Assembly (NCBI GenBank): GCA_001899635.1
Contig: MKVQ01000044.1
Span: forward strand, 124,001-188,000
DNA: 64,000 bases
Reading direction: 5' to 3'
From: Myxococcales bacterium 68-20
Lineage (GTDB): Bacteria; Myxococcota_A; Polyangia; Polyangiales; Polyangiaceae
This document shows, piece by piece, positions 1-64,000 of the stretch. Numbering within the stretch: position 1 is the first letter of the stretch; the number at the start of each line of letters is the position of its first letter. The position numbers and the translations under genes are program-made. The notes under the pieces were generated by a model. That model ran no database searches, had not been told where the DNA came from, and was given only the letters and a program-made list of their open reading frames with translations.

Positions 1-558
1 TCCATCCCTCGCGGCGGGTCGCCCGCGATCCAACTCGAGGGGGGTGATCCCACGATGCTAGAGCACCGATCAGTTTGCGGACGACAAGAGCAAACTGATT
101 GGTGCTCTGGGGCGAGTGTGCTCGCCGCGGCGGGGGGGAGCCTTGGAGAACTGGAGCGGCTTCGGGAGCGGCTTCGACGCCACGGGCGCGTTGGCGAACG
201 AGCGCGGGGCGTGGTCGTCGACCTCCTTGGAGGCGGTGGCGTCGGGCAGCTACCACCCGGGCGCTGGATGGGGCGCGTCCGGGAACCACCTTTGCCGGGT
301 CGGGGGCCGCCGTCGGCGTCGCCCCCTCACTCGGTCGGCGAGCCGGTCTGTCGGGAGGAGCGGCTCTGGGGATTGTCTCATAGGTGTGAATGGCGCTACC
401 TCCCGCGCTCTCGGCGAGCCCACTGCCGCTCCGCTACGAGCACCCCTCGAGGGGCCGCCGTCTTGGGCGAGCCGCGCTCTCCGTCGTCAGGCCGGCGGCG
501 TCGACGCCGTCCGCGGAGGGGCGCCCACGGCGCCTCCGTCTTCCCCTTCTCCGACTCT
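1..558. other. gene-poor stretch at window start
   Basis: I see no convincing gene here. Reading frames that cross it on the plus strand have arginine- or serine-rich, low-information translations and run on antisense into the phosphatase gene at 559-1518, so I treat them as chance frames of GC-rich DNA. The only clear structure is the inverted repeat at 60-108. The 3' flank of a gene to the left of the window could lie here. Confidence 0.5.
60..108. repeat. 19-bp inverted repeat (hairpin)
   Basis: Left arm 60-78 (agagcaccgatcagtttgc) and right arm 90-108 (gcaaactgattggtgctct) are complementary over 19 positions with one G-T pair, separated by an 11-nt loop. No T-run follows on either strand, so it is not a classical intrinsic terminator. 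It could be a dispersed palindromic element, a terminator using another signal, or an RNA processing site. Confidence 0.75.
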
Positions 559-1518
559 TCAGCCCTCGAGATCGACCGCGAGGCCGTATTGCCAGCCGTC
601 GCTCTGCTTGCGCGAGTGGACGACGTTGGCGCTGAACGGCACCTGCCATCCATCACCGACCGTGCCGTTCACTGCCTCGCCTTGCTCGAGGAGCTGCTTC
701 GTGCGCTCGGATTCCTCCGGCGACCACAGGAGCATGCCGATCTCGCTGTAGTTCAGGGTCTCGAGCTTGAGCGGACCGAGGCGCTCGTGGTTGATCGTCA
801 CGGGGACCGATCCGAGGAAGCGAACCGCGGCGCGCCGCGAGGTCTTGTCGCGAAGGAACGCCGGGCGGAGCCCCGTCTTGCGCGGGACGCTGTAGATGCG
901 GTGGCTCGGCAGCTCGATCGCGGTGAGGAACCCGCCGTACGCGCACGCCGTGTCGACGTTGATGCGCGTCGCGCTGAGCTCCACGGCATTGACCGGAGTG
1001 TGGCCGTGGACGATTCGCTTCTCCCACTTGCGCGTGCTGCTGATGAATGCGCGCCGGATCCAGAGCAGCTCGTCGCGATCGCGGACGGGATCGAGGTCCT
1101 TGAGCGAGATGTCCGGTACGCCGGCGTGAACGAAGAAGTGGTCGTCGGTCTCGTACCAGAGCTTCAGCTCGTCGAGGAACTTCACGTGCGCGCTCGGGAT
1201 GACCCATTCACCGTGATCGTCGGCGAAGTCGGCGAGGGTGCTCGAGCCGCCGTTGAGGATGAACCGCGCGACCCGCTGGGGGTTCGAGCCGTCGAGGAAC
1301 TCGCGGAGCATCTCCTCGTGATTGCCCGAGAGCGTCACGATGTTGTGCTTCGACTTCCACTCGATCAGGATCTCGATGACTCGTCGCGAATGCGGGCCTC
1401 GATCGATGTAGTCGCCGAGCATGACGACGGTCGAGTCGTCCCCTAGCGGGAGCAACTCGAGCAGCTCCTCCAGCTCGTCGGCGCACCCGTGGACGTCGCC
1501 GATCGCAAAAATCGCCAT
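559..1518 (-). CDS. metallophosphoesterase-PilZ fusion phosphatase
   Basis: A 319-aa cytosolic protein. Residues 1 to about 215 are a PPP-type metallophosphoesterase: GDVHG (7-11), GDYIDRG (35-41), GNHEE (65-69), HAG (131-133) and GHTP (172-175) are the metal-binding and catalytic motifs of bacterial PrpA-like and diadenosine-polyphosphate phosphatases. Residues about 225-319 carry RRAAVR (228-233) and NYSEIG (256-261), matching the RxxxR and (D/N)xSxxG signature of cyclic-di-GMP-binding PilZ domains. The inference is a phosphatase gated by c-di-GMP; its substrate cannot be read from sequence. The ATG at 1518 is chosen because the first metal motif lies seven residues in. The next gene upstream on the same strand is another metallophosphoesterase, 122 nt away. 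Confidence 0.9.
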   Translation of the reverse strand: MAIFAIGDVHGCADELEELLELLPLGDDSTVVMLGDYIDRGPHSRRVIEILIEWKSKHNIVTLSGNHEEMLREFLDGSNPQRVARFILNGGSSTLADFADDHGEWVIPSAHVKFLDELKLWYETDDHFFVHAGVPDISLKDLDPVRDRDELLWIRRAFISSTRKWEKRIVHGHTPVNAVELSATRINVDTACAYGGFLTAIELPSHRIYSVPRKTGLRPAFLRDKTSRRAAVRFLGSVPVTINHERLGPLKLETLNYSEIGMLLWSPEESERTKQLLEQGEAVNGTVGDGWQVPFSANVVHSRKQSDGWQYGLAVDLEG

Positions 1519-1640
1519 CGGACGAAGACTACCGGAACTCCGTCCTCGATTTCGCCTCGGATCTGCGGGCCGGGCACCCGATCCGTGTGGCGATGTCGGA
1601 CGGAGCGCGCGTCTTCCAGCAAAGGGGCGGAGCGCGCGGG

Positions 1641-2516
1641 TCAGGCGGCCTGGAAGGGCGGCTCGAGAGCGTGGAGCGCGCCGTCCTTGACATCGTAAAG
1701 GCGGACGTTCGGCCCGTCGCCGTCGCAGGTCGCGGGCGCTCCGAAGAGGCGGGTCGCAGCGTCGGGAGCCTCGCTCTTCGGCCTCAGCCCGACGGCCGCC
1801 CCGACCGCGCTCGAGGTCGCGAGGATGTGGTTGAAGATCCGGTGGAGGTGCCCGTGCAGGAGCTGGAGCCTCGGGTGGCGCGCGAGGAGGTCGAGGACAT
1901 TCGCCCCGCCGCGCAGGCCGTCGATCCACTTCATCGCCTTCACCGGGTGGAAGGGCGGGTGGTGAAGGACGAGGAGCATCGCCTTGTCCCGGAATGCGGG
2001 ATCGGACATGCGACGGTCGACCGCCGCCGCGGTCGCCTTCGTGAAGACACCTCCCGACCACGCGATCGTCTGGAATCGGGTGCTGTCGATCGGCAGGAGC
2101 GCCACCGGGCCTCGATCCACGATCTTGCCCGCGGCCGCCGCGCTCGCCGCGGCGAAGCGTGCGAGTGGTCCTCGCATCGCGCGCGCCCAGCCGTCGCCGT
2201 TCGTGTACGCGTCGTGATTTCCCGGCACGAGCGTGACGCTGTCTTCCGGCAGCTTCGCGTCGTGGAGGACCTCGGCGAACTGCTCGAACTCTGCGTCTTC
2301 GCCGACCTCCGTGAGGTCGCCGGAGATGACGAAGTGATCGGCGCCGTGCTCCTTTGCGACGCTCAGCGCTCGTGCGAGCCGGCGGACGCGCGCGAGCGGG
2401 TTCACGCCGCGATGGCCGAGGCTGACGAGCTGGGTCGCGAAGCGGTAGCGCGCCCGCCGTGTACCCGCGCGAGCATCGAGGATGTGAACGTCGGACAGAT
2501 GAGCGATGCGTCGCAC
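1641..2516 (-). CDS. metallophosphoesterase (CpdA/3',5'-cyclic nucleotide PDE-like)
   Basis: A 291-aa calcineurin-like phosphoesterase. Visible metal-site motifs are DVH (9-11), GDLTE (66-70), GNHD (99-102), a later HHPP and a GHLH near the C-terminal third, the order found in class III cyclic nucleotide phosphodiesterases and related enzymes. No signal peptide, so cytosolic. The start is GTG at 2516, preceded by GGAGG about 7 nt upstream; the frame stays open further up but without recognisable sequence. Substrate is not determinable: cyclic nucleotides, phospholipids and nucleotide sugars are all used by this fold. Confidence 0.85.
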   Translation of the reverse strand: MRRIAHLSDVHILDARAGTRRARYRFATQLVSLGHRGVNPLARVRRLARALSVAKEHGADHFVISGDLTEVGEDAEFEQFAEVLHDAKLPEDSVTLVPGNHDAYTNGDGWARAMRGPLARFAAASAAAAGKIVDRGPVALLPIDSTRFQTIAWSGGVFTKATAAAVDRRMSDPAFRDKAMLLVLHHPPFHPVKAMKWIDGLRGGANVLDLLARHPRLQLLHGHLHRIFNHILATSSAVGAAVGLRPKSEAPDAATRLFGAPATCDGDGPNVRLYDVKDGALHALEPPFQAA

Positions 2517-2716
2517 GGTGGTCCTCCGGCTAGGGCAAGCTCGTCCGTCGCCCAGGCTCGTCAGTGCGAACTGGGGTTCGCGCTTATCTAAACCATGGAT
2601 CGATTTAGCTGTTCCCGCCACCTGCTTGCGCGAAAAACATTTCGCACTCAGGCCGCACGCATCCATTCTCGTGCCGGCATCGGCAATGCTCCGCTCGAGC
2701 CCCGACGCCGTGGCCC

Positions 2717-3655
2717 TCAGGCGCCGCGTCGCGAGGGGACGACCCGGGCGAGCTCGCTCATCAGCGCCTCGTGGATCGCGCCGTTCGTAGCGATGACGTG
2801 ACCGGACGCCATCGAGGTGCTTCCCCCGTCGAAGTCGGTCACATGGCCGCCGGCCGCCCGGACGATCGCGATGCCCGCGGCGATGTCCCATGGGCGAAGC
2901 TTCCGCTCCCAGTAACCCTCGTAGGTGCCGTCCGCGACGAGGCACAGGTCCAGCGCGGCCGAACCACATCGACGGACCGCGCGGCACCGCTGTTTGATCG
3001 CGACGAACGCGTCGAAGTTGTTCTCGGCGCTTTCTCGACGGTCGTAGGGAAAACCTGTCGCCAGCAGGGAGTCCTCGAGCGAGGCGTTCGTGCTCACGGT
3101 GCACGCGTCCTCGACGATCCGGGGTCGCGCAGGGCTCGTGTCAGCGCGAGGCTCGGAAGCCAGACCTTCGAGGAGAGCAGACGCGATCGCGCTCGTCGCC
3201 GAGAGCCGGCCCGCATGCCGCTCACCCGAGGCCGTGGTCCATCCGTACCATTCGATGCCGAGCGGCGGCGAGATGACGACGCCGAGGACAGGCTGTCCCG
3301 CGACGACGAGGCCGACGGAGACGCACCAAAACGGGTGGCCGTGGACGAAGTTCGTCGTGCCGTCCACCGGATCGACGTAGAAGGCCACGCCATCCGGCTC
3401 GCCGCCCTGCTCCTCGCCGACGATCGCGAACGGGAACGCTTCGCTCAGCCGGCGACGCAAGAGCTCCTCGCTGTCGCGATCGAACTGCGTGACGAGGTCG
3501 ACCGCGCCCTTGTGCTCGACGGCGGGGGCGCGACGGAAGCCCATGAGGACGAGCTCCGCCGCCTCCCGGGCGGCGCGCCGCGTGACCTCGAGCACGAGCT
3601 CGAGGCCTTCTCGTGTGGTCGGGGCAGGCGTGCCGGCGACGGCTTTCGTCGTCAC
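2717..3655 (-). CDS. suhB: inositol monophosphatase family protein (SuhB-like)
   Basis: 312 aa, close to the usual 260-300 aa of the family. It shows the three metal/substrate motifs of lithium-sensitive phosphatases: GEE (80-82), DPVDGT (95-100) followed by TNFVHG, and WDIAAG (256-261). It should hydrolyse inositol-1-phosphate or a related sugar monophosphate; SuhB in other bacteria also takes part in rRNA transcription complexes. Its ATG overlaps the stop of mpl by 4 nt (ATGA at 3655-3652), so the two are probably translationally coupled. The symbol is by family resemblance. Confidence 0.88.
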   Translation of the reverse strand: MTTKAVAGTPAPTTREGLELVLEVTRRAAREAAELVLMGFRRAPAVEHKGAVDLVTQFDRDSEELLRRRLSEAFPFAIVGEEQGGEPDGVAFYVDPVDGTTNFVHGHPFWCVSVGLVVAGQPVLGVVISPPLGIEWYGWTTASGERHAGRLSATSAIASALLEGLASEPRADTSPARPRIVEDACTVSTNASLEDSLLATGFPYDRRESAENNFDAFVAIKQRCRAVRRCGSAALDLCLVADGTYEGYWERKLRPWDIAAGIAIVRAAGGHVTDFDGGSTSMASGHVIATNGAIHEALMSELARVVPSRRGA

Positions 3656-5121
3656 GTCCGCGCACCGAGCTCACGAAGGAGGCGCGCGTGGATCCCGCCA
3701 AAGGCGCCGTTGGAGAGGAGCGCGACGACGTCGCCCGCGCGAGCTTCACGCGTGATCGTCTCGATGATGGCGTCGACGCTTGCCGCGGCCATGGCCGAGT
3801 CTCCGATCGCACGTGCGATGTGCGCCACGTCGAGCCGCTCGGCCTCCGGGATGTTCGTGCGTCCGAGCGGCGCGAAGAGCACGCGGTCGGCCGCGCGGAA
3901 CGCCGTTTGATACTCGTCTTGATGGATGTTGCGGCACGCGGTGGCGCTCCGCGGCTCGAAGACGGCCCAGAGTCGGCCGTTCGGATGCCGCGAGCGGAGC
4001 GCGCGGAGTGTCTCGTCGACGGCGGTCGGGTGATGCGCGAAGTCGTCGTAGACGGCGATGCCGCCCGGCGTCCCGAGGAGATCCTGCCTCCGTCGCACGC
4101 CCGCGAAGGTCGCGAGCGCCTGCCGCGCCTTCTCGATGTCGACGCCGAACCCCTCCGCGCAGGCAGCGAGCGCGCCGAGCGCGTTACGGACGTTGTGCGC
4201 TCCGGGCACCTTCAGCGCGAACCGGCCGCCGTACGAGCCGCCGAGGTAGAGGTCGAAGGGCTGGATGCCGGTCTCGGGATCCGGCGGGACCATCGCACCG
4301 AGCCACGTCGGGGTGACCTCGCCGGTGTCGTCGCTGTCGAGCGCATAGAACGCCGTCCGCGATCGCGCGTGTGCGGAGACGATGGCGCGTGCGCGGGGAT
4401 CGCGCGCATCACACGCGATGAGGCCGCCTTCGGGGACCTTCGCCGAAAGCTCTGCGAACTGCCGTTCGTAGACCTCGGCCGACGGGTAGATGTCGATGTG
4501 ATCGTGCTCGACGCTCGTGATGATGACGACGTCGTCGGGCGGAGAGTCCGGTGGCGCGACGTAGTCGAAGAACTTGGGCTTCTTCTCCCAGTAGACGGCG
4601 TCGTATTCGTCTCCCTCGACCACGAACGGCGCGGCCTTCGCCGAGGTCCCGACGATCTTGCGCTTCGAGCTCGCCGCACGCGCGCCGGCGTCGAAGTTCT
4701 TCGGCAGGCCGCCGATGAAGAAGCCTGGTTCGAGGCCCGCGGTCTCGAGGATCCAGGCGCACATCGCGGACGTCGTCGTCTTGCCGTGCGTGCCGGCGAC
4801 GACGAGGGGTCGCTTGCCCGCAAGGAAGCGCTCGCGGAGGGCGCCCGACATGCTCGTGCGTGGCAGCTCGAGCTCGAGCGCGCGGACGGCCTCGACGTTG
4901 TCCTTGCGGATCGCGTTGCCGACCACGACGAGCTCGAGGTCCTTGCCGATGTTGTCCGCGCTCCATCCAGGCAGGCAACGGATCCCCGCGGCCTCGAGCG
5001 CGGGGCCCATCGGCGGATCGAACGACACATCGGACCCGCTGACGTCGTGTCCTGCGTCGCGGAGCAGCTTGGCGAGCTGTCCCATGCCGGTGCCTGCGAC
5101 TCCGATCAAATGAACGCGCAT
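3652..5121 (-). CDS. mpl: UDP-N-acetylmuramate:L-alanyl-gamma-D-glutamyl-meso-DAP ligase
   Basis: 489-aa member of the Mur ligase superfamily. It has an N-terminal Rossmann-like segment (GVAGTGMG, 8-15), the ATP-binding GTHGKTTT (110-117), a central EGDEYD motif and SVEHDHIDIYP, all typical of Mpl rather than MurC. Mpl reattaches the tripeptide L-Ala-D-Glu-mDAP recovered from old cell wall to UDP-MurNAc, so it acts in cytoplasmic peptidoglycan recycling. ATG 5121 is preferred over the GTG five codons upstream because GAGGA sits directly before it. It follows a lipoprotein gene by 7 nt and overlaps suhB, forming a three-gene leftward unit. Confidence 0.93.
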   Translation of the reverse strand: MRVHLIGVAGTGMGQLAKLLRDAGHDVSGSDVSFDPPMGPALEAAGIRCLPGWSADNIGKDLELVVVGNAIRKDNVEAVRALELELPRTSMSGALRERFLAGKRPLVVAGTHGKTTTSAMCAWILETAGLEPGFFIGGLPKNFDAGARAASSKRKIVGTSAKAAPFVVEGDEYDAVYWEKKPKFFDYVAPPDSPPDDVVIITSVEHDHIDIYPSAEVYERQFAELSAKVPEGGLIACDARDPRARAIVSAHARSRTAFYALDSDDTGEVTPTWLGAMVPPDPETGIQPFDLYLGGSYGGRFALKVPGAHNVRNALGALAACAEGFGVDIEKARQALATFAGVRRRQDLLGTPGGIAVYDDFAHHPTAVDETLRALRSRHPNGRLWAVFEPRSATACRNIHQDEYQTAFRAADRVLFAPLGRTNIPEAERLDVAHIARAIGDSAMAAASVDAIIETITREARAGDVVALLSNGAFGGIHARLLRELGART

Positions 5122-5128
5122 CTTGTCC

Positions 5129-5617
5129 TCAATCACCGATCTTCGTGAGCGTGGGCAGCCTGACGTTGTTTGTCGTGAGCGTGAGGGTGTTGTCCACGAT
5201 CGCGAAGTTGTACGTCGCCGCGGGCATCCCGCCTACGCACGAAACGATTCCATCCTGTTTTTGGAAGCCGAGCGAGCCGATCTTGACCGTGCCGGCCGCT
5301 GTGTCGAGCGAGCTCGTCTCCAGGTCGGTCGTGTCGCCGGCGAGCACACCGAGGTCGGCCCCCTCCGTGAAGCACATCGCGGCGCCGACGAGGTACTTGT
5401 CCATGAACCTCAGCCGGAGCTCTGTCGTGCCATTGTTCTCCGGGCGCGTGCTCTGCCACACACCACGGAGCGTGTTCGGGGTTGCGGCGGGCAAGTCCTC
5501 GAACAGCGTCTCCGGGTCCGGCGGCAGTCCGGAGTCACTCGGCCCCTTGTCTTTGGAAGAACAGGCCGCGAAAAAGAGGAGGGCGGTTGCTGCTGTTCGA
5601 ACCGCGAGGGACTGCAT
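5129..5617 (-). CDS. hypothetical lipoprotein
   Basis: 162 aa. The N-terminus (MQSLAVRTAATALLFFAACSS) is a short hydrophobic signal ending in a lipobox-like AAC, so the product should be a lipid-anchored envelope protein. The mature part is Asp/Pro-rich at first and then reads as a small beta-rich domain with two internal cysteines. I recognise no family. It lies 7 nt upstream of mpl. The frame continues upstream, but that part is made of the 9-nt periodic repeat at 5642-5686 and is not likely translated. Confidence 0.7.
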   Translation of the reverse strand: MQSLAVRTAATALLFFAACSSKDKGPSDSGLPPDPETLFEDLPAATPNTLRGVWQSTRPENNGTTELRLRFMDKYLVGAAMCFTEGADLGVLAGDTTDLETSSLDTAAGTVKIGSLGFQKQDGIVSCVGGMPAATYNFAIVDNTLTLTTNNVRLPTLTKIGD

Positions 5618-5641
5618 GGCCGGCAACCTAGCATCGACTTT

Positions 5642-5686
5642 GCCAACGCGACCAAGGCGGCCAACGACGTCAACGCGACCAACGCA
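5642..5686. repeat. 9-nt periodic repeat, five units
   Basis: Five consecutive 9-nt units of consensus (g/a)CCAACGcg can be read: gccaacgcg, accaaggcg, gccaacgac, gtcaacgcg, accaacgca. They sit in the divergent region between the lipoprotein starting at 5617 and the CAP-like gene starting near 5887. The remaining sequence of this region shows no further structure I can support. Confidence 0.7.
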
Positions 5687-5886
5687 GGTCGCACGACGAG
5701 CAGCGGACCCCTTCTTGCTCGAGCTCCTTGGCAAGCCCGTGTGCGACGCGCGGCGCGCGGCGACGAGTCCAGCTCGACGGCTCGACGCACGGACCGAGAG
5801 GCAGGTGTCAGGTGTGCACCTCGGTGGCTTGCATCGAAGGCGCGGTCCGAAGGCCTACCGCCGTGCGGAGAGGCTCGACCACCGAA

Positions 5887-6981
5887 GTGTCTCGGTCGCA
5901 GCCGCATGCGCGCGGCTCGTCGCGCGCATGCGGTCGCGGGCAAACGCGCGCGATCTTGCTCCTCGTGATCGGCGCGGCGCTGATGGCGCTGGGATCGGCG
6001 TCCGGTTGCACCAAGAGTGGCAAGCTCGAGCCCGGCGCATTCGGGGCCGACAAGGCACTCGCGCTGGCCTGCGTGGCGCCGGCGTCGAACGAGCCGAGAG
6101 ACGTCATCTGCAGTCGATGGGCGTGCGGCCACGCCGACCTCGCTGCTGCGCCGTGGAACGGCAATCCGAAGAGCTGCGTTGCCGGAACCATCGACACGCA
6201 CGCCTACGAGCGCGCGCTGGGGATGATCAATACGTATCGCTTCCTCGCGGGGCTCCCGGAGCTCACCGCCGAGGCGAGGTGGGATGGGCCGGCGCAAGAC
6301 TGTGCGCTCCTCGCCCATGCGAACACGAGGCTGGCGCATGCGCCGACACCCGATTGGTCATGCTGGTCCGATCGCGGCGCACGCGCCTCTGCGGTGAGCC
6401 TCGTTGCGAACCGAAGCGCGCCGCAGGCGATCGACCCGTTCATCGAGGACAAGGACAATGAGACGACGCTGGTGCATCGGCGCTGGCTCCTGAGCGAGAA
6501 GATCCATCGCATCGGGCTCGGCTCGACGAGCCGGTTCGCGTGCGTGCTCGTCGACGGCCGCGAGTGGGACGGCGAGCCGGTTGCTGCGAGCGGCGCGGTC
6601 GCCCTCGTGGACGGTGGCGCGACGATCGAGGCGCACTCCGCGGTGACGCTCCCCGTCTGGGTCGCCTGGCCGCCGCCGGGACCGGTGCCGATGGACGCTC
6701 TTCGCCGGACGAGCGTCGACCGTACGGGCTGGACCGTCCAGAGCTCGAGCCTCGACCTCGACGACGCGAGCATCGAAGTCCGTGTCGACGGCGAACCGCG
6801 ACCGATCTCCGTCACCCCGCTGGAGCGGACGATGGGAAGCCTCACGGCCGTCCGGTTCCTACCGCAAGGGTGGTCGACGGAGCCGGGACGTCGCTACGAC
6901 GTCCACGTCACCAAGGAGCGCTCGGCCGACGCCGATGCGATCGACATCGCCTTCGGCGTCGAGCCGACGGAGTGTCCGTGA
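5887..6981 (+). CDS. CAP/SCP-like secreted lipoprotein
   Basis: 364 aa from the GTG at 5887. A hydrophobic stretch (AILLLVIGAALMALG) ends in SASGC, a plausible lipobox. The mature protein contains an INTYRFLAGLPELT segment followed by cysteines, an HANTRLAHAP segment and a WSCWSD segment; this order recalls CAP (SCP/PR-1-like) domains, which are usually secreted and can bind sterols, lipids or act as proteases. The C-terminal 100 residues look like an Ig-like beta domain. The true start is uncertain because the frame is open further upstream; GTG 5887 has AGAGG 13 nt before it. Function is a family-level guess. Confidence 0.65.
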   Translation: MSRSQPHARGSSRACGRGQTRAILLLVIGAALMALGSASGCTKSGKLEPGAFGADKALALACVAPASNEPRDVICSRWACGHADLAAAPWNGNPKSCVAGTIDTHAYERALGMINTYRFLAGLPELTAEARWDGPAQDCALLAHANTRLAHAPTPDWSCWSDRGARASAVSLVANRSAPQAIDPFIEDKDNETTLVHRRWLLSEKIHRIGLGSTSRFACVLVDGREWDGEPVAASGAVALVDGGATIEAHSAVTLPVWVAWPPPGPVPMDALRRTSVDRTGWTVQSSSLDLDDASIEVRVDGEPRPISVTPLERTMGSLTAVRFLPQGWSTEPGRRYDVHVTKERSADADAIDIAFGVEPTECP

Positions 6982-7037
6982 TGCGGGCTCTAGGAGCGTG
7001 TAGCGCGGATGTGCCGCGTGCGAAAACTGCGCGCGGC

Positions 7038-7688
7038 CTACAGCTCGACCATGAAGCAGCGCTCGGTCGCCTGGACGCCGAGCTCGCGGAACCTGGGGCC
7101 GTCGAGCGGCCCTTGGTCGATCGCGGTCACCTCGGTCCCGGCGTAGAGGCGGCGGAGCTCGTCCTCGCTCACGGCGTACGGAGGCGGCTCCATCTGCGCC
7201 TGGTCGTAGTCGAAGACGATCACGAGGCCACGGGACCGTGGCGCAAGGAGCGTGCGGAGATGCGCGACGTAGCGCGGGCGCACCTCACCGCTCAGGGCGA
7301 CGAGCGCTGCGCGATCGTAGAGGGCGTCGACCGGCCCCACGATCTCGCGCGTGCAGGCGAAGAGATCGCCGGCGAGCAGGGTGACGTTGCCCGCCGAATA
7401 CGCACGGACGGGCTTGTCGTCATCACGAAGCAGGCGCACCTCGGGGACGAGCTCGTGCTCGTCGAAAAACGCCTTCACGGCGTCCTCCACCACCTCGATG
7501 CCGAGCACGTGGTGCCCGCGGGACGCGAGGAACGCCATGTCTTCGGTCTTGCCGCACAGGGGAACGAGGACGTGCTTCGGCGCTGGACCGAGGCGGCCTT
7601 CGTGCCGCGCGAGAAATGTGTTCGTGCGGCCCTCGTGAAAGCCGATGCGACCCTCTTTCCAGCGACGTACCCAGAAGTCGATTTCCAT
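7038..7688 (-). CDS. tpm: thiopurine S-methyltransferase family protein
   Basis: 216 aa, the length of bacterial TPMT. The N-terminus (FWVRRWKEGRIGFHEG) and the SAM-binding region VPLCGKTEDMAFLASRGHHV are near-diagnostic for this family, as is the C-terminal RCFMVEL-type strand. It is a cytosolic class I SAM-dependent methyltransferase; bacterial members methylate thiopurines and also selenium or tellurium oxyanions. The natural substrate here is unknown. It is transcribed divergently from the lysine aminotransferase gene with 68 nt between starts. Confidence 0.9.
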   Translation of the reverse strand: MEIDFWVRRWKEGRIGFHEGRTNTFLARHEGRLGPAPKHVLVPLCGKTEDMAFLASRGHHVLGIEVVEDAVKAFFDEHELVPEVRLLRDDDKPVRAYSAGNVTLLAGDLFACTREIVGPVDALYDRAALVALSGEVRPRYVAHLRTLLAPRSRGLVIVFDYDQAQMEPPPYAVSEDELRRLYAGTEVTAIDQGPLDGPRFRELGVQATERCFMVEL

Positions 7689-7756
7689 GGCGCCTCGGAT
7701 GTTGCTACCGCGAGCGTCGGGTGTCGAGCGTTGCGCGCCGGTGCTAAGGGCTAGCC

Positions 7757-9085
7757 ATGTTCCGGCGATCGCACATTCCGAGCGCCGAGGTCCACGAGAC
7801 TCTCGAGCGCCACCTCCTCGTCGACGGCTACCCCCTCGTCATCGACCTCGAGAAGAGTCGTGGCTCGATCGTTCGCGACGCCGTGAGCGGCCGCGAGCTC
7901 ATCGACTTCTACTCGTTCTTTGCGTCGAATCCGCTCGGGTTCAATCACCCGGGGATGCTCGACGAGCGGACACGGGAGCGCCTCGTCGCGACGTCCATCG
8001 TCAAGGTGGCGAACTCGGACAAGTACACGACCTACCTCGCCGAGTTCGTGGACACGCTCGCGCGGACCGCGGCGCCGGCCGAGCTTTCGAAGTACTTCTT
8101 CGTCGAGGGCGGAGCGCTCGCCGTCGAGAACGCGCTGAAGACGGCGTTCGACTGGAAGGTGAGGAAGAACCTCGCGGCCGGCAGGGGCGAGCGCGGACAC
8201 AAGGTGCTCCACCTCGAGCGCGCCTTTCACGGTCGGTCCGGCTACACGATGAGCCTCACGAACACCGACCCGAACAAGACGGACTACTTCCCGAAGTTCG
8301 ACTGGCCGCGGATCCCCTCGCCGATGATCCGCTTCCCGCTGACCGGCGCGAACATCGCCGAGGTCGAGGAGCGCGAGCGTGCGGCCGTCGCCGCCGCGGA
8401 GGCTGCGTTCGCGCGCGCCCCGCACGACATCGCGGCCATCATCCTCGAGCCCATCCAGGGCGAGGGGGGAGACAACCACTTCCGCCCGAGCTTCTTCTCC
8501 GCGCTCAGGCGTCTCGCCGACGAGCACGAAGCGCTCCTCGTCTACGACGAGATCCAGACCGGGCTCGGAGGCACCGGCGCCTGGTGGGCCTACCAGCACC
8601 ACGGCATCGCGCCCGACATCCTCTGCTTCGCCAAGAAGATGCAGGTCGGGGGCATCCTCGTGAGCGACCGCATCGACGACGTCGAGGACAACGTCTTCCA
8701 GAAGCCGGGGCGCATCAACTCCACCTGGGGCGGCGGGCTCGTCGACATGGTGCGAGCGACCCGCATCCTCGAGATCATCGTGGAGGAGAGGCTCGTCGAG
8801 AACGCGCGTCTTCGCGGCGCCGAGCTGCTCGCCGGCCTCGAGGGCATCCAGGCACGGAGGCCCAAGGTCGACAACGCGCGGGGGCAAGGCCTCATGTGTG
8901 CGCTCGACCTCCCGGACACGAAGAGCCGCGACGCGACCATCAAGCGGGCCTTCGCCGACGGCATGCTCGTCCTCGCGTGTGGGCCGCGCTCGATCCGCTT
9001 CCGTCCGGCGCTCAACGTCACATCCGAGAACATTGCCGAGGGAGTCGCACGCCTCGACGCTGCGATTGCGGCAGTGGTGAGCTGA
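7757..9085 (+). CDS. lat: L-lysine 6-transaminase
   Basis: 442 aa class III PLP-dependent aminotransferase. The N-terminal two thirds follow the LAT family closely: a DFYSFFASNPLGFNHPGM segment, an FVEGGALAVENALKTAFDWK segment, the acidic PLP site YDEIQTG, and FAKKMQVGG where the Schiff-base lysine is one of K293/K294. LAT moves the epsilon-amino group of lysine to 2-oxoglutarate, giving allysine/piperideine-6-carboxylate, an entry to lysine catabolism, beta-lactam precursors or a dormancy function in mycobacteria. No biosynthetic partners lie next to it, so a catabolic role is likelier. ATG 7757 fits the family N-terminus. Confidence 0.93.
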   Translation: MFRRSHIPSAEVHETLERHLLVDGYPLVIDLEKSRGSIVRDAVSGRELIDFYSFFASNPLGFNHPGMLDERTRERLVATSIVKVANSDKYTTYLAEFVDTLARTAAPAELSKYFFVEGGALAVENALKTAFDWKVRKNLAAGRGERGHKVLHLERAFHGRSGYTMSLTNTDPNKTDYFPKFDWPRIPSPMIRFPLTGANIAEVEERERAAVAAAEAAFARAPHDIAAIILEPIQGEGGDNHFRPSFFSALRRLADEHEALLVYDEIQTGLGGTGAWWAYQHHGIAPDILCFAKKMQVGGILVSDRIDDVEDNVFQKPGRINSTWGGGLVDMVRATRILEIIVEERLVENARLRGAELLAGLEGIQARRPKVDNARGQGLMCALDLPDTKSRDATIKRAFADGMLVLACGPRSIRFRPALNVTSENIAEGVARLDAAIAAVVS

Positions 9086-9094
9086 TCGGGCTCG

Positions 9095-9137
9095 GCCGGA
9101 AGCAAGCGGCGACTGACGTGCGCCGTCCGCTTCCGGC
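9095..9137. terminator. interrupted hairpin between convergent genes
   Basis: GCCGGAAGC (9095-9103) pairs with GCTTCCGGC (9129-9137), and CGGCG (9107-9111) with CGCCG (9121-9125), leaving a 9-nt loop. It lies exactly between the convergent ends of lat (9085) and the GIDE-domain gene (9164), which is where a shared terminator is expected, but no T-run follows on either side. Confidence 0.5.
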
Positions 9138-9163
9138 TGATCGGGCCCAGGCCCTTCACGTCG

Positions 9164-9895
9164 TCATTTTCCCATGAGCGCGGCCACCGCCGCGAGCCCG
9201 GAGCCGGTCAGGAATGCGATCGCGCCCCCTGCGAGGAAGAGCTTCGCGCCTTTGGTCGCCGAGGAAAGGAGCTCCTCACGCGACTTCGAGGACAGGAGCA
9301 GCTGGCGCCACTTCGGCGACGTGATGAGGCCTTGGTCGGCGAGCACACCGCACGCGTAGAGGCGCGGGACGATGGGCAAGACCTCCTCTTCGACGGAGTA
9401 CTTCGTTCCCATGTTGAGCGCGCCGACCTGCACTCGGTAGTCGCCGAACGCGAGCTCCTTTCCGGTGAGCCCTCCGAGGAGGCCGGCGCCCTTGGTCTCG
9501 CGCTTCGTCTGCGTCGGCTCGAAGTCGCCGCCTTCACGCGCATCGACCCGCACCGCGCCGGAGCCGTCGTCGATCGCGAAGTCCGCTGCGACCTTCTGCT
9601 CGTCGAGCACCTTTGACTTGTTCGTGTCGCCGTCCTTCCACTCGGCGGTGCACTTGATGCGGTAGTAGAGGCAAGGGGTTCCGCTGAACGGTGCGATCAG
9701 CGGCTGCTTGCACTGCACGCTGCCCTGAACGCTGATCTGCCCCTTCGCGCCGGCCACTGCTCCGCCCTTGTGAACGACATCTCCCGTCGATGCGAGCGGC
9801 GCATCGGCGACGCGCCCTGCTTTGACCTTCTGGAGCACGCCCCAGATGAGTCCGATGATGCCAAGCGTGAGGATGACGAGACCGATACCCTGCAT
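9164..9895 (-). CDS. GIDE-domain-like membrane protein
   Basis: 243 aa. An N-terminal transmembrane helix (IGLVILTLGIIGLIWGVL), a central beta-rich soluble region with a PLIAPFSGTPCLYYRIKC segment, and a hydrophobic C-terminal helix. This layout matches the GIDE domain known from the mitochondrial E3 ligase MULAN/MUL1, which also occurs in bacterial membrane proteins that lack the RING finger. No RING or other catalytic motif is present here. The prokaryotic function is unknown. It stands alone, convergent with lat. Confidence 0.75.
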   Translation of the reverse strand: MQGIGLVILTLGIIGLIWGVLQKVKAGRVADAPLASTGDVVHKGGAVAGAKGQISVQGSVQCKQPLIAPFSGTPCLYYRIKCTAEWKDGDTNKSKVLDEQKVAADFAIDDGSGAVRVDAREGGDFEPTQTKRETKGAGLLGGLTGKELAFGDYRVQVGALNMGTKYSVEEEVLPIVPRLYACGVLADQGLITSPKWRQLLLSSKSREELLSSATKGAKLFLAGGAIAFLTGSGLAAVAALMGK

Positions 9896-10021
9896 GATCC
9901 ACCTTCTCCGAACGCGCGCCCGGAAGCGCGAAGGGTGAGACGCGGATACTCGGCGTACGAGCCATCAAAGAGGCGTCAAACGAGGATCAAAGCCGTCGCG
10001 TCATCGACGGCTCCGAGGCGT

Positions 10022-12640
10022 TCAGGCCCGGACCAGCTCGAGCGCCGGTGTCAGGGCATACCCCTCGGGTGTCGTGACGAGGCAGTCGCGGAGGCCCATC
10101 TTCCGGAGTGTCGCGACCGCGACCCGAACGCGATGGGCCGCAGCGCTCGCGATCGCCTTCTCGCCCGGCCATGCTGCGGAGAAGAGTGTGGCGGCTCGTA
10201 CGGTTGCCCCCGCCTGCTCGACATGTGTCTTCGCGAGGTGATCGAGAAGGAGCGCGAGCGAGCGACGTCGTTCGAGGCCCACGCGGGTGCCATGCGGCGG
10301 CCGGAACCATGCGCCGCCAGCACCGACGACGAGCGCATCCTCTCTCGGTGTTGGAGCGACGATCGCGTGCGCGCCGACGGTCCGCGAGAAGAGCCGAGCG
10401 AGGAGCGTCGTGCCGCTCACGGTGACGGCGCCGGCGCGCTGCGCCTCGACACACGCCGTGGCGGAGAAGGGCCACCACGCGTCCGCCTCGCGTTCGAGCA
10501 CGAGCCGGTCGAGGATCTGCGCGGCAGCGTCATGACGGCCGAGCGCTGCTTCGAGGCCAGCGAGATGCGCGCCGAAGTACGCTGCGTGGGCGGGGCGCGC
10601 CAAACGCCCGAGGACATCGCGCGCATCCGAGAGCGTTGCATACGCTTCGGCGGAGCGTCCCTGCTCCCGAGCGATCGCGCCGAGGTGCCCACGCGCAATC
10701 GCGGCGTTCGCCTCATGCCCGATGGTCGCGAAGAGATCTCGAGCACGAGCGAGCACTGCGGAGGCTCCCTCGAGGTCACCTGCGTCGTGAGCGGCGAGTG
10801 CTGAGAGGACGAGCGCTTCGGCGGCCGTGGCGAGGTCGCCGTTCATCATGGCGAGGCGCTCCGCCGACTCGGCTGCCGAGCGTGCCCCTGTTCGATCGCC
10901 GAGCTCGGCATACGCGCGGGCGGCGAGGGTGCGGAGCCGGGCACCGGCGAGGCGGTCGTCGCCTGCGAGCGCGACCGCTCGCTCGCAGAGGACACGTGCG
11001 AGCGCTACGTCGCCGCGCTCTCCCGCAGTCGCGCCCTCGAGCGCGGTCGCTTCGGCCTGCAGCATGCGCGCGCCGACTCCGCCGGCCATGCGCGCCGCGC
11101 GCCCGAAGGTCGTGCCGGCGGCCTCCAGCTCTCCGCCGAGCCGTACCGTCTTGCCCAGCTCGAGCGACGCCTCCGCCCCGAGGAGCTCGTCCTCGAGCGT
11201 ACGGGCGATCGACTCCGCTGCGAGCAAGTCCTTGAGCGAGGCGCGGACATCGCCGCGTTCGCGCTGAATCGCGCCACGCAAGAGCATGACCCGCGCGGAC
11301 AGCTTCGGGGCGACACCCGAGTCGCGCGTGCGTTCGACGATCGGCGAGACCAGCTCCGCGAGCTCGGCTCCGGGGCCTCGGAAGAGGAGGACGTCTCTCA
11401 TCGCAACGAGAGAACGGATGGCCGGCTCCGCACGAATGGCGCTGGGCACGCCTCCGCCGAGGACTCGCCGAGCGACCTCGAGGACGTTCTCGCGCTCGGC
11501 GAGCAGCCATGCCCGCGCCTCGCGCTCGACGTGCGCGCGCTCGGCAGCGCGCTCCGCCTCGGTGACGAACCACGCTGCGTGGCGACTCGCGGCCGCCTCG
11601 ATCGGTGAAGGCCGCTCGGACACGACGAAGTCCCGCACCTGCGCATAGAGATCGAAGCGAGCGCCGTCACCCCGTGTGCGCACCAGCGACCGAGCGCGCA
11701 GTGACTCGAGGACGTCGAGCGCGGAGGCATCCGCCGAGGAGACGACGACGATCGCGGCTGCGCTCGCGGCCGTGAACCCGCCGCGGAAGACGGTGAGCTG
11801 TGCAAGGACGTCCTTCTCGTGAGCGGCCAGAGCCTCGAATGACCCTCGCACCGCCGCGTCGGTCGAGGCATGGCGTTCGGGCCTTCCTCGCGCTCCCTGC
11901 TGCAGGCGCACGCCCGCGTGGAGATCCGCGAGGAGATTGCGCGCTCCGACCAGAGGCAGGCGCGCACCGGCGAGGTCGAGCGCCAGCGGGACGCCGTCGA
12001 GCACGCGGACGATCTCGGCCAGGGCACCCGTATCCTCCGGGCGCGGCATGAACCCCACCGCGACCCGTCTGGCCGCACCGACGAGGATCGCGATCGCGTC
12101 CTCCGCCTGGTGCAGGCCCATCGGCCCGACTTCGAGGACATGCTCGCTCACGAGCCCGAGGGCCTCGCGCGACGTCACGACGATCTCGAGCTCGACGCAG
12201 TGCTCGGTCCACGCCCCGACCGTCGCGTGCGCCAGCGGAACGAGGCCATCGAATCCGTCGAGCACGAGGGTCGCCGGACCGAGCTCGTCGAGGGCCGCGC
12301 CGACGGACGCCACCGCCACCGCGCCGACATCGGACACGTTCGCCCCGCAGACCGACGCGACGCGATCGAGGAGCTCGGGGAGGGTCGTCGTACCGTCGAG
12401 GTCGACGACGAGTGCTCGCGCACCACTTCGGGCCCCCTCCGGCGCCACGCGCTGGGCAAGGAGCTCCCTCGCCAGCGTCGTCTTTCCGATGCCGCCCGGC
12501 CCGATGAGCGTGACGAGACGGGCGCCCTCGTAGAAGCAGCGGGTGAGCGACGCGAGCTCGCCCGTCCGCCCGACGAACCGCGAGCCGATCGGCGTGATCC
12601 CCCGGCGCCTGGTCTGGTCCACGCCAGCAATGTGCCACAT
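10022..12640 (-). CDS. NTPase-TPR transcriptional regulator with C-terminal winged helix
   Basis: 872 aa from ATG 12640 (a GTG at 12622 is an alternative). Residues 47-55 are a Walker A (GPGGIGKTT) and LVLDGFDG (125-132) a Walker B, as in AfsR/LuxR-type STAND ATPases. The middle 450 residues are Ala/Leu/Arg-rich helical repeats that look like TPRs. The last 100 residues read as an OmpR/BTAD-type winged helix (AAHRVRVAVATLRK then EGYALTPALEL). The DNA-binding domain is therefore at the C-terminus instead of the usual N-terminus of SARP/AfsR proteins. The gene is divergent from a membrane Ser/Thr kinase with only about 36 nt between starts, so the kinase may phosphorylate or share control with it. 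The frame is open far beyond 12640, but that part is antisense to the kinase. Confidence 0.85.
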   Translation of the reverse strand: MWHIAGVDQTRRRGITPIGSRFVGRTGELASLTRCFYEGARLVTLIGPGGIGKTTLARELLAQRVAPEGARSGARALVVDLDGTTTLPELLDRVASVCGANVSDVGAVAVASVGAALDELGPATLVLDGFDGLVPLAHATVGAWTEHCVELEIVVTSREALGLVSEHVLEVGPMGLHQAEDAIAILVGAARRVAVGFMPRPEDTGALAEIVRVLDGVPLALDLAGARLPLVGARNLLADLHAGVRLQQGARGRPERHASTDAAVRGSFEALAAHEKDVLAQLTVFRGGFTAASAAAIVVVSSADASALDVLESLRARSLVRTRGDGARFDLYAQVRDFVVSERPSPIEAAASRHAAWFVTEAERAAERAHVEREARAWLLAERENVLEVARRVLGGGVPSAIRAEPAIRSLVAMRDVLLFRGPGAELAELVSPIVERTRDSGVAPKLSARVMLLRGAIQRERGDVRASLKDLLAAESIARTLEDELLGAEASLELGKTVRLGGELEAAGTTFGRAARMAGGVGARMLQAEATALEGATAGERGDVALARVLCERAVALAGDDRLAGARLRTLAARAYAELGDRTGARSAAESAERLAMMNGDLATAAEALVLSALAAHDAGDLEGASAVLARARDLFATIGHEANAAIARGHLGAIAREQGRSAEAYATLSDARDVLGRLARPAHAAYFGAHLAGLEAALGRHDAAAQILDRLVLEREADAWWPFSATACVEAQRAGAVTVSGTTLLARLFSRTVGAHAIVAPTPREDALVVGAGGAWFRPPHGTRVGLERRRSLALLLDHLAKTHVEQAGATVRAATLFSAAWPGEKAIASAAAHRVRVAVATLRKMGLRDCLVTTPEGYALTPALELVRA

Positions 12641-12676
12641 CCGCTCGCGGCGCACGTCGGCTACCATTCGCTCCGG

Positions 12677-14104
12677 ATGCGCGTCCGACTCGACCGCTAC
12701 GAGAGCGCGAACCGGTCGATGGCGACCCGGACGACGATCCTCTTCGTCATCGGTGGCATCGGGGTCGTCGTCGCCATCCTCGGCTTCTTCATCGGCCTCG
12801 CGATGTTCGCGATGCCCGACAAGGAGGAGGGAGATGGCCTGTGGGCACGACGCGGCGGCATCTTCATCAGCCTGTTCTTCGGCGTGGTCCCTGCCGCCAT
12901 CAGCACTCTCTGCATCACCTACGGGATCCGCCAGCGGACTCGGTACCGCCGCTTCGGCGAGCTCGCCGCCGTCGCGCGGCATGGAGCGGGGCAGCTCACG
13001 ACGAGCGAGCTGGCGCGCGGGCTCGGCACGACCCCTCAGCTCGCCGAGCGCCTCATCGTCGAGGCGACGACGGTCGGGCTCATCGAGCATGGGCCTCTGC
13101 CTCCGACTCCGGCTCCGGCAATCATTTCGCCCCACTCGCCCCATGTCATCGTGGCTGCGTCCGGCGGAGGACCTCCGCTCAGCTCCACGGTGCTGGGCCC
13201 GGAGCGGGTCGCTTCGGCTCCGGACTCGGGCGTCGTCGCTCCCGGCTCGACCCTGGGCGGTACCTATCGCGTCGAGGAGGCGCTCGGTCGTGGCGGCATG
13301 GGCGAAGTCTTCTCCGCGCGTCACCTCCGTACCGGACGCCGCTATGCCGTGAAGACGATCCTCGCTGGTGCGGGCGCAGACGCGGCGGCGCTGCGGCGGT
13401 TCGAGCGCGAAGCCACGGCGGCGAGCGCGCTCGGGCATCCGGGGATCGTCCAGGTGCACGACTTCAACGTGACGAGCCGCGGTACGTTCTACCTCGTGAT
13501 GGATCTTCTCGAGGGCGAGACGCTCGCGACGCGGCTCGAGAAGGGGCCGCTCGCATGGCCGGATGCGCAGCGGATCGCGCTCGAGCTCTGCTCGGCCCTC
13601 GCCACGGCGCACGCGCATGGGCTGATCCATCGCGACATCAAGCCGAGCAACGTGTTCCTGGCCAGGCCGAGCGGCTCACCTGAGCGAAGCGTGCTCGTCG
13701 ACTTCGGTCTGGTGAAGCCGCTCGCGGAGGTCGGGGCGAGCGTGACGAGCACGGGCGCGGTGCTCGGCACGCCGATGTACATGTCTCCCGAGCAGGCGCG
13801 AGGTGAAGCGCTCGACGTCCGCTCCGACCTGTACAGCCTCGGCGCCGTGATCTTCGAGGCCGTCACCGGAGCGCCCCCGTTTCTCGATCGCACCCTGGCC
13901 GGTGTCTATGCACGACTGCTCAACGAGCCGGCTCCGAAGGCCTCGCAGGTCACGAAGCGGCGGATCCCGCGCGGCGTGGACGACGTGCTCGCACGCGTGC
14001 TGGCGAAGGATCGCGCTCAGCGCTATCCGGACGCACGGTCGATGAGAGACGCGTTCGCCGTCATCGCGGAAGACGGGCCGGCGACCGAGCGCATCGCCAA
14101 CTGA
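12677..14104 (+). CDS. membrane-anchored Ser/Thr protein kinase
   Basis: 475 aa. Two predicted transmembrane helices (about 19-47 and 61-83) are followed by a small helical segment (100-139, with TTSELARGLGTTPQLAERL) that resembles a winged helix, a Pro/Ser linker, and a complete Hanks-type kinase domain (197 to about 465): GRGGMGEVF (204-212), catalytic-site lysine K226, HRDIKPSN (318-325), DFG (342-344) and a SPEQA activation-loop end. Most bacterial kinases have the kinase domain first and the membrane helix after it; here the order is reversed. Starts at 12677 or 12719 are both possible. The divergent regulator at 10022-12640 is an obvious candidate partner. Confidence 0.92.
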   Translation: MRVRLDRYESANRSMATRTTILFVIGGIGVVVAILGFFIGLAMFAMPDKEEGDGLWARRGGIFISLFFGVVPAAISTLCITYGIRQRTRYRRFGELAAVARHGAGQLTTSELARGLGTTPQLAERLIVEATTVGLIEHGPLPPTPAPAIISPHSPHVIVAASGGGPPLSSTVLGPERVASAPDSGVVAPGSTLGGTYRVEEALGRGGMGEVFSARHLRTGRRYAVKTILAGAGADAAALRRFEREATAASALGHPGIVQVHDFNVTSRGTFYLVMDLLEGETLATRLEKGPLAWPDAQRIALELCSALATAHAHGLIHRDIKPSNVFLARPSGSPERSVLVDFGLVKPLAEVGASVTSTGAVLGTPMYMSPEQARGEALDVRSDLYSLGAVIFEAVTGAPPFLDRTLAGVYARLLNEPAPKASQVTKRRIPRGVDDVLARVLAKDRAQRYPDARSMRDAFAVIAEDGPATERIAN

Positions 14105-14146
14105 TACGCGGCCGACGCCACCGCCCCGTCTGCTGGAGAGGGCTCC

Positions 14147-16738
14147 TCAGCCCTTGATGAACTTGAAGCCTTCGCCTTCGATGTCGCACCGGACGGTGCT
14201 GCCGTTGGTGTAGCCGCCGGTGAGGAGCTCTTCGGCGAGCGGGTCCTGGACCGCCTTCACGATCGCGCGCTTCAGCGGGCGAGCGCCGAAGGCCGGCTCG
14301 TAGCCGATGTCGACGAGGCGCATCTTCGCCGCCTCCGTCAGCTCGAGCTTGAGCTCGCGATCGGCGACGAGCTTCTCCACCTTGCGGAGCTGGATGTCGA
14401 CGATCCCGCGGAGGTCCGGCTTCGAGAGCGGGCGGAAGATGATCACGTCGTCGATGCGGTTCAAGAACTCCGGACGGAGGAAGTTCTTGAGCTCCTCGCG
14501 GAGGACGTCGCGCAGCGCCTCGCGTCCCTCGTCGGACTCGAAGAGTTTCGGATCCGTCTCGAGGATGCGCTGCGAGCCGATGTTGCTCGTCATGATGACG
14601 ACGGTGTTCGAGAAGTCCGCGGTGCGGCCACGGCCGTCCGTGAGGCGACCGTCGTCGAGCACCTGGAGGAGCAGGTTGAACACGTCGGCGTGCGCCTTCT
14701 CGACCTCGTCGAAGAGGAGAACGCTGTACGGCCGGCGGCGGACCGCCTCGGTGAGGAAGCCGCCCTCCTCGCTGTCGACGTAGCCCGGCGGAGCGCCGAC
14801 GAGGCGCTGCGCCATGTGCTTCTCCATGAACTCGCTCATGTCGAGGCGGGTCATCGACTGCTCGTCGTCGAAGAGGAACTCCGCGAGTGCCTTCGCGAGC
14901 TCGGTCTTGCCGACGCCCGACGGGCCGAGGAAGAGGAAGCTGCCGATCGGCTTGCCCGGGTCGCGGAGGCCGACGCGTCCGCGACGGACCGCCTTCGAGA
15001 TCGCCTTCACCGCCTCGTCCTGTCCGACGACGCGCTCGCTGAGGCGCTGCTCCATCTTGAGGAGCTTCTCGCTCTCGGCCTCGAGCATCTTGGAGACGGG
15101 GATGCCGGTCCAGTCGCCGAGCACCTGCGCGACGTCCTCCTCCTGCACGACGCGGGAGACGCCGTCCTTGAGGCCCGCCTTCTCCACCGCCGAGTCGGCG
15201 GCCTCGAGACGGCGACGCACGTCGGGCATCTGCACGTGCTCGAGCTCGCCGAGCTTGGCGAAGTTCTGCTCCTTACGCGCCTGTTCGAGCTGCGTCTGGA
15301 GCTTCGTCAGCTCGTCTTTCAGCGCGGCCTGGGCGGCGAGGGCGCCACGGCGCGACTCGAGCTTCGTGCGCATCTCCGCGACCGACGGCTCGAGCTCGCG
15401 GATCTCCTTCTCGATGCGCTCGCGCGTCTTCATGCTCATCGCATCGACGTCGTCCTTGAGACCTTCGAGCTGCGCTTTGAGCGAGGCCACGCGCCGGATC
15501 GCGTCGTCCATGTGCGCCGGGAGGCCGTCGATCTCAACGCGCTTCCTGGCGGCGGCCTCGTCGAGCAGATCGATCGCGCTGTCGGGGAGCGCGCGCTCCT
15601 GCACGTAGCGCTTCGCGAGGCGAACGGCTGCGGTGATCGCGGGATCGCCGATCTGTACCTTGTGGTGGGCCTCGTAGCGCGTGGCGATGCCGCGGAGGAT
15701 CTCGACGGCACGCTCCGGCGTAGCGGGATCGATCGTCAGCGCCGTGAAGCGCCGGAGCAGGTTCGGGTCTTTCTCCGAGAGCTTGCGGATCCCCTCGGGC
15801 GTCGTCGACGCGAGCAGGCGCACCTCGCCGCGTGCGAGCAGTGGCTTCAGGAGATCGCCGACGCCGCTCCCGCCCGCGGCCTGTCCGAGCAGCGACTCGA
15901 GCGAGGAGATGAACAGGAGCGAGTCCTTGCCCTTGATCGAGGCGATGACCTGCTTCAGCCGATCCTCGATCTCGCCACGGAGCTTTGCGCCGGCAACGAG
16001 GAGGCCCGTCTCGAGCTCGAGGATCGAGAGCGAGGCGAGGTTCTGCGGGACGTCGCCGGCGGCGATCCGCATCGCGAGCGCGCCGACGATCGCCGTCTTG
16101 CCGACGCCGGGCTCGCCGACGAGCAGCGGGTGGTTCTTCTGGCGGCGCTCCAGGATCTGGAGGAGGCGGCGCACCTCGACGTCGCGGCCGATCACCGGGT
16201 CGAAGCCGCTGTCGCGTGCGCGTGCGGTGAGGTCGTGGAGGTAGCGCGCGGCGTCGGTGCTGGCGCCCGGTGTCGAAGCGGCGACCACGTCGCGCGGCAC
16301 GCTCTTCAGCGCGGCCATGTGCGGGCGGAACGAGCCCGGTCCGAGCGCGAACGCCTGGAGCACGACGGCGGCGGGGCCACGGATCTCCTGCGACAGCGCG
16401 TTGAGGAGGTTCTCGACCCCGACCGATCCCTTGTCGGCCTCTTTCTCCGCGCGGCCGAGGAGCTGCAGCATCGCGGTCGAGAGGTACGCCAGCCCCGCGC
16501 CCGCCTTCGTGAGCTTCTGCAGCTGGGCCTCGACCTCCGCGGCGACGTCTGCCGGATCCGCGCCGGCCTTCTTGAAGACCTCCGCGACGCCGCGGTCGCG
16601 GTCGAGCGAGCGCGCGAGCAGGTGGATGGGCTCCACCTGTACGTGTTTCCGCTCGTCCGCCAGCGTCTGGGCTCCAGCGACGAGGGCCTTGGCGTCGGGG
16701 GCGTATCGCTCGAGATGGATCGTCTGCTCGGAGGCCAT
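14147..16738 (-). CDS. ClpB-like AAA+ protein with degenerate NBD1
   Basis: 863 aa with full ClpB architecture: N-domain (1-150), NBD1 with Walker A GEPGVGKT (208-215), coiled-coil M-domain (about 405-520) and NBD2 with Walker A GPSGVGKT (605-612), Walker B LLFDEVEKAH (674-683, D677/E678) and pore loop GYV (652-654). In NBD1 the Walker B is FISSLE (276-281) where ClpB has FIDELH, so both acidic residues are replaced, and the pore loop is AKLRG (251-255) without the usual tyrosine. NBD1 can probably bind but not hydrolyse ATP; NBD2 looks fully active. It is most likely a diverged ClpB paralogue rather than the housekeeping disaggregase. Type VI secretion ClpV is a less likely alternative, since the N-domain and M-domain match ClpB. 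Confidence 0.9.
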   Translation of the reverse strand: MASEQTIHLERYAPDAKALVAGAQTLADERKHVQVEPIHLLARSLDRDRGVAEVFKKAGADPADVAAEVEAQLQKLTKAGAGLAYLSTAMLQLLGRAEKEADKGSVGVENLLNALSQEIRGPAAVVLQAFALGPGSFRPHMAALKSVPRDVVAASTPGASTDAARYLHDLTARARDSGFDPVIGRDVEVRRLLQILERRQKNHPLLVGEPGVGKTAIVGALAMRIAAGDVPQNLASLSILELETGLLVAGAKLRGEIEDRLKQVIASIKGKDSLLFISSLESLLGQAAGGSGVGDLLKPLLARGEVRLLASTTPEGIRKLSEKDPNLLRRFTALTIDPATPERAVEILRGIATRYEAHHKVQIGDPAITAAVRLAKRYVQERALPDSAIDLLDEAAARKRVEIDGLPAHMDDAIRRVASLKAQLEGLKDDVDAMSMKTRERIEKEIRELEPSVAEMRTKLESRRGALAAQAALKDELTKLQTQLEQARKEQNFAKLGELEHVQMPDVRRRLEAADSAVEKAGLKDGVSRVVQEEDVAQVLGDWTGIPVSKMLEAESEKLLKMEQRLSERVVGQDEAVKAISKAVRRGRVGLRDPGKPIGSFLFLGPSGVGKTELAKALAEFLFDDEQSMTRLDMSEFMEKHMAQRLVGAPPGYVDSEEGGFLTEAVRRRPYSVLLFDEVEKAHADVFNLLLQVLDDGRLTDGRGRTADFSNTVVIMTSNIGSQRILETDPKLFESDEGREALRDVLREELKNFLRPEFLNRIDDVIIFRPLSKPDLRGIVDIQLRKVEKLVADRELKLELTEAAKMRLVDIGYEPAFGARPLKRAIVKAVQDPLAEELLTGGYTNGSTVRCDIEGEGFKFIKG

Positions 16739-16804
16739 GGGAATCGGAAGGTACCACGGTCCTCGCGAGTCTTCCCCCTCGAGGGGCCGCGGGCTCCGGC
16801 GCCG

Positions 16805-17281
16805 TCAGTCGGCGCACTGCTGGTAGCAACCGTTCAGGGCGATGCATTCCGGGTCCTGGAAGCAGTCGTCCCACGAAGCGCAGCAAGACGTGCTCGTGCA
16901 CTCGTCGCATGCGAGCGAGACGGTGACGACCTTCGATACACACGTCCCGCCGTCGGGCGCGGCGCCGTCCGCGCCGCCGCCGTCGACCAGTAGCTCCTCG
17001 ATGCATGGATCGCTGCAGAACGACTTCCAGCACGAGTCGATCGCCTCGTCCTTCGGGAGCCCGGTCGGGTGAGCCTCCGCGCACTGCTCCCGGCACGACT
17101 TGGGCGCGGCGCTGTCCTCGGGCCGCGCCGGTCGGTTCGCGTCCGGCGGCGCGCTCTCGGCGCCCGCATCGACCGGGGCCGGGGTGGCGTCGTCAGAGCA
17201 GCCGGAGAAGAGCGCCGAGGCAAAGGCCGTACCGCCCGAGGCGGCGAGCACGAGGACAGCGCCGAGCACGCGAGAGCTCAT
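16805..17281 (-). CDS. cysteine-rich lipoprotein
   Basis: 158 aa. A signal sequence ends in LFSGC (lipobox), followed by an Asp/Ala/Pro-rich linker and a compact C-terminal region with about a dozen cysteines in CREQC, CWKSFCSDPC, CDECTSTSCC and CFQDPEC patterns. Such small Cys-rich lipoproteins are frequent in Polyangia genomes and have no assigned function; the cysteines are probably disulphide-bonded in the periplasm or at the cell surface. It lies 66 nt upstream of the ClpB-like gene and 33 nt downstream of glutaredoxin. Confidence 0.8.
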   Translation of the reverse strand: MSSRVLGAVLVLAASGGTAFASALFSGCSDDATPAPVDAGAESAPPDANRPARPEDSAAPKSCREQCAEAHPTGLPKDEAIDSCWKSFCSDPCIEELLVDGGGADGAAPDGGTCVSKVVTVSLACDECTSTSCCASWDDCFQDPECIALNGCYQQCAD

Positions 17282-17314
17282 CCATGGAGCCCGTAGCCAC
17301 CAGGCGGGGCCTGG

Positions 17315-17608
17315 TCAAGCGCGCGCGGGTGGTTCGACCTGCGGCAGCGTGCTCGGGGCCTCGAGCTTCTTGGCGAGCTCGCCCGAGCGATCGAGCTCGC
17401 GGAGATCGTCGAAGCCACCGATGGGCTCGTCGCCGATGAAGATCTGCGGCACGGTCCGCCGGCCCGTCTTCTCGACGAGCCACATCCGCGCCTCCTGATC
17501 CCTCGTCACGTCGATCTCCTCGAACGCGATGCCGCGCTCCCGGAGGAGGAGCTTCGCCCGGACACAATACGGACAGATGAGCGTCGTGTAGACGCGGACG
17601 GGCTTCAT
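17315..17608 (-). CDS. grxC: glutaredoxin (Grx3/GrxC type)
   Basis: 97 aa. The redox motif CPYC (residues 12-15), TVPQIFI with the cis-proline, and IGGFDDL for glutathione binding are all intact, so this is a canonical dithiol glutaredoxin that reduces disulphides or glutathionylated proteins in the cytosol. ATG 17608 is chosen over a GTG two codons earlier because GAGG precedes it at proper distance. The last 15 residues are a short Pro-rich extension. Confidence 0.93.
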   Translation of the reverse strand: MKPVRVYTTLICPYCVRAKLLLRERGIAFEEIDVTRDQEARMWLVEKTGRRTVPQIFIGDEPIGGFDDLRELDRSGELAKKLEAPSTLPQVEPPARA

Positions 17609-17672
17609 GGCCACCTCACGTTAAGCACCATGTGCGGCGGTGGCGAGCTCCGCCGTGCCGCGGATCGACGAC

Positions 17673-18878
17673 TCAGAGCGCGAGGGCTTCGACGAGCCGC
17701 TCGACGTCCTTCGCGGCGACCGAGCACAGCGCGACGCGGAGAGCGCCCTTCGCCGGGACGACGAAGACGCCCTTCTCCTTCATCCGCAGGGCGCGCTCGT
17801 GCGCGTCGTCGGCGAAGACGGTGACGAAGAACCCGCCCTCGTAGCGCGGGTAGCGGAGCGAGCGCTTCGGCGCGAGCTCGTTGAACGCTGCGACGCGTGC
17901 GCCGAGCAGCGCCTTGAGCTGGTCGCGCTCCCGATCGCATGCCTGCGCGAGCGCCGGATCCGTGAGCAGGCGCGTGATCGCGCGCATGCCGCCGCGCGTG
18001 CAGTTCGACCACGTGCCTCGGCACGAGTACGAGAACGCGGCTTCGGTCGCGGTGCGCTCTGCGGCGTCCGGCACGCAGGCCACGATCGCACCGACGCGCA
18101 GGCCGTAGTGCGTGTACGTCTTCGACGCGCTCCACGCGAAGAGGAGGCCGACCTTCCCGAGGAGCGGACGGAGCTCCTTCAGGAACGCACGCGGATCGTT
18201 CGCGTTGTACGCGAAGTAGGCCATGTCCACGAGGAGCGTGATCGGACCCTCGTTCGAGCGCGCGATCAGGCGCTCGACGACCGCACGCCACTCCTCGGGG
18301 CGCATCGAATAGCCGGTGGGGTTGTGGCAGGGATCGTTGAGGAAGAGGAGGACCCGCTTCTGCTCCGCGATCTGCGTTGCGAGCGCACGATCGAGCGCGG
18401 CCACGTCGATCGAGCCGTCCGCCGCGAACATCGAGAAGGTGGAGACCTTGCGCTCGCTCTCGTCGCAGAGCGTCTGGTAGGGGCCCCAGAAGTAGCTCGT
18501 CGTCAGGAGGGACTGGCCGGGCTCGAGGTAGTTCGCGATCGCGTGCCGGAGCGCGCCCGTTCCGCCGGGCGTCGCGGCGGCGACTGCGCACGCACGCATC
18601 TCGGGCTCATCCTTGAAGATGTCCGCGATGACGGCCGAGAGGAAGTCGGCCGAGCCCGCGATCGGGGCGTACGGCGCCCACTCCTCGGCGGGGACGTCGC
18701 GGACCGCGCGCGCGGCCGCGTCGAGGATCGCGAGCTTTCCGTCGTCGAGCAGGAGCGCGCCGACGGTCGCGTTCACCACCGCCTCGCCCCGCGCCTTGCG
18801 CTCCGTGGCTTCCTTGTTCAGCGCGAAGATCGGATCGTCGGACGGACGGCCCTGATGGGACGGGATGACGTGGAGCAT
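17673..18878 (-). CDS. class I aromatic/aspartate-type aminotransferase
   Basis: 401 aa fold-type I PLP enzyme. Recognisable are TPGGTGALRHAIANYL (PLP phosphate region), NDPCHNPTGYSM (substrate carboxylate loop), LVDMAYFAY and SASKTYTHYGLRVG, whose lysine forms the Schiff base. It resembles aspartate/tyrosine/aromatic aminotransferases of the TyrB/AspC kind more than branched-chain enzymes. The amino acid specificity is not readable. It is divergent from the cytochrome gene, with 285 nt between starts in which I see no further element. Confidence 0.85.
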   Translation of the reverse strand: MLHVIPSHQGRPSDDPIFALNKEATERKARGEAVVNATVGALLLDDGKLAILDAAARAVRDVPAEEWAPYAPIAGSADFLSAVIADIFKDEPEMRACAVAAATPGGTGALRHAIANYLEPGQSLLTTSYFWGPYQTLCDESERKVSTFSMFAADGSIDVAALDRALATQIAEQKRVLLFLNDPCHNPTGYSMRPEEWRAVVERLIARSNEGPITLLVDMAYFAYNANDPRAFLKELRPLLGKVGLLFAWSASKTYTHYGLRVGAIVACVPDAAERTATEAAFSYSCRGTWSNCTRGGMRAITRLLTDPALAQACDRERDQLKALLGARVAAFNELAPKRSLRYPRYEGGFFVTVFADDAHERALRMKEKGVFVVPAKGALRVALCSVAAKDVERLVEALAL

Positions 18879-19163
18879 GCCAGCCTGCTACCGCTCGCGC
18901 GCCCCCGCGTAAAGCCGCTTGGTTGGGGTCGTCGCAAGGAGCCGGGCCGCGCGTTGCCCATCCAAGCCCGCCGCCCGCGCCCGCCGCCGTCCGACAACGG
19001 CTGACCTCGAGGCTTGGGTAGCTGGCAGCCGCCGTCGACGACTCCGGCCATGCCGTTCGGTGGCGGGGCCTCTCCTCTCGCTTTTCTCGGGAACGCTTCC
19101 TCGGCTCGCGACTCGATTGCTCGACTCGTCGAGATTCAGCTGATCTCGAAAAAGGAGAGGGAC

Positions 19164-19652
19164 ATGGACCGGAGATTCGGAGCGGCCGCGTGCGGCCTCG
19201 GTATGGCGTTGTCGATCGCTTGTGGTGGAGAGACGCCTCCGGCGGAGAGCCCGAGCTCCAAGACGGCGAGCGGCGCGACGAACGCGACGAACGCGACGAA
19301 CGCGACGTTCGAGGCTCAGGCCGCCGAAGGCCAGAAGCTCTACGCCGCGAACTGCGCGTCGTGTCACGGAGCGGGTGGGGAAGGCGGGAAGGCCCCTCCC
19401 GTCGTCGGCGTGTCTCAGGGAGCCTTGCCCCTCGACCCGCCGACCGGCGCGAAGTACCGCAAAACCCAGTTCCGCAGCGCCGCCGATGTCGCGACGTTCG
19501 TCGTGAAGTCGATGCCGCCGGGTGAAGCCGGAAAGCTCACCGAGGAGCAGTACTGGGCGATCCTCGCGTTCGACCTCAAGGCGAACGGCGTCGACCTCGG
19601 TGCGAAGCGCCTCGATGCCTCGTCGGCGCCGTCGGTCGTCCTCCACCCCTGA
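19164..19652 (+). CDS. cytochrome c lipoprotein
   Basis: 162 aa starting at ATG 19164, directly after a strong AGGAGAGG site. The signal ends in LSIAC (C20), so the protein is lipid-anchored. One haem site, CASCH (64-68), is followed by an SMPPGEAG segment that can supply the distal methionine: a class I mono-haem cytochrome c. Between lipobox and haem domain lies a linker with an Asn-Ala-Thr repeat encoded by a 9-nt tandem repeat. Probably an electron carrier of the outer or cytoplasmic membrane face; it precedes other c-type haem genes by 34 nt and may be co-transcribed. Confidence 0.9.
   Translation: MDRRFGAAACGLGMALSIACGGETPPAESPSSKTASGATNATNATNATFEAQAAEGQKLYAANCASCHGAGGEGGKAPPVVGVSQGALPLDPPTGAKYRKTQFRSAADVATFVVKSMPPGEAGKLTEEQYWAILAFDLKANGVDLGAKRLDASSAPSVVLHP
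19275..19310. repeat. 9-nt tandem repeat inside the cytochrome gene
   Basis: Three exact copies of gcgacgaac (19275, 19284, 19293) and a fourth, gcgacgttc (19302). In frame they encode the Ala-Thr-Asn linker between lipid anchor and haem domain. The 9-nt period keeps the frame, so copy number could vary without breaking the protein. Confidence 0.85.
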
Positions 19653-19686
19653 GCGGGGGGCTCGCGACCCGAGGCGGTAGTGTCGA

Positions 19687-20301
19687 ATGTCAGCGCCAGC
19701 TCGTAGTCGCAGGACGAGCGACCACTTCTTCGTGGGAGCGGCCGTCGGAGTCGCCAGCCTCCTCTTCGCCGTGCTCGTCGGTCGAGACGATCTCGCCGGC
19801 GTGAGCGTCTTCGTCGGCCGCTTCCACCCGCTTGCGGTGCATCTGCCCATCGGCGTGCTCCTGCTCGCCGGGCTCCTCGAAGGGCTCGCGCTCTCGCCGA
19901 GGCTGCGCGCCCGGATCGATCCCGCCTTCGCGATCATCCTCCGATTCGCCCTCGTGTCGTTGGTGGTCGCCTTCGCGATCGGGCTCCTGCTCGCGAGTGG
20001 AGGTGGCTATCCCGAGCGGCTCCTCCGGCTGCATCAGCGATTGGCGTTCGGGACCATCTGGGGCTCGGCCGCTTCCGTCGTCATGTGGTCGAAACACGTC
20101 GAGCGTCGCAGCTCGCGTCTTCCTCATCGGCTCGCCCTCGGTGGGACGCTGGCGCTCCTCGCGATCGGAGCGCACTTCGGCGGTTCGATGACCCACGGCG
20201 AGAGCTACCTCGTCCAGCACGCACCCTCGTTCGCCAAGCGCTGGCTCCGTCTCGGCGATCCACGGGGGGAGAGGCGCCTCCCGGTCCGTCCGTCCCCGTG
20301 A
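19687..20301 (+). CDS. DUF2231 membrane protein (N-terminal half of a cytochrome protein?)
   Basis: 204 aa with four to five membrane helices. The FHPLAVHLPIGVLLLAG segment is the DUF2231 signature, as is the conserved histidine pair in later helices. In many bacteria this domain is the N-terminal membrane anchor of proteins carrying planctomycete cytochrome c (PSCyt1) domains. Here the frame ends after the last helix in a short Arg/Pro tail, and the PSCyt1 domains follow in the -1 frame. A G6 run at 20264-20269 lies just before the frame change. Confidence 0.8.
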   Translation: MSAPARSRRTSDHFFVGAAVGVASLLFAVLVGRDDLAGVSVFVGRFHPLAVHLPIGVLLLAGLLEGLALSPRLRARIDPAFAIILRFALVSLVVAFAIGLLLASGGGYPERLLRLHQRLAFGTIWGSAASVVMWSKHVERRSSRLPHRLALGGTLALLAIGAHFGGSMTHGESYLVQHAPSFAKRWLRLGDPRGERRLPVRPSP

Positions 20302-21710
20302 GCGCCCCTCGTGTCTTCGATGACGTGGTGCTCCCCGTGCTGATCGCGAAGTGCGCGAGCTGCCACGGTGCCGACATGGCGAAGGGGCAGCTCCGCCTCG
20401 ACAGCTTCGAGGCATTGATGAAGGGCGGCAAGGCGGGGCCTGCCGCCCTTGTCGGAGACGCGACGCGAAGCCTCGTCGTGCGTCGCATCACGAGCTCGAT
20501 CACCGACGACGCTCACATGCCGCCCGAGGGCAAGCCGCAGCTGACGCCGGAGGAGATCGAGCTCATCGTGCTCTGGACCGACGGTGGGGCGAGCTCCGCG
20601 ACGAAGGTGCGTGATCTGATCGTCCCGGACGGTGCGCGCCGGCTGCTCGTGAAGGCAGCGGAACGCGCGAGCGAGAGTGCTCACGTCGAGGCGGGGGCCG
20701 CGTCCGTGCCCGCAGCGACCGTCGCGCCGGTGCCCTCGACGACGACGCGCGAGGCACCGTCGCCGCCGACGACCACACCGGCCTCGAGCGGCGACGCCGA
20801 CTTTGGTGCTCGGATCGCGCCGATCCTCGCCGCCAAGTGCGGGCGCTGTCATGGCGCGGAGAAGCAGAAGGGAAAGCTGCGCACCGACTCGCTCGCCGCG
20901 CTGTTCGAAGGCGGAGAGAGCGGTCCGGCGATCGCTTCGCGCGATCCCGGCCGCGGCACGCTCCTCACGCGTATTCGACTGCCGGTCGAAGACGCCCAGC
21001 ACATGCCTCCACGCGACGCGCCGCAGCTGGATGCGAGCGAGATACGACTCCTTTCTCGGTGGCTCGCGCGCAGCGCCGTCAGCGGATCTCCTGCGAGTCG
21101 GCGCAGCGAGGCTCCGTCCGAGCGTGCGACCATCGCCCGCGAGCGGATCGCGACGGCATCGTCGCCGGACGAGTCGACCCGCCTCTTCGTCGAGGTGGTC
21201 CAGCCGATCCTCCTGAATCGGTGCGGTGCTTGTCACTCCGGGGCGCATCCCTCCGGGGGATTCGTCATCGCGGATCGCGACGCGCTCCTCGCCAGGTCCT
21301 ACGTGCTCCCAGGAGATCCGACCGCGAGCCCGCTCTTCTCGCGAATGGCGTCGCCGCTCACGGACGAGGATCACATGCCCCCGAAGCGAGCGCCGCAGCC
21401 GTCCCAGGCGGAGATCGACGCGGTGCGCCTGTGGATCGAGCGCGGCGCGAGCGTGAGTGGCGTCGATGCGAAAGACGCCCCGCCCGTGCTCGCGCGGACG
21501 CCGAACGCGACGAGCGTTGGCTCGCCTGAAGAGGAAGAAGAGCCGAGCCCCACGGTCGTGGCGGTCCAGCGAGCCAACGTTCGTGGAGGCTGCGCGGGAT
21601 GTGCCGTGAACCGGAGTGACGTCCCCGAGCGTCTCGCCTTCGGGGGCGGACCGCTGCTGCTGGCGCTCCTCGCGCTGCGGCGCCGCTCGAGCCTTCGAGC
21701 GCAACACTGA
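20298..21710 (+). CDS. three-haem PSCyt1 cytochrome protein with MYXO-CTERM-like tail
   Basis: 470 aa if started at GTG 20298, which overlaps the DUF2231 stop (GTGA). Three planctomycete-type cytochrome c domains are present: CASCH (19-23), CGRCH (181-185) and CGACH (309-313), each followed about 50 residues later by HMPP (73-76, 235-238, 359-362). The C-terminus has GGCAGC (430-435), a hydrophobic stretch and RRRSS, resembling the MYXO-CTERM surface-sorting signal. The protein has no signal peptide of its own although its haems must be attached outside the cytoplasm, which supports synthesis as a fusion with the preceding membrane protein. Role: periplasmic or surface electron transfer. Confidence 0.85.
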   Translation: MSAPRVFDDVVLPVLIAKCASCHGADMAKGQLRLDSFEALMKGGKAGPAALVGDATRSLVVRRITSSITDDAHMPPEGKPQLTPEEIELIVLWTDGGASSATKVRDLIVPDGARRLLVKAAERASESAHVEAGAASVPAATVAPVPSTTTREAPSPPTTTPASSGDADFGARIAPILAAKCGRCHGAEKQKGKLRTDSLAALFEGGESGPAIASRDPGRGTLLTRIRLPVEDAQHMPPRDAPQLDASEIRLLSRWLARSAVSGSPASRRSEAPSERATIARERIATASSPDESTRLFVEVVQPILLNRCGACHSGAHPSGGFVIADRDALLARSYVLPGDPTASPLFSRMASPLTDEDHMPPKRAPQPSQAEIDAVRLWIERGASVSGVDAKDAPPVLARTPNATSVGSPEEEEEPSPTVVAVQRANVRGGCAGCAVNRSDVPERLAFGGGPLLLALLALRRRSSLRAQH

Positions 21711-21788
21711 GTGCCATTCGTCACCCCTCGCTGTCCCCGCGACGAGGTCAACTTGCCGCGAGGACATCCGTCGACGACATCGTGATGC

Positions 21789-23570
21789 CTACTTCGTGAT
21801 GAGCGGCGCCTGGACGAGCCTGCGTGTGGCCTGCCCGCTCGGGTACGCGTAGCTCGCCGCGAGGTCCCAACCCCACAACGTCGCCGTGAACGCGCCGTCG
21901 CTCCGGAGGCGATGAGCGCCGTAATGGCACGCCTTGTCGCCGGACGTGGTGCCCGGCCGGTTACGCTTCGAGAGCTCGACCCGCGTCCACTCGTAGTCGC
22001 CGCGCGTGCCGACCGGTCGAAACCCCGTCACGGGGCCGCCGAGGCATTCGAGGGTGACGTCCTTGAATTCCCCGTCGGTCTTCGCCCGCACGATCACGAG
22101 CGACGTCTCCGAATACGTCGGATCGGCGTAGAAGCTCGCCGCGGTCAGATACTGTCCAGCGGCGATCACGTTGACGAACTCCGGATCGCCTTGGCCGGCG
22201 AAATCTCGTCCACTGCCCCAGTAGTCTCCACTCTGGCCGGTCATGTACTGGGCCACATGGATGGGATGTTCGGCGTCTTGCGTGCGAACGACGAACGCGT
22301 CACCCACGCCGGAGGCGAAGGCGGCCACCTCGCCGGCGTTCAGCTCGAGAGGCGCTCCGCGCGGGACGACCGGATCGTAGTCGAGCCGCGTCCCGTCCCG
22401 CACGGCGACGATGCGGTACGGCATGGGCTCGTGCTCATCGCCGCGGCGCGGGCGATAGCCGACACCGACATATTCAGAGCCCCACTGCTCGTAGGCGGGG
22501 ACCTGCGTCCCCTCGAGGTCGGCCGTCCCGTTATCGGACGGGATGTCCATGATGACGTGCGCGGCGAAGATGCTCGTTGGCTTGGTCGAGGTGACGAAGC
22601 TCCCCGTGAGCTCTTGATGCTGGACCAGCTGCAGGAACTGCCCCTTCTGAAGACGGTACGTCGCCGGCACCCCGGCCGGCGAACCCGCGACTCCAATCCC
22701 ATCTTGGATGTCTTTCTTCGGAAAGATCGTCACCTCGGTGTCGTCCTCCGAAGCGACGATCTGCGCGCCTGGCGGAAAGATGCGGCCCGACGCCCACGCA
22801 TTGATCAAGATGTTCTCCTTCGACCAGGTCGAGACAGGCAAAAGGAGCGTTGCCGAAGGCGCAATGCTCGGCGCGCCGCCGAACGGGTAGATGGCCGCAG
22901 CGCTCACGGGGGCGCTCGTCTTCAGATGGAAGGATGAACCGAACTGGGTGCCATTTGGGTAGTAGTCGCGATAGAGGGCGGCGGTGGTTCCCGTCGGGCA
23001 AGGAGTATGGGCGCTCTCCGTCGAGGGGCGGTCGGGTCGAGTCGGGCGGTCCGAAACGAAGAGGACCACGCCGTCCCCCGGTGCAATGGCCCCGGTGTGC
23101 GGGACCAACGTCGCTTCGCCCGGGACCGTGCGGTACATCGATTTCGAGATATCGAGTGCCTTCCCTTGGTATTCGAGCTCGACGTCCACGGGAACCGTCG
23201 AGGTGTTGACGACGTAGCTCGCATAACAGCTATGCGCATGGAAAACCGTGGCGACCAGGAACGGTGGCTGGAGAAAGAACTCGCAGCCGTTCGAGCTTCC
23301 CTCCGCCGCCGCCGCCGCGCACTGTGCCTGGCATTTTCCGCCGCCACACGCGAGGTCGGAGGGGCATGCCTCGACGAGCTCGCCCGTACACTTGATGACC
23401 GAGCGACCATCGAGCGAACACCTGTCGACACAAGCTCCCGCGTCGACTTCCGGACTGAAGCCCGGAGGCGAAGGGCGGAAGGCGACGCGATCCTCTCCAC
23501 AGGCGCCGGCGCTGACGAACGCGAGCCCAGCGACGAGAACGGACGCGACGCGCGAGACTCGTAGCATCAT
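21789..23570 (-). CDS. IgGFc-binding-domain surface protein
   Basis: 593 aa, last gene of the ECF-sigma operon. A signal sequence is followed by a Cys-rich segment (residues about 40-90, with CVDRCSLDGRSVIKC) and then by a large beta-rich domain resembling the IgGFc-binding protein N-terminal domain: repeated ATYRLQKGQFLQL, SIFAAHV and HPIHVAQYM-like strands occur in the usual order. Bacterial members are extracellular adhesin-like proteins of unknown ligand. ATG 23570 overlaps the stop of the RCC1 gene (ATGA). Confidence 0.82.
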   Translation of the reverse strand: MMLRVSRVASVLVAGLAFVSAGACGEDRVAFRPSPPGFSPEVDAGACVDRCSLDGRSVIKCTGELVEACPSDLACGGGKCQAQCAAAAAEGSSNGCEFFLQPPFLVATVFHAHSCYASYVVNTSTVPVDVELEYQGKALDISKSMYRTVPGEATLVPHTGAIAPGDGVVLFVSDRPTRPDRPSTESAHTPCPTGTTAALYRDYYPNGTQFGSSFHLKTSAPVSAAAIYPFGGAPSIAPSATLLLPVSTWSKENILINAWASGRIFPPGAQIVASEDDTEVTIFPKKDIQDGIGVAGSPAGVPATYRLQKGQFLQLVQHQELTGSFVTSTKPTSIFAAHVIMDIPSDNGTADLEGTQVPAYEQWGSEYVGVGYRPRRGDEHEPMPYRIVAVRDGTRLDYDPVVPRGAPLELNAGEVAAFASGVGDAFVVRTQDAEHPIHVAQYMTGQSGDYWGSGRDFAGQGDPEFVNVIAAGQYLTAASFYADPTYSETSLVIVRAKTDGEFKDVTLECLGGPVTGFRPVGTRGDYEWTRVELSKRNRPGTTSGDKACHYGAHRLRSDGAFTATLWGWDLAASYAYPSGQATRRLVQAPLITK

Positions 23571-24868
23571 GGCAAGCTCACTTTCACCGGAACGATGCTC
23601 GACTTTCGCATGACTCCGTTGCCCAACTGTCCGTGGTAGTTGTTTCCAAAACAGTAGATCTCGCCGCTCGTCAAAAGGACGCATGTGGTGTCATGCGTCG
23701 TCCTCACTTGCGCCGCGGGGGTGGGAAGACCGACGACCGCGACCGGCCGGAAAGCGGGGGTCTTCGTGCCGTCGCCGGCCTGGCCGGAGCCGTTCTCGCC
23801 CACACAAAACACCGCCCCCGAGGCCGCCGCAGCGCACCATCGTGCAGACCTGAGGACGTCGTAGGGATAGAAGCTTTCGCGGACGGTCCTCGTCGTCGCG
23901 ATCTGCACGATGGGCTCGGGCGTCCGTACGAGACGCGGGGTCGGTCCATCCTCCGTGCCCCAGCAATAGGCGGCACCGCCCGCCGCTACACACGCGCGGT
24001 CTGCTACCAGGTCCACCGCCGTGATCGGGCCGAGGGTCGTCGGCAACGGAATTGGATCAGGGGAGAGCGACGACGCGCGTGCGAGGAGGATGTTCGCTCC
24101 CCAGCTCTCGGAGGTGCCGTCCTCGCGGACGATGAACGAGACCTCGTTCACGGCGACGTCCCGGATCGGTGCCCCGGGGCCGAACGCAATCGCCCGCGGC
24201 GGATGCAAGGGGGCGAGCGTGAAAGGACCATCGGCCGCCACCTGTCCGGAAGCGTTCGAGCCCCAGCAAAGGACGCCGCTCTCGACCACTGCACACGCGG
24301 TTCGGGCATTCGCGCTCACCTTCTTGGCGGGCGGGATGTCCAGCTTTACCGGCGTCCGTTCGGTCGTGATGCCCGCGTCGCCCTGCAGGTACGGGCCTGT
24401 TCCCCAGCACCATGCCGCGCCGGTCTTGTCGACCGCGCACGTGTGGTCGAGCGCGACGATGTCCGAGAGGCCGACGACACGAGCCGGCGTTGCGCTGTCG
24501 TCTGGCGCCTCGCCGCGACCGAGCTGACCGTCCTTGTTGGCGCCCCAGCACGCCACGGTCCCGTCGCGGAGAAGCGCACAGAAGCTCTCGTCCTGCGCCG
24601 TGACGAGCGCTACGGCGCAGGACGGAGACTCACATTCGACCGGGAGGAGCCCACCGTCGAACGGCGCCGCGTCCGGAAGCGAGCCGTCCGCCCCCGCGTC
24701 TTCGAGCGGATTCGAAGCCTCGAACGAGGCGTCCGGAAGGAGCGCTTCTTCACCGCCTTCTTCGCGTGCGCTGGAACAGCTCGCGGACGCCATCGCTCCT
24801 GCCGCGCAGGACAGGAACACGATCGCGGTCGGAGAATACCGATCAAGGAGTCGTCTTGTGGAGCGCAT
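23567..24868 (-). CDS. RCC1-repeat lipoprotein
   Basis: 433 aa. A signal region ending near SASC is followed by an Asp/Gly/Pro linker and five or more RCC1 (ATS1-type) repeats, readable as CALLRDGTVACWGANKDGQLG-like units; these form a beta-propeller with probable disulphides. Bacterial RCC1 proteins of this type are exported and thought to mediate binding, but no ligand is known. It overlaps the upstream propeller gene by 26 nt and the downstream IgGFc-binding gene by 4 nt. Confidence 0.82.
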   Translation of the reverse strand: MRSTRRLLDRYSPTAIVFLSCAAGAMASASCSSAREEGGEEALLPDASFEASNPLEDAGADGSLPDAAPFDGGLLPVECESPSCAVALVTAQDESFCALLRDGTVACWGANKDGQLGRGEAPDDSATPARVVGLSDIVALDHTCAVDKTGAAWCWGTGPYLQGDAGITTERTPVKLDIPPAKKVSANARTACAVVESGVLCWGSNASGQVAADGPFTLAPLHPPRAIAFGPGAPIRDVAVNEVSFIVREDGTSESWGANILLARASSLSPDPIPLPTTLGPITAVDLVADRACVAAGGAAYCWGTEDGPTPRLVRTPEPIVQIATTRTVRESFYPYDVLRSARWCAAAASGAVFCVGENGSGQAGDGTKTPAFRPVAVVGLPTPAAQVRTTHDTTCVLLTSGEIYCFGNNYHGQLGNGVMRKSSIVPVKVSLP

Positions 24869-26138
24869 AGCGATCTCCTACGGCCCAGAGGTTTGTGTTG
24901 GACGTGCCCCGAATCTGGTTGGGCGGCCCATTCGACGGCGCGCCGTTCAGGGCGATCGACGAATATTCGTAGACGCCGCCGTCCCCCCAGACCTGGCTGC
25001 CACGAACAACGACGCCACGATTACTGTTGAAGAAGGTGCTCCCGAGCCATAGGCGATCTTCGGACTCACCCCAGAGCGAGATCAAATTCGGAGCGTCGAG
25101 CAATGTCTTGGGGACGTTTGCGATGTTCACGGAATAGCCGTCGCCATCCGGTTCGATTCGAAGGAAGTTGTTCCAGCTCTTGAGGGCGAAGAACCGTTCG
25201 CCGTCCAGGGACTGGAACTTCCGCGGCCATGCCCTGGGGCCACCGACGACCTGCGGGATGCCTTCCCGGGCCGTGCACGGATCGGAGTAGAGCTCCGGCA
25301 CGACGCCGTCGGCGATCCGACGATACCCTTCGGGCGTCTTGCGTACGAGGACGTCGCACGGCTCCTTGGTGCCGCGGCGTCGGCTGCCGGCGAACCATAC
25401 GTCGTTCGGGCTCTTGCCGGCTGCCCCCGTGATGAAGATGTGCTCGTCGGGCGCGTCGAAGTCGTCAGCGATGAGCTCCGGGACCCATGCGGGCGCTCCG
25501 CCACCTTCGCTCTTTCGATGAAAGATGGTGTTCGAATACCAGGCATAGACGTCGTCGCTGCCAGTTCCCCATACACCGAGCGTCAGGCGCCTTTGAGTCG
25601 CGTCTCCGTGGTTGACGTTCGCGGGGTTGTTGTCGGGGAGCCGTTCGCTGCTCCACGACCACGCCGTAGCGGGGGCTACGGGGCGCGTTCCGCGGTAGAT
25701 GGTTCCGGGCGAAACCGCGTAATAGACTTCGTCGGCGCTCGGCGCCCAGATCCCTACTGCAAGCTCGGCGAGCGCTTCATTCTGGCTGTTGTCGTCGATG
25801 TATCGCCACGTCGAATCGGTGCTCGTCCACTCGAGGACTTTGATACCGGAGGTGAAGCTCTCCGCGATGGCGAATGCCCGGTCCGAGAACGGCCAGATGT
25901 CTCTCACCACGAGGTCCGGGTCGGGCAGCAACGTCTCGCACCAACCGTCCGAGCTGCACAAAAGCCCGCGCGTGGGGGCGGGTGCGTCGCTGCCGACGGC
26001 CACTTCGCGCACGTCCGCGTCCGGAATCGACTGCTCGGGCTCCTCGTGAGGCGGACTGGACACGTCTTCGGACACGGCGCAGGCGGCAGCGGCCACGAGC
26101 GCGATCGACACTCCCCCGAGAACGGCAAGGCGCCTCAT
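24843..26138 (-). CDS. propeller-repeat lipoprotein A
   Basis: 431 aa. Signal with lipobox-like AAAAC, then an acidic/Pro linker and a region with scattered 'SxxDVW/VYxxG' repeats (for example GVWGTGSDDVYAWYS, KSPNDVWFAGS, SNTNLWAVGDR), the pattern of beta-propeller surface proteins common in myxobacteria. GGAGG lies just upstream of ATG 26138, which overlaps the previous stop (ATGA). It resembles the next gene upstream in design, suggesting a duplication followed by strong divergence. Confidence 0.78.
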   Translation of the reverse strand: MRRLAVLGGVSIALVAAAACAVSEDVSSPPHEEPEQSIPDADVREVAVGSDAPAPTRGLLCSSDGWCETLLPDPDLVVRDIWPFSDRAFAIAESFTSGIKVLEWTSTDSTWRYIDDNSQNEALAELAVGIWAPSADEVYYAVSPGTIYRGTRPVAPATAWSWSSERLPDNNPANVNHGDATQRRLTLGVWGTGSDDVYAWYSNTIFHRKSEGGGAPAWVPELIADDFDAPDEHIFITGAAGKSPNDVWFAGSRRRGTKEPCDVLVRKTPEGYRRIADGVVPELYSDPCTAREGIPQVVGGPRAWPRKFQSLDGERFFALKSWNNFLRIEPDGDGYSVNIANVPKTLLDAPNLISLWGESEDRLWLGSTFFNSNRGVVVRGSQVWGDGGVYEYSSIALNGAPSNGPPNQIRGTSNTNLWAVGDRYALHKTTP

Positions 26139-27436
26139 GGCTTTCCTCCAAGCGAAAGAACGACCCCCTCGCCGCCGACCCAGACGTGCCCCGGGCCGGA
26201 CGTCCAGACGGTGCTGAGATTGGGGCGACGCGAGCCGAGCCCACCGATCTTCATCCGCGACCAGCGTGTGCCGTCGTAGTGAAGGACGACGGCATCCTTG
26301 CCCACCGCCCAGATGTCGGAAGCGGAAGAGCCGAACACGGCGTTGAGCCTCATCTCCTCCGGGATGTCCGGGACGATCTCCCAGAGGTAGGGAGCTCCAG
26401 TGTAGTGCCGGATGGTCCCACCGAAGCCGACCGCCCATACGTCGGACGGGGAAGCTGCCCACACGCCGTAGAGCGCGTTTCGTGTCTGGCTGTTGTAGGC
26501 TTTGGCGCTTGGCGAATTGCCGCTCGCGCCGGTGACACGCACTGCAGCGCCGTCCATCCCGACCGCCCACAGTTCGTCCGCCGAACTGCCGTGCAGACCG
26601 GCGAACGTGCCGAGGTTCATCGCTGCGACCTCACCCGTCAACCCATTCGTGGCGTTTCCGCGCAAGCGAATGAGACCCGACGGGCCGGCAAACTGCCCCG
26701 GATACAGCGGCGCCGTCGCCAACCAGAACCACTCGGAGCCCGGAGCACTCCACCCATACGTCACGGTCTGACTTCCAACATCGAACGGGGGCTTGGGGGC
26801 GATGACGGGCGCACCACCAGCCGTCCAGCCGCCGGCGCCGGCGTCCGGCGAATCGACGAGGCCGCGCGAGTAGACTTGGTCGAACCCAGCGATTCCGACT
26901 TCGTGGTCGTCGCGGAGCCAGAGCGTTCGCAGCGTCGGAATGTGCCCTTGCGGCGACTCGGGAGTGACGGGGACCTCCGAGCGGACCCACGACGTCCCGT
27001 CGAAGCGCGTGGCCGCCCCGAGCGCCCCGACCACCCAGACGTCGCTTTCGGAGCGACCGCGGACGAGGTGGACGGTCGTGCGCCCGTCGAAGTGATCCGG
27101 CCCACCGAGAGGCTTCGCGAGATCGAAGAGTCCATTCGGGCACAGGACATCGGCGGAGCACGCCGGGGGAAAGTACTCGCAATCCCTCGTGCACGGCGCG
27201 CCGGCGTCGGCCGGTGCACCGGAATCGTCACTAGGCGCGGGGGCGGGGGCCGGGTCGGGCGCTGGGGGGGAAACATCCTCGTTGCTCGTGGCAGCGCATG
27301 CGCTCAGGGCTGCCGCGCAGGTCGCGAGCGCCGTCGATACTGCAAGGGTCAATCCTCGTCTCCGGAGTCCGGCATTGCTGGACGGAGACCACGGGGTCGG
27401 CCAAGGCCGAGCTGCATTCAACCGGCGCGTCTTCAT
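26135..27436 (-). CDS. propeller-repeat lipoprotein B
   Basis: 433 aa. Signal sequence ending ALSAC, an unusually Pro/Ala-rich linker, two cysteine pairs (CTRDCEYFPPAC, CPNGLFDL) and then at least five repeats around SDVWVVG, ADELWAVG, SDVWAVG and SDIWAVG spaced by 40-60 residues, consistent with a six- or seven-bladed propeller. GGAGAGG precedes ATG 27436, which overlaps the stop of the Cys-repeat gene (ATGA). Extracytoplasmic; ligand unknown. Confidence 0.8.
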   Translation of the reverse strand: MKTRRLNAARPWPTPWSPSSNAGLRRRGLTLAVSTALATCAAALSACAATSNEDVSPPAPDPAPAPAPSDDSGAPADAGAPCTRDCEYFPPACSADVLCPNGLFDLAKPLGGPDHFDGRTTVHLVRGRSESDVWVVGALGAATRFDGTSWVRSEVPVTPESPQGHIPTLRTLWLRDDHEVGIAGFDQVYSRGLVDSPDAGAGGWTAGGAPVIAPKPPFDVGSQTVTYGWSAPGSEWFWLATAPLYPGQFAGPSGLIRLRGNATNGLTGEVAAMNLGTFAGLHGSSADELWAVGMDGAAVRVTGASGNSPSAKAYNSQTRNALYGVWAASPSDVWAVGFGGTIRHYTGAPYLWEIVPDIPEEMRLNAVFGSSASDIWAVGKDAVVLHYDGTRWSRMKIGGLGSRRPNLSTVWTSGPGHVWVGGEGVVLSLGGKP

Positions 27437-28644
27437 CGAGCAACCTCTCCCGAGCAAGGTTCGACGACGCAACGGCCGCCCGCACACGCTTGACCGGCGG
27501 CGATATCGCACGCAATCCCGCAACCGCCGCAGTTTTGCGGGTCGCTGTAGATGTCCACTTCGCAGTCGTCGTTCACATTTCCGTTGCAGTCGGCCCAGCG
27601 TTCAGCGCATTCGAGCTTGCACTCGCCGTACTCGCAGACCCCTTTGCTGCGCGTCGTCCGGCCGGGGCACGCGCGCCCGCAGGCGCCGCAGTTCTGCTCA
27701 TCCGTGGCGAAGTTGGCGCACATGCCGATGAAGGGTTCGGTGAAGCTGATTCCGCAGAAATTCTCCCCGGCAGGGCATCTGCACGCGACTCCTTTGAAGA
27801 GCTCCAGTACGCAGTTCATGCCGCGTGCGTGACAGTTGTCTCCGCACTGTCCGCAGTTGTCGTGCGTGCTGAGTCGCGTCTCGCAGCCGTCGGAGTTCGG
27901 CTGTCCGATGTCCATGTTGCAGTCGGCGTATCCCTCCATGCACTTGAACTTGCCGCACTCCCCATCTCCGCATCCGTATTGTGTATTGGGAAGAGCGGGA
28001 GGTGCCCCGAAGCCCCCGGTGGGATCGCACACGTTCCCGCATGCTCCGCAGTTGTTGTCGGCGTACCTCAGGTCCACGCAGGCGTCCTGCCATGGAAAGT
28101 CGGGCTTGCAGTACGAATTGGGGGCGGTACAGCCGCACGCTACTTTTTGATTGGTTGGCGGCTGTCTGATGCAAGGCGCGTCTTCGGCGCACTTGTTTCC
28201 GCACGAGCCGCAATGGTCATCGCTTCTCAGGTCGGCTTCACATCCGTTGTCGATGACCCCGTCGCAGTCTTCGCGCTCAGCGTTGCACTGCAGGACGCAA
28301 CGGCCTTCGATGCAGTCGAAGCTCTCGGTCGATGTCCGCATGGGACACGCCGCACCGCATGCGCCGCAGTTCTTCGGATCGGACCTGAGGTCCACATCGC
28401 AAAGGAACTTCGAGCCCAAACAAGTGGTCCACCCCTCCGGACACTTGTTGGACGCGCAGTAGTCCGTGAGCGTCCTCGTCGCCACGTCCGCCGCCGCGTC
28501 CGGCGGCGCTTCGAAGGCCGGGGGCGTGGTGGTCGTGTTTTCGGCGCCGACATACATGTCCGAGGCGCAACCCGCGGGGCTCACGCCGAGGAGGCCGAGG
28601 GCGACGGTGCTGCAGGCGACGACGGTTACCTTTCGAGCAAACAT
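27433..28644 (-). CDS. cysteine-rich repeat lipoprotein
   Basis: 403 aa from ATG 28644. Signal ends SPAGC. The mature chain has six repeats of the form D-x-x-NCGACGxxC, such as PKNCGACGAAC, DHCGSCGNKC, NNCGACGNVC, DNCGQCGDNC, QNCGACGRAC and QNCGGCGIAC, alternating with CxxGxxxCxxxxxDCN(xx)DGCE-type segments. The repeats are characteristic of exported myxobacterial proteins and should be held by disulphides. The start shares one base with the upstream stop (TGATG); a GTG one codon earlier gives a 4-nt overlap instead. Confidence 0.85.
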   Translation of the reverse strand: MFARKVTVVACSTVALGLLGVSPAGCASDMYVGAENTTTTPPAFEAPPDAAADVATRTLTDYCASNKCPEGWTTCLGSKFLCDVDLRSDPKNCGACGAACPMRTSTESFDCIEGRCVLQCNAEREDCDGVIDNGCEADLRSDDHCGSCGNKCAEDAPCIRQPPTNQKVACGCTAPNSYCKPDFPWQDACVDLRYADNNCGACGNVCDPTGGFGAPPALPNTQYGCGDGECGKFKCMEGYADCNMDIGQPNSDGCETRLSTHDNCGQCGDNCHARGMNCVLELFKGVACRCPAGENFCGISFTEPFIGMCANFATDEQNCGACGRACPGRTTRSKGVCEYGECKLECAERWADCNGNVNDDCEVDIYSDPQNCGGCGIACDIAAGQACAGGRCVVEPCSGEVAR

Positions 28645-29411
28645 CACGGCTTCTCCGTCAACGCCGCGAGGCGGCTCAGATGGGCGGATCGAGGGAAGGC
28701 CGAGCGAAACGCCTCGGCGCGCAGAGCCGCTTCGCGGCGGCGGCCGAGGCGAGCCAGCGCGTCGATCGCGATGACCTCGCGCTCCTGCGCGAGGATCCCG
28801 CGCGGATAGACCGACGGGTGATCGTCGGCCATCTTCAATGCCTCGGAAGGTGATGACGCGAGCGCCGCCTGCGCGCGACGGAGGAAGTCGACCTCCGGCT
28901 CACGCGGCGTGGCGGGCGCCGGGGGCGCGGTTTCCTCGGGAGCCGCAGCGAGCTCGGTGCTCGCGGGTGATTCGTTCATCGGGCTCTGGGCGGGCAGTGG
29001 TGCCGCGGCGAGCGTGGTGCTCGCGGGCAACTCGTTCCGCATGCGCAGGACAGGCGTCTTCGTCGCGACCACGAGCGCCGCCGGCGGCGTCTCGACGAGC
29101 GCCTTCTCAGGCGCGGTCGGCGCCTCGTGGCGAACGAAGGTCACGCGCGGACCCGTGCTCGGCGCGCTCGCGTCACGCTTGGCGACGCTGCCGCCGCTCT
29201 CGGCGTAGGGTTGTGCGAGGAGGCCGAGACCGACGACGGCGAGGACCGCCGTGGCAGCGTAGAGCGGACGGAGCGGGATGCCCGGCTTCGAGTCGAGCCA
29301 CGGCGAGAGCTTCCGTTCGAGGCGCTCGGCCTGCTCCACGGTCGGTGTCGCTCGGCTCGCTCGAACGAGTGCTTCGAGGAGAGCCTCGGGGTCTTGCGTC
29401 GGTCGCTTCAT
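28644..29411 (-). CDS. membrane anti-sigma-factor-like protein
   Basis: 255 aa. A cytosolic N-terminus of about 50 residues (two helices), one transmembrane helix (LYAATAVLAVVGLGLLA, about 52-68), a long Ala/Pro/Thr-rich periplasmic linker, and a C-terminal helical region (about 170-255) that resembles a TPR-like tail. Position directly after an ECF sigma gene with a 4-nt ATGA overlap is the classical arrangement of an anti-sigma factor. No zinc-binding HxxxCxxC motif is visible, so it would be a non-ZAS type. Function inferred mainly from context. Confidence 0.7.
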   Translation of the reverse strand: MKRPTQDPEALLEALVRASRATPTVEQAERLERKLSPWLDSKPGIPLRPLYAATAVLAVVGLGLLAQPYAESGGSVAKRDASAPSTGPRVTFVRHEAPTAPEKALVETPPAALVVATKTPVLRMRNELPASTTLAAAPLPAQSPMNESPASTELAAAPEETAPPAPATPREPEVDFLRRAQAALASSPSEALKMADDHPSVYPRGILAQEREVIAIDALARLGRRREAALRAEAFRSAFPRSAHLSRLAALTEKP

Positions 29412-29968
29412 GTCTCGTCCTCGGAGTGTTTCGCGAGCTGCGCGACGAGCTGCTTCTTCGCGGCGGCGAGGCGCGAGTAGGCGGTCGCGGGTGGGCAGCC
29501 GACGATGGCGGCGACCTCGGCAATCGGGAGCTGTTCGATCTCGTGGAGAGCGAAGACGGCGCGTTTGTCTTCGTCGAGCGTTGCGATGAGTGTCATGAGC
29601 TGCTCGGAGGCGTGAAAGCGCTCTACGTCCGCAGCGAGGAGCAGAGCCGGCGGCGGCTCGGGGACTTCGTGCACGAGGACCTCGCGCCGTACGCGCGCGC
29701 GGCGGCGGTAGGTCGACGCCGCGCGAAGGCAGATGCGGTAGATCCACGCGCGCATCTGCCCGCGCTCCTCGTAGTGCGGGAGCTTCTTGAAGATGACGAC
29801 GAAGACTTCCTGCGCGACGTCTTCGACGTCTCGCGGGGCGACGTTCTGGCAGCGCAGGGTTCGCCAGACGAACGGCAGATGCTGCGCGAAGACCTCGCGG
29901 GCAGTCACGGCGCGCGCGTCAGCCGACGCGACGTCTGCTTGCTGCTGGTCCCATGTCGCCTCGGTCAT
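29408..29968 (-). CDS. ECF RNA polymerase sigma factor
   Basis: 186 aa from ATG 29968 (GTG 29989 also possible). Region 2 is readable in FVWRTLRCQNVAPRDVEDVAQEVFVVIFKKL with RAWIYRICLRAASTYRR, and region 4 in LPIAEVAAIVGCPPATAYSRLAAAKKQL, a helix-turn-helix for -35 recognition. It is a sigma-70 family group IV factor that probably transcribes its own operon: the membrane protein and five secreted proteins downstream follow with overlapping starts and stops. The inducing signal is unknown. Confidence 0.9.
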   Translation of the reverse strand: MTEATWDQQQADVASADARAVTAREVFAQHLPFVWRTLRCQNVAPRDVEDVAQEVFVVIFKKLPHYEERGQMRAWIYRICLRAASTYRRRARVRREVLVHEVPEPPPALLLAADVERFHASEQLMTLIATLDEDKRAVFALHEIEQLPIAEVAAIVGCPPATAYSRLAAAKKQLVAQLAKHSEDET

Positions 29969-30074
29969 TCCTCGACGTAAGGGCGGCACCGTCGAGATTT
30001 TCGCAAACCGAACGGGAGAATTTTCGAAATCGGCGCGCGAGCCGCGATCGCGCTGCTCAAAGCTCGACCATGGC

Positions 30075-31034
30075 TCAGAGCTCGAGCGTGACGCCCAGAC
30101 CTCCGACGCCGATCACATGCGACGTCCGCCCGAGCACGCGGTCACCGCCGCCCTCCTCGCCAAAGAGGAGGTCCACGCTCTGAGGCGTCGCGATGGCGCC
30201 AAGGAGGAGGAAGCCACGCAGCTTGTCGGTGAACGCGTATGACGCTCGCGCTTGGACGAGCCCGCCGAACGTCGACGAGTAGGCCGTGGCGTTCTCGGAG
30301 AAACCTCGGCCCCACGCCGCGTAGAGCGTCGCCTCGGGGCCGACGCAAGCGAGGAGGCCGAACCGCGACTGCGCGACGTTGAGGGGGCAAAGCGAGACCG
30401 CAAGCGTGCCGCCGGCGAGGCCGTATTGCTGACCGTGCGCGGTGCCGTGCGTCTGGAGCTGGAAGAGCAGGTCGGCGACGACGGGGACGAACGCGTGCGG
30501 TAGGACCTCGAGGGAGAGATTGGCGCCTGGATGGATGGCCGGCCCATCGTCGAGGACGGCGGCGGGCGCGATCGCCGCGCGGAAGCGCATGGGCGGCGGC
30601 TCGACGCGCACAGCGCGCACAGGCGGAGGCGCGCGCTCGACGGGTAGCTCGGGGAGATCGGCCATGAGCGAGATCGCGAGCACGAGCGTGTCCGATGCTT
30701 CGCGGCAGTCCTGTCCTTCGATGTCGAGCTCCCGCGCTCCGAGCGCGACGCCGCGCTTCGTGGAGAGATCGATCGTCGCGTGCCATCCCGAGGCTGCCGG
30801 CGCGATGGACGCGCGGAGGATGCGGTCCGCGACGGCGCGCGGCGCGAAGACACGCCGATTCAGCGAGCGTTCGACGTCCTCGACGATCTCCGTCTCGGAG
30901 AGGCACGCTTCGGCACCGGGCGTCCGCGTCCACTCGAAAGACGCGAGCCCACGCGTCCCTTCGTCGGCGCGCGCCGCCGCCCCTGCGAGCATGCCGAACG
31001 CCACGACGACGGCGCAAACAGCCCACCGTCGCAT
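30075..31034 (-). CDS. exported protein, possible outer-membrane beta-barrel
   Basis: 319 aa with a clear signal peptide cut after AARA (about residue 23). The N-terminal half has two cysteines and resembles a small alpha/beta domain; the C-terminal half (about 145-319) is Gly/aromatic-alternating and ends in GVTLEL, suggesting a beta-barrel or beta-rich domain. Proteins of this kind often accompany ECF sigma genes in Polyangia; I cannot name a function. It is 85-106 nt upstream of the sigma gene on the same strand. Confidence 0.65.
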   Translation of the reverse strand: MRRWAVCAVVVAFGMLAGAAARADEGTRGLASFEWTRTPGAEACLSETEIVEDVERSLNRRVFAPRAVADRILRASIAPAASGWHATIDLSTKRGVALGARELDIEGQDCREASDTLVLAISLMADLPELPVERAPPPVRAVRVEPPPMRFRAAIAPAAVLDDGPAIHPGANLSLEVLPHAFVPVVADLLFQLQTHGTAHGQQYGLAGGTLAVSLCPLNVAQSRFGLLACVGPEATLYAAWGRGFSENATAYSSTFGGLVQARASYAFTDKLRGFLLLGAIATPQSVDLLFGEEGGGDRVLGRTSHVIGVGGLGVTLEL

Positions 31035-31232
31035 GCGAGCTGCAAACGCTACCAGCGCCGCACCATTCGTCGCAAGGTCATCGACCTACTGCTCGCAGGG
31101 AACCAGCTCACGGCGTGTTCCCGACTGGCGACGCCAGGGGAGCTGGAGCGGAGGACGGCGAGGGCGATCCTCCTCATACGGCGGGACGACGAGCGCGGCT
31201 GCCGCGAAAGGATGCTTCGACGCCGACGCCGA

Positions 31233-32369
31233 TCAGTTCGAACAGATCCCGGCCTTCGCCGGAGCCGAGGCATCCGCTGGTGCGGGAGGATCCGGAACCG
31301 GCGTGACCGCGTGCAAGCAGGTGGAGGTGTTCCCCTGCAAGGTGCAGTCGAGGCTCGTGCAGCAGTACTTCGGCCCCCCCGGGCACCCCATCACGGGCGA
31401 GACGCACACGGCCCCTCCGGGTGCACCACAGCAGATGGTGCCCGCTCCGCACGTCACGGCCCCGCAATGGATCACACCGTTCGAGTCGCAATAGGGCTCC
31501 GTGCCGGCGTCGACCCCGGCGTCCGCCGGCGTGCAGCGTCCGAAGGGAGCGCCATTCGCTCGGATGCAATCGAACCCGGGTTTGCAATCGGTGGTCGTGC
31601 AGCAGACCCGATCCGACTCGGCGCAGGACGGCTCGCAGGTCGTGGCCGTCGCCGACGTGAAGCAGCACAGGGCCCGGGCGGGGTCGCATCTCGCTCCGTT
31701 GCACACGAGGCCGGTCGCACTGCAGTACGTCGAGGATGGGCCCGCGTCGGACGCATCGACGGGCTCGGTTGGCCCGGCGGCGTCGGGCTCGGGCTCGACC
31801 CGACTCGCCTCGTCGACGCCGCCGTCCTCGAGCACTCCGGGCGTTTCGCAGTCGCTGCCGGAGCAGCGCGTCTCGGAGTCGAAGCAGAGACCGTTGCTGC
31901 ACGTGGAGAAGGCGTCGCACGGGACGCCGGCGCAGTCGGGATCGATCACGATCGGCATGCGCAGACGCGTGTGCTCCGAGAAGGCGAAGCGCCGGCGCGC
32001 GACGATGCAGCCTTCGTAGAGCGGCGGCATGCACGTCGCGGGATCCTTGCCCTTGTAGCCGGCGACGACGACGACGGACGCGCGCGAGCTCGACTCGCCG
32101 GGCGTGACGACGAGCGTCCCGATCCTTCCGGTCGGGTCGTCGCACTGCGAGGTCCGCGCGGTGACGAAGCCGGTCGCGAGGCGCGTCTCCGTGTCGGCCG
32201 GCTCGACACCGACCGTGATCGCCGTGCCGCTCCCGATCTCCTGGCAGCGTGCCTTCTTGTCGAGCGAGAGCTCGAGCGTCACCTGCGTCGGATCCTGGCA
32301 GCCCTGCGCGAGCGCGAGGATGGCGCAGCCGACGAGCGAGAAAGCGAGGACCGTGCGCCTGAGCTTCAC
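31233..32369 (-). CDS. cysteine-rich lipoprotein
   Basis: 378 aa. Lipobox LAQGC at about residue 24. An N-terminal beta-sandwich-like domain (about 25-150) is followed by Asp/Glu/Pro linkers and short Cys clusters including CCFTSATATTC, CAESDRVCCTTTDC, CGAGTICCG and KYCCTSLDC. The CC-containing repeats recall the other Cys-rich lipoproteins in the window. No enzyme motif. It begins 24 nt after trmH and may be co-transcribed with it. Confidence 0.78.
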   Translation of the reverse strand: MKLRRTVLAFSLVGCAILALAQGCQDPTQVTLELSLDKKARCQEIGSGTAITVGVEPADTETRLATGFVTARTSQCDDPTGRIGTLVVTPGESSSRASVVVVAGYKGKDPATCMPPLYEGCIVARRRFAFSEHTRLRMPIVIDPDCAGVPCDAFSTCSNGLCFDSETRCSGSDCETPGVLEDGGVDEASRVEPEPDAAGPTEPVDASDAGPSSTYCSATGLVCNGARCDPARALCCFTSATATTCEPSCAESDRVCCTTTDCKPGFDCIRANGAPFGRCTPADAGVDAGTEPYCDSNGVIHCGAVTCGAGTICCGAPGGAVCVSPVMGCPGGPKYCCTSLDCTLQGNTSTCLHAVTPVPDPPAPADASAPAKAGICSN

Positions 32370-32393
32370 GTCCTGATGCTAGCTCAGGCCATG

Positions 32394-33089
32394 TCAGTCT
32401 CCGAGAACCTCATCCGCCTTTTCGACGGTCAGGTAGAGGCCGCGTGCGTAGAGCCTCAGTCGGTCTGCCTCCGGAAGATCCCCCGATCGGGACGCGGTGG
32501 CCGACGAGAGGAGGACCGCGGCGACGACGGACACGTTGAGGCTCTCGACGAAGCCGCGCATCGGCACCCGGACCCGTCGTGTGCACGCACGCTCGAGCTC
32601 CTCTGAGATCCCATCGCGCTCGTTGCCGAGGACGATGGCGAGTCGCGGGATCGACGCGAGGTCCTGAGGTGCGAGCTCGCCCTCTGCGTGCGCACCGACG
32701 AGCTCGTAGCCCTCGCCCCGGAGAGCGGCGATCGCCTCCTCGGTCTTCGGCCAGCGGCGCAGATCGACCCATTTTTCCGAGCCGCGCGACACGGACGACG
32801 CGAGGAGGAACTTTTCCTTCCGCTCGATGACGTTCACGCGCTGGACCCCGAAGGCCTCGCAGGAGCGGACCACCGCAGCGCCGTTGTGCGGATCATGGGG
32901 CGCGTCGAAGACGACCTGGACGCTGTCGAGGCGCGTGCCGATGACGGAGAGGAGCCGCTGCCGGCGTCGTTCGAGGACCAGCGGCTCGAGCAGCGCAATG
33001 ACGCGCTTCGGGTCGTGCCGCTCGACCTTGGCGATGAGCGAGGGAACGACATGGTCCCCCGGAAGTACCCCCTCGCTGTGGCGTCGCAT
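32394..33089 (-). CDS. trmH: TrmH-family tRNA 2'-O-methyltransferase
   Basis: 231 aa SPOUT methyltransferase. All three SpoU motifs are visible: NGAAVVRSCEAFG (motif 1), IVLGNERDGIS (motif 2) and VPMRGFVESLNVSVVAAVLL (motif 3), which build the knotted SAM site. TrmH methylates the ribose of G18 in tRNA. The protein keeps the extra N- and C-terminal helices of TrmH proper. ATG 33089 is chosen because AGGGG precedes it and family similarity starts just after; the longer frame upstream looks non-coding. Divergent from tamB with about 200 nt between starts. Confidence 0.9.
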   Translation of the reverse strand: MRRHSEGVLPGDHVVPSLIAKVERHDPKRVIALLEPLVLERRRQRLLSVIGTRLDSVQVVFDAPHDPHNGAAVVRSCEAFGVQRVNVIERKEKFLLASSVSRGSEKWVDLRRWPKTEEAIAALRGEGYELVGAHAEGELAPQDLASIPRLAIVLGNERDGISEELERACTRRVRVPMRGFVESLNVSVVAAVLLSSATASRSGDLPEADRLRLYARGLYLTVEKADEVLGD

Positions 33090-33289
33090 ATCGCGGCCCC
33101 TGGTAGCACGCCTTTCCGGTTTCCACCCACCGGAACAGCCCAACCATTCGTCGCGGACCACTGGGCAAAGGCTCAGAACCGCGCAGCAAACTGTGGGCCC
33201 GGGCGGGCGGCGGCTATGCTCGGGGATCCTGATCCGTACAGCGGTTGGGTGACCTCATTTCTCCGAGGCCCTCGCCCCGACCCCCGGCA

Positions 33290-36200
33290 ATGGAAGCGCG
33301 AAGCTCGAGCACGCAACTACCTCCGATCCGGCGCACCAAGCGTCGCGACTGGGTGCGCGTCCTCTGCCGGATCCTCTGCGTCGTGTTCGCGGCCGTGGGG
33401 CTCGTCCCGATCGCGGTGGGGCTGCTCGTTCGGACGACGTGGGCGCGCGGCATCGCGACGCGGGAGACGCGCGCACTCATCGCGAAGTTCGGCGTGGAAG
33501 CGTCCTACGAGCTCGATCTCCGCGTGTGGCCGCTCAGCGTCTCGCTGAAGGACATCCGGGTCGAGGCGAGCGACGGCGGGTCGCCGTTCTTGACCGCGAA
33601 GCGCGCCACCGCGAAGCCGAAGATCTTCGGGCTGCTCGCCGGCAAGGTCGTCATCGACGAGATCGAGATCGAGCAGCCGAAGGCGCGGGTCGTCCTCGAA
33701 GGCGGCAAGCTGAAGAACCTGGCGCTCGACCTGCCCGATTCGCCCAAGTCGGAGACGAAGACGAAGGCGCCGTTCTCCGTCGTCTCGACGAGCGAGGCGG
33801 AGGTCGACATCACGATCGACACGACGCGCATCGTCGCGCGCGAGATCGACGCCGATGTCACCACCGACGACGACGGGGAAGGGGGCAACGCGTTCGAGGT
33901 CGCGATTCGTCTGGGCGAAGCCAGAACGAAGCTCGTCCGCACGTTGAAGCCGGCCACGGACGGCGAGCCAGCGGAGGTGGCAGTCGACGACGACACGCTC
34001 TGTCGGGTGGACGGACGCGCACGCATCGAAGAGAAGCGGATCCTCGTGCGTCGCTTCGCAGCGCATGGCGCTGCCGACATGGACCCGGCGGCCGACACGC
34101 ACCTCGGCTGCGACCTGCCGAAGACGGACTATCGCTACGTCGAGCTCGGGCTCGGCCACTTCGCCGTCACGCTCCCGAAGACGAAGGACGAGCTGCCGAA
34201 CCTCGAGGGCCACCTCAAGGCGCGCGCGCCGCTCCCGCTCGTCGGGCGGACCGGACCGGGCGCGCCCATCACCGAGGGCTGGGTCGGCGTCGACGTCGAG
34301 CTCCGATACACGCCGGAGACCCCGATCCCGGATCTGGCAGGGCGCCTCGAGGTCCACGACCTGCGCGTCGCGCGCTTCAATTTCGCCAAGACGCTCACGA
34401 GCGAGGTCGCGGTTCGACGAGGTGTCGTGTCGGTGCCGGTCATCAAGCTCGACATCGCCGACAGCGTGACGGAGATCCGCGACGTCGAGGTGCGTCCGTT
34501 CGAGAAGGGCATCCCGATCAAGGTCGGCAAGATCGACATCAAGGACGCGAACTTCACGCACCTGCTCCGCGACTTCCGCGTGCATCCGCGCCCGTTCGTG
34601 GGGTGGGACATTCGCGAGGTGCACGTCTCCGGAGTCCAGGGCACGGCGGACCCGCTGAAGCTCGACGGCGACCTCTCCGCGAAGACCTACGACTTCGTCA
34701 TCTTCGACAAGCCGACGAAGGACCCGGCGCGGAGCCGCGTCATCGGCGTCCGCGACGCCGCGCTGAACGGGAAGCTCGCGGTGCGCCCGAAGGGCTTCTC
34801 GTTCGACAACGTGACGGTGACCACGCCGAAGAGCGTCGTCCGCGACGTGACCGTCATGATCGGCTACCACGACGAGCTGCGCGTCGAGGTCGGAGGCGGC
34901 AAGATCGACGTCAGCGAGATCTCGCCGCTCGGCTCCGTCGTGATGGGCGGCATCCTCGAGCCGAAGGTGCTCGTCAGCGGCGACGTCGGCAGCCCGATGC
35001 TCGAGGGCGACGCGACGATCAAGGACTTCTTGATCGGTGACATCCCGTTCGGGAACGTCACGCAAGCTCACATCGTGTCGGACATCTCGAACCTGACGGT
35101 CGACATCACCGACGCCAAGGCGCAGAAGGGCAAGAGCACCTACGAGATGTCGACCGGGCATCTCGACTTCAACAAGCCGGCGAACATGCGGCTCGACGGA
35201 CAGGTCTCCTCGAAGAACCTGAACGTGCGCGACTTCTTCTCGCTATTCCATCTCGACGAGGACCCGCGCTTCGCGGAGATCGACGGCACGCTCGAGACGA
35301 ACGCGCGGATACACCTGGCGCTCGGTGGACCGGAGGACGTCTGCAAAGGCGGCTTCTTGACCGTGACCGCGAAGGCGAACGCGCGGGACCTGAACCTCCT
35401 CGGCGAGAAGTTCGACGAGGGGCACGCCGACTTCGAGTACCGCTGGGTCGACCGCCTCGCCGGGATCGACGGAGCGGAGATCGACGTGCGCTCGCTCTCG
35501 CTCACCAAGGTGAAGAAGGCTGGGCGTGGACCAGATGGTGCGCCACGTCCTCGTGGGGGCGAGAGCGTCGGATCCGTGCTCGGCTCGGTCAACGTCCATC
35601 GCGGAGGCGACATGCGCGGCAGCCTCGTCGTCCAGGGCTTCCCCCTCGCCCGCATGGATCTGCTCGGGCCGGCGGCGAAGAGGCTCGAGGGCGCGGTCTC
35701 GGGGGTGGCGCGCCTCGGGGGCAAGCTCAACGCGTTCGAGATCGACGCGGACGTGAACGTCACGCCGATCCGGATCATGGGCTCGGCCTTCGGAGGCTCG
35801 GATCTGCACGTCTCGATGAACCAGAAGCCGGGGACGGAGAAGCCGATCGGCAAGTCGCCGTGCGGGGCGCCGATCGGTGCGGCGTTCAACAAGGAGGCGT
35901 ACCTCAAGGACACTTCCTCGCAGGGCGAGTATCGCGTCTCGGGCGCGCTCTTCGGTAACCAGGTGCGCCTCGACGACATCGTCGCGACGCGGCAGAAGGC
36001 GCCGGTCATCACCGGCAAGATCGCGCTCGATCGCTTCGATCTCGGACCCATCGGCAAGATCCTCACGGCGAACGACGATCCGAGCGCGGCGCCGTCGACC
36101 CCGCTCGGCGGCGAGATCTCCGGCGAGATCGCGCTCGACCGGATCGCGACGAACGACCTCGCGCATGCGCGCGTCCGCTTCTCGCCGACGGCCCTGCGGG

Positions 36201-37810
36201 TGAACCGCGGTGGCCAGAAGATCGAGCTGCGCGACAAGCAGGCGGTGTTCGCGCTCGCCGACGACACCGTCACGTTCCCGAAGGTGACCTTCGACCTGGC
36301 AGCCCCGAATGGGCTCCAGGGCTCCTTCGCGGTCAACGGCGTGGTGAAGAAGGTGACGCGCGGCGGCGACCTCGGGCTCGAGGCCGAGCTCGCGCCGCTC
36401 GACCTCGGCATCCTCGTCGGGGTCGTCCCGAAGATGACGCGCGCCGTGGGCACGCTCAGCGGAAAGGTGCTCGTCTCCGGCAGCCCAGGCGAGCCCGATC
36501 TCGACGGACGCCTGAAGGTCCGCGGAGGTGAGTTCGGGATCAAGGGCCTGCCCGGCGGCATCACCGACGTCGAGGTCGACGTCGAGGCGGACGAGACGGA
36601 GGTGCGGCTCACGCGCGCGTTCGGTCACTTCCTCGGCGGCGATGTCCGGATGAGCGCTCACATGCCGTTGAAGGGCGGGCAGCTCGGCGTGGCTCGCGCG
36701 ACCATCACCGGGCGCCAGCTCTACGTCGCGCCGGTCGACGGCGTCCGCGCGACCGTCGATGCAGACCTCGAGGTCACGGTGAACCCGAATGCGCCTTCGG
36801 CCCAGGGGCGCCTCCCGTTCATCGGCGGCGAGGTCGCGATCACGCAGTTCGAGTACACGAGGCCGGTCACGCTCGATCTCACCGGGTTCAAGGGCGGTGC
36901 CAAGCGTACGATCGTCGAGGCGTACGACCCGGCCGCCGACGCGGTCAGCTTCGGCGTCGACGTCCGCTCACGGGCGCCGCTCCACATCCGCAACAACCTC
37001 GTAGACGCGAAGCTCGCGATCGACCCGCGCGGCATCCACGTCACCGGCACCAATCAACGCATCGGCCTCCGCGGCGAGCTCACGACGATGCCGGGCGGTC
37101 GTTTCCGCGTCTTCGCGAACGACTTCGAGGTGCAGAAGGGGACGATCCGGTTCGACGACCCGACACGCGTCGTCCCTCGGGTCGACATCACCGGCGTCAC
37201 CGAGTACCGCCGCTACAGCAACACGGTGTCGAGCGGCGGCGCCACCGGAGCCAACACGACCGGCGGCGCCGGCGTGACCTCGGGCAACATCTCGAGCGGC
37301 GGCCGTGGTGGCGGCCTGTGGAGGATCGCGCTCCACGCGTACGGCGACACGGAGGACCTGCGCGTCGACATGACGAGCGATCCGGCGCTGAGCCGGGAGG
37401 ACATCTTCTTCCTCCTCACGATCGGGCTCACGCGCGCCGAGGTCGATCAGGTCCGCGCGGGCTCGGTCTACGCCAGCGCCGCGTTCGAGGCGATCGGTAC
37501 CGTCAGCGGCGCCGATCGCGCGCTGAAGACGGCGCTCCCCGTCATCGACGACTTCCGCTTCGGCAGCGCCTACTCGCCGCGCACGGGCCGCACCGAGCCT
37601 CAGGTCACGCTCGGGCGCCGGCTCACGGACAACGTGCGCGCGAACGTGTCGACCGGTCTGACGGAGGACCGCCAGCTCCGGTCGAACGTCGAGTGGCGTC
37701 TGAGCCGCCCGCTCAGCGTCCAGACTTCCTACGACAACATCAGCACCGTCTCGTCGGGCTCGGTCGGCAACTTCGGTCTCGATTTCCGCTGGCGCATCGA
37801 GTTCGACTGA
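33290..37810 (+). CDS. tamB: TamB-like translocation/assembly protein
   Basis: About 1506 aa. A single N-terminal transmembrane helix (CRILCVVFAAVGLVPIAVGLLV) is followed by a very long chain of beta repeats (VVIDEIEIEQPKARVV-like) forming the AsmA/TamB beta-taco, and ends with the conserved DUF490 C-terminus: DPALSREDIFFLLTIGLTRAEVD, FGSAYSPRTGRTEPQVTLGRRLTDN and a final DFRWRIEFD strand. TamB-like proteins bridge inner and outer membrane and move lipids or help insert outer-membrane proteins together with an Omp85 protein. The start is uncertain: ATG 33290 or TTG 33245. A Ser/Gly-rich insert (about residues 1310-1335) precedes the C-terminal domain. Confidence 0.9.
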   Translation: MEARSSSTQLPPIRRTKRRDWVRVLCRILCVVFAAVGLVPIAVGLLVRTTWARGIATRETRALIAKFGVEASYELDLRVWPLSVSLKDIRVEASDGGSPFLTAKRATAKPKIFGLLAGKVVIDEIEIEQPKARVVLEGGKLKNLALDLPDSPKSETKTKAPFSVVSTSEAEVDITIDTTRIVAREIDADVTTDDDGEGGNAFEVAIRLGEARTKLVRTLKPATDGEPAEVAVDDDTLCRVDGRARIEEKRILVRRFAAHGAADMDPAADTHLGCDLPKTDYRYVELGLGHFAVTLPKTKDELPNLEGHLKARAPLPLVGRTGPGAPITEGWVGVDVELRYTPETPIPDLAGRLEVHDLRVARFNFAKTLTSEVAVRRGVVSVPVIKLDIADSVTEIRDVEVRPFEKGIPIKVGKIDIKDANFTHLLRDFRVHPRPFVGWDIREVHVSGVQGTADPLKLDGDLSAKTYDFVIFDKPTKDPARSRVIGVRDAALNGKLAVRPKGFSFDNVTVTTPKSVVRDVTVMIGYHDELRVEVGGGKIDVSEISPLGSVVMGGILEPKVLVSGDVGSPMLEGDATIKDFLIGDIPFGNVTQAHIVSDISNLTVDITDAKAQKGKSTYEMSTGHLDFNKPANMRLDGQVSSKNLNVRDFFSLFHLDEDPRFAEIDGTLETNARIHLALGGPEDVCKGGFLTVTAKANARDLNLLGEKFDEGHADFEYRWVDRLAGIDGAEIDVRSLSLTKVKKAGRGPDGAPRPRGGESVGSVLGSVNVHRGGDMRGSLVVQGFPLARMDLLGPAAKRLEGAVSGVARLGGKLNAFEIDADVNVTPIRIMGSAFGGSDLHVSMNQKPGTEKPIGKSPCGAPIGAAFNKEAYLKDTSSQGEYRVSGALFGNQVRLDDIVATRQKAPVITGKIALDRFDLGPIGKILTANDDPSAAPSTPLGGEISGEIALDRIATNDLAHARVRFSPTALRVNRGGQKIELRDKQAVFALADDTVTFPKVTFDLAAPNGLQGSFAVNGVVKKVTRGGDLGLEAELAPLDLGILVGVVPKMTRAVGTLSGKVLVSGSPGEPDLDGRLKVRGGEFGIKGLPGGITDVEVDVEADETEVRLTRAFGHFLGGDVRMSAHMPLKGGQLGVARATITGRQLYVAPVDGVRATVDADLEVTVNPNAPSAQGRLPFIGGEVAITQFEYTRPVTLDLTGFKGGAKRTIVEAYDPAADAVSFGVDVRSRAPLHIRNNLVDAKLAIDPRGIHVTGTNQRIGLRGELTTMPGGRFRVFANDFEVQKGTIRFDDPTRVVPRVDITGVTEYRRYSNTVSSGGATGANTTGGAGVTSGNISSGGRGGGLWRIALHAYGDTEDLRVDMTSDPALSREDIFFLLTIGLTRAEVDQVRAGSVYASAAFEAIGTVSGADRALKTALPVIDDFRFGSAYSPRTGRTEPQVTLGRRLTDNVRANVSTGLTEDRQLRSNVEWRLSRPLSVQTSYDNISTVSSGSVGNFGLDFRWRIEFD

Positions 37811-37855
37811 TGCGGCTCTGCGGACCCGTTGCCGACCGGCCTTCGCCGCCGTCCG

Positions 37856-38506
37856 TCAGTCCTTGTCGCGGATGAAGTCCTCGATGTAGTGCTGCAAGGC
37901 GTTGCGCATCGAGCGGTGGGTGACGACGCCGCTCAGGTCGACGCCCATGTGGATGATCGTCTGCGCGATCGCCGGGTTGACGCCGGTGAGGAGGCACTCG
38001 GCCCCGAGGAGCCGAACGGCGCGCGCCATCCGCAAGAAGTGATCGGCGGTGCCGGTATCCATCACCTGGATGCCGGTGATGTCGATGATGGCGCAGTCCG
38101 CCTTCTTCTCGACGATGGCGCTCAGGAGCGACTCGGTCATCTCCGCGCTGCGCGTCGTGTCGAGCACGCCGACGACCGGGAGGCAGAGGACGCCCTCCCA
38201 GACCTCGATGATCGGCGTCGACAGCTCGCGGATCGCAGCGCGCTGCACCTCGATCATCGCGAGCTTCTCCTCGAGCTCCTTCTGATAGGTGCGGCTCCGC
38301 ATCTGAGCCTGACCGAGCGACTCGATCATCTCGTTGATGCCGTCGAAGAGCGTGGTGATCGGGTGATCGCGTTCGAGCTGGCTCGTGAGCCGAGCGGAGT
38401 AGTCGCCATCACCGACGTCGGCGACGACGAGGAGGACGTCCGCGATTCGATCGATGACCATCTCCGCGAGGTTGCCCTCGGACGGGGGTGTGATCTCCGT
38501 GCTCAT
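37856..38506 (-). CDS. STAS-domain regulator (RsbR-like)
   Basis: 216 aa. The N-terminal 75 residues are helical and may form a HAMP-like or signalling helix segment (LERDHPITTLFDGINEMIESL); a short coiled coil follows, then a C-terminal STAS domain (about 95-210) with TPIIEVWEGVLCLPVVGVLD and DCAIIDITGIQVMDTGTADHF. This matches RsbR/RsbRA-type stressosome proteins, in which Ser/Thr of the STAS helix are phosphorylated by a switch kinase. No RsbT or RsbS gene is next to it. It ends convergently 45 nt from tamB. Confidence 0.88.
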   Translation of the reverse strand: MSTEITPPSEGNLAEMVIDRIADVLLVVADVGDGDYSARLTSQLERDHPITTLFDGINEMIESLGQAQMRSRTYQKELEEKLAMIEVQRAAIRELSTPIIEVWEGVLCLPVVGVLDTTRSAEMTESLLSAIVEKKADCAIIDITGIQVMDTGTADHFLRMARAVRLLGAECLLTGVNPAIAQTIIHMGVDLSGVVTHRSMRNALQHYIEDFIRDKD

Positions 38507-38698
38507 CGGCCACCTGCTCGCGCGCTGCTCGTGCTCCGGGCGTCGCGCACCTTCTCCATCGTTCGCTCTTTCATCGACACTCTCGACTCCCTTCCCTAGC
38601 TGGTGTCACCCGGTACGAACGACGGACGTCGCCCTTCGGTCCGCGGGCGCGGGCCGTCGGGAGCGTCCGTTCTGTTCAGTGATTCGCGGCCGGAGGCC

Positions 38699-39274
38699 TT
38701 ACTTCCACTTCAGGTCGATCTTGACCTGCGCGGGGGCGGGCGCCTTCATCGACCAGTCGCTGACCTTCACGTCGATGTCGGACGCGCCGACCGCCTTGAG
38801 CGCGAACATGGCGAACCCTGCTGCGACCGGACCGGCGTGCTCGTAGCCGTCGACGTCGTGCAGGCGGACGATCAGGTGGTTGTCGCGGAGGTACGTCGAC
38901 TCGGCCTCCATCCGCCCGTAGCGATGATCTCGCGCCCAGAGATCGGGCGCCTTCTTCCCGAAGACAGCCGGCGTCATGATCCGCATGAGCAGCTTGAGGA
39001 ACGTGTTCGTCGCCGCCTCGGCGATGAACCGGCCGCACTGGAGCATCGCCTCGTAGGCCTTCGCGTCGTCGTCGGCGTGCTGGTTCGCGATCGCGCTGTA
39101 GTAGCCGCTGATCGTCTTGAGCGGGTACCAGAGCATCTTGTCGTACGCGTCGCGGTTGCGGCTGACACCGCTCGGGAGGCTCGAATACACGCGCTCGCGC
39201 CGCTGCTCGTCGAAGCTATCGATGTAGTCCATGCATCCGAGGATGAGGTAGCCCCGGATCACCTGATCAGTCAT
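38699..39274 (-). CDS. unassigned protein, possibly DUF2378/V4R-like
   Basis: 191 aa starting at ATG 39274, chosen for the GGAGG 5 nt before it. Helical N-terminal half (VIRGYLILGCMDYIDSFDEQ, then a WYPLKTISGYYSAIANQH segment) and a more beta-like C-terminal half with HLIVRLHDVDGYEHAGPVAA. The overall order recalls haem-NO-binding/V4R-type folds and the paralogous DUF2378 family of myxobacteria, but I find no diagnostic motif. It sits between a STAS protein and a broken HMG-CoA reductase gene on the same strand. Confidence 0.55.
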   Translation of the reverse strand: MTDQVIRGYLILGCMDYIDSFDEQRRERVYSSLPSGVSRNRDAYDKMLWYPLKTISGYYSAIANQHADDDAKAYEAMLQCGRFIAEAATNTFLKLLMRIMTPAVFGKKAPDLWARDHRYGRMEAESTYLRDNHLIVRLHDVDGYEHAGPVAAGFAMFALKAVGASDIDVKVSDWSMKAPAPAQVKIDLKWK

Positions 39275-39293
39275 CACGTCCTCCATTCATGCG

Positions 39294-39757
39294 TCAGTCC
39301 TCCCATCGTCCGTGCTGGTTCGGATCCTGCGGAAGACCGATCGCGAATGCAGACATCAGTCCCACGCAAGCGGCCGCCTTCGCAAGCTCCGATGCACCGA
39401 GCGAGCCCATGAGCCGGAGCGAGATCCGCGCCAGCCGGTGTGCGCGCAGCGCTCCGCCGACGGTGCGCGACCGGTGCTCTCTGCTGTGACGCCACCCGCC
39501 TCCTCGATGATCGACGCCGCGCGTGCGAGCCGTCCGCCGCGCGACGAGTCGGTGACGAGGGGGATCGCCACCCGGCGCTCCGACACGCGCACGGGCGGCA
39601 GCAAGGAGTACGGGAGCGCGAACGTGCCGAGCGTGTTCTCGATGAACGAATCGGCGGACGCGCGCTCGAGCACGGAGCTCTCGAGCGCGCGATCGAGATC
39701 GTGGTCTGCGATCGCGCTGGCCTCGACGGCTAGACGCTGGCGTTCGGCGATCGACAC
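39294..39757 (-). pseudogene. broken class II HMG-CoA reductase remnant
   Basis: The frame from GTG 39757 begins like the N-terminus of degradative-type (class II) HMG-CoA reductase: SIAERQRLAVEAS, then SFIENTLGTFALPYSLL, RVAIPLV and AASIIEEAGGVTAE. It then becomes unrelated Arg/Ser-rich sequence to a stop at 39356. In another frame the same strand reads RTVGGALRAHRLARISLRLM followed by GASELAKAAACVGL to a stop at 39294, which matches the C-terminal TVGGATRTH...ELA..AAVGL region of the same enzyme. About 200 residues including the catalytic Lys, Asp and His region are missing between the two parts, so the gene is deleted and frameshifted. Confidence 0.7.
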
Positions 39758-39862
39758 GTGACCATCACCCCGGGAGTGTTCCTCGCTTCACGACCGTGCA
39801 CTCCAGTCGGACCCCACCGAGGCACTCCGTGCCGCTGACACTGGCCGCTGCGTACGCGGCGC

Positions 39863-40588
39863 TCACGCCACGTGAGCTTCGGTGTTGACCTTCTCGAATC
39901 CGCGGCCAGACTTAGCACACTCGTACGACTCGTCGACAAAATCGTTGAAACTATCGAAGACGCGATCAACGACAGCGAAGAGCCGAGCGCGCATCGGTTC
40001 GTCGATGGCGATGCTCTCGAGCTCCTTGTGGGTGTCCTCGTCTTCGAGCGTGTGCTGCATCTCCATCTCGAGGTGATGCGGGCCGAAGAAGACCAGGTTC
40101 CGCTTCAGCTGAGCGCCCGCGGCGCGGCCCGCGGGGACAGCGGCCTCGAACGCGACCCGCCCGGTCGCTTCCAGCGTGTGGACCAGCACGAGCTTCTCGA
40201 GCGAGGAGAGCCCCGCGCTGAGCCTGCAGATGTCGTAGGCGAGCTTCCGCGTTTTGACCGTCGCGTCACTCCAGACGAACCGGAGCGCGTCGGTGAAGCG
40301 GAGCGTCGGATCGTGCCCGAGGGTCGTGAGGTCCGCGAGGAACCACTTCCAGTGGCTCGCTTCCTCCGAGAGCTGGATGTTGATCAGCTCCTCGTACCGA
40401 TCGCGCGGCGCGGGCTCCATGAAGAAGAAGTGCGAGAGGTCCGCGAACGTGAGGATGAAGTGCGCCGAGAAGGGGACGAACCGAAGGCGCTCGCACGGGT
40501 CGATGCTCGTGTCCCGGAGATGCGTGAAGAGGGGCCGCTCGTTGAACGCGCGGGACTTGGCGGCGATGTGCTCGAAAACCGATTTCAT
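39863..40588 (-). CDS. haem-oxygenase-like iron-dependent enzyme candidate
   Basis: 241 aa, all-helical by composition. Potential metal ligands cluster as in haem-oxygenase-like di-iron or iron-containing redox enzymes: E75/E76 and H79 (SEEASHWKWF), E140, and a run H171, H172, E174, H179, D183, H187 in GPHHLEMEMQHTLEDEDTHK. These enzymes (UndA, CADD, SznF relatives) oxidise fatty acids, amino acids or natural-product precursors. TenA-like proteins are the alternative. AAGGAG precedes the ATG. It is divergent from the flavoenzyme at 40903, with a palindrome in the shared promoter region. Confidence 0.65.
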   Translation of the reverse strand: MKSVFEHIAAKSRAFNERPLFTHLRDTSIDPCERLRFVPFSAHFILTFADLSHFFFMEPAPRDRYEELINIQLSEEASHWKWFLADLTTLGHDPTLRFTDALRFVWSDATVKTRKLAYDICRLSAGLSSLEKLVLVHTLEATGRVAFEAAVPAGRAAGAQLKRNLVFFGPHHLEMEMQHTLEDEDTHKELESIAIDEPMRARLFAVVDRVFDSFNDFVDESYECAKSGRGFEKVNTEAHVA

Positions 40589-40696
40589 CCTGAAACTCCT
40601 TCGCGTGCGGTTCGAAAGTGACCGTCCACCGGGGCGGTTTGGTCGGAGGGTGGTCGTCGGACGCTGTCGGCGTAGGGCCTCCAGTGTCCTTCAAAA

Positions 40697-40723
40697 ATTC
40701 TAGTCACCGTTGACATTGGTCAA
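40697..40723 (-). promoter_or_regulatory. sigma-70-like promoter candidate
   Basis: Leftward: -35 TTGACC (40723-40718), a 15-nt spacer and -10 TAGAAT (40702-40697), each one base from consensus. The spacer is short, as in promoters that need an activator or are tightly repressed. It would give the metalloenzyme gene a leader of about 100 nt. The palindrome at 40709-40724 covers the -35. Confidence 0.45.
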
Positions 40724-40724
40724 C
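40709..40724. promoter_or_regulatory. palindromic operator candidate GTTGAC-N4-GTCAAC
   Basis: A perfect 6-bp inverted repeat (gttgac attg gtcaac) of the size bound by MarR- or TetR-type dimers. It overlaps the -35 box of the leftward promoter candidate. No MarR/TetR gene is present in the neighbourhood, so the binding protein would be encoded elsewhere. Confidence 0.5.
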
Positions 40725-40824
40725 GAGGCGTCCACTCTAGCGATGATTCGCGAAATCCGTCGAGAGAGCGCAATCTGACTTCCCAGCGATTGTGAGCCTC
40801 GTGCGCGAAGAATAAGTGGTGTGA

Positions 40825-40848
40825 CAGTCGGTATAGAGATGCCGACTG
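40825..40848. promoter_or_regulatory. inverted repeat CAGTCGG-N10-CCGACTG
   Basis: A perfect 7-bp inverted repeat with a 10-nt AT-richer centre (tatagagatg), 55-78 nt upstream of the flavoenzyme start. It could be a regulator site or a leader hairpin; TATAGA in the centre could serve as a -10 element, but no good -35 is seen. Confidence 0.4.
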
Positions 40849-40902
40849 CGAGATCCCCGTTTGGGTTTGGTGCGTCCTGTGCCCGACCCAGGAGAGTGCT
40901 CC

Positions 40903-42375
40903 ATGTCGAACGAAACGTCCGTTGCGCGTCGTCGATTCTTGCAGGGGGCTACGGCCGTCGCGGTCATCGGATTCGACCCTGTACGCCGTAGCTGGATCAC
41001 CGAAGCGCAGGCGAGGGGCGGACTTCGCCGGCTGCCGCGCCTCGACGGCCAGCTCGTCACGACTCCAGCCGCTCTCGCCGAGGCGGCCGACGACTACGGC
41101 CACATCATCAAGCGTACGCCGGTCGCCGTGTTGCGCCCCGGCTCGATCAACGACGTCGTCGAGATGGTTCGCTACGCGAACGAGAATCGGCTTCGCATCG
41201 CGATGCGCGGGCAGGGCCACTCGACCCACGGACAGTCCCAGGTCGAGGCGGGCATCGTGATCGACTCGCGGACGATGAACCAGATCCACGAGGTGAAGTC
41301 GGGCTACGCGGTCGTCGGCCCCGGCGCGCGCTGGCGCGAGATCGTCGCGGCGACGCTCCCGCGCGGTCAGACCCCGCCGACGCTGCCGAACTACCTCGAT
41401 CTGACGGTCGGCGGAAACATCGCCGTCGGAGGCGTCGGGGGAGCCTCCCACCGTCACGGCGCGGTCGTCGACAACATCCTCGAGCTCGAGGTCGTCACCG
41501 GCACCGGGCAGCTGCGCCGATGCTCGCCGACCCAGAACGCGACGCTGTTCAACTCGGTCCTCGCGGGTCTCGGCCAGTTCGGCATCGTCGTGCGCGCGCG
41601 CATCAAGCTGCTGCCCGCGAAGCAGCTCGTGCGCCTCTACACCATCCAGTACCCCGACGTGGCGAGCTTCCTCGACGACGCTCGGATCGTCACCATCGAC
41701 GAGCGCTTCGATCACGTCGAGGGCCAGGTCAACGCCGACGCGTCCGGTCGTTTCGGAGCGGCGACGATGTTCGCTGCGAAGTACTTCGATCCCGGCGCTC
41801 CGCCCAACGACAGCGCGCTCCTCGACAACCTCGATTTCGCGAGCCACACGGTCGAAACCATTCCCTACGGCCCGTTCCTCGAGCGCATCGACCCGATCAT
41901 CGACTTCCTGAAGGCCGCCGGCGCGTGGTCGCTGCCTCACCCGTGGTTCGACACCTTCCTCCCGAGCGGCACTGCCGAGCAGTTCATGGGCGAGCTCTTC
42001 TCCTCCGTGACGACGGCGGACACGGGCAATGCGAACGTGCTGATCTACCCGTTGAAGCGGAGCAAGATGCGCAGCCAGTTCCTGCGTGTGCCGAGCGGCG
42101 ACGATCTGTTCTTCCTGTTCGACGTCCTCACGTTCGCGCCACCCGTTCCGGCGGTCGTCAACCAGTGGGTGGCGCGGAACACGACCTGGCACAAGCGCGC
42201 GGAAGCGCTCGGCGCCAAGCGGTACAACATCGGGTCGGCCAACCTCACCCAGCAGGACTGGAAGAACTACTTCTCCCCGCACTGGACGGCCGCGCTCCTT
42301 GCGAAGCAGGTGTACGACCCGAAGAACATCCTCACGCCCGGCCAAGGAATCTTCCCCTCGTCATTCGGCTGCTGA
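40903..42375 (+). CDS. cytokinin-dehydrogenase-like FAD oxidoreductase, Tat-exported
   Basis: 490 aa of the VAO/BBE flavoprotein family. A twin-arginine signal (RRRFLQGATAVAVIGF) is followed by an FAD domain with RGQGHSTHGQ (102-111), where H106 corresponds to the His that binds FAD covalently in plant cytokinin dehydrogenases, then LDLTVGGNIAVGGVGG, SHRHGAVVDNILELEVVTG and LGQFGIVVRARIKLLPA, and a C-terminal YDPKNILTPGQGIF. This series is the CKX pattern. The Asp of the plant TDYL active-site motif appears as Asn here (N163), so substrate or mechanism may differ from true cytokinin cleavage. AGGAG precedes ATG 40903. The end overlaps the convergent prenyltransferase gene by 15 nt. Confidence 0.85.
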   Translation: MSNETSVARRRFLQGATAVAVIGFDPVRRSWITEAQARGGLRRLPRLDGQLVTTPAALAEAADDYGHIIKRTPVAVLRPGSINDVVEMVRYANENRLRIAMRGQGHSTHGQSQVEAGIVIDSRTMNQIHEVKSGYAVVGPGARWREIVAATLPRGQTPPTLPNYLDLTVGGNIAVGGVGGASHRHGAVVDNILELEVVTGTGQLRRCSPTQNATLFNSVLAGLGQFGIVVRARIKLLPAKQLVRLYTIQYPDVASFLDDARIVTIDERFDHVEGQVNADASGRFGAATMFAAKYFDPGAPPNDSALLDNLDFASHTVETIPYGPFLERIDPIIDFLKAAGAWSLPHPWFDTFLPSGTAEQFMGELFSSVTTADTGNANVLIYPLKRSKMRSQFLRVPSGDDLFFLFDVLTFAPPVPAVVNQWVARNTTWHKRAEALGAKRYNIGSANLTQQDWKNYFSPHWTAALLAKQVYDPKNILTPGQGIFPSSFGC

Positions 42376-43443
42376 GGAAGCTCTCTGCATCGTTCCGAAG
42401 AGCTCCGTCGCCACGTAGACCGTCAGCCGATCGGTGCCGGTACGAAGGGAGACGTACGTGTTGAGGCCCGCCGCCGCGCCGAGCTCGCGCGGCGCGAGCG
42501 CTCCGAGAGCGGCCTCGTAGAGGTTCGGCGAGAGGCCGCGCGACGTCATGTACCCGACCACACGATCCCGCACGGCGGCGTCGTCCTCGGCGTAGAAGCG
42601 GACCGGGATCTGAACCGCCACCTCCGTCGGGAGGCGCGTGCCCTCGACGAAGGAGAGGTACGTGCAGAGCGGGTAGTCGACGTACGGGCCGTCTCCGCCG
42701 GTCATCGCGCGGCAGAACTCGGTCACCTCGCCCCTCCGGTACCCGGGACGGATCGCGGCCATACGTTCGAGATGCTCAGCCGTAACGCCACGCTGGTAGA
42801 AGTAGACCTTCACTCGGGCGGCGCCGCCCTTGGCGAGGTCGAGCGCGAAGTAGCGGATCTCGTCGTCCGCCGTTCGTCGCTGCACTGCCTCGAGCAGCGC
42901 CGGCCACGACGACTCGAAGCCGAGGGTTCGCATCGCGGTCTCGACGAGATCGAAGGAGCGCTCCTTCCCGGCGATCTGCGGGTTGAAGTAGGCCTTCACC
43001 TCGAGCTTGTCCGAGAGGCGCGCCGCATGCCAGAGCGCGAAGCGCGCGTTCGGCACGTCGGGCAAGAAGAGCGAGCGCACGCGCTCGAAGCGGGCGAGGT
43101 CGACGCCGTGCGCCTTGAAGCGCTCCGTCAGGTCCAGCGCCGCGTCCCGGGTATGGGCGAGCGTCGGCTCGGCGCCTTGCGCCTCGACGAGAAACCGGAT
43201 GCTCGGCGGCTCGTTCGGGGCGAGCGCGATCGAGAACTCGTAGGGCGAGTGATCGTCCCCGATGTCGGACGGCCAAAGCGGCTTCTTCGGGATCGGCGCC
43301 GCTCCCCAAGGCAGCACCATGGTGTCCAGGAGCGCGCGCGCGGACGCGGGGCAGGGCCCGCCGTGAACGGCGCGCCAGAGGCGCTCGAGGCGAGCGCTCG
43401 CGAGGTCATGATACGACGTGGACGGACGATTCGTGGTGCTCAT
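42361..43443 (-). CDS. DMATS-type aromatic prenyltransferase (ABBA fold)
   Basis: 360 aa, the size of bacterial indole prenyltransferases such as CymD or IptA. SPYEFSIAL with the following RFLVEAQG gives the substrate-binding Glu of the DMATS family; LEVKAYFNPQIAG, RVKVYFYQRG and GLNTYVSLRTG are the barrel strands that hold the diphosphate with Lys, Arg and Tyr residues. It should transfer a dimethylallyl (C5) or longer prenyl group to an aromatic acceptor, often tryptophan or an indole. Neighbours are a flavoenzyme that in CKX relatives oxidises prenylated amines, and a haem-oxygenase-like enzyme, suggesting a small natural-product cluster. Confidence 0.87.
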   Translation of the reverse strand: MSTTNRPSTSYHDLASARLERLWRAVHGGPCPASARALLDTMVLPWGAAPIPKKPLWPSDIGDDHSPYEFSIALAPNEPPSIRFLVEAQGAEPTLAHTRDAALDLTERFKAHGVDLARFERVRSLFLPDVPNARFALWHAARLSDKLEVKAYFNPQIAGKERSFDLVETAMRTLGFESSWPALLEAVQRRTADDEIRYFALDLAKGGAARVKVYFYQRGVTAEHLERMAAIRPGYRRGEVTEFCRAMTGGDGPYVDYPLCTYLSFVEGTRLPTEVAVQIPVRFYAEDDAAVRDRVVGYMTSRGLSPNLYEAALGALAPRELGAAAGLNTYVSLRTGTDRLTVYVATELFGTMQRASSAAE

Positions 43444-43606
43444 GGGGTCTTCCTTGAAGGTCCCGCGGGCGTGCGGTACGTCATCACGAGTTGGCCTGTT
43501 TCATTTATCCCGCTGTCCCCGCTTTCCCGCATCACCCCAAGGGGGTAAGTCGAGTTGAGCCGGTCGAGATAGCGTTGGTGGTGAACAGGGAGGACCGACA
43601 CGCCTG

Positions 43607-44221
43607 ATGAGCCCGGAGCTGGCCTTTCTCATCGTCGAGGACGAGCGCCTCGTCGGCCTCGCGCTGTCGCGGATGTTCGAGGCGTACGGTCGGGTCGAGG
43701 TCGTCTCGACGCTCAGCGACGCACGGCGCGCGCTGGACGACGGCCGTTTCGACGCGCTGATCGTCGATGTGAAGCTTCCCGACGGGACGGGCTTCGACGT
43801 GCTCGACTACGCGCGGCAACGATCGCCCGACATCGACGCGCTCGTGCTCTCCGGCGGCGTCGACGCCTCCCGTCTGTCACGGGCCTACACGCTCGGCGTG
43901 ACCTATCTCATGAAGCCCGCGCAGATGACCCACCTGCAGCACTTCGCGATGCGGGCGCGTGCGCGCCGCTTGAAGAACAACGACTGGCTGCGCGGTGTGC
44001 TCGGCGCCTGGGTCGCCCGCTACAGCCTCACCCCTGCGGAGGAGCAGGTGCTCGCGCTGGCGATCGATGGACGCCCGCGCCTCGAGATCGCCGAGCGGCG
44101 CGATGTGACGCTGTCGACCCTGAAAAAGCAGGTGCAGTCGCTCATCGCCAAGACGGGCGACTCGAGCCTCGAGAGCGCCGCCAACCGCGCTCTCCGCGCG
44201 GCTCTCGACGGCAAAGGCTGA
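43607..44221 (+). CDS. response regulator with REC and LuxR-type HTH
   Basis: 204 aa. Receiver domain 1-115 with VEDE (10-13), phosphoacceptor D54 in LIVDVKLPDG and K103 in YLMKPA; the expected Thr/Ser is S82. A C-terminal helix-turn-helix (about 141-200) reads LTPAEEQVLALAIDGRPRLEIAERR...STLKKQVQSLIAKTG, a slightly diverged LuxR/FixJ HTH. No sensor kinase is adjacent. Being divergent from the prenyltransferase gene (163 nt between starts), it is the best local candidate for its regulator. Confidence 0.9.
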   Translation: MSPELAFLIVEDERLVGLALSRMFEAYGRVEVVSTLSDARRALDDGRFDALIVDVKLPDGTGFDVLDYARQRSPDIDALVLSGGVDASRLSRAYTLGVTYLMKPAQMTHLQHFAMRARARRLKNNDWLRGVLGAWVARYSLTPAEEQVLALAIDGRPRLEIAERRDVTLSTLKKQVQSLIAKTGDSSLESAANRALRAALDGKG

Positions 44222-44231
44222 GCTTGCCCGA

Positions 44232-45596
44232 TCAGGGCAGATGGTTTCGGAGCTGCTCCTCGACGATCTTCTTCGCGGCGACGACCGACGCATCGGTGCT
44301 GCACAGGAGAACCAGGCAAAGCTCCGACGCCGAGTGGGGAACGACGCGGGTGGAGAGGACCATCCCGCGCCGATCGCGGATGTCGACCTCCTCGACGCCT
44401 TCGAGCGGCAGGAGACGGTCCGTTCTCGAGCTCGCGTCCCGGATGTACGCTCCGAACGCGGCCATCCCCTCGGCGAGGTCCCCCGAGCCGACGACGAGCG
44501 AGCCCGTCTCGTCGGCGACGACGACGCTCTTCAACCCGGCGACGCTGCCGGCGCGGTCGACGATCTCGCGGAACACGGCGACGTCGAGGTCGGGAGCGGA
44601 GCCGCGTGCCTCCTTCTTCGGAGCCATGTTTCCGAGCAGACGCGCGCGCAAGGCGCGGTTCTCGCTCGTGAGGCGTGCGTTCTCCTCGCGCAGCGCGGCA
44701 TCGCCGTCGCCGTCGGGGCGCACGGATCGTGGCGGCGCCGCGATGCTCGGTGACGACGTGCTCGGCATGCTCCCGGAGGCGGACGGCGGCATCGACGAGC
44801 GTTCGAGCTTCTCGTAGGCGCTGCGAAGCTTGGTGCGTATCTCCTCGGCCTCTTCGAGATCGCGCCGCCGATGCCACTCGCTCGTCGTGAGCGCCCGGAC
44901 GCGGCCCTGCAATGCCTCGCGGAGCTGCCGTGACTGCTTGTCGAGGACGGACACCTTGTGCCGGAGGCTCGAGGCTTCTTCCGATGCGCTCGCCAGCCGA
45001 TCGCCGAGCTCGTCGGCGCGCGCCGAGGCCGTCGCCCGGGCCACGACCTCGTTGCGGAGCTCGTCGCGCAAAGCCTCGACTCGACGTTCGAGCTCAGCCT
45101 TCACCGCCTCGGCGGCGCGCGCGCGTTGCGCGAAGGACTCGGCCTTCGCGAGCGCCGCCTGGAGGTCGGCCTTCGTCGTCTCGAGCTCGAACGCGTCGAC
45201 GCGAATCGAGGCGGGGCCTGGAGGCGGGCTCGTCGCCACCGTTGCTGCCACGACCGCGGCATGGGCCGAGGTGTCCGGGACGACCGTCGGGCGGCCGTCG
45301 TCGTCGTCGGAGGTGTTCGCAAGCCCTTCGCGCGGCTCCTCCGCAGCGCCGATCGGCGGCGCGAGCTGGGGCTCGGCAGGGCTCGGTACGCTCGGGCGCT
45401 GCGGGGACGGCGGGCGCGCGGTCGCATCTCCGGCGAGCTCGGCGGGTGACGGCGTCGTGCGCTCGTCGGCGCGTCGCGCGTCGCTCAGGCCGAGGAGGGG
45501 GAGCACGGCACCGCGCTGACCGAGGACGTACCCCGCGGCGGAGAACGCGGTCGCTCCGAGGAGCGAGGTCAACCAGACTCCGACGATCGCATCCAT
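44232..45596 (-). CDS. membrane coiled-coil protein with roadblock/LC7 domain
   Basis: 454 aa. One N-terminal membrane helix (VWLTSLLGATAFSAAGYVLG), a Pro/Ala/Thr linker, a coiled coil (about 140-260, rich in Glu/Arg/Leu heptads), a second Ser/Pro linker, and a C-terminal roadblock/LC7-like domain (about 345-454: FREIVDRAGSVAGLKSVVVAD, then SELCLVLLCSTDASVVAAKKIV). Roadblock proteins act with small Ras-like GTPases, such as MglB with MglA in myxobacterial polarity, so this could tether such a GTPase to the membrane. No GTPase gene is adjacent. It starts directly at the stop of nothing but abuts the OmpA-like gene downstream-to-upstream (stop at 45597, start at 45596). Confidence 0.8.
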   Translation of the reverse strand: MDAIVGVWLTSLLGATAFSAAGYVLGQRGAVLPLLGLSDARRADERTTPSPAELAGDATARPPSPQRPSVPSPAEPQLAPPIGAAEEPREGLANTSDDDDGRPTVVPDTSAHAAVVAATVATSPPPGPASIRVDAFELETTKADLQAALAKAESFAQRARAAEAVKAELERRVEALRDELRNEVVARATASARADELGDRLASASEEASSLRHKVSVLDKQSRQLREALQGRVRALTTSEWHRRRDLEEAEEIRTKLRSAYEKLERSSMPPSASGSMPSTSSPSIAAPPRSVRPDGDGDAALREENARLTSENRALRARLLGNMAPKKEARGSAPDLDVAVFREIVDRAGSVAGLKSVVVADETGSLVVGSGDLAEGMAAFGAYIRDASSRTDRLLPLEGVEEVDIRDRRGMVLSTRVVPHSASELCLVLLCSTDASVVAAKKIVEEQLRNHLP

Positions 45597-46418
45597 CTAG
45601 TTCTTCTCTCCAGGCTGAGGGCTCTCTTCGAGAGGGGCGCGCGGAGGCGAGGCCTCGTCGTGCGGGGGGCTCTCGTCGGCAGCCGGCTCGCTTGCTCGAA
45701 CGCTCGCGTCGCGCGGCGCCTGCGCGTCGGTCCGATCGGAGGAAGCGCTCGCGTCGATCGGGGTCGAGTCTCTCGGCGGCTCCTCTCTCGGGGAGGCGCT
45801 CGCTCTCGACGAGGCGCTGTCTCTCGGCGCCGCAGCCTTCACGACCGGCCTCGGGAGCGGCGTGTCTCTCGGCGCGTTCCCGAGCCATCGGACCTCGACG
45901 CGACGATTCACCGACGGTCCGTCGGGATCGTCGGAGCGGAGCGGGCGTGTCGCTCCGAGGCCGACCGTCTCGATGCGCTCGCCGCTCACGCCGAGCTCGA
46001 CGAGACGGGCCTTCACCCAGTTCGCGCGCTCGAGGCTGATCGTGTGATTGAAGTCGTCGCCGCCACGCGTGTCGCTGTGCCCTTCGAGGACGATCGTCAC
46101 GTCGTGGTCCTCGATCATCGCGGTCGCGAGCACACGGATCGTGGCTTGATCGACCGGCTCCTTCGATGCGCTCTCGAAGCGCGCCACGATCGTCGGCACC
46201 CGCGCAGGCGCGGGGATGACGACGCGAGCGGGAGGAGTCGCGGCGGCGTCGCCGGTCGGTCGAGGTCCTTCCGCCCCGGTCGCGCCCGCAGCGGGATCGC
46301 TCGCCGTGTCGGCGGAGAGCGCCGCGGGCGCGAAATGCAGATCGAGCGCGAGCAGGCTGCCGACACCGACGGTCAGGCACGCGAGGAACAATCCACGCCG
46401 AGGTCCCCTCACGATCAT
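45597..46418 (-). CDS. OmpA/MotB-domain envelope protein
   Basis: 273 aa. N-terminal hydrophobic segment (LFLACLTVGVGSLLALDL) acting as signal or anchor, a Pro/Ala linker, and an OmpA-C peptidoglycan-binding domain (about 75-185): VLEGHSDTRGGDDFNHTISL, then RANWVKARLVELGV, VGLGATRPL and VNRRVEVRWLG. The C-terminal 90 residues are a repetitive Arg/Asp/Ser/Pro tail that is unusual for the family. Its stop codon touches the start of the roadblock gene, so both are one leftward operon and may form a cell-wall-to-inner-membrane complex. Confidence 0.88.
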   Translation of the reverse strand: MIVRGPRRGLFLACLTVGVGSLLALDLHFAPAALSADTASDPAAGATGAEGPRPTGDAAATPPARVVIPAPARVPTIVARFESASKEPVDQATIRVLATAMIEDHDVTIVLEGHSDTRGGDDFNHTISLERANWVKARLVELGVSGERIETVGLGATRPLRSDDPDGPSVNRRVEVRWLGNAPRDTPLPRPVVKAAAPRDSASSRASASPREEPPRDSTPIDASASSDRTDAQAPRDASVRASEPAADESPPHDEASPPRAPLEESPQPGEKN

Positions 46419-46607
46419 CCGAGGTGGAGAGTAGCGCGACCCACCGACGATCTGGGCTCGATGAAGCAGCCGATCGAGATCGGCGCGGTGTGTCGATCGT
46501 CACTACGAGCCTGCGTCGGGGGCAGCTGACGCGACCGTGTCGGAGCCGTCACTTCAGCTCGAGCGTCGTCGCGGACGACTGGCGCGCGGCGGTGTCGCGA
46601 TGGCAGC

Positions 46608-47996
46608 ATGCGCGCGATGCGAGCGCGCCGGACGTTGTTTTCCTTGCTGCTGGGAGCATGCGGTGCCGCGGGGGCATGCGGGCCGGCGAGGCCGCCCGTA
46701 TCGAACGCTCCAGCGGCGGTCGCGACGACCGCGCCGCTCGCCGAGCCGCCTCCGTCGTCCGTCACCGAGGCCCCGACCAGCGCAGACGCCGGAGGTCCGC
46801 CGGTGGCCGACGGCGTCTTCGTCCGCCGCGACGTCAATCACGTCCTCGTGACCGGTCAGAGCCTCGCGGTCGGAGTCTCCGGCGCACCGGCGCTGAGCCT
46901 CACACAGCCGTTCGGCAACCTGATGTTCAACACCGGCGTCATGGCCGGCGGAGAAGACCTCGAGAGCTTCGAGCCGCTGGTCGAGGGCGACAACATCCCC
47001 GGCTCGAAGGCGATCGTCGAGACGATGTCGAGCGCCTTCGCGAACCTCGTCGCCGACCTCGCCCGCGGCGAGCGCGGCGAGCGCGGCGAGGGGCACGACC
47101 TCCTCCTCAGCGTCCATGGGTCGGGCGCGAAGACCTACGCGCAGCTGAAGAAGGGGACGAAGGCGTACGAAAGAGGGATGGCGCAGGTCACGGCCGGGCG
47201 CGACATCGCGAAGCGGCTCGGCAAGTCGTACGTCGTCCGCGCGATCGCGAACGTGCATGGCGAATCGGATCATGCCGAGAAGAGCACGCGCTACACCCGG
47301 GACCTCCTGCAGTGGCAGGCGGACTACGAGAAGGACATCAAGGCGCTCACCGGTCAGGTCGAGCCGGTGCCGATGTTCCAGACGCAGATCTCGAGCTGGA
47401 CCCGGATGATGAAGGGGACCGAGACGAGCGCCATCCCGGGTGCGCAGCTCGCGGCGCACGTCACGAGCGCGGGAAAGGTCGTGCTGGTCGGCCCGAAGTA
47501 CCACCTCCAGTACTCGAAGGACGGCGTCCACCTCACGAGCGAGGGGTACCGGCACATGGGCGAGGACTACGCGAAGGCGTACCGTCGTGTCGTCCTCGAA
47601 GGAAAGCGCTGGGAGCCGCTCCGGCCCATCGAGACGAAGCGCGACGGTGCCGTCATCACCGTGAAGTTCGCGGTCCCAGCGCCGCCGCTCGTCCTCGACA
47701 CGAGCCTCGTCTCCGACCCGGGCAACTACGGCTTCGAGTACAGCGACTCGAGCGCGTCATCGCCGGCGATCACCAAGGTCGAGGTCACCGAGCCGGACAC
47801 CGTCGTCATCACCCTCGCCGCCGTTCCGACCGGTGACGATCGTCGCCTCCGCTACGCGTTCACCGGCATCAAGGGCGCGCCGTCCGGCCCGCAGACGGGG
47901 GCGCGCGGCAACCTCCGGGACTCCGACGCGACACGCTCGCGCTCTCGCCACCGGCTCTACAACTGGTGCGTCCACTTCGACGAGCCGGTGCCGTGA
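46608..47996 (+). CDS. SASA-type carbohydrate esterase lipoprotein
   Basis: 462 aa. Lipobox LLGAC at about residue 18, then a Pro/Ala/Thr linker. The catalytic part resembles the sialate O-acetylesterase/SGNH fold: VTGQSLAVG (serine motif GQS, about 82-90), ANVHGESD (the HGExD motif) and KDGVHLTSEGY (Asp-His pair). It should deacylate a carbohydrate or other ester outside the cytoplasm. The C-terminal 110 residues form an extra beta domain. There are two neighbouring Met starts; the first is used. Confidence 0.8.
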   Translation: MRAMRARRTLFSLLLGACGAAGACGPARPPVSNAPAAVATTAPLAEPPPSSVTEAPTSADAGGPPVADGVFVRRDVNHVLVTGQSLAVGVSGAPALSLTQPFGNLMFNTGVMAGGEDLESFEPLVEGDNIPGSKAIVETMSSAFANLVADLARGERGERGEGHDLLLSVHGSGAKTYAQLKKGTKAYERGMAQVTAGRDIAKRLGKSYVVRAIANVHGESDHAEKSTRYTRDLLQWQADYEKDIKALTGQVEPVPMFQTQISSWTRMMKGTETSAIPGAQLAAHVTSAGKVVLVGPKYHLQYSKDGVHLTSEGYRHMGEDYAKAYRRVVLEGKRWEPLRPIETKRDGAVITVKFAVPAPPLVLDTSLVSDPGNYGFEYSDSSASSPAITKVEVTEPDTVVITLAAVPTGDDRRLRYAFTGIKGAPSGPQTGARGNLRDSDATRSRSRHRLYNWCVHFDEPVP

Positions 47997-48112
47997 TCGT
48001 GCGGGCGGCGCCGGTGCCCGTCGCCGGCGATGCCGGCGGCGGACGGATCGAGCCGGGCCCGACACAGACTGCTCGTCAACTCGGCCTCGTCGCAGACTAG
48101 AATGCGCGCCCG

Positions 48113-51100
48113 ATGGGCTTTCGAAGGAGGCGACTCGCGTGGGGCATGCTCACGCTCGCCTTCCTACTGGGGGCGCTACCAGCCCGGGCCGACGGCGCGG
48201 ACGAGGTCTTCGTCCTCACGCCCCCGCCGGTGCCGGCCCTCACGAACCCTACGCCCGTTCTCGAGCGCGGTCCGGACCTCTCGCCCTACCTCAACCAGGT
48301 CGTCCTCGGCGTCGACGTCGTGATCCCTCCGGAGCAGCGCGCGCTCTGGCCCGACGTGAAGGTCCCGTCGATCGGCGTCCTGAAGGCCGGTGACATCCTC
48401 ACGCATGAGCTCGTTCGCGGAGCGATGCAGGAGGTCCTCGCGACCGGCGCCTTCGCGGACGCGCGCGCCGAGCTGAAGCCCGAGGGCGCCGGGGTCCGCG
48501 TCACGATCGTCGTCACCCCGCGCAAGGTGATCGACAACATCCGCGCGGACCTCCACGGCGCGCCGCTCGATCCCGACGAGCTGCTCCGCGATCTCGATCT
48601 CACGACCGACGGCGAGCTCGTCGCGAGCGACCTCCCCGGCCTCGACGCGCGGCTCGAGGCGCTCATCCAGCGGCACGGCTTTCCTGCGCCGCGCGTCGCG
48701 ATAACGACGCGGGGGACGAACGATCCGCTCCGCGTCGTCGTCGACGTTAGCGCGTCGGTGGGGGCTCCTCGCCGCATCGAGCGGCGTGTGATCTACGCGA
48801 CCGGAGCGACGAAGGAGGAGATCGAGGACGCCGAGCGCTTCTATTCGATGAAGACCGGCATGCGGGCGGACGAGCATCTGCTCGCGGCGGCCGATGCGGC
48901 GCTCGAGGCGCGGATTCGATCGCGCCGCCATCACCGCGCCTCGGTCTCGCACGACGTCGTCCTCCACCGTGGGATCGTCACGCTCCGCGTGCGCGCCGAC
49001 TTCGGCACGCGCTACGAGACGCGCTACGAAGGCAACGACCACTACGATCGCTCCACCCTCGACGGTGTGCTCGATCTCGAGGAGGAGACGGATCGCACGC
49101 CGAACCATCTCGTCCAGAAGCTCACCGACTTCTACGTGAAGCACGGATTCCTCGACGTCGACGTCAAGGTCGAGCTGCGTGGCGCGTCAGAGCCGGCGGG
49201 CGGCACGGGCGGAGGTCGCCTTCCCGGCGACGGCCTCACGTACCTCGTCTTCCACATCGAAGAAGGCGGGCGCGTCCAGGTCGCCGCTCGCTCGTATCCG
49301 TGCCTCCGCGAGGCGGACGTGAAGAAGCTGACCGAGGGCGGCCCGACGTCGGCTCGTGCGATCGGCAGCGAGATCGACAGCTATCTCGAGGAGGAGCTCC
49401 CCGGCGCCGATCTGATCGCCCCGCCGAAGCCTGGTGCCCTCGACCAGACGATCGCGAAGCCGCTCGGCGCGACGGGCGCACGGCCGGCGCCGCTCGATCT
49501 CGAGCCGCGGAGCGCCTACGTCCCCGAGACCTACGAGCGCGCCGTACAGCACGTCCAGGAGCTCTATCGCTCGGAGGGGTTCCTCTCGGCGGAGGTCGGT
49601 CCGGTGCAGGTCATCCGGCGGCGATGCCATCCGCGCTCGCCGCCGGGAGAGTGCGTTCCGATTCCGGTCCCCGCCGAGGGGGCGGACATCTGCACCTACG
49701 ACGCGATCGGCCTTCCGCTCCCGGTGCCGCCGCTCGAGCAGGGGACGACGTGCGTGCCGGATCCCGCGCACGGCATCGAGTGCGAGGCGCGCGTGTGGCT
49801 CCGCATTCCGGTGAAGCTCGGTCCACGGACAGAGCTCTGGGACGTCACGTTCGCCGGCGCGGAGGCGATCGCACCGGCGCGCCTCGCCGAGGCGGCGGGC
49901 GTGAAGCTCGGCGAGTACGCGAGCCGGGTGAAGCTCGAGGAGGCGCGTCGTCGCGTCGTCGATGCATACAAGGAGGAGGGCTACGCGTTCGCGGACGTGA
50001 AGTACTCCCTCGAGCAGTCGCCCGATCACACGCGCGCGCGCGTGCGCTTCGCGGTCTCGGAGGGCGAGCAGGTCATCGTCCGCGACATCGTCCTCCGCGG
50101 GAACGTGTTCACCCGCGACTCCGTCATCCGGAAGCGCATCGCGCTCGAGGAAGGGCAGCCCTACCACGCGAGCCTCGTCCGGAAGACCGAGGAGCGCATC
50201 GCGACGCTCGGCGCGTTCTCGACCGTGAGCGTCGCCCTCGAGAACCCGTACGTCCCGCAGAGGAACAAGACCGTCATCATCACGATGGTCGAGCGGCCGA
50301 GGCAGTACAGCGAGATCGCTCCCGGCTTCTCCACCGGCGAAGGCTTCCGCCTCCGCGCCGAATACGGTCACACGAACCTGTGGGGCAACGCCGTCCAGCT
50401 CACGCTCCGCCTCCAGCTCGCATACATCCCGACGCCGCTGATCATCGACCCGGTGGCGCGGAGCAACTACCGCAACCTGAACGACATCGCCCGCCTCGGA
50501 GTGCGCGCGACCGCCGGCGTCGTCTTCCCCGAGATCGGCCTCGGTCCGCTCGTCCGCGGCGGCATGGACACGATCCTCGTCCACGACCTCCAGCGCGACT
50601 TCTACCTCACGAAGATCGCCGCGATCCCGAGCGTGAACTACCGGCCTGCCAGCGATCTGCAGTTCAGCTTCTTCCAGAGCTTCGAGTTCAACAACAGCCG
50701 CATCTTCCGGTCCGGAAGCGCGAACGACTACCTGCGCGCGCTGCTTGGTCAGGGCAGGAACATCACCGATCTCGTCCGCCAGCTCCTCGTGCCCGACGGC
50801 GAGACGTACGCCTTCTCACAGCGTCTGCTCGCGACCTGGGACCGGCGCGACAACGCCTTCAACGCGACGCGAGGAACGTACGTCGTCAGCGGCATCGAGC
50901 ACGTCGACGCGTTCCCGACGGACGCGAACAAGGAGCGGGCGCGTCTTCGCGGTAATTCACCTCCGCCGGAGAGCCACTTCTTCAAGCTCACGCAGACGTT
51001 CGGCGGTTACATCCCGCTGCCGAAGGGCCTGCGCATCGCGGCGTTGACCCGCGCGGGCGTGAACCTGCAACTCACCGGCTCGTCGCAGACGTACCCGGAC

Positions 51101-51556
51101 CGCCTCTTCTTCATGGGCGGCGTCGACACGATGCGCGGCTGGACGCTCAACAGCTTCATCCCGCAGGACAACGTCGACCGCATCTACGCCTCGAAGGACC
51201 TGCCCGACTCGGTCGAGGATCCCAACAACCCGGGACAGACGATCCCGAACGCGAACAAGTTCACCGCCGCGACGCAGCCAATCCGCGGCGGAAACCTGAT
51301 GATCAACGAGCGCCTCGAGCTCCGGATCCCGATCCGGGGTCCGTTCGAGACCGTCATCTTCGGCGACATCGGCAACCTCTGGATCGATCCGAGCTACCCG
51401 TTCCGGCGCGGAGCGTTCCCGATGCGCGTCGCCGTGGGCAGTGGTCTCCGCGTGCAGACTCCGGTCGGCCCGCTCGCCATCGACTACGGCTTCAACGTCA
51501 CGAGGCAGCCGTACGAGGACATCGGCGCGATCAACTTCGCGATCGGTCTCTTCTGA
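48113..51556 (+). CDS. Omp85/BamA-TamA-type outer-membrane protein with extended periplasmic part
   Basis: 1147 aa. Signal peptide ending PARA. The last 400 residues are a 16-strand-type surface-antigen barrel with the Omp85 motif MRGW (in FMGGVDTMRGWTLNSF) and a GPLAIDYGFN near the C-terminus; the protein ends in Phe as outer-membrane barrels do. About 700 residues precede the barrel, roughly twice the POTRA length of E. coli BamA, with several recognisable POTRA-like repeats. An insert with five cysteines (505, 514, 527, 547, 557) interrupts them. Likely partner of the TamB-like protein or a BamA paralogue. Confidence 0.88.
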   Translation: MGFRRRRLAWGMLTLAFLLGALPARADGADEVFVLTPPPVPALTNPTPVLERGPDLSPYLNQVVLGVDVVIPPEQRALWPDVKVPSIGVLKAGDILTHELVRGAMQEVLATGAFADARAELKPEGAGVRVTIVVTPRKVIDNIRADLHGAPLDPDELLRDLDLTTDGELVASDLPGLDARLEALIQRHGFPAPRVAITTRGTNDPLRVVVDVSASVGAPRRIERRVIYATGATKEEIEDAERFYSMKTGMRADEHLLAAADAALEARIRSRRHHRASVSHDVVLHRGIVTLRVRADFGTRYETRYEGNDHYDRSTLDGVLDLEEETDRTPNHLVQKLTDFYVKHGFLDVDVKVELRGASEPAGGTGGGRLPGDGLTYLVFHIEEGGRVQVAARSYPCLREADVKKLTEGGPTSARAIGSEIDSYLEEELPGADLIAPPKPGALDQTIAKPLGATGARPAPLDLEPRSAYVPETYERAVQHVQELYRSEGFLSAEVGPVQVIRRRCHPRSPPGECVPIPVPAEGADICTYDAIGLPLPVPPLEQGTTCVPDPAHGIECEARVWLRIPVKLGPRTELWDVTFAGAEAIAPARLAEAAGVKLGEYASRVKLEEARRRVVDAYKEEGYAFADVKYSLEQSPDHTRARVRFAVSEGEQVIVRDIVLRGNVFTRDSVIRKRIALEEGQPYHASLVRKTEERIATLGAFSTVSVALENPYVPQRNKTVIITMVERPRQYSEIAPGFSTGEGFRLRAEYGHTNLWGNAVQLTLRLQLAYIPTPLIIDPVARSNYRNLNDIARLGVRATAGVVFPEIGLGPLVRGGMDTILVHDLQRDFYLTKIAAIPSVNYRPASDLQFSFFQSFEFNNSRIFRSGSANDYLRALLGQGRNITDLVRQLLVPDGETYAFSQRLLATWDRRDNAFNATRGTYVVSGIEHVDAFPTDANKERARLRGNSPPPESHFFKLTQTFGGYIPLPKGLRIAALTRAGVNLQLTGSSQTYPDRLFFMGGVDTMRGWTLNSFIPQDNVDRIYASKDLPDSVEDPNNPGQTIPNANKFTAATQPIRGGNLMINERLELRIPIRGPFETVIFGDIGNLWIDPSYPFRRGAFPMRVAVGSGLRVQTPVGPLAIDYGFNVTRQPYEDIGAINFAIGLF

Positions 51557-51566
51557 GCTCTCGACC

Positions 51567-52820
51567 TCAGAACGACTTGAGGTCCGAGATGAGGCGCTTC
51601 GAGATCACGATCCGCTGGATCTGCCCGGTGCCTTCGAAGATGTCGTAGACCTTGATGTCGCGGAACCACTTCTCGAGGAGCTGGTGGTCCTTCGCGATCG
51701 AGCCTTCCGCGCCGCAGATCTCGATCGCCTCGATGCACGCACGGATCGCCGCCTGGCCGGCGAGCGCCTTCGACATGCTCGCCTCCTTCGCGTTCGGCAT
51801 CCTTTCGTCCGCCATCCATGCCGCGCGCCAGGTCAACGTACGCGCCGCCTCGAGGCTACGGCCGATCCGTGCGAGGCGCTCGGTGAGCGCGGCGTAGCGC
51901 GGGATCGGGCGCCCGAGGACGTAGTTCTTCTTCACGAAGTCGCACGTGTACTCGTATGCGGCGCTTCCGATGCCGAGCGCCATCGCGCCGACGAGCGGAC
52001 GCGTGTTGTCGAAGGTCTTCATCGCGGTCATGAAGCCCTCCTTCGAGACGTATTGCGCCTCGCCGCCGAGGAGGTTCTCCTCCGGCACGCGGCAGTCCTC
52101 GAGCACGAGCTCCGCGGTCTCGCTCGCGCGGAGGCCCATCTTCTCCTCGATGCGTCCGACGGCGAAGCCGGGGGTGCCCTTCTCGACGACGAAGGCGCGA
52201 TGTCCCGCGCGTCCGAGCGACGGATCGATCGTCGCGAAGATCACCGTCCACGACGCGCGTGCGCCGTTCGTGATGTAGCACTTGCGGCCGTTCAGCACCC
52301 AGTGCTGGCCGTCCTTCCTGCAGGTGGTGCGGATGCCGGCGACGTCGCTCCCCGCGGCGGGCTCGGTGAGTCCGTAGGCGCCCCAGCGGAGCGGGATACC
52401 ATCGTCGTGGAGGCCCTCGAAGATCGAGAAGAAGCGCTTCCGCTGCTCGGGCGTGCCACTCGCGCGCACGGGCGGACCGCCGAGGCCGGGGCCGGGGAGA
52501 CAGAGGAGGAGACCGGGATCGCCCCACGAGAGCTCCTCCGCGGCGATCACGCTGAAGAGGTTTCCGCCGAGCTTCTTCTTCCGCTCGCCGTCGCCCTCGC
52601 CGGAGGCCCGCGCGCCGTCGGCGGCGTCGCCGAGCCCGGAGGTCATCGCAGTGGAGCCCATCGACGCCGCGAGGCGCGCCATGTTCCGGAGGAAGTCCTC
52701 CGGGATGCCGCCGTCGCGATCCCACTGGAGCGCCTGCGGGCGGATCACGTTCTTGGCGAGGCCGCGGATCCCCTCGCGCATCTCGAGGTGCTTCTTGCCG
52801 AAGGAGAACTCGATCGTCAT
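51567..52820 (-). CDS. acyl-CoA dehydrogenase (catalytic-Glu subunit)
   Basis: 417 aa. Complete ACAD fold: YGLTEPAAGSD (FAD-binding loop), NGRKCYITNGARA, ALGIGSAAYEYTCDFVKKN and IFEGTGQIQRIVISK, which carries the usual catalytic Glu of the EGT motif. It introduces a double bond into an acyl-CoA thioester using FAD, passing electrons to ETF. Thirty extra residues around 75-85 (Gly/Glu/Lys-rich) form a surface loop. ATG 52820 fits the family N-terminus. It is 80 nt downstream of another ACAD gene on the same strand. Confidence 0.92.
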   Translation of the reverse strand: MTIEFSFGKKHLEMREGIRGLAKNVIRPQALQWDRDGGIPEDFLRNMARLAASMGSTAMTSGLGDAADGARASGEGDGERKKKLGGNLFSVIAAEELSWGDPGLLLCLPGPGLGGPPVRASGTPEQRKRFFSIFEGLHDDGIPLRWGAYGLTEPAAGSDVAGIRTTCRKDGQHWVLNGRKCYITNGARASWTVIFATIDPSLGRAGHRAFVVEKGTPGFAVGRIEEKMGLRASETAELVLEDCRVPEENLLGGEAQYVSKEGFMTAMKTFDNTRPLVGAMALGIGSAAYEYTCDFVKKNYVLGRPIPRYAALTERLARIGRSLEAARTLTWRAAWMADERMPNAKEASMSKALAGQAAIRACIEAIEICGAEGSIAKDHQLLEKWFRDIKVYDIFEGTGQIQRIVISKRLISDLKSF

Positions 52821-52866
52821 GGCTTCATCTCGTCTTGTCGCGTCTCGTTGTGTCTCGTGGCGTCTC
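52821..52866. repeat. 10-nt periodic repeat with GAGAC core
   Basis: Read on the minus strand: gagacgccac, gagacacaac, gagacgcgac, aagacgag, immediately upstream of the acyl-CoA dehydrogenase start. Similar GAGAC-containing units occur at 61989-62012 and 63229-63246. Confidence 0.65.
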
Positions 52867-52900
52867 GGCCCGTTGGCTCGTGCTCGGGTGATCGGCTCGA

Positions 52901-54142
52901 TCAGACGAACGCGTTCTGGCTCTCGGGCGTCGGGAGCACGAGACCGGGATCGAGCGGCACGCCGAGCGTGATCGCCGCGGCGAGCTGATCGGCCTGCTCG
53001 GCGGTCATCCCGCACAGACCAAGCTGCTTCGCATCGCGCATCAGCTTCTCGACGGGGTAGTCGCGCATGAATCCGGCGCCGCCGTGGAGCTGCACGCCGT
53101 CGTCGCCGCACCGCATCGCCGCCTCGTGCGTGAACGCGATCGCCTGCGCGGAGAGGAGGAGGGCGCCCTTCTCGGAGCCTTCGCCCTTCGTCAGCGCGTC
53201 CCACGCCGCCGCCGCGCGCCAAACGAGGCCGCGGCTCGCGTCGACGTCCATCGCGCGATCGGCCACCGTGAAGGCGACCGCCTGGAAGTGGCCGATCGGC
53301 TTGCCGAACGCCTTGCGCCCGTCGACGTACTCGCGCGTGAGCTCGAACGCCGCGCGCGAGAGGCCGACGCCGCGCGCGGCGACGAGGAGGGCGTTCTTCG
53401 TGAAGAAGCGGACGAGCGCGGCGGTGAAATCGGCGCCGCCCGCGAGCCGTGCCGATGCAGGAACGACGACGCCTGCGAGCTCGATCCCGCCGAAGCTCGC
53501 GGCGTCGAGGCCGAGAGTCGTGGCGCGAGCGGTCACGGTGAGGCCGGCTGCGCTCCGGTCGACGAGGAACGCGCCGATGCCTCGCCATCCCGCGCTCGCG
53601 TCCTGCGGAGTCTCCTCCACCTGCGCGAAGACGACGAAGTGCTCGGCCCGATCGGCGTTGAGCACGTAGGCCTTCGCCCCGTCGAGCCGCCAGCCGTCAT
53701 CGTGCCTCGTTGCCCTGGTCGAGAAGCCGGCTCGCTCGGGATGCGGCTTCTTCTCGCCCCACGCGACCGCTCCGAAACGTGAGTGGGCATCCGCACCGAG
53801 GAACGGCGCGAGCGCGCTCCGGGCCTGCTCCTCGGTACCGAGCTCGACGACCGCGAGGCCGAACGCGCCTGGCCCGCCGAGCGCGAACGGCGCCGCGGGA
53901 TCGCCCCATGCGATCTCCTCTTCCAGCAGCACCGCGGTCGTGAGACCGAGCCCTGCACCCGAGACCGACTCGGGGAGCGCGACGAGCGCGAGCCCCAGCT
54001 CGTGGGCCGTCCTCCGCACCGACTCGGGGAGCTCACGCGCTCTCTCGAAGTCGCGGATCTTCGGCCGGAGTGCGGTGCGCGCGAACTGGGCGACCGACTC
54101 CACCATGAGCTTCTGATCCTCGGTCGGCTGGAAGCTGATCAT
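52901..54142 (-). CDS. acyl-CoA dehydrogenase-like subunit lacking the catalytic Glu
   Basis: 413 aa, ACAD fold throughout: VAQFARTALRPKIRDFE, LLEEEIAWGDPAAPFALG, YVLNADRAEHFVVFAQ, GRKAFGKPIGHFQAVAF and LHGGAGFMRDYPVEKLMRDAKQL. Where active enzymes have YEGT, this one reads GLCGMTAEQ, so the catalytic Glu seems to be absent. In mycobacterial FadE pairs such as ChsE1-ChsE2, one subunit is likewise inactive and the two form an alpha2beta2 enzyme. ATG 54142 is chosen for AGGAG six nt before it. Electron and substrate partners are not in the window. Confidence 0.87.
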   Translation of the reverse strand: MISFQPTEDQKLMVESVAQFARTALRPKIRDFERARELPESVRRTAHELGLALVALPESVSGAGLGLTTAVLLEEEIAWGDPAAPFALGGPGAFGLAVVELGTEEQARSALAPFLGADAHSRFGAVAWGEKKPHPERAGFSTRATRHDDGWRLDGAKAYVLNADRAEHFVVFAQVEETPQDASAGWRGIGAFLVDRSAAGLTVTARATTLGLDAASFGGIELAGVVVPASARLAGGADFTAALVRFFTKNALLVAARGVGLSRAAFELTREYVDGRKAFGKPIGHFQAVAFTVADRAMDVDASRGLVWRAAAAWDALTKGEGSEKGALLLSAQAIAFTHEAAMRCGDDGVQLHGGAGFMRDYPVEKLMRDAKQLGLCGMTAEQADQLAAAITLGVPLDPGLVLPTPESQNAFV

Positions 54143-54452
54143 CACCCACTCCTGTACGGGTGAAACATCCGCGTTTCAATGCGGTTCGCCCTCGCCGAGG
54201 GCTCCGGGGCGGCCGCGGAGGTTCAAAAGCCACGAAAAAACGAAGGCGCGGCCCGGTCGCCGATGGATTGTCCATGGGGGTGAGATGGACCGCTTCACCT
54301 CACGGCGCTCTCAGGCTAGGAAGGGCCTGTCGACTCCCTCCAAGGACGAGAAGACGAGCGGGCGCCCCGAAGCGATTCGCGCCAGCTCGCTCGACTCGAA
54401 AAGTCCAGAAAGGGGAGAAGATCGCCCGTCACACGGACGTGGTGAGATCGAC

Positions 54453-54481
54453 TTGACGAAAGCGCGCCTGGCGCGTACGTT
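54453..54481 (+). promoter_or_regulatory. promoter candidate for rplM-rpsI
   Basis: TTGACG (54453-54458), a 17-nt spacer, and TACGTT (54476-54481). The -35 differs from consensus at one base and spacing is ideal; the -10 is weak, as is common in very GC-rich genomes. The transcript would have a leader of about 45 nt. Confidence 0.5.
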
Positions 54482-54492
54482 CCCGCCCCCCT

Positions 54493-54507
54493 TCCGCCTC
54501 AGGCGGA
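54493..54507 (+). promoter_or_regulatory. leader hairpin before rplM
   Basis: TCCGCC-TCA-GGCGGA, a perfect 6-bp stem with a 3-nt loop, 28 nt upstream of the rplM start codon in the presumed mRNA leader. It could be part of an L13-type autoregulatory site, but it is also short enough to be chance in such GC-rich sequence. Confidence 0.35.
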
Positions 54508-54534
54508 TCCTGACGTGTTTTCGAGAGGCAACAG

Positions 54535-55017
54535 ATGGCAACGCCCGAGGCCGTGAAGGCCGCAAAACCGAGGAACCTGCACCGGAGCTACGTAGCGACT
54601 CCCAAGGACGCAGCCGCAAACCGCGCCTGGTGGGTCATCGATGCGACGGACAAGCCGCTCGGCCGCCTCGCGAGCCACGTCGCTGCCGTGCTCCGTGGCA
54701 AGCACAAGCCCACGTTCACCCCGCACGAGGATGCCGGTGACTTCGTCATCGTCGTCAACGCGGACAAGGTGAAGCTCACGGGCAACAAGCTCGACCAGAA
54801 GCTCTACTCGCACCACTCGGGCATCCCAGGCGGCTTCAAGCAGGTCAGCTACCGCACCCTGCTCGAGAAGAAGCCGGAGTTCCCGATCGAGAAGGCCGTG
54901 AAGGGCATGCTCCCGAAGAACGTGCTCGGTCGTCAGATGTTCGGGAAGCTCAAGGTCTACGCGACCCCCGATCATCCGCACACCGCGCAGCAGCCCAAGG
55001 CCCTCGAGATCAAGTAA
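54535..55017 (+). CDS. rplM: 50S ribosomal protein L13
   Basis: 160 aa. [28 protein letters not shown], then [31 protein letters not shown] and AVKGMLPKN, with [14 protein letters not shown] at the end, are the signature segments of L13. The protein has an N-terminal extension of about 25 residues (Ala/Lys-rich) compared with the usual 142-145 aa. It is an early assembly protein of the large subunit and is followed by rpsI after 9 nt, the standard order. Confidence 0.97.
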
Positions 55018-55026
55018 GGCAAGACG

Positions 55027-55425
55027 ATGAGCACCGCTTCCAATCGCACGTACGCCACCGGCAAGCGCAAGACGGCCATTGCCCGCGTTTGGCTCTCCGC
55101 CGGCTCGGGTCAGGTCATCGTCAACGATCGTCCCGCCGACCAGTACTTCGAGCGTGAGACCTCGATCATGGTCATGAAGCAGGCGCTCGAGCTCATCGAG
55201 GCCACGGACCAGTTCGACGTCTGGGCGACGGTTCGCGGCGGCGGTCACTCGGCTCAGGCCGAGGCCATGCGTCACGGCATCTCCCGCGCGCTCATCACGA
55301 TGGATCCGGAGAAGCGCAGCATCCTCAAGCGCGCCGGCTTCCTCACGCGCGACGCGCGCAAGAAGGAGCGCAAGAAGTACGGTCAGCCGGGCGCCCGCAA
55401 GCGCTTCCAGTACTCCAAGCGCTAA
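55027..55425 (+). CDS. rpsI: 30S ribosomal protein S9
   Basis: 132 aa. [15 protein letters not shown] at the N-terminus, [21 protein letters not shown] in the middle and the basic tail [17 protein letters not shown], whose final Lys-Arg contacts the P-site tRNA. Full length and intact. Co-transcribed with rplM. A strong hairpin follows at 55459-55492. Confidence 0.97.
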
Positions 55426-55458
55426 TCGCGACGACGCTTTCGAGCGTCCGTCTCGAGA

Positions 55459-55492
55459 TCGAAGGCCGGTCACCTTGCGGTGGGCGGCCTTC
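55459..55492 (+). terminator. hairpin terminator after rpsI
   Basis: CGAAGGCCG (55459-55467) pairs with CGGCCTTCG (55484-55492), with an inner CACC/GGTG stem and a TTGC tetraloop. It begins 34 nt after the rpsI stop; the sequence after it (tcgcgtttgtgg) is only weakly T-rich. Confidence 0.75.
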
Positions 55493-55627
55493 GTCGCGTT
55501 TGTGGCGTCGGATCGGGGGCCCTCGTCCGGGCGACTCGAGCACGCAGCGCTGGTCGCCCCGGACGCCTCCGCATCGCTCACGGTCCTCGCGCGGCTGGCT
55601 TCGGTGGCCCGCAGCCATGGAACGCGA

Positions 55628-55658
55628 AGGCCGCGCTCGTCTCGGACGAACGCGGCCT
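55628..55658 (-). terminator. hairpin downstream of the DUF3829 gene
   Basis: AGGCCGCG (55628-55635) pairs with CGCGGCCT (55651-55658), with an inner TCGTC/GACGA stem and a 3-nt loop. It lies 33-63 nt past the stop of the leftward DUF3829 gene, between it and the convergent rpsI operon. No U-run follows. Confidence 0.55.
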
Positions 55659-55690
55659 CGTCGATGTCGAACCGTGCGCGCTGGCTCCCC

Positions 55691-56767
55691 TCAGGGGAAC
55701 TGGTGCGCGTTCGAGGTGCGGATGAACACGTTGTACTCGGAGACGACCTTGTCGGCCGTTTTCCAGGCCGGCGCGCCGCTGCAGTTGCCGAGCTTGTCGA
55801 GATCGATCTTGCCCGACGGAGTCTTCGCCTTGGCCGGAGCGTCCTGGAGGCAGCGCCAGTAGTCCTTCGCCGCCTTCTTGAAGTCGCCGGCCTCCCTCAC
55901 GAACTGGTCGTAGTTCGACGCCGCCAAGGGGAAGGCGGGGTTGTCGGTGCCCGAGAGCTCGGGCTTGTGGAGCGTGCCGTACGCGATGAGCTCGTCGAGC
56001 GCCTTCTCGAGCTCCGTGTACGAGGCGGTGTAGAGGTTCGGATCGACGTCATCGTCCTCTCCAACCGGGTCGCTCGCTTCGATGAGCTCACGTGCGGTGA
56101 TGAGGACCTTCTTCCGACCGTAACGGAACTTCTTGCCGTCTTCGCGCTCGATGCGCGCGAGCACGCGCTGCGAGAGCGGCTTGGTGATTCCGTCGAGGGT
56201 GTCGTGGAGGTCCTTGTCGGCCTTCGAGAAGCGCTCCCACGCGGCCATGAGCTGCGGGTGCATGGCCTTCCCCTTCGCCCACTTGTCGTTTCGGAAGAGG
56301 CGGAGCTCGTAATACGTGTCCATCTCCGCCATGAGCTTGTCGATCTCGGCTGCCGCCTGCGCGTACTCCTCGCCCGCGCCCTCGAGCTTCGGATCGGCGG
56401 GCGGCGTCGGCTTCGCGCGCGTGATGCCGGCAGTGCACTTTGCCGTCGCGCCGACGGGGAGCCGGTAGAGATCGGCGTTCGTCTCACGGCCGGTGGGGCC
56501 CGAGCGCGGGACGAACGAGAGGTAGCGCTGGCGCGACTGATGGATGGGCGAGCCGAGCGTGTTGACGCACTTGATGTACTCGTCGAGCTTCTCTTGAAGC
56601 GCCTCGTCCGCGTCGTCCTGCGGCGTCGCCGTGGTCGTCGCAGCCGCGACGCCGGCGTCCGCCGACTTCTTCTTGAGCGCCAGAAGCTTCTTGCACCCCG
56701 TCATCGACAGCGCGACAGCGACGAGCACGCCCGCCGCCGCCACCCTGCCCAGCACCCTCGTCCCCAT
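55691..56767 (-). CDS. DUF3829 lipoprotein
   Basis: 358 aa. Lipobox LSMTGC at about residue 25, followed by an Ala/Thr linker and a long helical domain whose start, KLDEYIKCVNTLGSPIHQS, is the Y-x-x-(Y/I)-x-x-x-N pattern of DUF3829 (YiiG-type) proteins. Length and composition fit. These are envelope lipoproteins of unknown function. It is divergent from the SurA-like gene with about 100 nt between starts. Confidence 0.82.
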   Translation of the reverse strand: MGTRVLGRVAAAGVLVAVALSMTGCKKLLALKKKSADAGVAAATTTATPQDDADEALQEKLDEYIKCVNTLGSPIHQSRQRYLSFVPRSGPTGRETNADLYRLPVGATAKCTAGITRAKPTPPADPKLEGAGEEYAQAAAEIDKLMAEMDTYYELRLFRNDKWAKGKAMHPQLMAAWERFSKADKDLHDTLDGITKPLSQRVLARIEREDGKKFRYGRKKVLITARELIEASDPVGEDDDVDPNLYTASYTELEKALDELIAYGTLHKPELSGTDNPAFPLAASNYDQFVREAGDFKKAAKDYWRCLQDAPAKAKTPSGKIDLDKLGNCSGAPAWKTADKVVSEYNVFIRTSNAHQFP

Positions 56768-56868
56768 GCGCTAGCTCCTCCCAGGATCACGCCGCCGTGG
56801 CGACGCGGAAACGGGAGGATAGATCCCTTCTCCGCTCGACCGGAAGTGCTAAGACGGTTGACGTGAAC

Positions 56869-57930
56869 ATGGGTGATCGCTCACGCAACTGGTTGCCGGT
56901 GAAGCATCTTCTCCGCCGTTCGGCCGCCACGTGTGCGCGCGCATGCGCCGTCGCCGGTGCGGTGTTCGTGGGCGCGATCGCGCTGTCTCCGAAGCCGGCC
57001 GAGGCCGCCATCGTCGAGCGCGTGGTCGCTGTCGTTGGTGAGCGCCCGATCCTGCTCTCCGAGCTCCGTCAGCGCGCCCGCCCGCATATCGTCCGCATCG
57101 CGCTGTCGACGCAGAACCCGTCGCAGCAGGCCGCGGCCGAGAGCGAGATGTTCCGCGAGCTCCTCACGCGTCTCATCGACGAGCGCCTCGAGGAGCAGGC
57201 CGCGGACAAGGCCCACCTGACCGTCACCCCGGAAGAAGTCGACAACGGCATCCGGCAGGTCGCCGCGCAGGCGCGGATGGATCCGAAGCAGCTCGTCGCC
57301 GAGGCGAAGCGCCAGGGGCTCACCGAGCAGGACTACCGCGACGAGATCCGGCGCCAGGTCCTCGAGGGGAAGCTGATCCAGCTTCGCGTCCGTGGCCGCG
57401 TCCGCGTCACCGAGCAGGACGCGCGCAGCACGTACAACTCGTTCGTGAAGGAGATGGGGCAGCAGTCGTCCGTCGATCTGCGCATCCTCGTCCTCTCGAT
57501 CCCGCCGGGAGCGAGCCAGCAGACGGCAGCGGCGCGCGTGGCCCTCGCCGAGGAGCTCTCGCGGCGCGGCAACGCGGGCGAGGATTTCTGCCAGCTCGTG
57601 CTCCAGTACAGCGATGACCCGAGCACGAAGGACTCGTGCGGGTCGCGCGGGCCGATGGCGCTCAGCATGCTCCTGCCCGAGCTCCAGGAGGTCGCGAAGC
57701 ACCAGAAGCCGGGCGAGACTTCGGCGCCGATCGTCTTCCGGGATCCGTCGGGGCAGCAGGCCGCGCTCGTCGTTCAGACCGTCAGCGGCGGGGAGCAGGG
57801 GAAGCCGCCCGCGTACGAGCAGGTGCAGGAGCAGATGATGGAGCGCGCGTACGTCGAAGCGACCGAGCGCCAGCGGAAGCTGTGGCTCCAGGAGCTGCGT
57901 CGCGGCGTCTACATCGACGTCCGGCTCTGA
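56869..57930 (+). CDS. SurA-like periplasmic chaperone / parvulin peptidyl-prolyl isomerase
   Basis: 353 aa from ATG 56869 (upstream in-frame starts exist). A signal peptide ends around PAEAA; then AIVERVVAVVGERPILLSELRQRARP is the SurA N-terminal domain start, followed by its helical region with LLTRLIDERLEEQAADKAHLTV. A parvulin-like domain (about 215-320) with FCQLVLQYSDDPSTKDSCG is present but shortened. It should guide outer-membrane proteins across the periplasm, in line with the Omp85 and TamB genes in the window. A terminator-like hairpin lies 250 nt downstream. Confidence 0.88.
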   Translation: MGDRSRNWLPVKHLLRRSAATCARACAVAGAVFVGAIALSPKPAEAAIVERVVAVVGERPILLSELRQRARPHIVRIALSTQNPSQQAAAESEMFRELLTRLIDERLEEQAADKAHLTVTPEEVDNGIRQVAAQARMDPKQLVAEAKRQGLTEQDYRDEIRRQVLEGKLIQLRVRGRVRVTEQDARSTYNSFVKEMGQQSSVDLRILVLSIPPGASQQTAAARVALAEELSRRGNAGEDFCQLVLQYSDDPSTKDSCGSRGPMALSMLLPELQEVAKHQKPGETSAPIVFRDPSGQQAALVVQTVSGGEQGKPPAYEQVQEQMMERAYVEATERQRKLWLQELRRGVYIDVRL

Positions 57931-58139
57931 GCGTCGTTCGCGAGCGCCGACCCGACCCGCCCAATCGTGCCGTCGCATCGTTCGCGCTCCCTGCGGGGGG
58001 CGTCGACCTACCGTGCGGCCGGAACACAACGGCGGGGCGTATGCGACCGATCTCGATCGAGCTCGGCGGCATGCATTGACACGAGGCCGTCTTGAACGTT
58101 TCCTATGACGTAGCGAGCAAGCTCGCGAACGCTTCGCCA

Positions 58140-58173
58140 GGGGGAAACGGAGAGGGGAAACGGGGGAGGGGGG
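58140..58173 (+). other. G-quadruplex-prone G-run cluster
   Basis: Runs of 5, 4, 5 and 6 G (58140-58144, 58154-58157, 58162-58166, 58168-58173) separated by 9, 4 and 1 nt, preceding the terminator hairpin. By run length and spacing this can fold into a G-quadruplex in DNA or in the plus-strand transcript. Confidence 0.55.
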
Positions 58174-58179
58174 ACGAGG

Positions 58180-58235
58180 AGCCCGCGTGAGCGCCACCTG
58201 AGGGGAGGGGGCGCTACGCGGGCTTCTTATTTTTC
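58180..58235 (+). terminator. intrinsic terminator
   Basis: AGCCCGCGTGAGCGCC (58180-58195) pairs with GGCGCTACGCGGGCT (58210-58224) with a single bulged G, followed directly by a T-rich tract (tcttattttt, 58224-58235). The clearest rho-independent terminator of the window; rightward. Confidence 0.85.
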
Positions 58236-58353
58236 TGCCTACTCCGGATGTGAACCTGCCCGGAAAGGACCTCAAACGAGGGCGAAGAGGCCGTGCGCTC
58301 TCTACGCCGAGGCCGTCGCGCACGCGCGCGCCCGAGCCGCGGCCGAACGTCGA

Positions 58354-59559
58354 TCAGCGCTTCCGAACGTCGCCCTTCGACAGGTGCTTGATGGCCTCGC
58401 CGAGGCCTTCGAGCGTGAGCTGGTGCATGGAGAAGAGCTTCGAGATCTCCTCTGCCGTTCCGCCACGCCAGTACGTCGGAGGATCGGGGTTCAGCCATAC
58501 CGAGCGGCGGAAGTGATCGGCGAGCTTCGCGAGCATCTTGTGTCCGGTCGTCGGTTCGCCGGCCTGTCCCGTCGCGTAGTACTCGTAGTCGCCCATCCCG
58601 AGCAGCTCGGCGGGATGCATCGCGGCGTCACCGACGATGACGAGCTTCCACTCGGCGCCGAGCTCGTGGAGCACATCGTCGACCCGTACCGGATCGCTGA
58701 ACCGCTCCGTCTCGTAGACGCGCGCGTAGACGCAGTTGTGAAAGTAGTACGTCCTGAGCGAGCGGATGTTCGACGCGCGCTTCGCAGCGGAGAAGAGGCG
58801 CGAGACCATCTCGATGTGGGGATCCATCGAGCCGCCGACATCCATCAGGAGCAGCACCCGCACGTTCGACTTGCGCGGTGGCCGCACGAGGATCTCGAGC
58901 TCGCCGGCGTTCTTCGCCGTCGCGTCGATCGTCCCTTCGAGATCGAGCTCGTCGGGCTGCCCCTCGCGCTGGAAGGCGCGCAGCTTCCGGAGCGCGACCT
59001 CGATCTGCCGGACGTCGAGGAGCAGGTCCGAGCGATATGGTCGGAATCGCCGCGCGTCCGCGACGCCCATCGCGCTCCGGCCTCCGCCCTGCTGGCCGAC
59101 ACGGAGCCCCGAAGGATGCTGGCCGTGCGCTCCGAAGGGGCTCGTCCCGCCGGTGCCGATCCAGCGATTGCCGCCCTGATGCCGGCCCTTCTGCTCCTTC
59201 ATCCGCTCTTCGAACATCCGCTTCAACTCCGCCATGTCGAGCGACTGCATGGCGGCGAGCTCTTCGGGTGAGAGCTCCTTCCGGTTCGCCGGATCGGCGA
59301 GCCACGCCTCGAGCTCGGCGACGAGCTCCAGGCTCTTCGTCTCGATCCCGCGGAAGTGCGCGAGGAACGCTTCGTCGAACTTGTCGAGGTCGCTCTCGCG
59401 ATGAACGCAGATCGCGCGGGCCGTGTAATAGAAGCCGTCGAGCGAGCTGTCGTGGAGGCCCATCATGAGCGCCTTCGCGAGCGCGATCGCCTCCTGAGCG
59501 CCGACCTTCACCTTGCGGGCGCGGAGCTCGTAGAGGAACGGGACGAACGCGGCGCTCAT
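58354..59559 (-). CDS. VWA-domain protein (CoxE-like)
   Basis: 401 aa. N-terminal helical region (MSAAFVPFLYELRARKVKV, typical of CoxE-type proteins), a Gly/Gln-rich linker (about 125-165) and a VWA domain (about 235-390) whose metal-ion site reads DVGGSM instead of the canonical DxSxS, keeping D, S and a later TTGH/GDAAMHP. CoxE-like proteins usually work with MoxR AAA+ ATPases in metal insertion or complex assembly; no MoxR gene is adjacent. It follows the transglutaminase gene by 24 nt, so the two are probably one operon. Confidence 0.88.
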   Translation of the reverse strand: MSAAFVPFLYELRARKVKVGAQEAIALAKALMMGLHDSSLDGFYYTARAICVHRESDLDKFDEAFLAHFRGIETKSLELVAELEAWLADPANRKELSPEELAAMQSLDMAELKRMFEERMKEQKGRHQGGNRWIGTGGTSPFGAHGQHPSGLRVGQQGGGRSAMGVADARRFRPYRSDLLLDVRQIEVALRKLRAFQREGQPDELDLEGTIDATAKNAGELEILVRPPRKSNVRVLLLMDVGGSMDPHIEMVSRLFSAAKRASNIRSLRTYYFHNCVYARVYETERFSDPVRVDDVLHELGAEWKLVIVGDAAMHPAELLGMGDYEYYATGQAGEPTTGHKMLAKLADHFRRSVWLNPDPPTYWRGGTAEEISKLFSMHQLTLEGLGEAIKHLSKGDVRKR

Positions 59560-59583
59560 GCCGAGAGATCTACTGCGTCTTCG

Positions 59584-61356
59584 CTATCTTGTCTGGCCCC
59601 GACCGCACCGCCCATCCCCGAGCGTGCGCGCATGAGCTTCGTAGTCGCCGAGCGGAACGCTCGATGGGAGCACGAGCGCGCCGGCGTAGTTCCCTCGCTC
59701 GTCGGTGGCGAGCACTCCCACCGGGATGTCTCCCTGCGATCGGCTGCGCAGCACGATCTCCACGGCCACGTGGCCGCACGGCTCACCGTCCGAGATCACC
59801 TGCCCGCGGACGGGTAGCGGCGCTCCGCGACGCGCCTCCGTTCCATCGAGCGTCATCGTCAGGTTCGACGGCGGACGATCATCGGGGCCAGGTCGCGTGA
59901 CGGGGCGAAGCGTCGTCGACGTTCCCCCGCTCGTGCCGTCTCCGCTGCCGTTCGGCCCGAAGCTGCCGCCGCTCGCGCCGCCCGAGCTCATGCCCGGGTC
60001 GTTGCTCGCGCTGCCGGCGCTCCCTGCGGGGCCTGCCGATGCGGGCGGGGCCGCGCCGTTCGAGGACGCCGCCGTCGGGCTCGGTGGGGGCGTCGCTCCA
60101 CCGGACGCCGCGCGCCGCGCGCGCTCCGCCAGGTCGTCGCCGCGCGCCGAGCCTTGCGGCCAGCTGAAGGGATCCGGCGGCGGCTCGTACGGGACGTTGG
60201 TGGAGAGCGGATCGTTCAGCGTGCGCCCGGCGCCGCCGAGATCGATGCGCCGCCAGCGCTGGCCGTCGTTGACCTCGACCCACGCATGCGCCTCGTTCGA
60301 GATCATGCGCGTCGGGATCCCCAGGTAGAGCGCGGTCACCAGGAACGCGAACGAGCGATGGCGGCAGACGCCCTTCTGCTGGAGCGCGAGATCGAGATAG
60401 ATGTCGCCGCGTCCGGTGGGCGGCTCCTCCGACTCGTGGAACGCGCGGAAGTAGCTGACGAGCTTCGTCACCACCTCGCGTGGCGCGCTCCGCTGTGTGA
60501 GGCCGATCTTCTGCGCCACCTGCGCGGCGGCGGCCTGGACGTTGGGCGGAAGCGGAGGGACCGCGCGGAGCTCGGCGCGCGTCGGGTTGCCGAAGTCGCC
60601 GCCGAAGGCTGCGCGCGGTGCAGAGATCTCCATCACCAGGCGAGCGCGCGTCGTCACGTCGCCCTCGATGAACCAGTTCTCTGCGCCGTCCTTGTAGAGC
60701 GTGAACCTCACGTCCTGCGTCTGGATGCCCGCACGTGCGCGCAGCACTCGCGCTCCCGGACCCACGGATGGGATGCGGACCTTCCGCCCGGCGGCGAGGT
60801 CCACGACCATGTCCGCGTAGAAATGCTCCTCGGACGCGTCCGGCTGCGGGACGGCCGTCACAGCGAGCGGCGTCGCGTGCGGGTCCCTGACCGATAGCGT
60901 GTAGTTTGCATCGACCGAGTCGTAAGCGGCGAGGCGCTTGAACGGCGCCGTCGACGGCGAGAACGGCTCGTCGTAGGGCAGCGCGTCTGGGCGGCTCGTG
61001 ACGCGGTCGGGCCGGAACGTCGACCCCGGCGCTTCGTCCTTCGGGGTCGGGCTGTACGGCGCGTCGCCGGTGCCGAACGGCCGCGCCGGATCCGGCGCCG
61101 AGACGAGGCCGCGCGGTGTGTTGATCGCGGCGGGCAGGTCTCCCTCGAGCGAGATCGAGAGCGCGACGTCCTCCCGCGGGTCGGGGGGAATCGGCTCGTG
61201 GAGCGTCGGTCGCGCGAACGAACGCTGCGCGATTGCTGGCGGCGTGAGCGCGAGGACGAGCAGCGGGAGCACGAGCAGGCCTACTCGCGCTGGCGCTCGC
61301 GCCCAGCCGGTGCGACCTTCGCCCGCGCTTCGTCGGCCGCGGGCGCCAGCCAGCAT
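59584..61356 (-). CDS. exported transglutaminase-like protein
   Basis: 590 aa from ATG 61356. Signal sequence (VGLLVLPLLVLALTPPAIAQ), a beta-rich N-terminal region, and a transglutaminase-like core with the Cys-His-Asp triad in GVCRHRSFAFLVTALYLGIP, EAHAWVEV and RIDLGG. It is followed by a long Gly/Ser/Ala/Pro linker and a C-terminal Ig-like domain (about 510-590). Such proteins cross-link or cleave peptides in the periplasm. The start is not certain; the frame is open upstream, overlapping the YXWGXW gene. Pairing with a VWA gene is a recurrent bacterial arrangement. Confidence 0.83.
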   Translation of the reverse strand: MLAGARGRRSAGEGRTGWARAPARVGLLVLPLLVLALTPPAIAQRSFARPTLHEPIPPDPREDVALSISLEGDLPAAINTPRGLVSAPDPARPFGTGDAPYSPTPKDEAPGSTFRPDRVTSRPDALPYDEPFSPSTAPFKRLAAYDSVDANYTLSVRDPHATPLAVTAVPQPDASEEHFYADMVVDLAAGRKVRIPSVGPGARVLRARAGIQTQDVRFTLYKDGAENWFIEGDVTTRARLVMEISAPRAAFGGDFGNPTRAELRAVPPLPPNVQAAAAQVAQKIGLTQRSAPREVVTKLVSYFRAFHESEEPPTGRGDIYLDLALQQKGVCRHRSFAFLVTALYLGIPTRMISNEAHAWVEVNDGQRWRRIDLGGAGRTLNDPLSTNVPYEPPPDPFSWPQGSARGDDLAERARRAASGGATPPPSPTAASSNGAAPPASAGPAGSAGSASNDPGMSSGGASGGSFGPNGSGDGTSGGTSTTLRPVTRPGPDDRPPSNLTMTLDGTEARRGAPLPVRGQVISDGEPCGHVAVEIVLRSRSQGDIPVGVLATDERGNYAGALVLPSSVPLGDYEAHARTLGDGRCGRGQTR

Positions 61357-61466
61357 CGCTGGGGTGGGTGCTGTCGTCGGACGCGTCGCGCTCGGCACAG
61401 CCAGAGTGTATCCAGAAGCGCGCCGAAGTTCCCACCTGCGCGGAAGGCGAGAGCTCTGCCGATCAA

Positions 61467-61805
61467 TCAGCGGATTGCGTTGCGCGGCCCGTTCGGAGTC
61501 CGCCAACCGCCGGACTCGTAGATGTAGCGGCCGTCATGCGTCGTGACCTTCGGCGCGGCCCACACCGCGCCCGAAGGCGGCGCCTCCCAGTGACCTGGGA
61601 TCCAGGCGTACTGCATACCGGTCCAGTGCCAGTAGCCAGCGACCCAGATCGCTTGCGGGTTCGGTGCAGCAGGTCGCTCCTCGTGCACGACCGCCGGCGG
61701 AGGTCCGCTCACCACCACGCCACGCGGCGGGGACTCGGCCTCGTTCACGACGCATCCGGTCGCCAGACCCACGATCATCGAGATCACGATCAACCCGGCT
61801 CGCAT
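61467..61805 (-). CDS. YXWGXW-repeat lipoprotein
   Basis: 112 aa. Lipobox GLATGC (about residue 18) and, in the mature chain, AIWVAGYWHWTGMQYAWIPGHWE, two units of the W-x-x-G-x-W type found in small envelope lipoproteins. No enzymatic function is known. ATG 61805 is chosen as it gives a normal signal peptide; the frame is open further upstream. Confidence 0.85.
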   Translation of the reverse strand: MRAGLIVISMIVGLATGCVVNEAESPPRGVVVSGPPPAVVHEERPAAPNPQAIWVAGYWHWTGMQYAWIPGHWEAPPSGAVWAAPKVTTHDGRYIYESGGWRTPNGPRNAIR

Positions 61806-61988
61806 GCTCACCCCCGGCTTCGCGGACAACAGCATCGAACTTTCGATCCCTCGTACGCGCAAAGCAACCTCCGCGCCCCTCGCGGCCTCGTCTCAACTAC
61901 GCCCCAGCTTTGGGATCGCTTCCGGGCCCAGTCCATCGACGATGCACCAGAAAACTCGCCCACACCACAGGGGTGTCGGGCGATGATG

Positions 61989-62033
61989 CCCGTCTGTCCC
62001 GTTTGTCTCGTTTGGGGGGCCGTCCCCCCCAAA
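61989..62033. promoter_or_regulatory. 9-nt repeats and GC hairpin before the UDP-sugar pyrophosphorylase
   Basis: Three 9-nt units (about 61991-62017: cgtctgtcc, cgtttgtct, cgtttgggg) run into TTTGGGGGG (62011-62019) pairing with CCCCCCCAAA (62024-62033). The right arm ends directly before the GGAAGG ribosome-binding site of the gene at 62049, so the fold could affect its translation or end transcription early. Confidence 0.55.
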
Positions 62034-62048
62034 GGAAGGCGCGAAACC

Positions 62049-63209
62049 ATGTCGACCCCCCATCCGGACCTCCAGAAGCAGCTCGAGTCGATCGATCCCA
62101 CCCTGGCGACCCAGCTCGCGGAGGCAGGCTTCGATCGGTCACGCTTTATCGCGCTTGCTGCCACACTCACCGACGGTGACGCCGCCGTGCGTCGCCGTGC
62201 TCGCAACACCGTGAAGGGCGAGGTGACCGCCCCGCTTCCTTCCGAGATCGCCGAGCTCCCGCCTGCCGGCTCACCCGAGCTCGAGCGGCTGCGCGCGCGC
62301 GGAGCCGCTGCGCTCGCGCGGGGAGAGCTCGCGTTCTGCACGATGGCCGGAGGAATGGCGACCCGGATGGGCGGCGTCGTGAAGGCGCTCGTGGAGGCCG
62401 AAGGTGGCCACACGTTCCTCGATCTGCGGCTCGGAGAGAACCGCTCGGCGAGCGCGCGCGCCGGCCGACCGATCCCGCTCTGGCTCATGACGAGCGACGC
62501 GACGCACGACGCGCTGGTGGATGCGCTCGCCAAGCTCGGCGCACCGCAGCACGTCGCGTGCTTCATGCAGGATCTGTCGCTGCGCTTGAACCCGGACGGC
62601 TCGCTCTTCCTCGATGAGGAGGGAAAGCCGAGCGTCCATGCGACCGGTCACGGCGACTTGATCGACGCGCTCCGCCGCGCCGGGCTCGTCGATCGCTTCA
62701 TCGCCGGCGGTGGCAAGTACATCTGGATCACCAACGTGGACAACCTCGGCGCGTCGATCGACGAAGCGACCCTCGGGCACTTCATCGAGGCGACCGAGCG
62801 CGGCATCGACGTCCAGTGCGAGGTCTGTCCGAAGGCCGGCGACAAGGGCGGGATCCCGGTGCACGCCGAAGGGAAGCTCCAGGTGCTCGAGGAGTTTCGA
62901 TTGCCGGAGGGGTTCGATCCGAAGACGGTGGACGTCTTCAACACGAACACGTTCCTCGTTCGCGCGGAGCCGATCGCGAAGGCGCCGCTCGGCTGGACGT
63001 ACTTCGAGGTCGAGAAGAAGGTCGACGGCCGCCCCGCGATCCAGTTCGAGCGCCTCATCCAGGAGATCACGGCCTACCTGCCCTCGACGTACCTCCGTGT
63101 TTCTCGTGATGGCGCCACGTCGCGCTTCCTGCCCGTGAAGGACTTCGACGAGCTCGAGCGGCGGCGGGCAGACATCCGCGCGGCCGCTCACGCGCGCGGG
63201 ATGCTCTGA
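62049..63209 (+). CDS. UDPGP-family UTP--sugar-1-phosphate uridylyltransferase
   Basis: 386 aa. FCTMAGGMATRMGGVVKAL is the nucleotide-binding loop of the eukaryotic-type UDP-glucose/UDP-GlcNAc pyrophosphorylase family (PF01704), and ATGHGDLIDAL, IWITNVDNLGASID, EVCPKAGDKGGIPVHAEGK and VFNTNTFLV follow in the expected order. It would make UDP-glucose or UDP-N-acetylhexosamine for polysaccharide and envelope synthesis. Which sugar cannot be told. ATG 62049 follows an AAGGAAGG ribosome-binding site. Confidence 0.88.
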   Translation: MSTPHPDLQKQLESIDPTLATQLAEAGFDRSRFIALAATLTDGDAAVRRRARNTVKGEVTAPLPSEIAELPPAGSPELERLRARGAAALARGELAFCTMAGGMATRMGGVVKALVEAEGGHTFLDLRLGENRSASARAGRPIPLWLMTSDATHDALVDALAKLGAPQHVACFMQDLSLRLNPDGSLFLDEEGKPSVHATGHGDLIDALRRAGLVDRFIAGGGKYIWITNVDNLGASIDEATLGHFIEATERGIDVQCEVCPKAGDKGGIPVHAEGKLQVLEEFRLPEGFDPKTVDVFNTNTFLVRAEPIAKAPLGWTYFEVEKKVDGRPAIQFERLIQEITAYLPSTYLRVSRDGATSRFLPVKDFDELERRRADIRAAAHARGML

Positions 63210-63228
63210 GCTCGGTCGTCCGCCCGGA

Positions 63229-63246
63229 GCGCGAGACGCGCGAGAC
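63229..63246. repeat. two copies of gcgcgagac
   Basis: An exact 9-nt tandem duplication (63229-63237, 63238-63246) just after the pyrophosphorylase stop. It shares the GAGAC core with the repeats at 52821-52866 and, on the minus strand, 61989-62012. Confidence 0.6.
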
Positions 63247-63291
63247 GCAGTCGGTCTAAACCCGCCACTCGCGTGCGAAGTCGGCTAAGCT

Positions 63292-63347
63292 GGCGGCCCT
63301 CTCCCGACCAGGGACGGTCATCCCTCGGGGGGACAACCAGGGCCGCC
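63292..63347 (+). promoter_or_regulatory. structured leader of the DUF2505 gene
   Basis: GGCGGCCCT (63292-63300) is complementary to AGGGCCGCC (63339-63347), which ends 2 nt before the GTG start; inside lies AGGGA/TCCCT (63310-63314, 63321-63325). No Shine-Dalgarno sequence is visible, and the region where one should lie would be paired. Confidence 0.45.
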
Positions 63348-63349
63348 CC

Positions 63350-63856
63350 GTGCACTTCGAGATCGTCCACGAGTTCGACATTCCGCTCGACGCGCTGGAG
63401 CTCGCGGTGATCTCGCCGACGTTGTGCCAGAAGCTGGCGCACCGGCTCCCGATCATGGAGAGCATCCAGCAGAAGGAGCACGTCCTGAAGGATGCTTGGC
63501 TCGAGCGCGTCTGGAGCTACCGCGCGAACGCGCGGCTGCCGGCGTTCGCGCGCGCGTACGTGACGCCCGAGATGATGGCGTGGGACGAGCGCAGCACCTA
63601 CGACATCACGAAGCACTCCTCGGAGTGGACGATCACGCCGCACGTGAAGCCCGAGTGGCGCAAGTACTTCGCGTCGACGGGCACGTATCTCCTCACCGGG
63701 CTGGACAGCGGGCGAACGAAGCGAACGGTCACCGGGACGGTGGAGCTGCGTGTTCCGGTCCTGAGGAACGTGGCGGAGAAGTTGATCGTCGGCGAGGTGA
63801 GGAAAGTGTTCGATGCCGAAGCCGAGACGCTCCGCGATCTCGCGACGCTCGTCTGA
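63350..63856 (+). CDS. DUF2505 family protein
   Basis: 168 aa. The order HFEIVHEFDIPLDALELAV ... SSEWTITPHVKPEWRKYFASTG ... GRTKRTVTGTVELRVPVLRNVAEKLI ... VFDAEAETLRDL fits DUF2505, a START/polyketide-cyclase-like fold found in actinobacteria and myxobacteria with no known function. Cytosolic by sequence. Starts at GTG 63350. Confidence 0.82.
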   Translation: MHFEIVHEFDIPLDALELAVISPTLCQKLAHRLPIMESIQQKEHVLKDAWLERVWSYRANARLPAFARAYVTPEMMAWDERSTYDITKHSSEWTITPHVKPEWRKYFASTGTYLLTGLDSGRTKRTVTGTVELRVPVLRNVAEKLIVGEVRKVFDAEAETLRDLATLV

Positions 63857-63893
63857 GATCTCGCGAACGCCGAACTGCATGGAAGAGGACGTC

Positions 63894-64000
63894 ATGACCA
63901 GCCCTTCGCTTCCTCGTCGCTCCCAGGGCGCGCGCCCCACTCACTCGCGCTTTTGGACGTTCGGTCCGCGCGGCGGAGCGGCGCTCGCCGCCTTCGCGCT
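63894..64000 (+). CDS. partial CDS, N-terminus of an unknown protein
   Basis: Opens at ATG 63894 after GAGG and runs off the window end without a stop. The 35 visible residues are basic (SLPRRSQGARPTHSRFW) and then turn Gly/Ala-rich and hydrophobic (RGGAALAAFAL), which suggests a signal sequence or membrane segment. A second in-frame ATG lies at 63879. Confidence 0.5.
   Translation, partial: MTSPSLPRRSQGARPTHSRFWTFGPRGGAALAAFA

Follow-up and report, generated by a model that had tools for sequence, protein, structure and literature searches.

In Fec-type cell-surface signalling (FecA-FecR-FecI), an exported protein, a single-pass anti-sigma factor, and an ECF sigma factor are encoded in one operon. 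We know of no established function for myxobacterial proteins with an IgGFc domain. In Bacteroides thetaiotaomicron, 26 sigma/anti-sigma systems are linked to sugar-use genes, and the periplasmic domains of the anti-sigma factors contact SusC-like porins (PMC3878776). Here, we describe a locus of Myxococcales bacterium 68-20, lying within a 64,000-nucleotide window (the whole stretch of DNA analysed), in which sigma and putative anti-sigma genes are followed by genes for five exported proteins; a first-pass annotation of this DNA knew of no described system with this combination, and we found none in the literature searched.

Organization of the locus

From ORF calls and the sequence, the locus encodes a sigma factor, a single-pass membrane anti-sigma-like protein, and five exported proteins, all on the minus strand (Table 1). 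The sigma gene starts with the ATG at 29968 (-), and every overlap reported in the first-pass annotation was reproduced in both position and strand: ATGA at 29411 (sigma/anti-sigma), TGATG at 28644 (anti-sigma/Cys, where translation could instead start from a GTG at 28647), ATGA at 27436 and 26138 (Cys/propA and propA/propB), 26 nt at 24868/24843 (propB/RCC1), and ATGA at 23570 (RCC1/IgGFc). These overlaps are not due to chance, because start-stop couplings recur across paralogous copies of the locus; an (A/G/T)TGA coupling is present at Cys>propeller in 126 of 130 copies, at propeller>propeller in 120 of 135 (one TTG counted in), at sigma>anti-sigma in 104 of 128, and at RCC1>IgGFc in 90 of 125. 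All seven genes and overlaps of the originally proposed operon are thereby retained, but the cassette also takes in the gene upstream of sigma, up1, and is an eight-gene operon.

Two other candidate neighbours were rejected: down1 (20205-21767, minus strand) is antisense to a real cytochrome gene on the plus strand (20085-21710), and up2 (31174-32145, minus strand) overlies another, Cys-rich ORF (31233-32369, minus strand). The limits of the cassette were set by pairwise DNA comparison and not by the paralog test of these neighbours. Gapped-word counts gave no ECF promoter motif upstream of either sigma or up1. An EM motif, '.TTTtgTGAtca' (LLR 245 versus 36 for shuffled sequences), was rejected as a promoter, consisting largely of the last codons of up1 and its stop codon (for example, ...TTC-TGA).

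Table 1. Features of the cassette, in order of transcription; positions are those of the window.
Feature	Position	Strand	Remarks
up1 (319 aa)	30075..31034	-	First gene of module R; directly upstream of sigma in 97 complete cassettes
ECF sigma factor	29408..29968	-	Module R; Pfam and NCBIfam profiles
Putative anti-sigma factor	28644..29411	-	Module R; TM segment and AF2 model
Cys-rich predicted lipoprotein (Cys), six CGxCG repeats	27433..28647	-	Straddles the junction: signal peptide and linker belong to R, the Cys domain to S
R/S module junction	28440..28470	-	Placed by analogy with other copies; codons TAC-TGC (28461-28456), ~90 nt before the first NCGxC
propA, propeller-like predicted lipoprotein	26135..27436	-	Module S; near-invariant lipobox Cys
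propB, propA paralog, predicted lipoprotein	24843..26138	-	Module S; invariant lipobox Cys
RCC1-repeat predicted lipoprotein (RCC1)	23567..24868	-	Module S; RCC1_2 8.2e-28
IgGFc_binding-domain predicted lipoprotein (IgGFc)	21789..23570	-	Last gene; module S ends 3' at its stop codon

The encoded proteins

The sigma factor scores over the curated cut-offs for Sigma70_r2 (1.2e-10), Sigma70_r4_2 (5.3e-13), and TIGR02937 (2.8e-20), and the genome encodes at least 150 relatives. In the putative anti-sigma factor, the AF2 model and the sequence together give two short N-terminal helices, one TM helix, a long linker, and a TPR-like C-terminal domain; a single TM-like segment, about one third along the length, is seen in 92 of 98 copies. 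The C-terminal domain is modelled with pLDDT mostly >89, its best match being a weak one to a BamD-like TPR (E 0.08), and the two short helices, the only ones in the modelled cytoplasmic part, have pLDDT ~60. No known anti-sigma domain was recognised, with no Pfam family, FecR included, matching at E <= 1. For up1, which matches no Pfam family, AF2 models a periplasmic alpha/beta domain after the signal sequence (residues ~28-129) with a TolB-N/CsgG/TraT-like fold, with pLDDT ~77-93 for residues 31-120 only and with structural matches at VIA Z 8.3-9.5 and to TolB at 2.6e-4 in Foldseek. We suspect that the C-terminal half, where AF2 gives no confident fold, is an outer-membrane barrel.

Downstream, the IgGFc protein matches PF17517 over the full length of the domain (positions 1-297 of 297; 1.6e-94, 316.9 bits versus a gathering threshold of 25.6), and comparison with solved structures gave no credible match. 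The Cys protein has the six CGxCG repeats previously noted, scores 73.3 bits against the NF041328 MXAN_6577-like profile, below its cut-off of 100, and is also related to STIG1. Together with the RCC1 match, these profile hits uphold the ECF sigma, RCC1, and IgGFc_binding assignments made earlier. The two proteins that had been called different beta-propellers are instead a paralogous pair, as the propA and propB profiles match each other, and the propeller fold is weakly indicated (a Rax2 propeller match in 4 of 16 members, the best at 4.7e-4, and a tectonin match at E 0.057). The five products, already described as exported, are predicted lipoproteins: a strict heuristic screen finds a lipobox in 67 of 130 copies of Cys, 77 of 128 of propA, 104 of 124 of propB, 116 of 127 of RCC1, and 116 of 132 of IgGFc. 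None of seven proteins searched matches a PADLOC model of known anti-phage defence at E <= 0.01.

Copy number and distribution

The genome carries 122 sigma-Cys-IgGFc cassettes, 114 of which keep the full set of seven genes and their order, and together they occupy 1,127,090 bases (~1.13 Mb, or 9.5% of the 11.9-Mb genome). In a sample of 237 genomes of the phylum, IgGFc candidates number 144 here, 48 in a sister species, and at most 25 in any other. Within the genus, 25 of 46 IgGFc genes in genome G003 and eight of 17 in G006 have a sigma gene upstream, mostly at 6.3-6.95 kb; the gene order is kept in the paralogs and, judged by spacing, in two congeneric genomes, as the conserved-synteny check proposed with the first-pass annotation called for. 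The cassette is common to the genus, and its R and S parts are each found alone in other genera. In other genera and families, 22 of 30 sigma loci have module R and no module S, just one further locus has a Cys-family match, and RCC1 lies directly upstream of IgGFc at none of 30 loci outside the genus.

Two modules with independent histories

Among the copies, the trees of up1, sigma, and anti-sigma have 35-39 of 78 splits in common (39 for up1 and sigma, which are co-inherited), and those of the five exported proteins have 29-48, but R trees share only 1-2 splits with S trees. Identity matrices behave likewise, with correlations of 0.71-0.77 within R, 0.83-0.94 within S, and 0.04-0.16 between the modules, and of 25 pairs with S identity >= 0.65, just one has R identity >= 0.45. 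Because they are inherited independently among copies, R and S are separable modules, and they meet inside the Cys-protein gene; a single co-evolving unit spanning the regulators and the exported proteins is not supported. The independence is incomplete at a coarse scale (Mantel 0.12, p 0.0005), and pairs similar in R have a median S identity of 0.43-0.44 versus a background of 0.31. Re-pairing is slow, since some orthologous cassettes in other species (L247 and L252-L254) retain the same R-S pair, in a cross-species comparison of ~30 short loci.

The boundary between the modules is also visible in the DNA. Exported blocks reach 88% identity over 6.9 kb behind unrelated regulators, and the stretch of similarity opens in frame with the first Cys in the Cys-rich domain and finishes close to the stop codon of IgGFc (median -2 nt). 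Pairs similar in S begin their similarity at the junction, and the similarity of R-similar pairs ends nearby; the window's own S pairs are more diverged, so their blastn start is placed less precisely. In the youngest pairs, dS is ~0.2-0.3 in prop1, prop2, RCC1, and IgGFc and higher in Cys, and the flanks do not align. This mismatch goes beyond divergence time alone, because flanks at dS ~0.2-0.3 would still align. Recombination anchors were looked for and rejected: where the Cys domain begins, matching at four-fold sites shows only a mild rise (0.43-0.48 versus 0.38), and at the IgGFc end it is not raised. Median dN/dS is 0.29-0.42, indicating purifying selection, and the reading frames are intact. 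Inspection of the cassette flanks by sequence alone revealed no recurrent integrase, transposase, or recombinase family. In sequence, the largest recurrent flank families, with 14 and nine members, resemble protein kinases and PAS sensor kinases.

Discussion

We consider it probable that the locus is a two-module cassette in which R is an envelope-sensing switch and S a set of surface lipoproteins, diversified by re-pairing. In addition to a signalling mechanism and a surface location, we infer a complex, a ligand for it, and a benefit to the cell. Module R, made up of up1, sigma, anti-sigma, and the Cys-protein signal peptide and linker, would act through up1, with its TolB/CsgG-like periplasmic domain, and the TPR-bearing single-pass anti-sigma factor, which together would keep the ECF sigma factor restrained until it is freed by an event in the envelope. 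The five lipoproteins of module S (Cys domain, two propeller-like proteins, RCC1, and IgGFc) probably form a single surface-exposed recognition or adhesion complex. The two modules would once have been separate in the order; in this genus they would have become fused in frame within the Cys gene, and in this species the fused cassette would then have been amplified to ~120 copies, most of them intact. As the copies multiplied, different R modules may have received S blocks by copying or exchange, yielding a repertoire of sensor/surface-complex pairings. More tentatively, ~120 sensor-switch modules and ~120 five-lipoprotein modules could constitute a combinatorial repertoire in which the pairing of signal to complex is itself the variable trait, built on a fixed in-frame junction in a lipoprotein gene.

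A sub-version of this two-module explanation with a named purpose holds that the cassettes encode strain-specific lipoprotein complexes for self/non-self recognition or prey contact, with re-pairing altering the timing of display. The species-specific expansion (144 IgGFc candidates versus 0-48 in congeners), the diversity of surface-type proteins, and selection that is purifying but relaxed all fit such a repertoire, but no toxin or immunity gene was recognised in the cassette with Pfam or NCBIfam, and we regard this purpose as unlikely. We give somewhat less credence still to nutrient capture, in which, as in the polysaccharide-utilisation loci of Bacteroides, sigma and anti-sigma would sense a substrate and induce its surface binding complex. 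The logic is similar, with many paralogous surface operons headed by an ECF sigma and anti-sigma pair and with exported products that resemble binding proteins; however, the cassette has no recognised TonB-dependent transporter, SusD, or hydrolase, and S blocks are not retained with particular sensors, contrary to substrate-specific induction.

It is very improbable that two repeat families have simply inserted side by side by selfish or neutral spread, without a joint function. Independent R and S histories and the very high copy number would be expected from such spread, but the order is fixed, the fusion lies in frame within one gene, the start-stop couplings are conserved, 114 of 122 cassettes keep all seven genes, and dN/dS is 0.29-0.42; nor was a mobility gene noticed nearby. 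If the two-module explanation is true, about one tenth of one bacterial genome is devoted to a single operon family, with ~120 sets of sigma, anti-sigma, and envelope proteins, and it offers a natural laboratory for the insulation of sigma/anti-sigma pairs and the origin of new regulator-output pairings. Clean re-pairing at one domain boundary would be an example of modular rewiring of gene regulation that can be tested directly.

Parts of the cassette have relatives elsewhere. Stand-alone IgGFc_binding proteins of Myxococcota share the PF17517 domain, unlike the cassette without RCC1 directly upstream (30 of 30 loci outside the genus), and the stand-alone up1-sigma-anti-sigma trio of other Polyangiales (L148, L258-L287) is a homologous module R in identical order that is not followed by the five-lipoprotein block. 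Like Fec-type signalling, the cassette pairs an exported protein with a single-pass anti-sigma factor and an ECF sigma factor, but up1 is not recognised as a TonB-dependent receptor, its modelled domain being TolB-N/CsgG-like, and the anti-sigma factor has no FecR family match. The Sus-like loci of Bacteroides (PMC3878776) are similar in comprising tens of paralogous surface operons with an ECF sigma factor and a membrane anti-sigma factor at the head and, probably, in coupling to an outer-membrane protein. Unlike these loci, the cassette has no SusC, SusD, or enzymes recognised by Pfam or NCBIfam, its anti-sigma factor is TPR-like with no recognised FecR-type domain, and its single fixed gene set recurs ~120 times, with regulators and outputs re-paired.

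Anatomy of the cassette

ORF calls on the sequence reproduced the seven minus-strand genes and all of the overlaps named in the first-pass annotation, and domain scans of the window proteins give strong support to the ECF sigma, RCC1 and IgGFc_binding identities and moderate support to that of the Cys-rich protein. The two middle genes, proposed to encode two different beta-propellers, are weakly supported as propellers by profiles and are mutual paralogs (propA and propB). Start-stop couplings between cassette genes are retained in most copies. A further gene, up1, lies upstream of sigma; below, module R denotes the regulatory genes up1, sigma and anti-sigma, and module S the exported half, from the Cys domain through propA, propB and RCC1 to IgGFc.

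Positions of the cassette, its neighbors and related features
Feature	Location	Strand	Content
Cassette	window 21789-31034	-	up1 to IgGFc
up1	window 30075-31034	-	gene upstream of sigma
Cytochrome c gene	window 20085-21710	+	planctomycete-type, PSCyt1 1.9e-35; convergent with IgGFc; outside the cassette
Cys-rich ORF	window 31233-32369	-	has a linker rich in Asp/Ala; next to up1 on its upstream side; Pfam scan gave no match
Broken cassette remnant	G000 (window's genome):C48:255528-256006
Broken cassette remnant	G000:C23:209712-212133
L230	G003 (congeneric genome):C201:39357-39917		sigma/anti-sigma pair without exported block

Cassettes are abundant in one genome

The 11.9-Mb genome has 141 PF17517 matches and at least 150 relatives of the sigma factor; a sigma relative lies upstream on the same strand for 122 of the 141 IgGFc domains, at 6-7 kb in 112 of these pairs. 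Profiles built from the window proteins and searched against 139 genome stretches recovered 122 cassettes that contain genes for sigma, the Cys protein and IgGFc (1,127,090 bases in total), a lower bound, as contig ends cut some cassettes. All seven genes are present in 114, in one prevailing order, with up1 additionally in 97 and a third propeller gene in ten. The wide spread of the copies over many contigs and both strands and their mostly low protein identity (per-gene medians 0.20-0.40, maxima 0.60-0.90) speak against an assembly artefact. One congeneric genome has 48 candidate IgGFc genes, and the remaining genomes of a 237-genome phylum sample have at most 25 each.

Contigs C12, C16, C17 and C40 carry cassettes in tandem or close runs; neighboring cassettes are not more alike than distant ones (26 pairs <40 kb apart, medians 0.31 for S and 0.28 for R). 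The two remnants comprise stop-containing IgGFc pieces (TGA/TAA), a fragment of IgGFc, and a sigma relative interrupted by a TGA. Among 14 close pairs, median dN/dS by gene ranges from 0.29 (IgGFc) to 0.42 with no sign of wholesale decay, indicating that the cassette genes are under purifying, somewhat relaxed selection.

Two modules are inherited separately

Across 98 complete cassettes, pairwise identities correlate at 0.71-0.77 within up1-sigma-anti and 0.83-0.94 within Cys-propA-propB-RCC1-IgGFc, and at 0.04-0.16 between the two sets. When gene trees were compared for 81 cassettes, those of up1, sigma and anti-sigma had 35-39 of 78 splits in common and those of the S genes 29-48, against 1-2 between an R and an S tree. 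S identity is at least 0.65 in 25 pairs, just one of which has similar regulators; a weak, coarse R-S association persists (Mantel 0.12, p 0.0005). Clustering gives ~26 re-pairings, a rough, threshold-dependent minimum.

Sliding windows along the alignments place the change of allegiance within the Cys protein, whose signal peptide and linker are at most loosely tied to either module (sigma 0.16-0.26; S 0.07-0.08) and whose Cys domain tracks S (0.80). DNA comparisons agree: in S-similar, R-unlike pairs the match begins ~98 nt ahead of the first NCGxC and reaches the IgGFc stop (its end lies at a median of -2 nt, quartiles -15/0), and in R-similar, S-unlike pairs it runs from up1 or sigma to ~155-290 nt into Cys. 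The youngest pairs, with dS ~0.2-0.3 for most of their S genes, show identity climbing from chance to at least ~90% where the codons TA(C/T)-TGC or equivalent stand, and dropping at, or within ~100 nt of, the IgGFc stop; one pair, C21_105p/C42_245m, has a separate similar stretch past that stop. At such low divergence, co-copied flanks would still align; they do not, which indicates that S blocks became joined to different regulators. The joining may have proceeded by double crossover, by gene conversion or by some other route. No recurring mobility gene was seen in the cassette flanks.

Origin of the cassette

Among 30 sigma loci from other genera and families, 22 have the up1-sigma-anti trio and no Cys gene within reach; one further locus has the trio with a Cys-family match. 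In a Polyangiaceae contig (L148, JAQSWN010000192.1), no S gene was found over the ~9 kb that follow the trio. RCC1 lies directly upstream of IgGFc in none of 30 loci from six other genera, these being short loci in which distant partners would be missed. The full cassette spacing recurs in congeneric genomes. Taken together, these distributions suggest that the cassette arose in this genus by the joining of two older units.

Several orthologous cassettes (L247, L252-L254) have retained their R-S pair across species. In the G003 locus L250, the regulators are 82/85/71% identical to one cassette of the window's genome and the Cys domain is closer to another (82% vs 66%), moderate evidence for an R-S exchange after speciation. 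The L230 pair is 94%/87% identical to its G000 counterpart, far above the conservation of cassette-borne pairs. In two Sorangium cellulosum loci (L157, L164), the up1-sigma arrangement includes a succession of two up1-like ORFs plus a pair of sigma-like ORFs; a Cys-rich protein is encoded ~3-7 kb further downstream.

A proposed switch and surface complex

In 92 of 98 copies the putative anti-sigma shows a single TM-like segment; a long linker leads to its C-terminal domain, which is TPR-like and well modelled. Up1 combines an export signal with an alpha/beta domain of the TolB-N/CsgG/TraT type, a common periplasmic fold (VIA Z 8.3-9.5 across 95-110 residues in matches that rank near the top); the confident model covers this predicted domain and not the C-terminal half. 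These architectures are compatible with an envelope-to-sigma relay. The position of sigma in the operon suggests that it may be autoregulated; a search for a sigma-dependent promoter found none. All five S products look like lipoproteins in a lipobox screen (the lipobox Cys is near-invariant in propA and invariant in propB), and an outer-membrane or surface complex is thus the natural inference.

Among the open-access papers searched on myxobacterial IgGFc proteins, on the expansion of ECF factors, and on operons that are paralogous or shuffled, none appeared from its title and abstract to describe such a system, and we know of no description of the five-lipoprotein output, the scale, or the way switch and output are inherited independently. 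The logic of the regulation belongs to an established type: Bacteroides sigma/anti-sigma pairs read SusC porins (PMC3878776), and the proposed relay would be alike in logic, with different parts.
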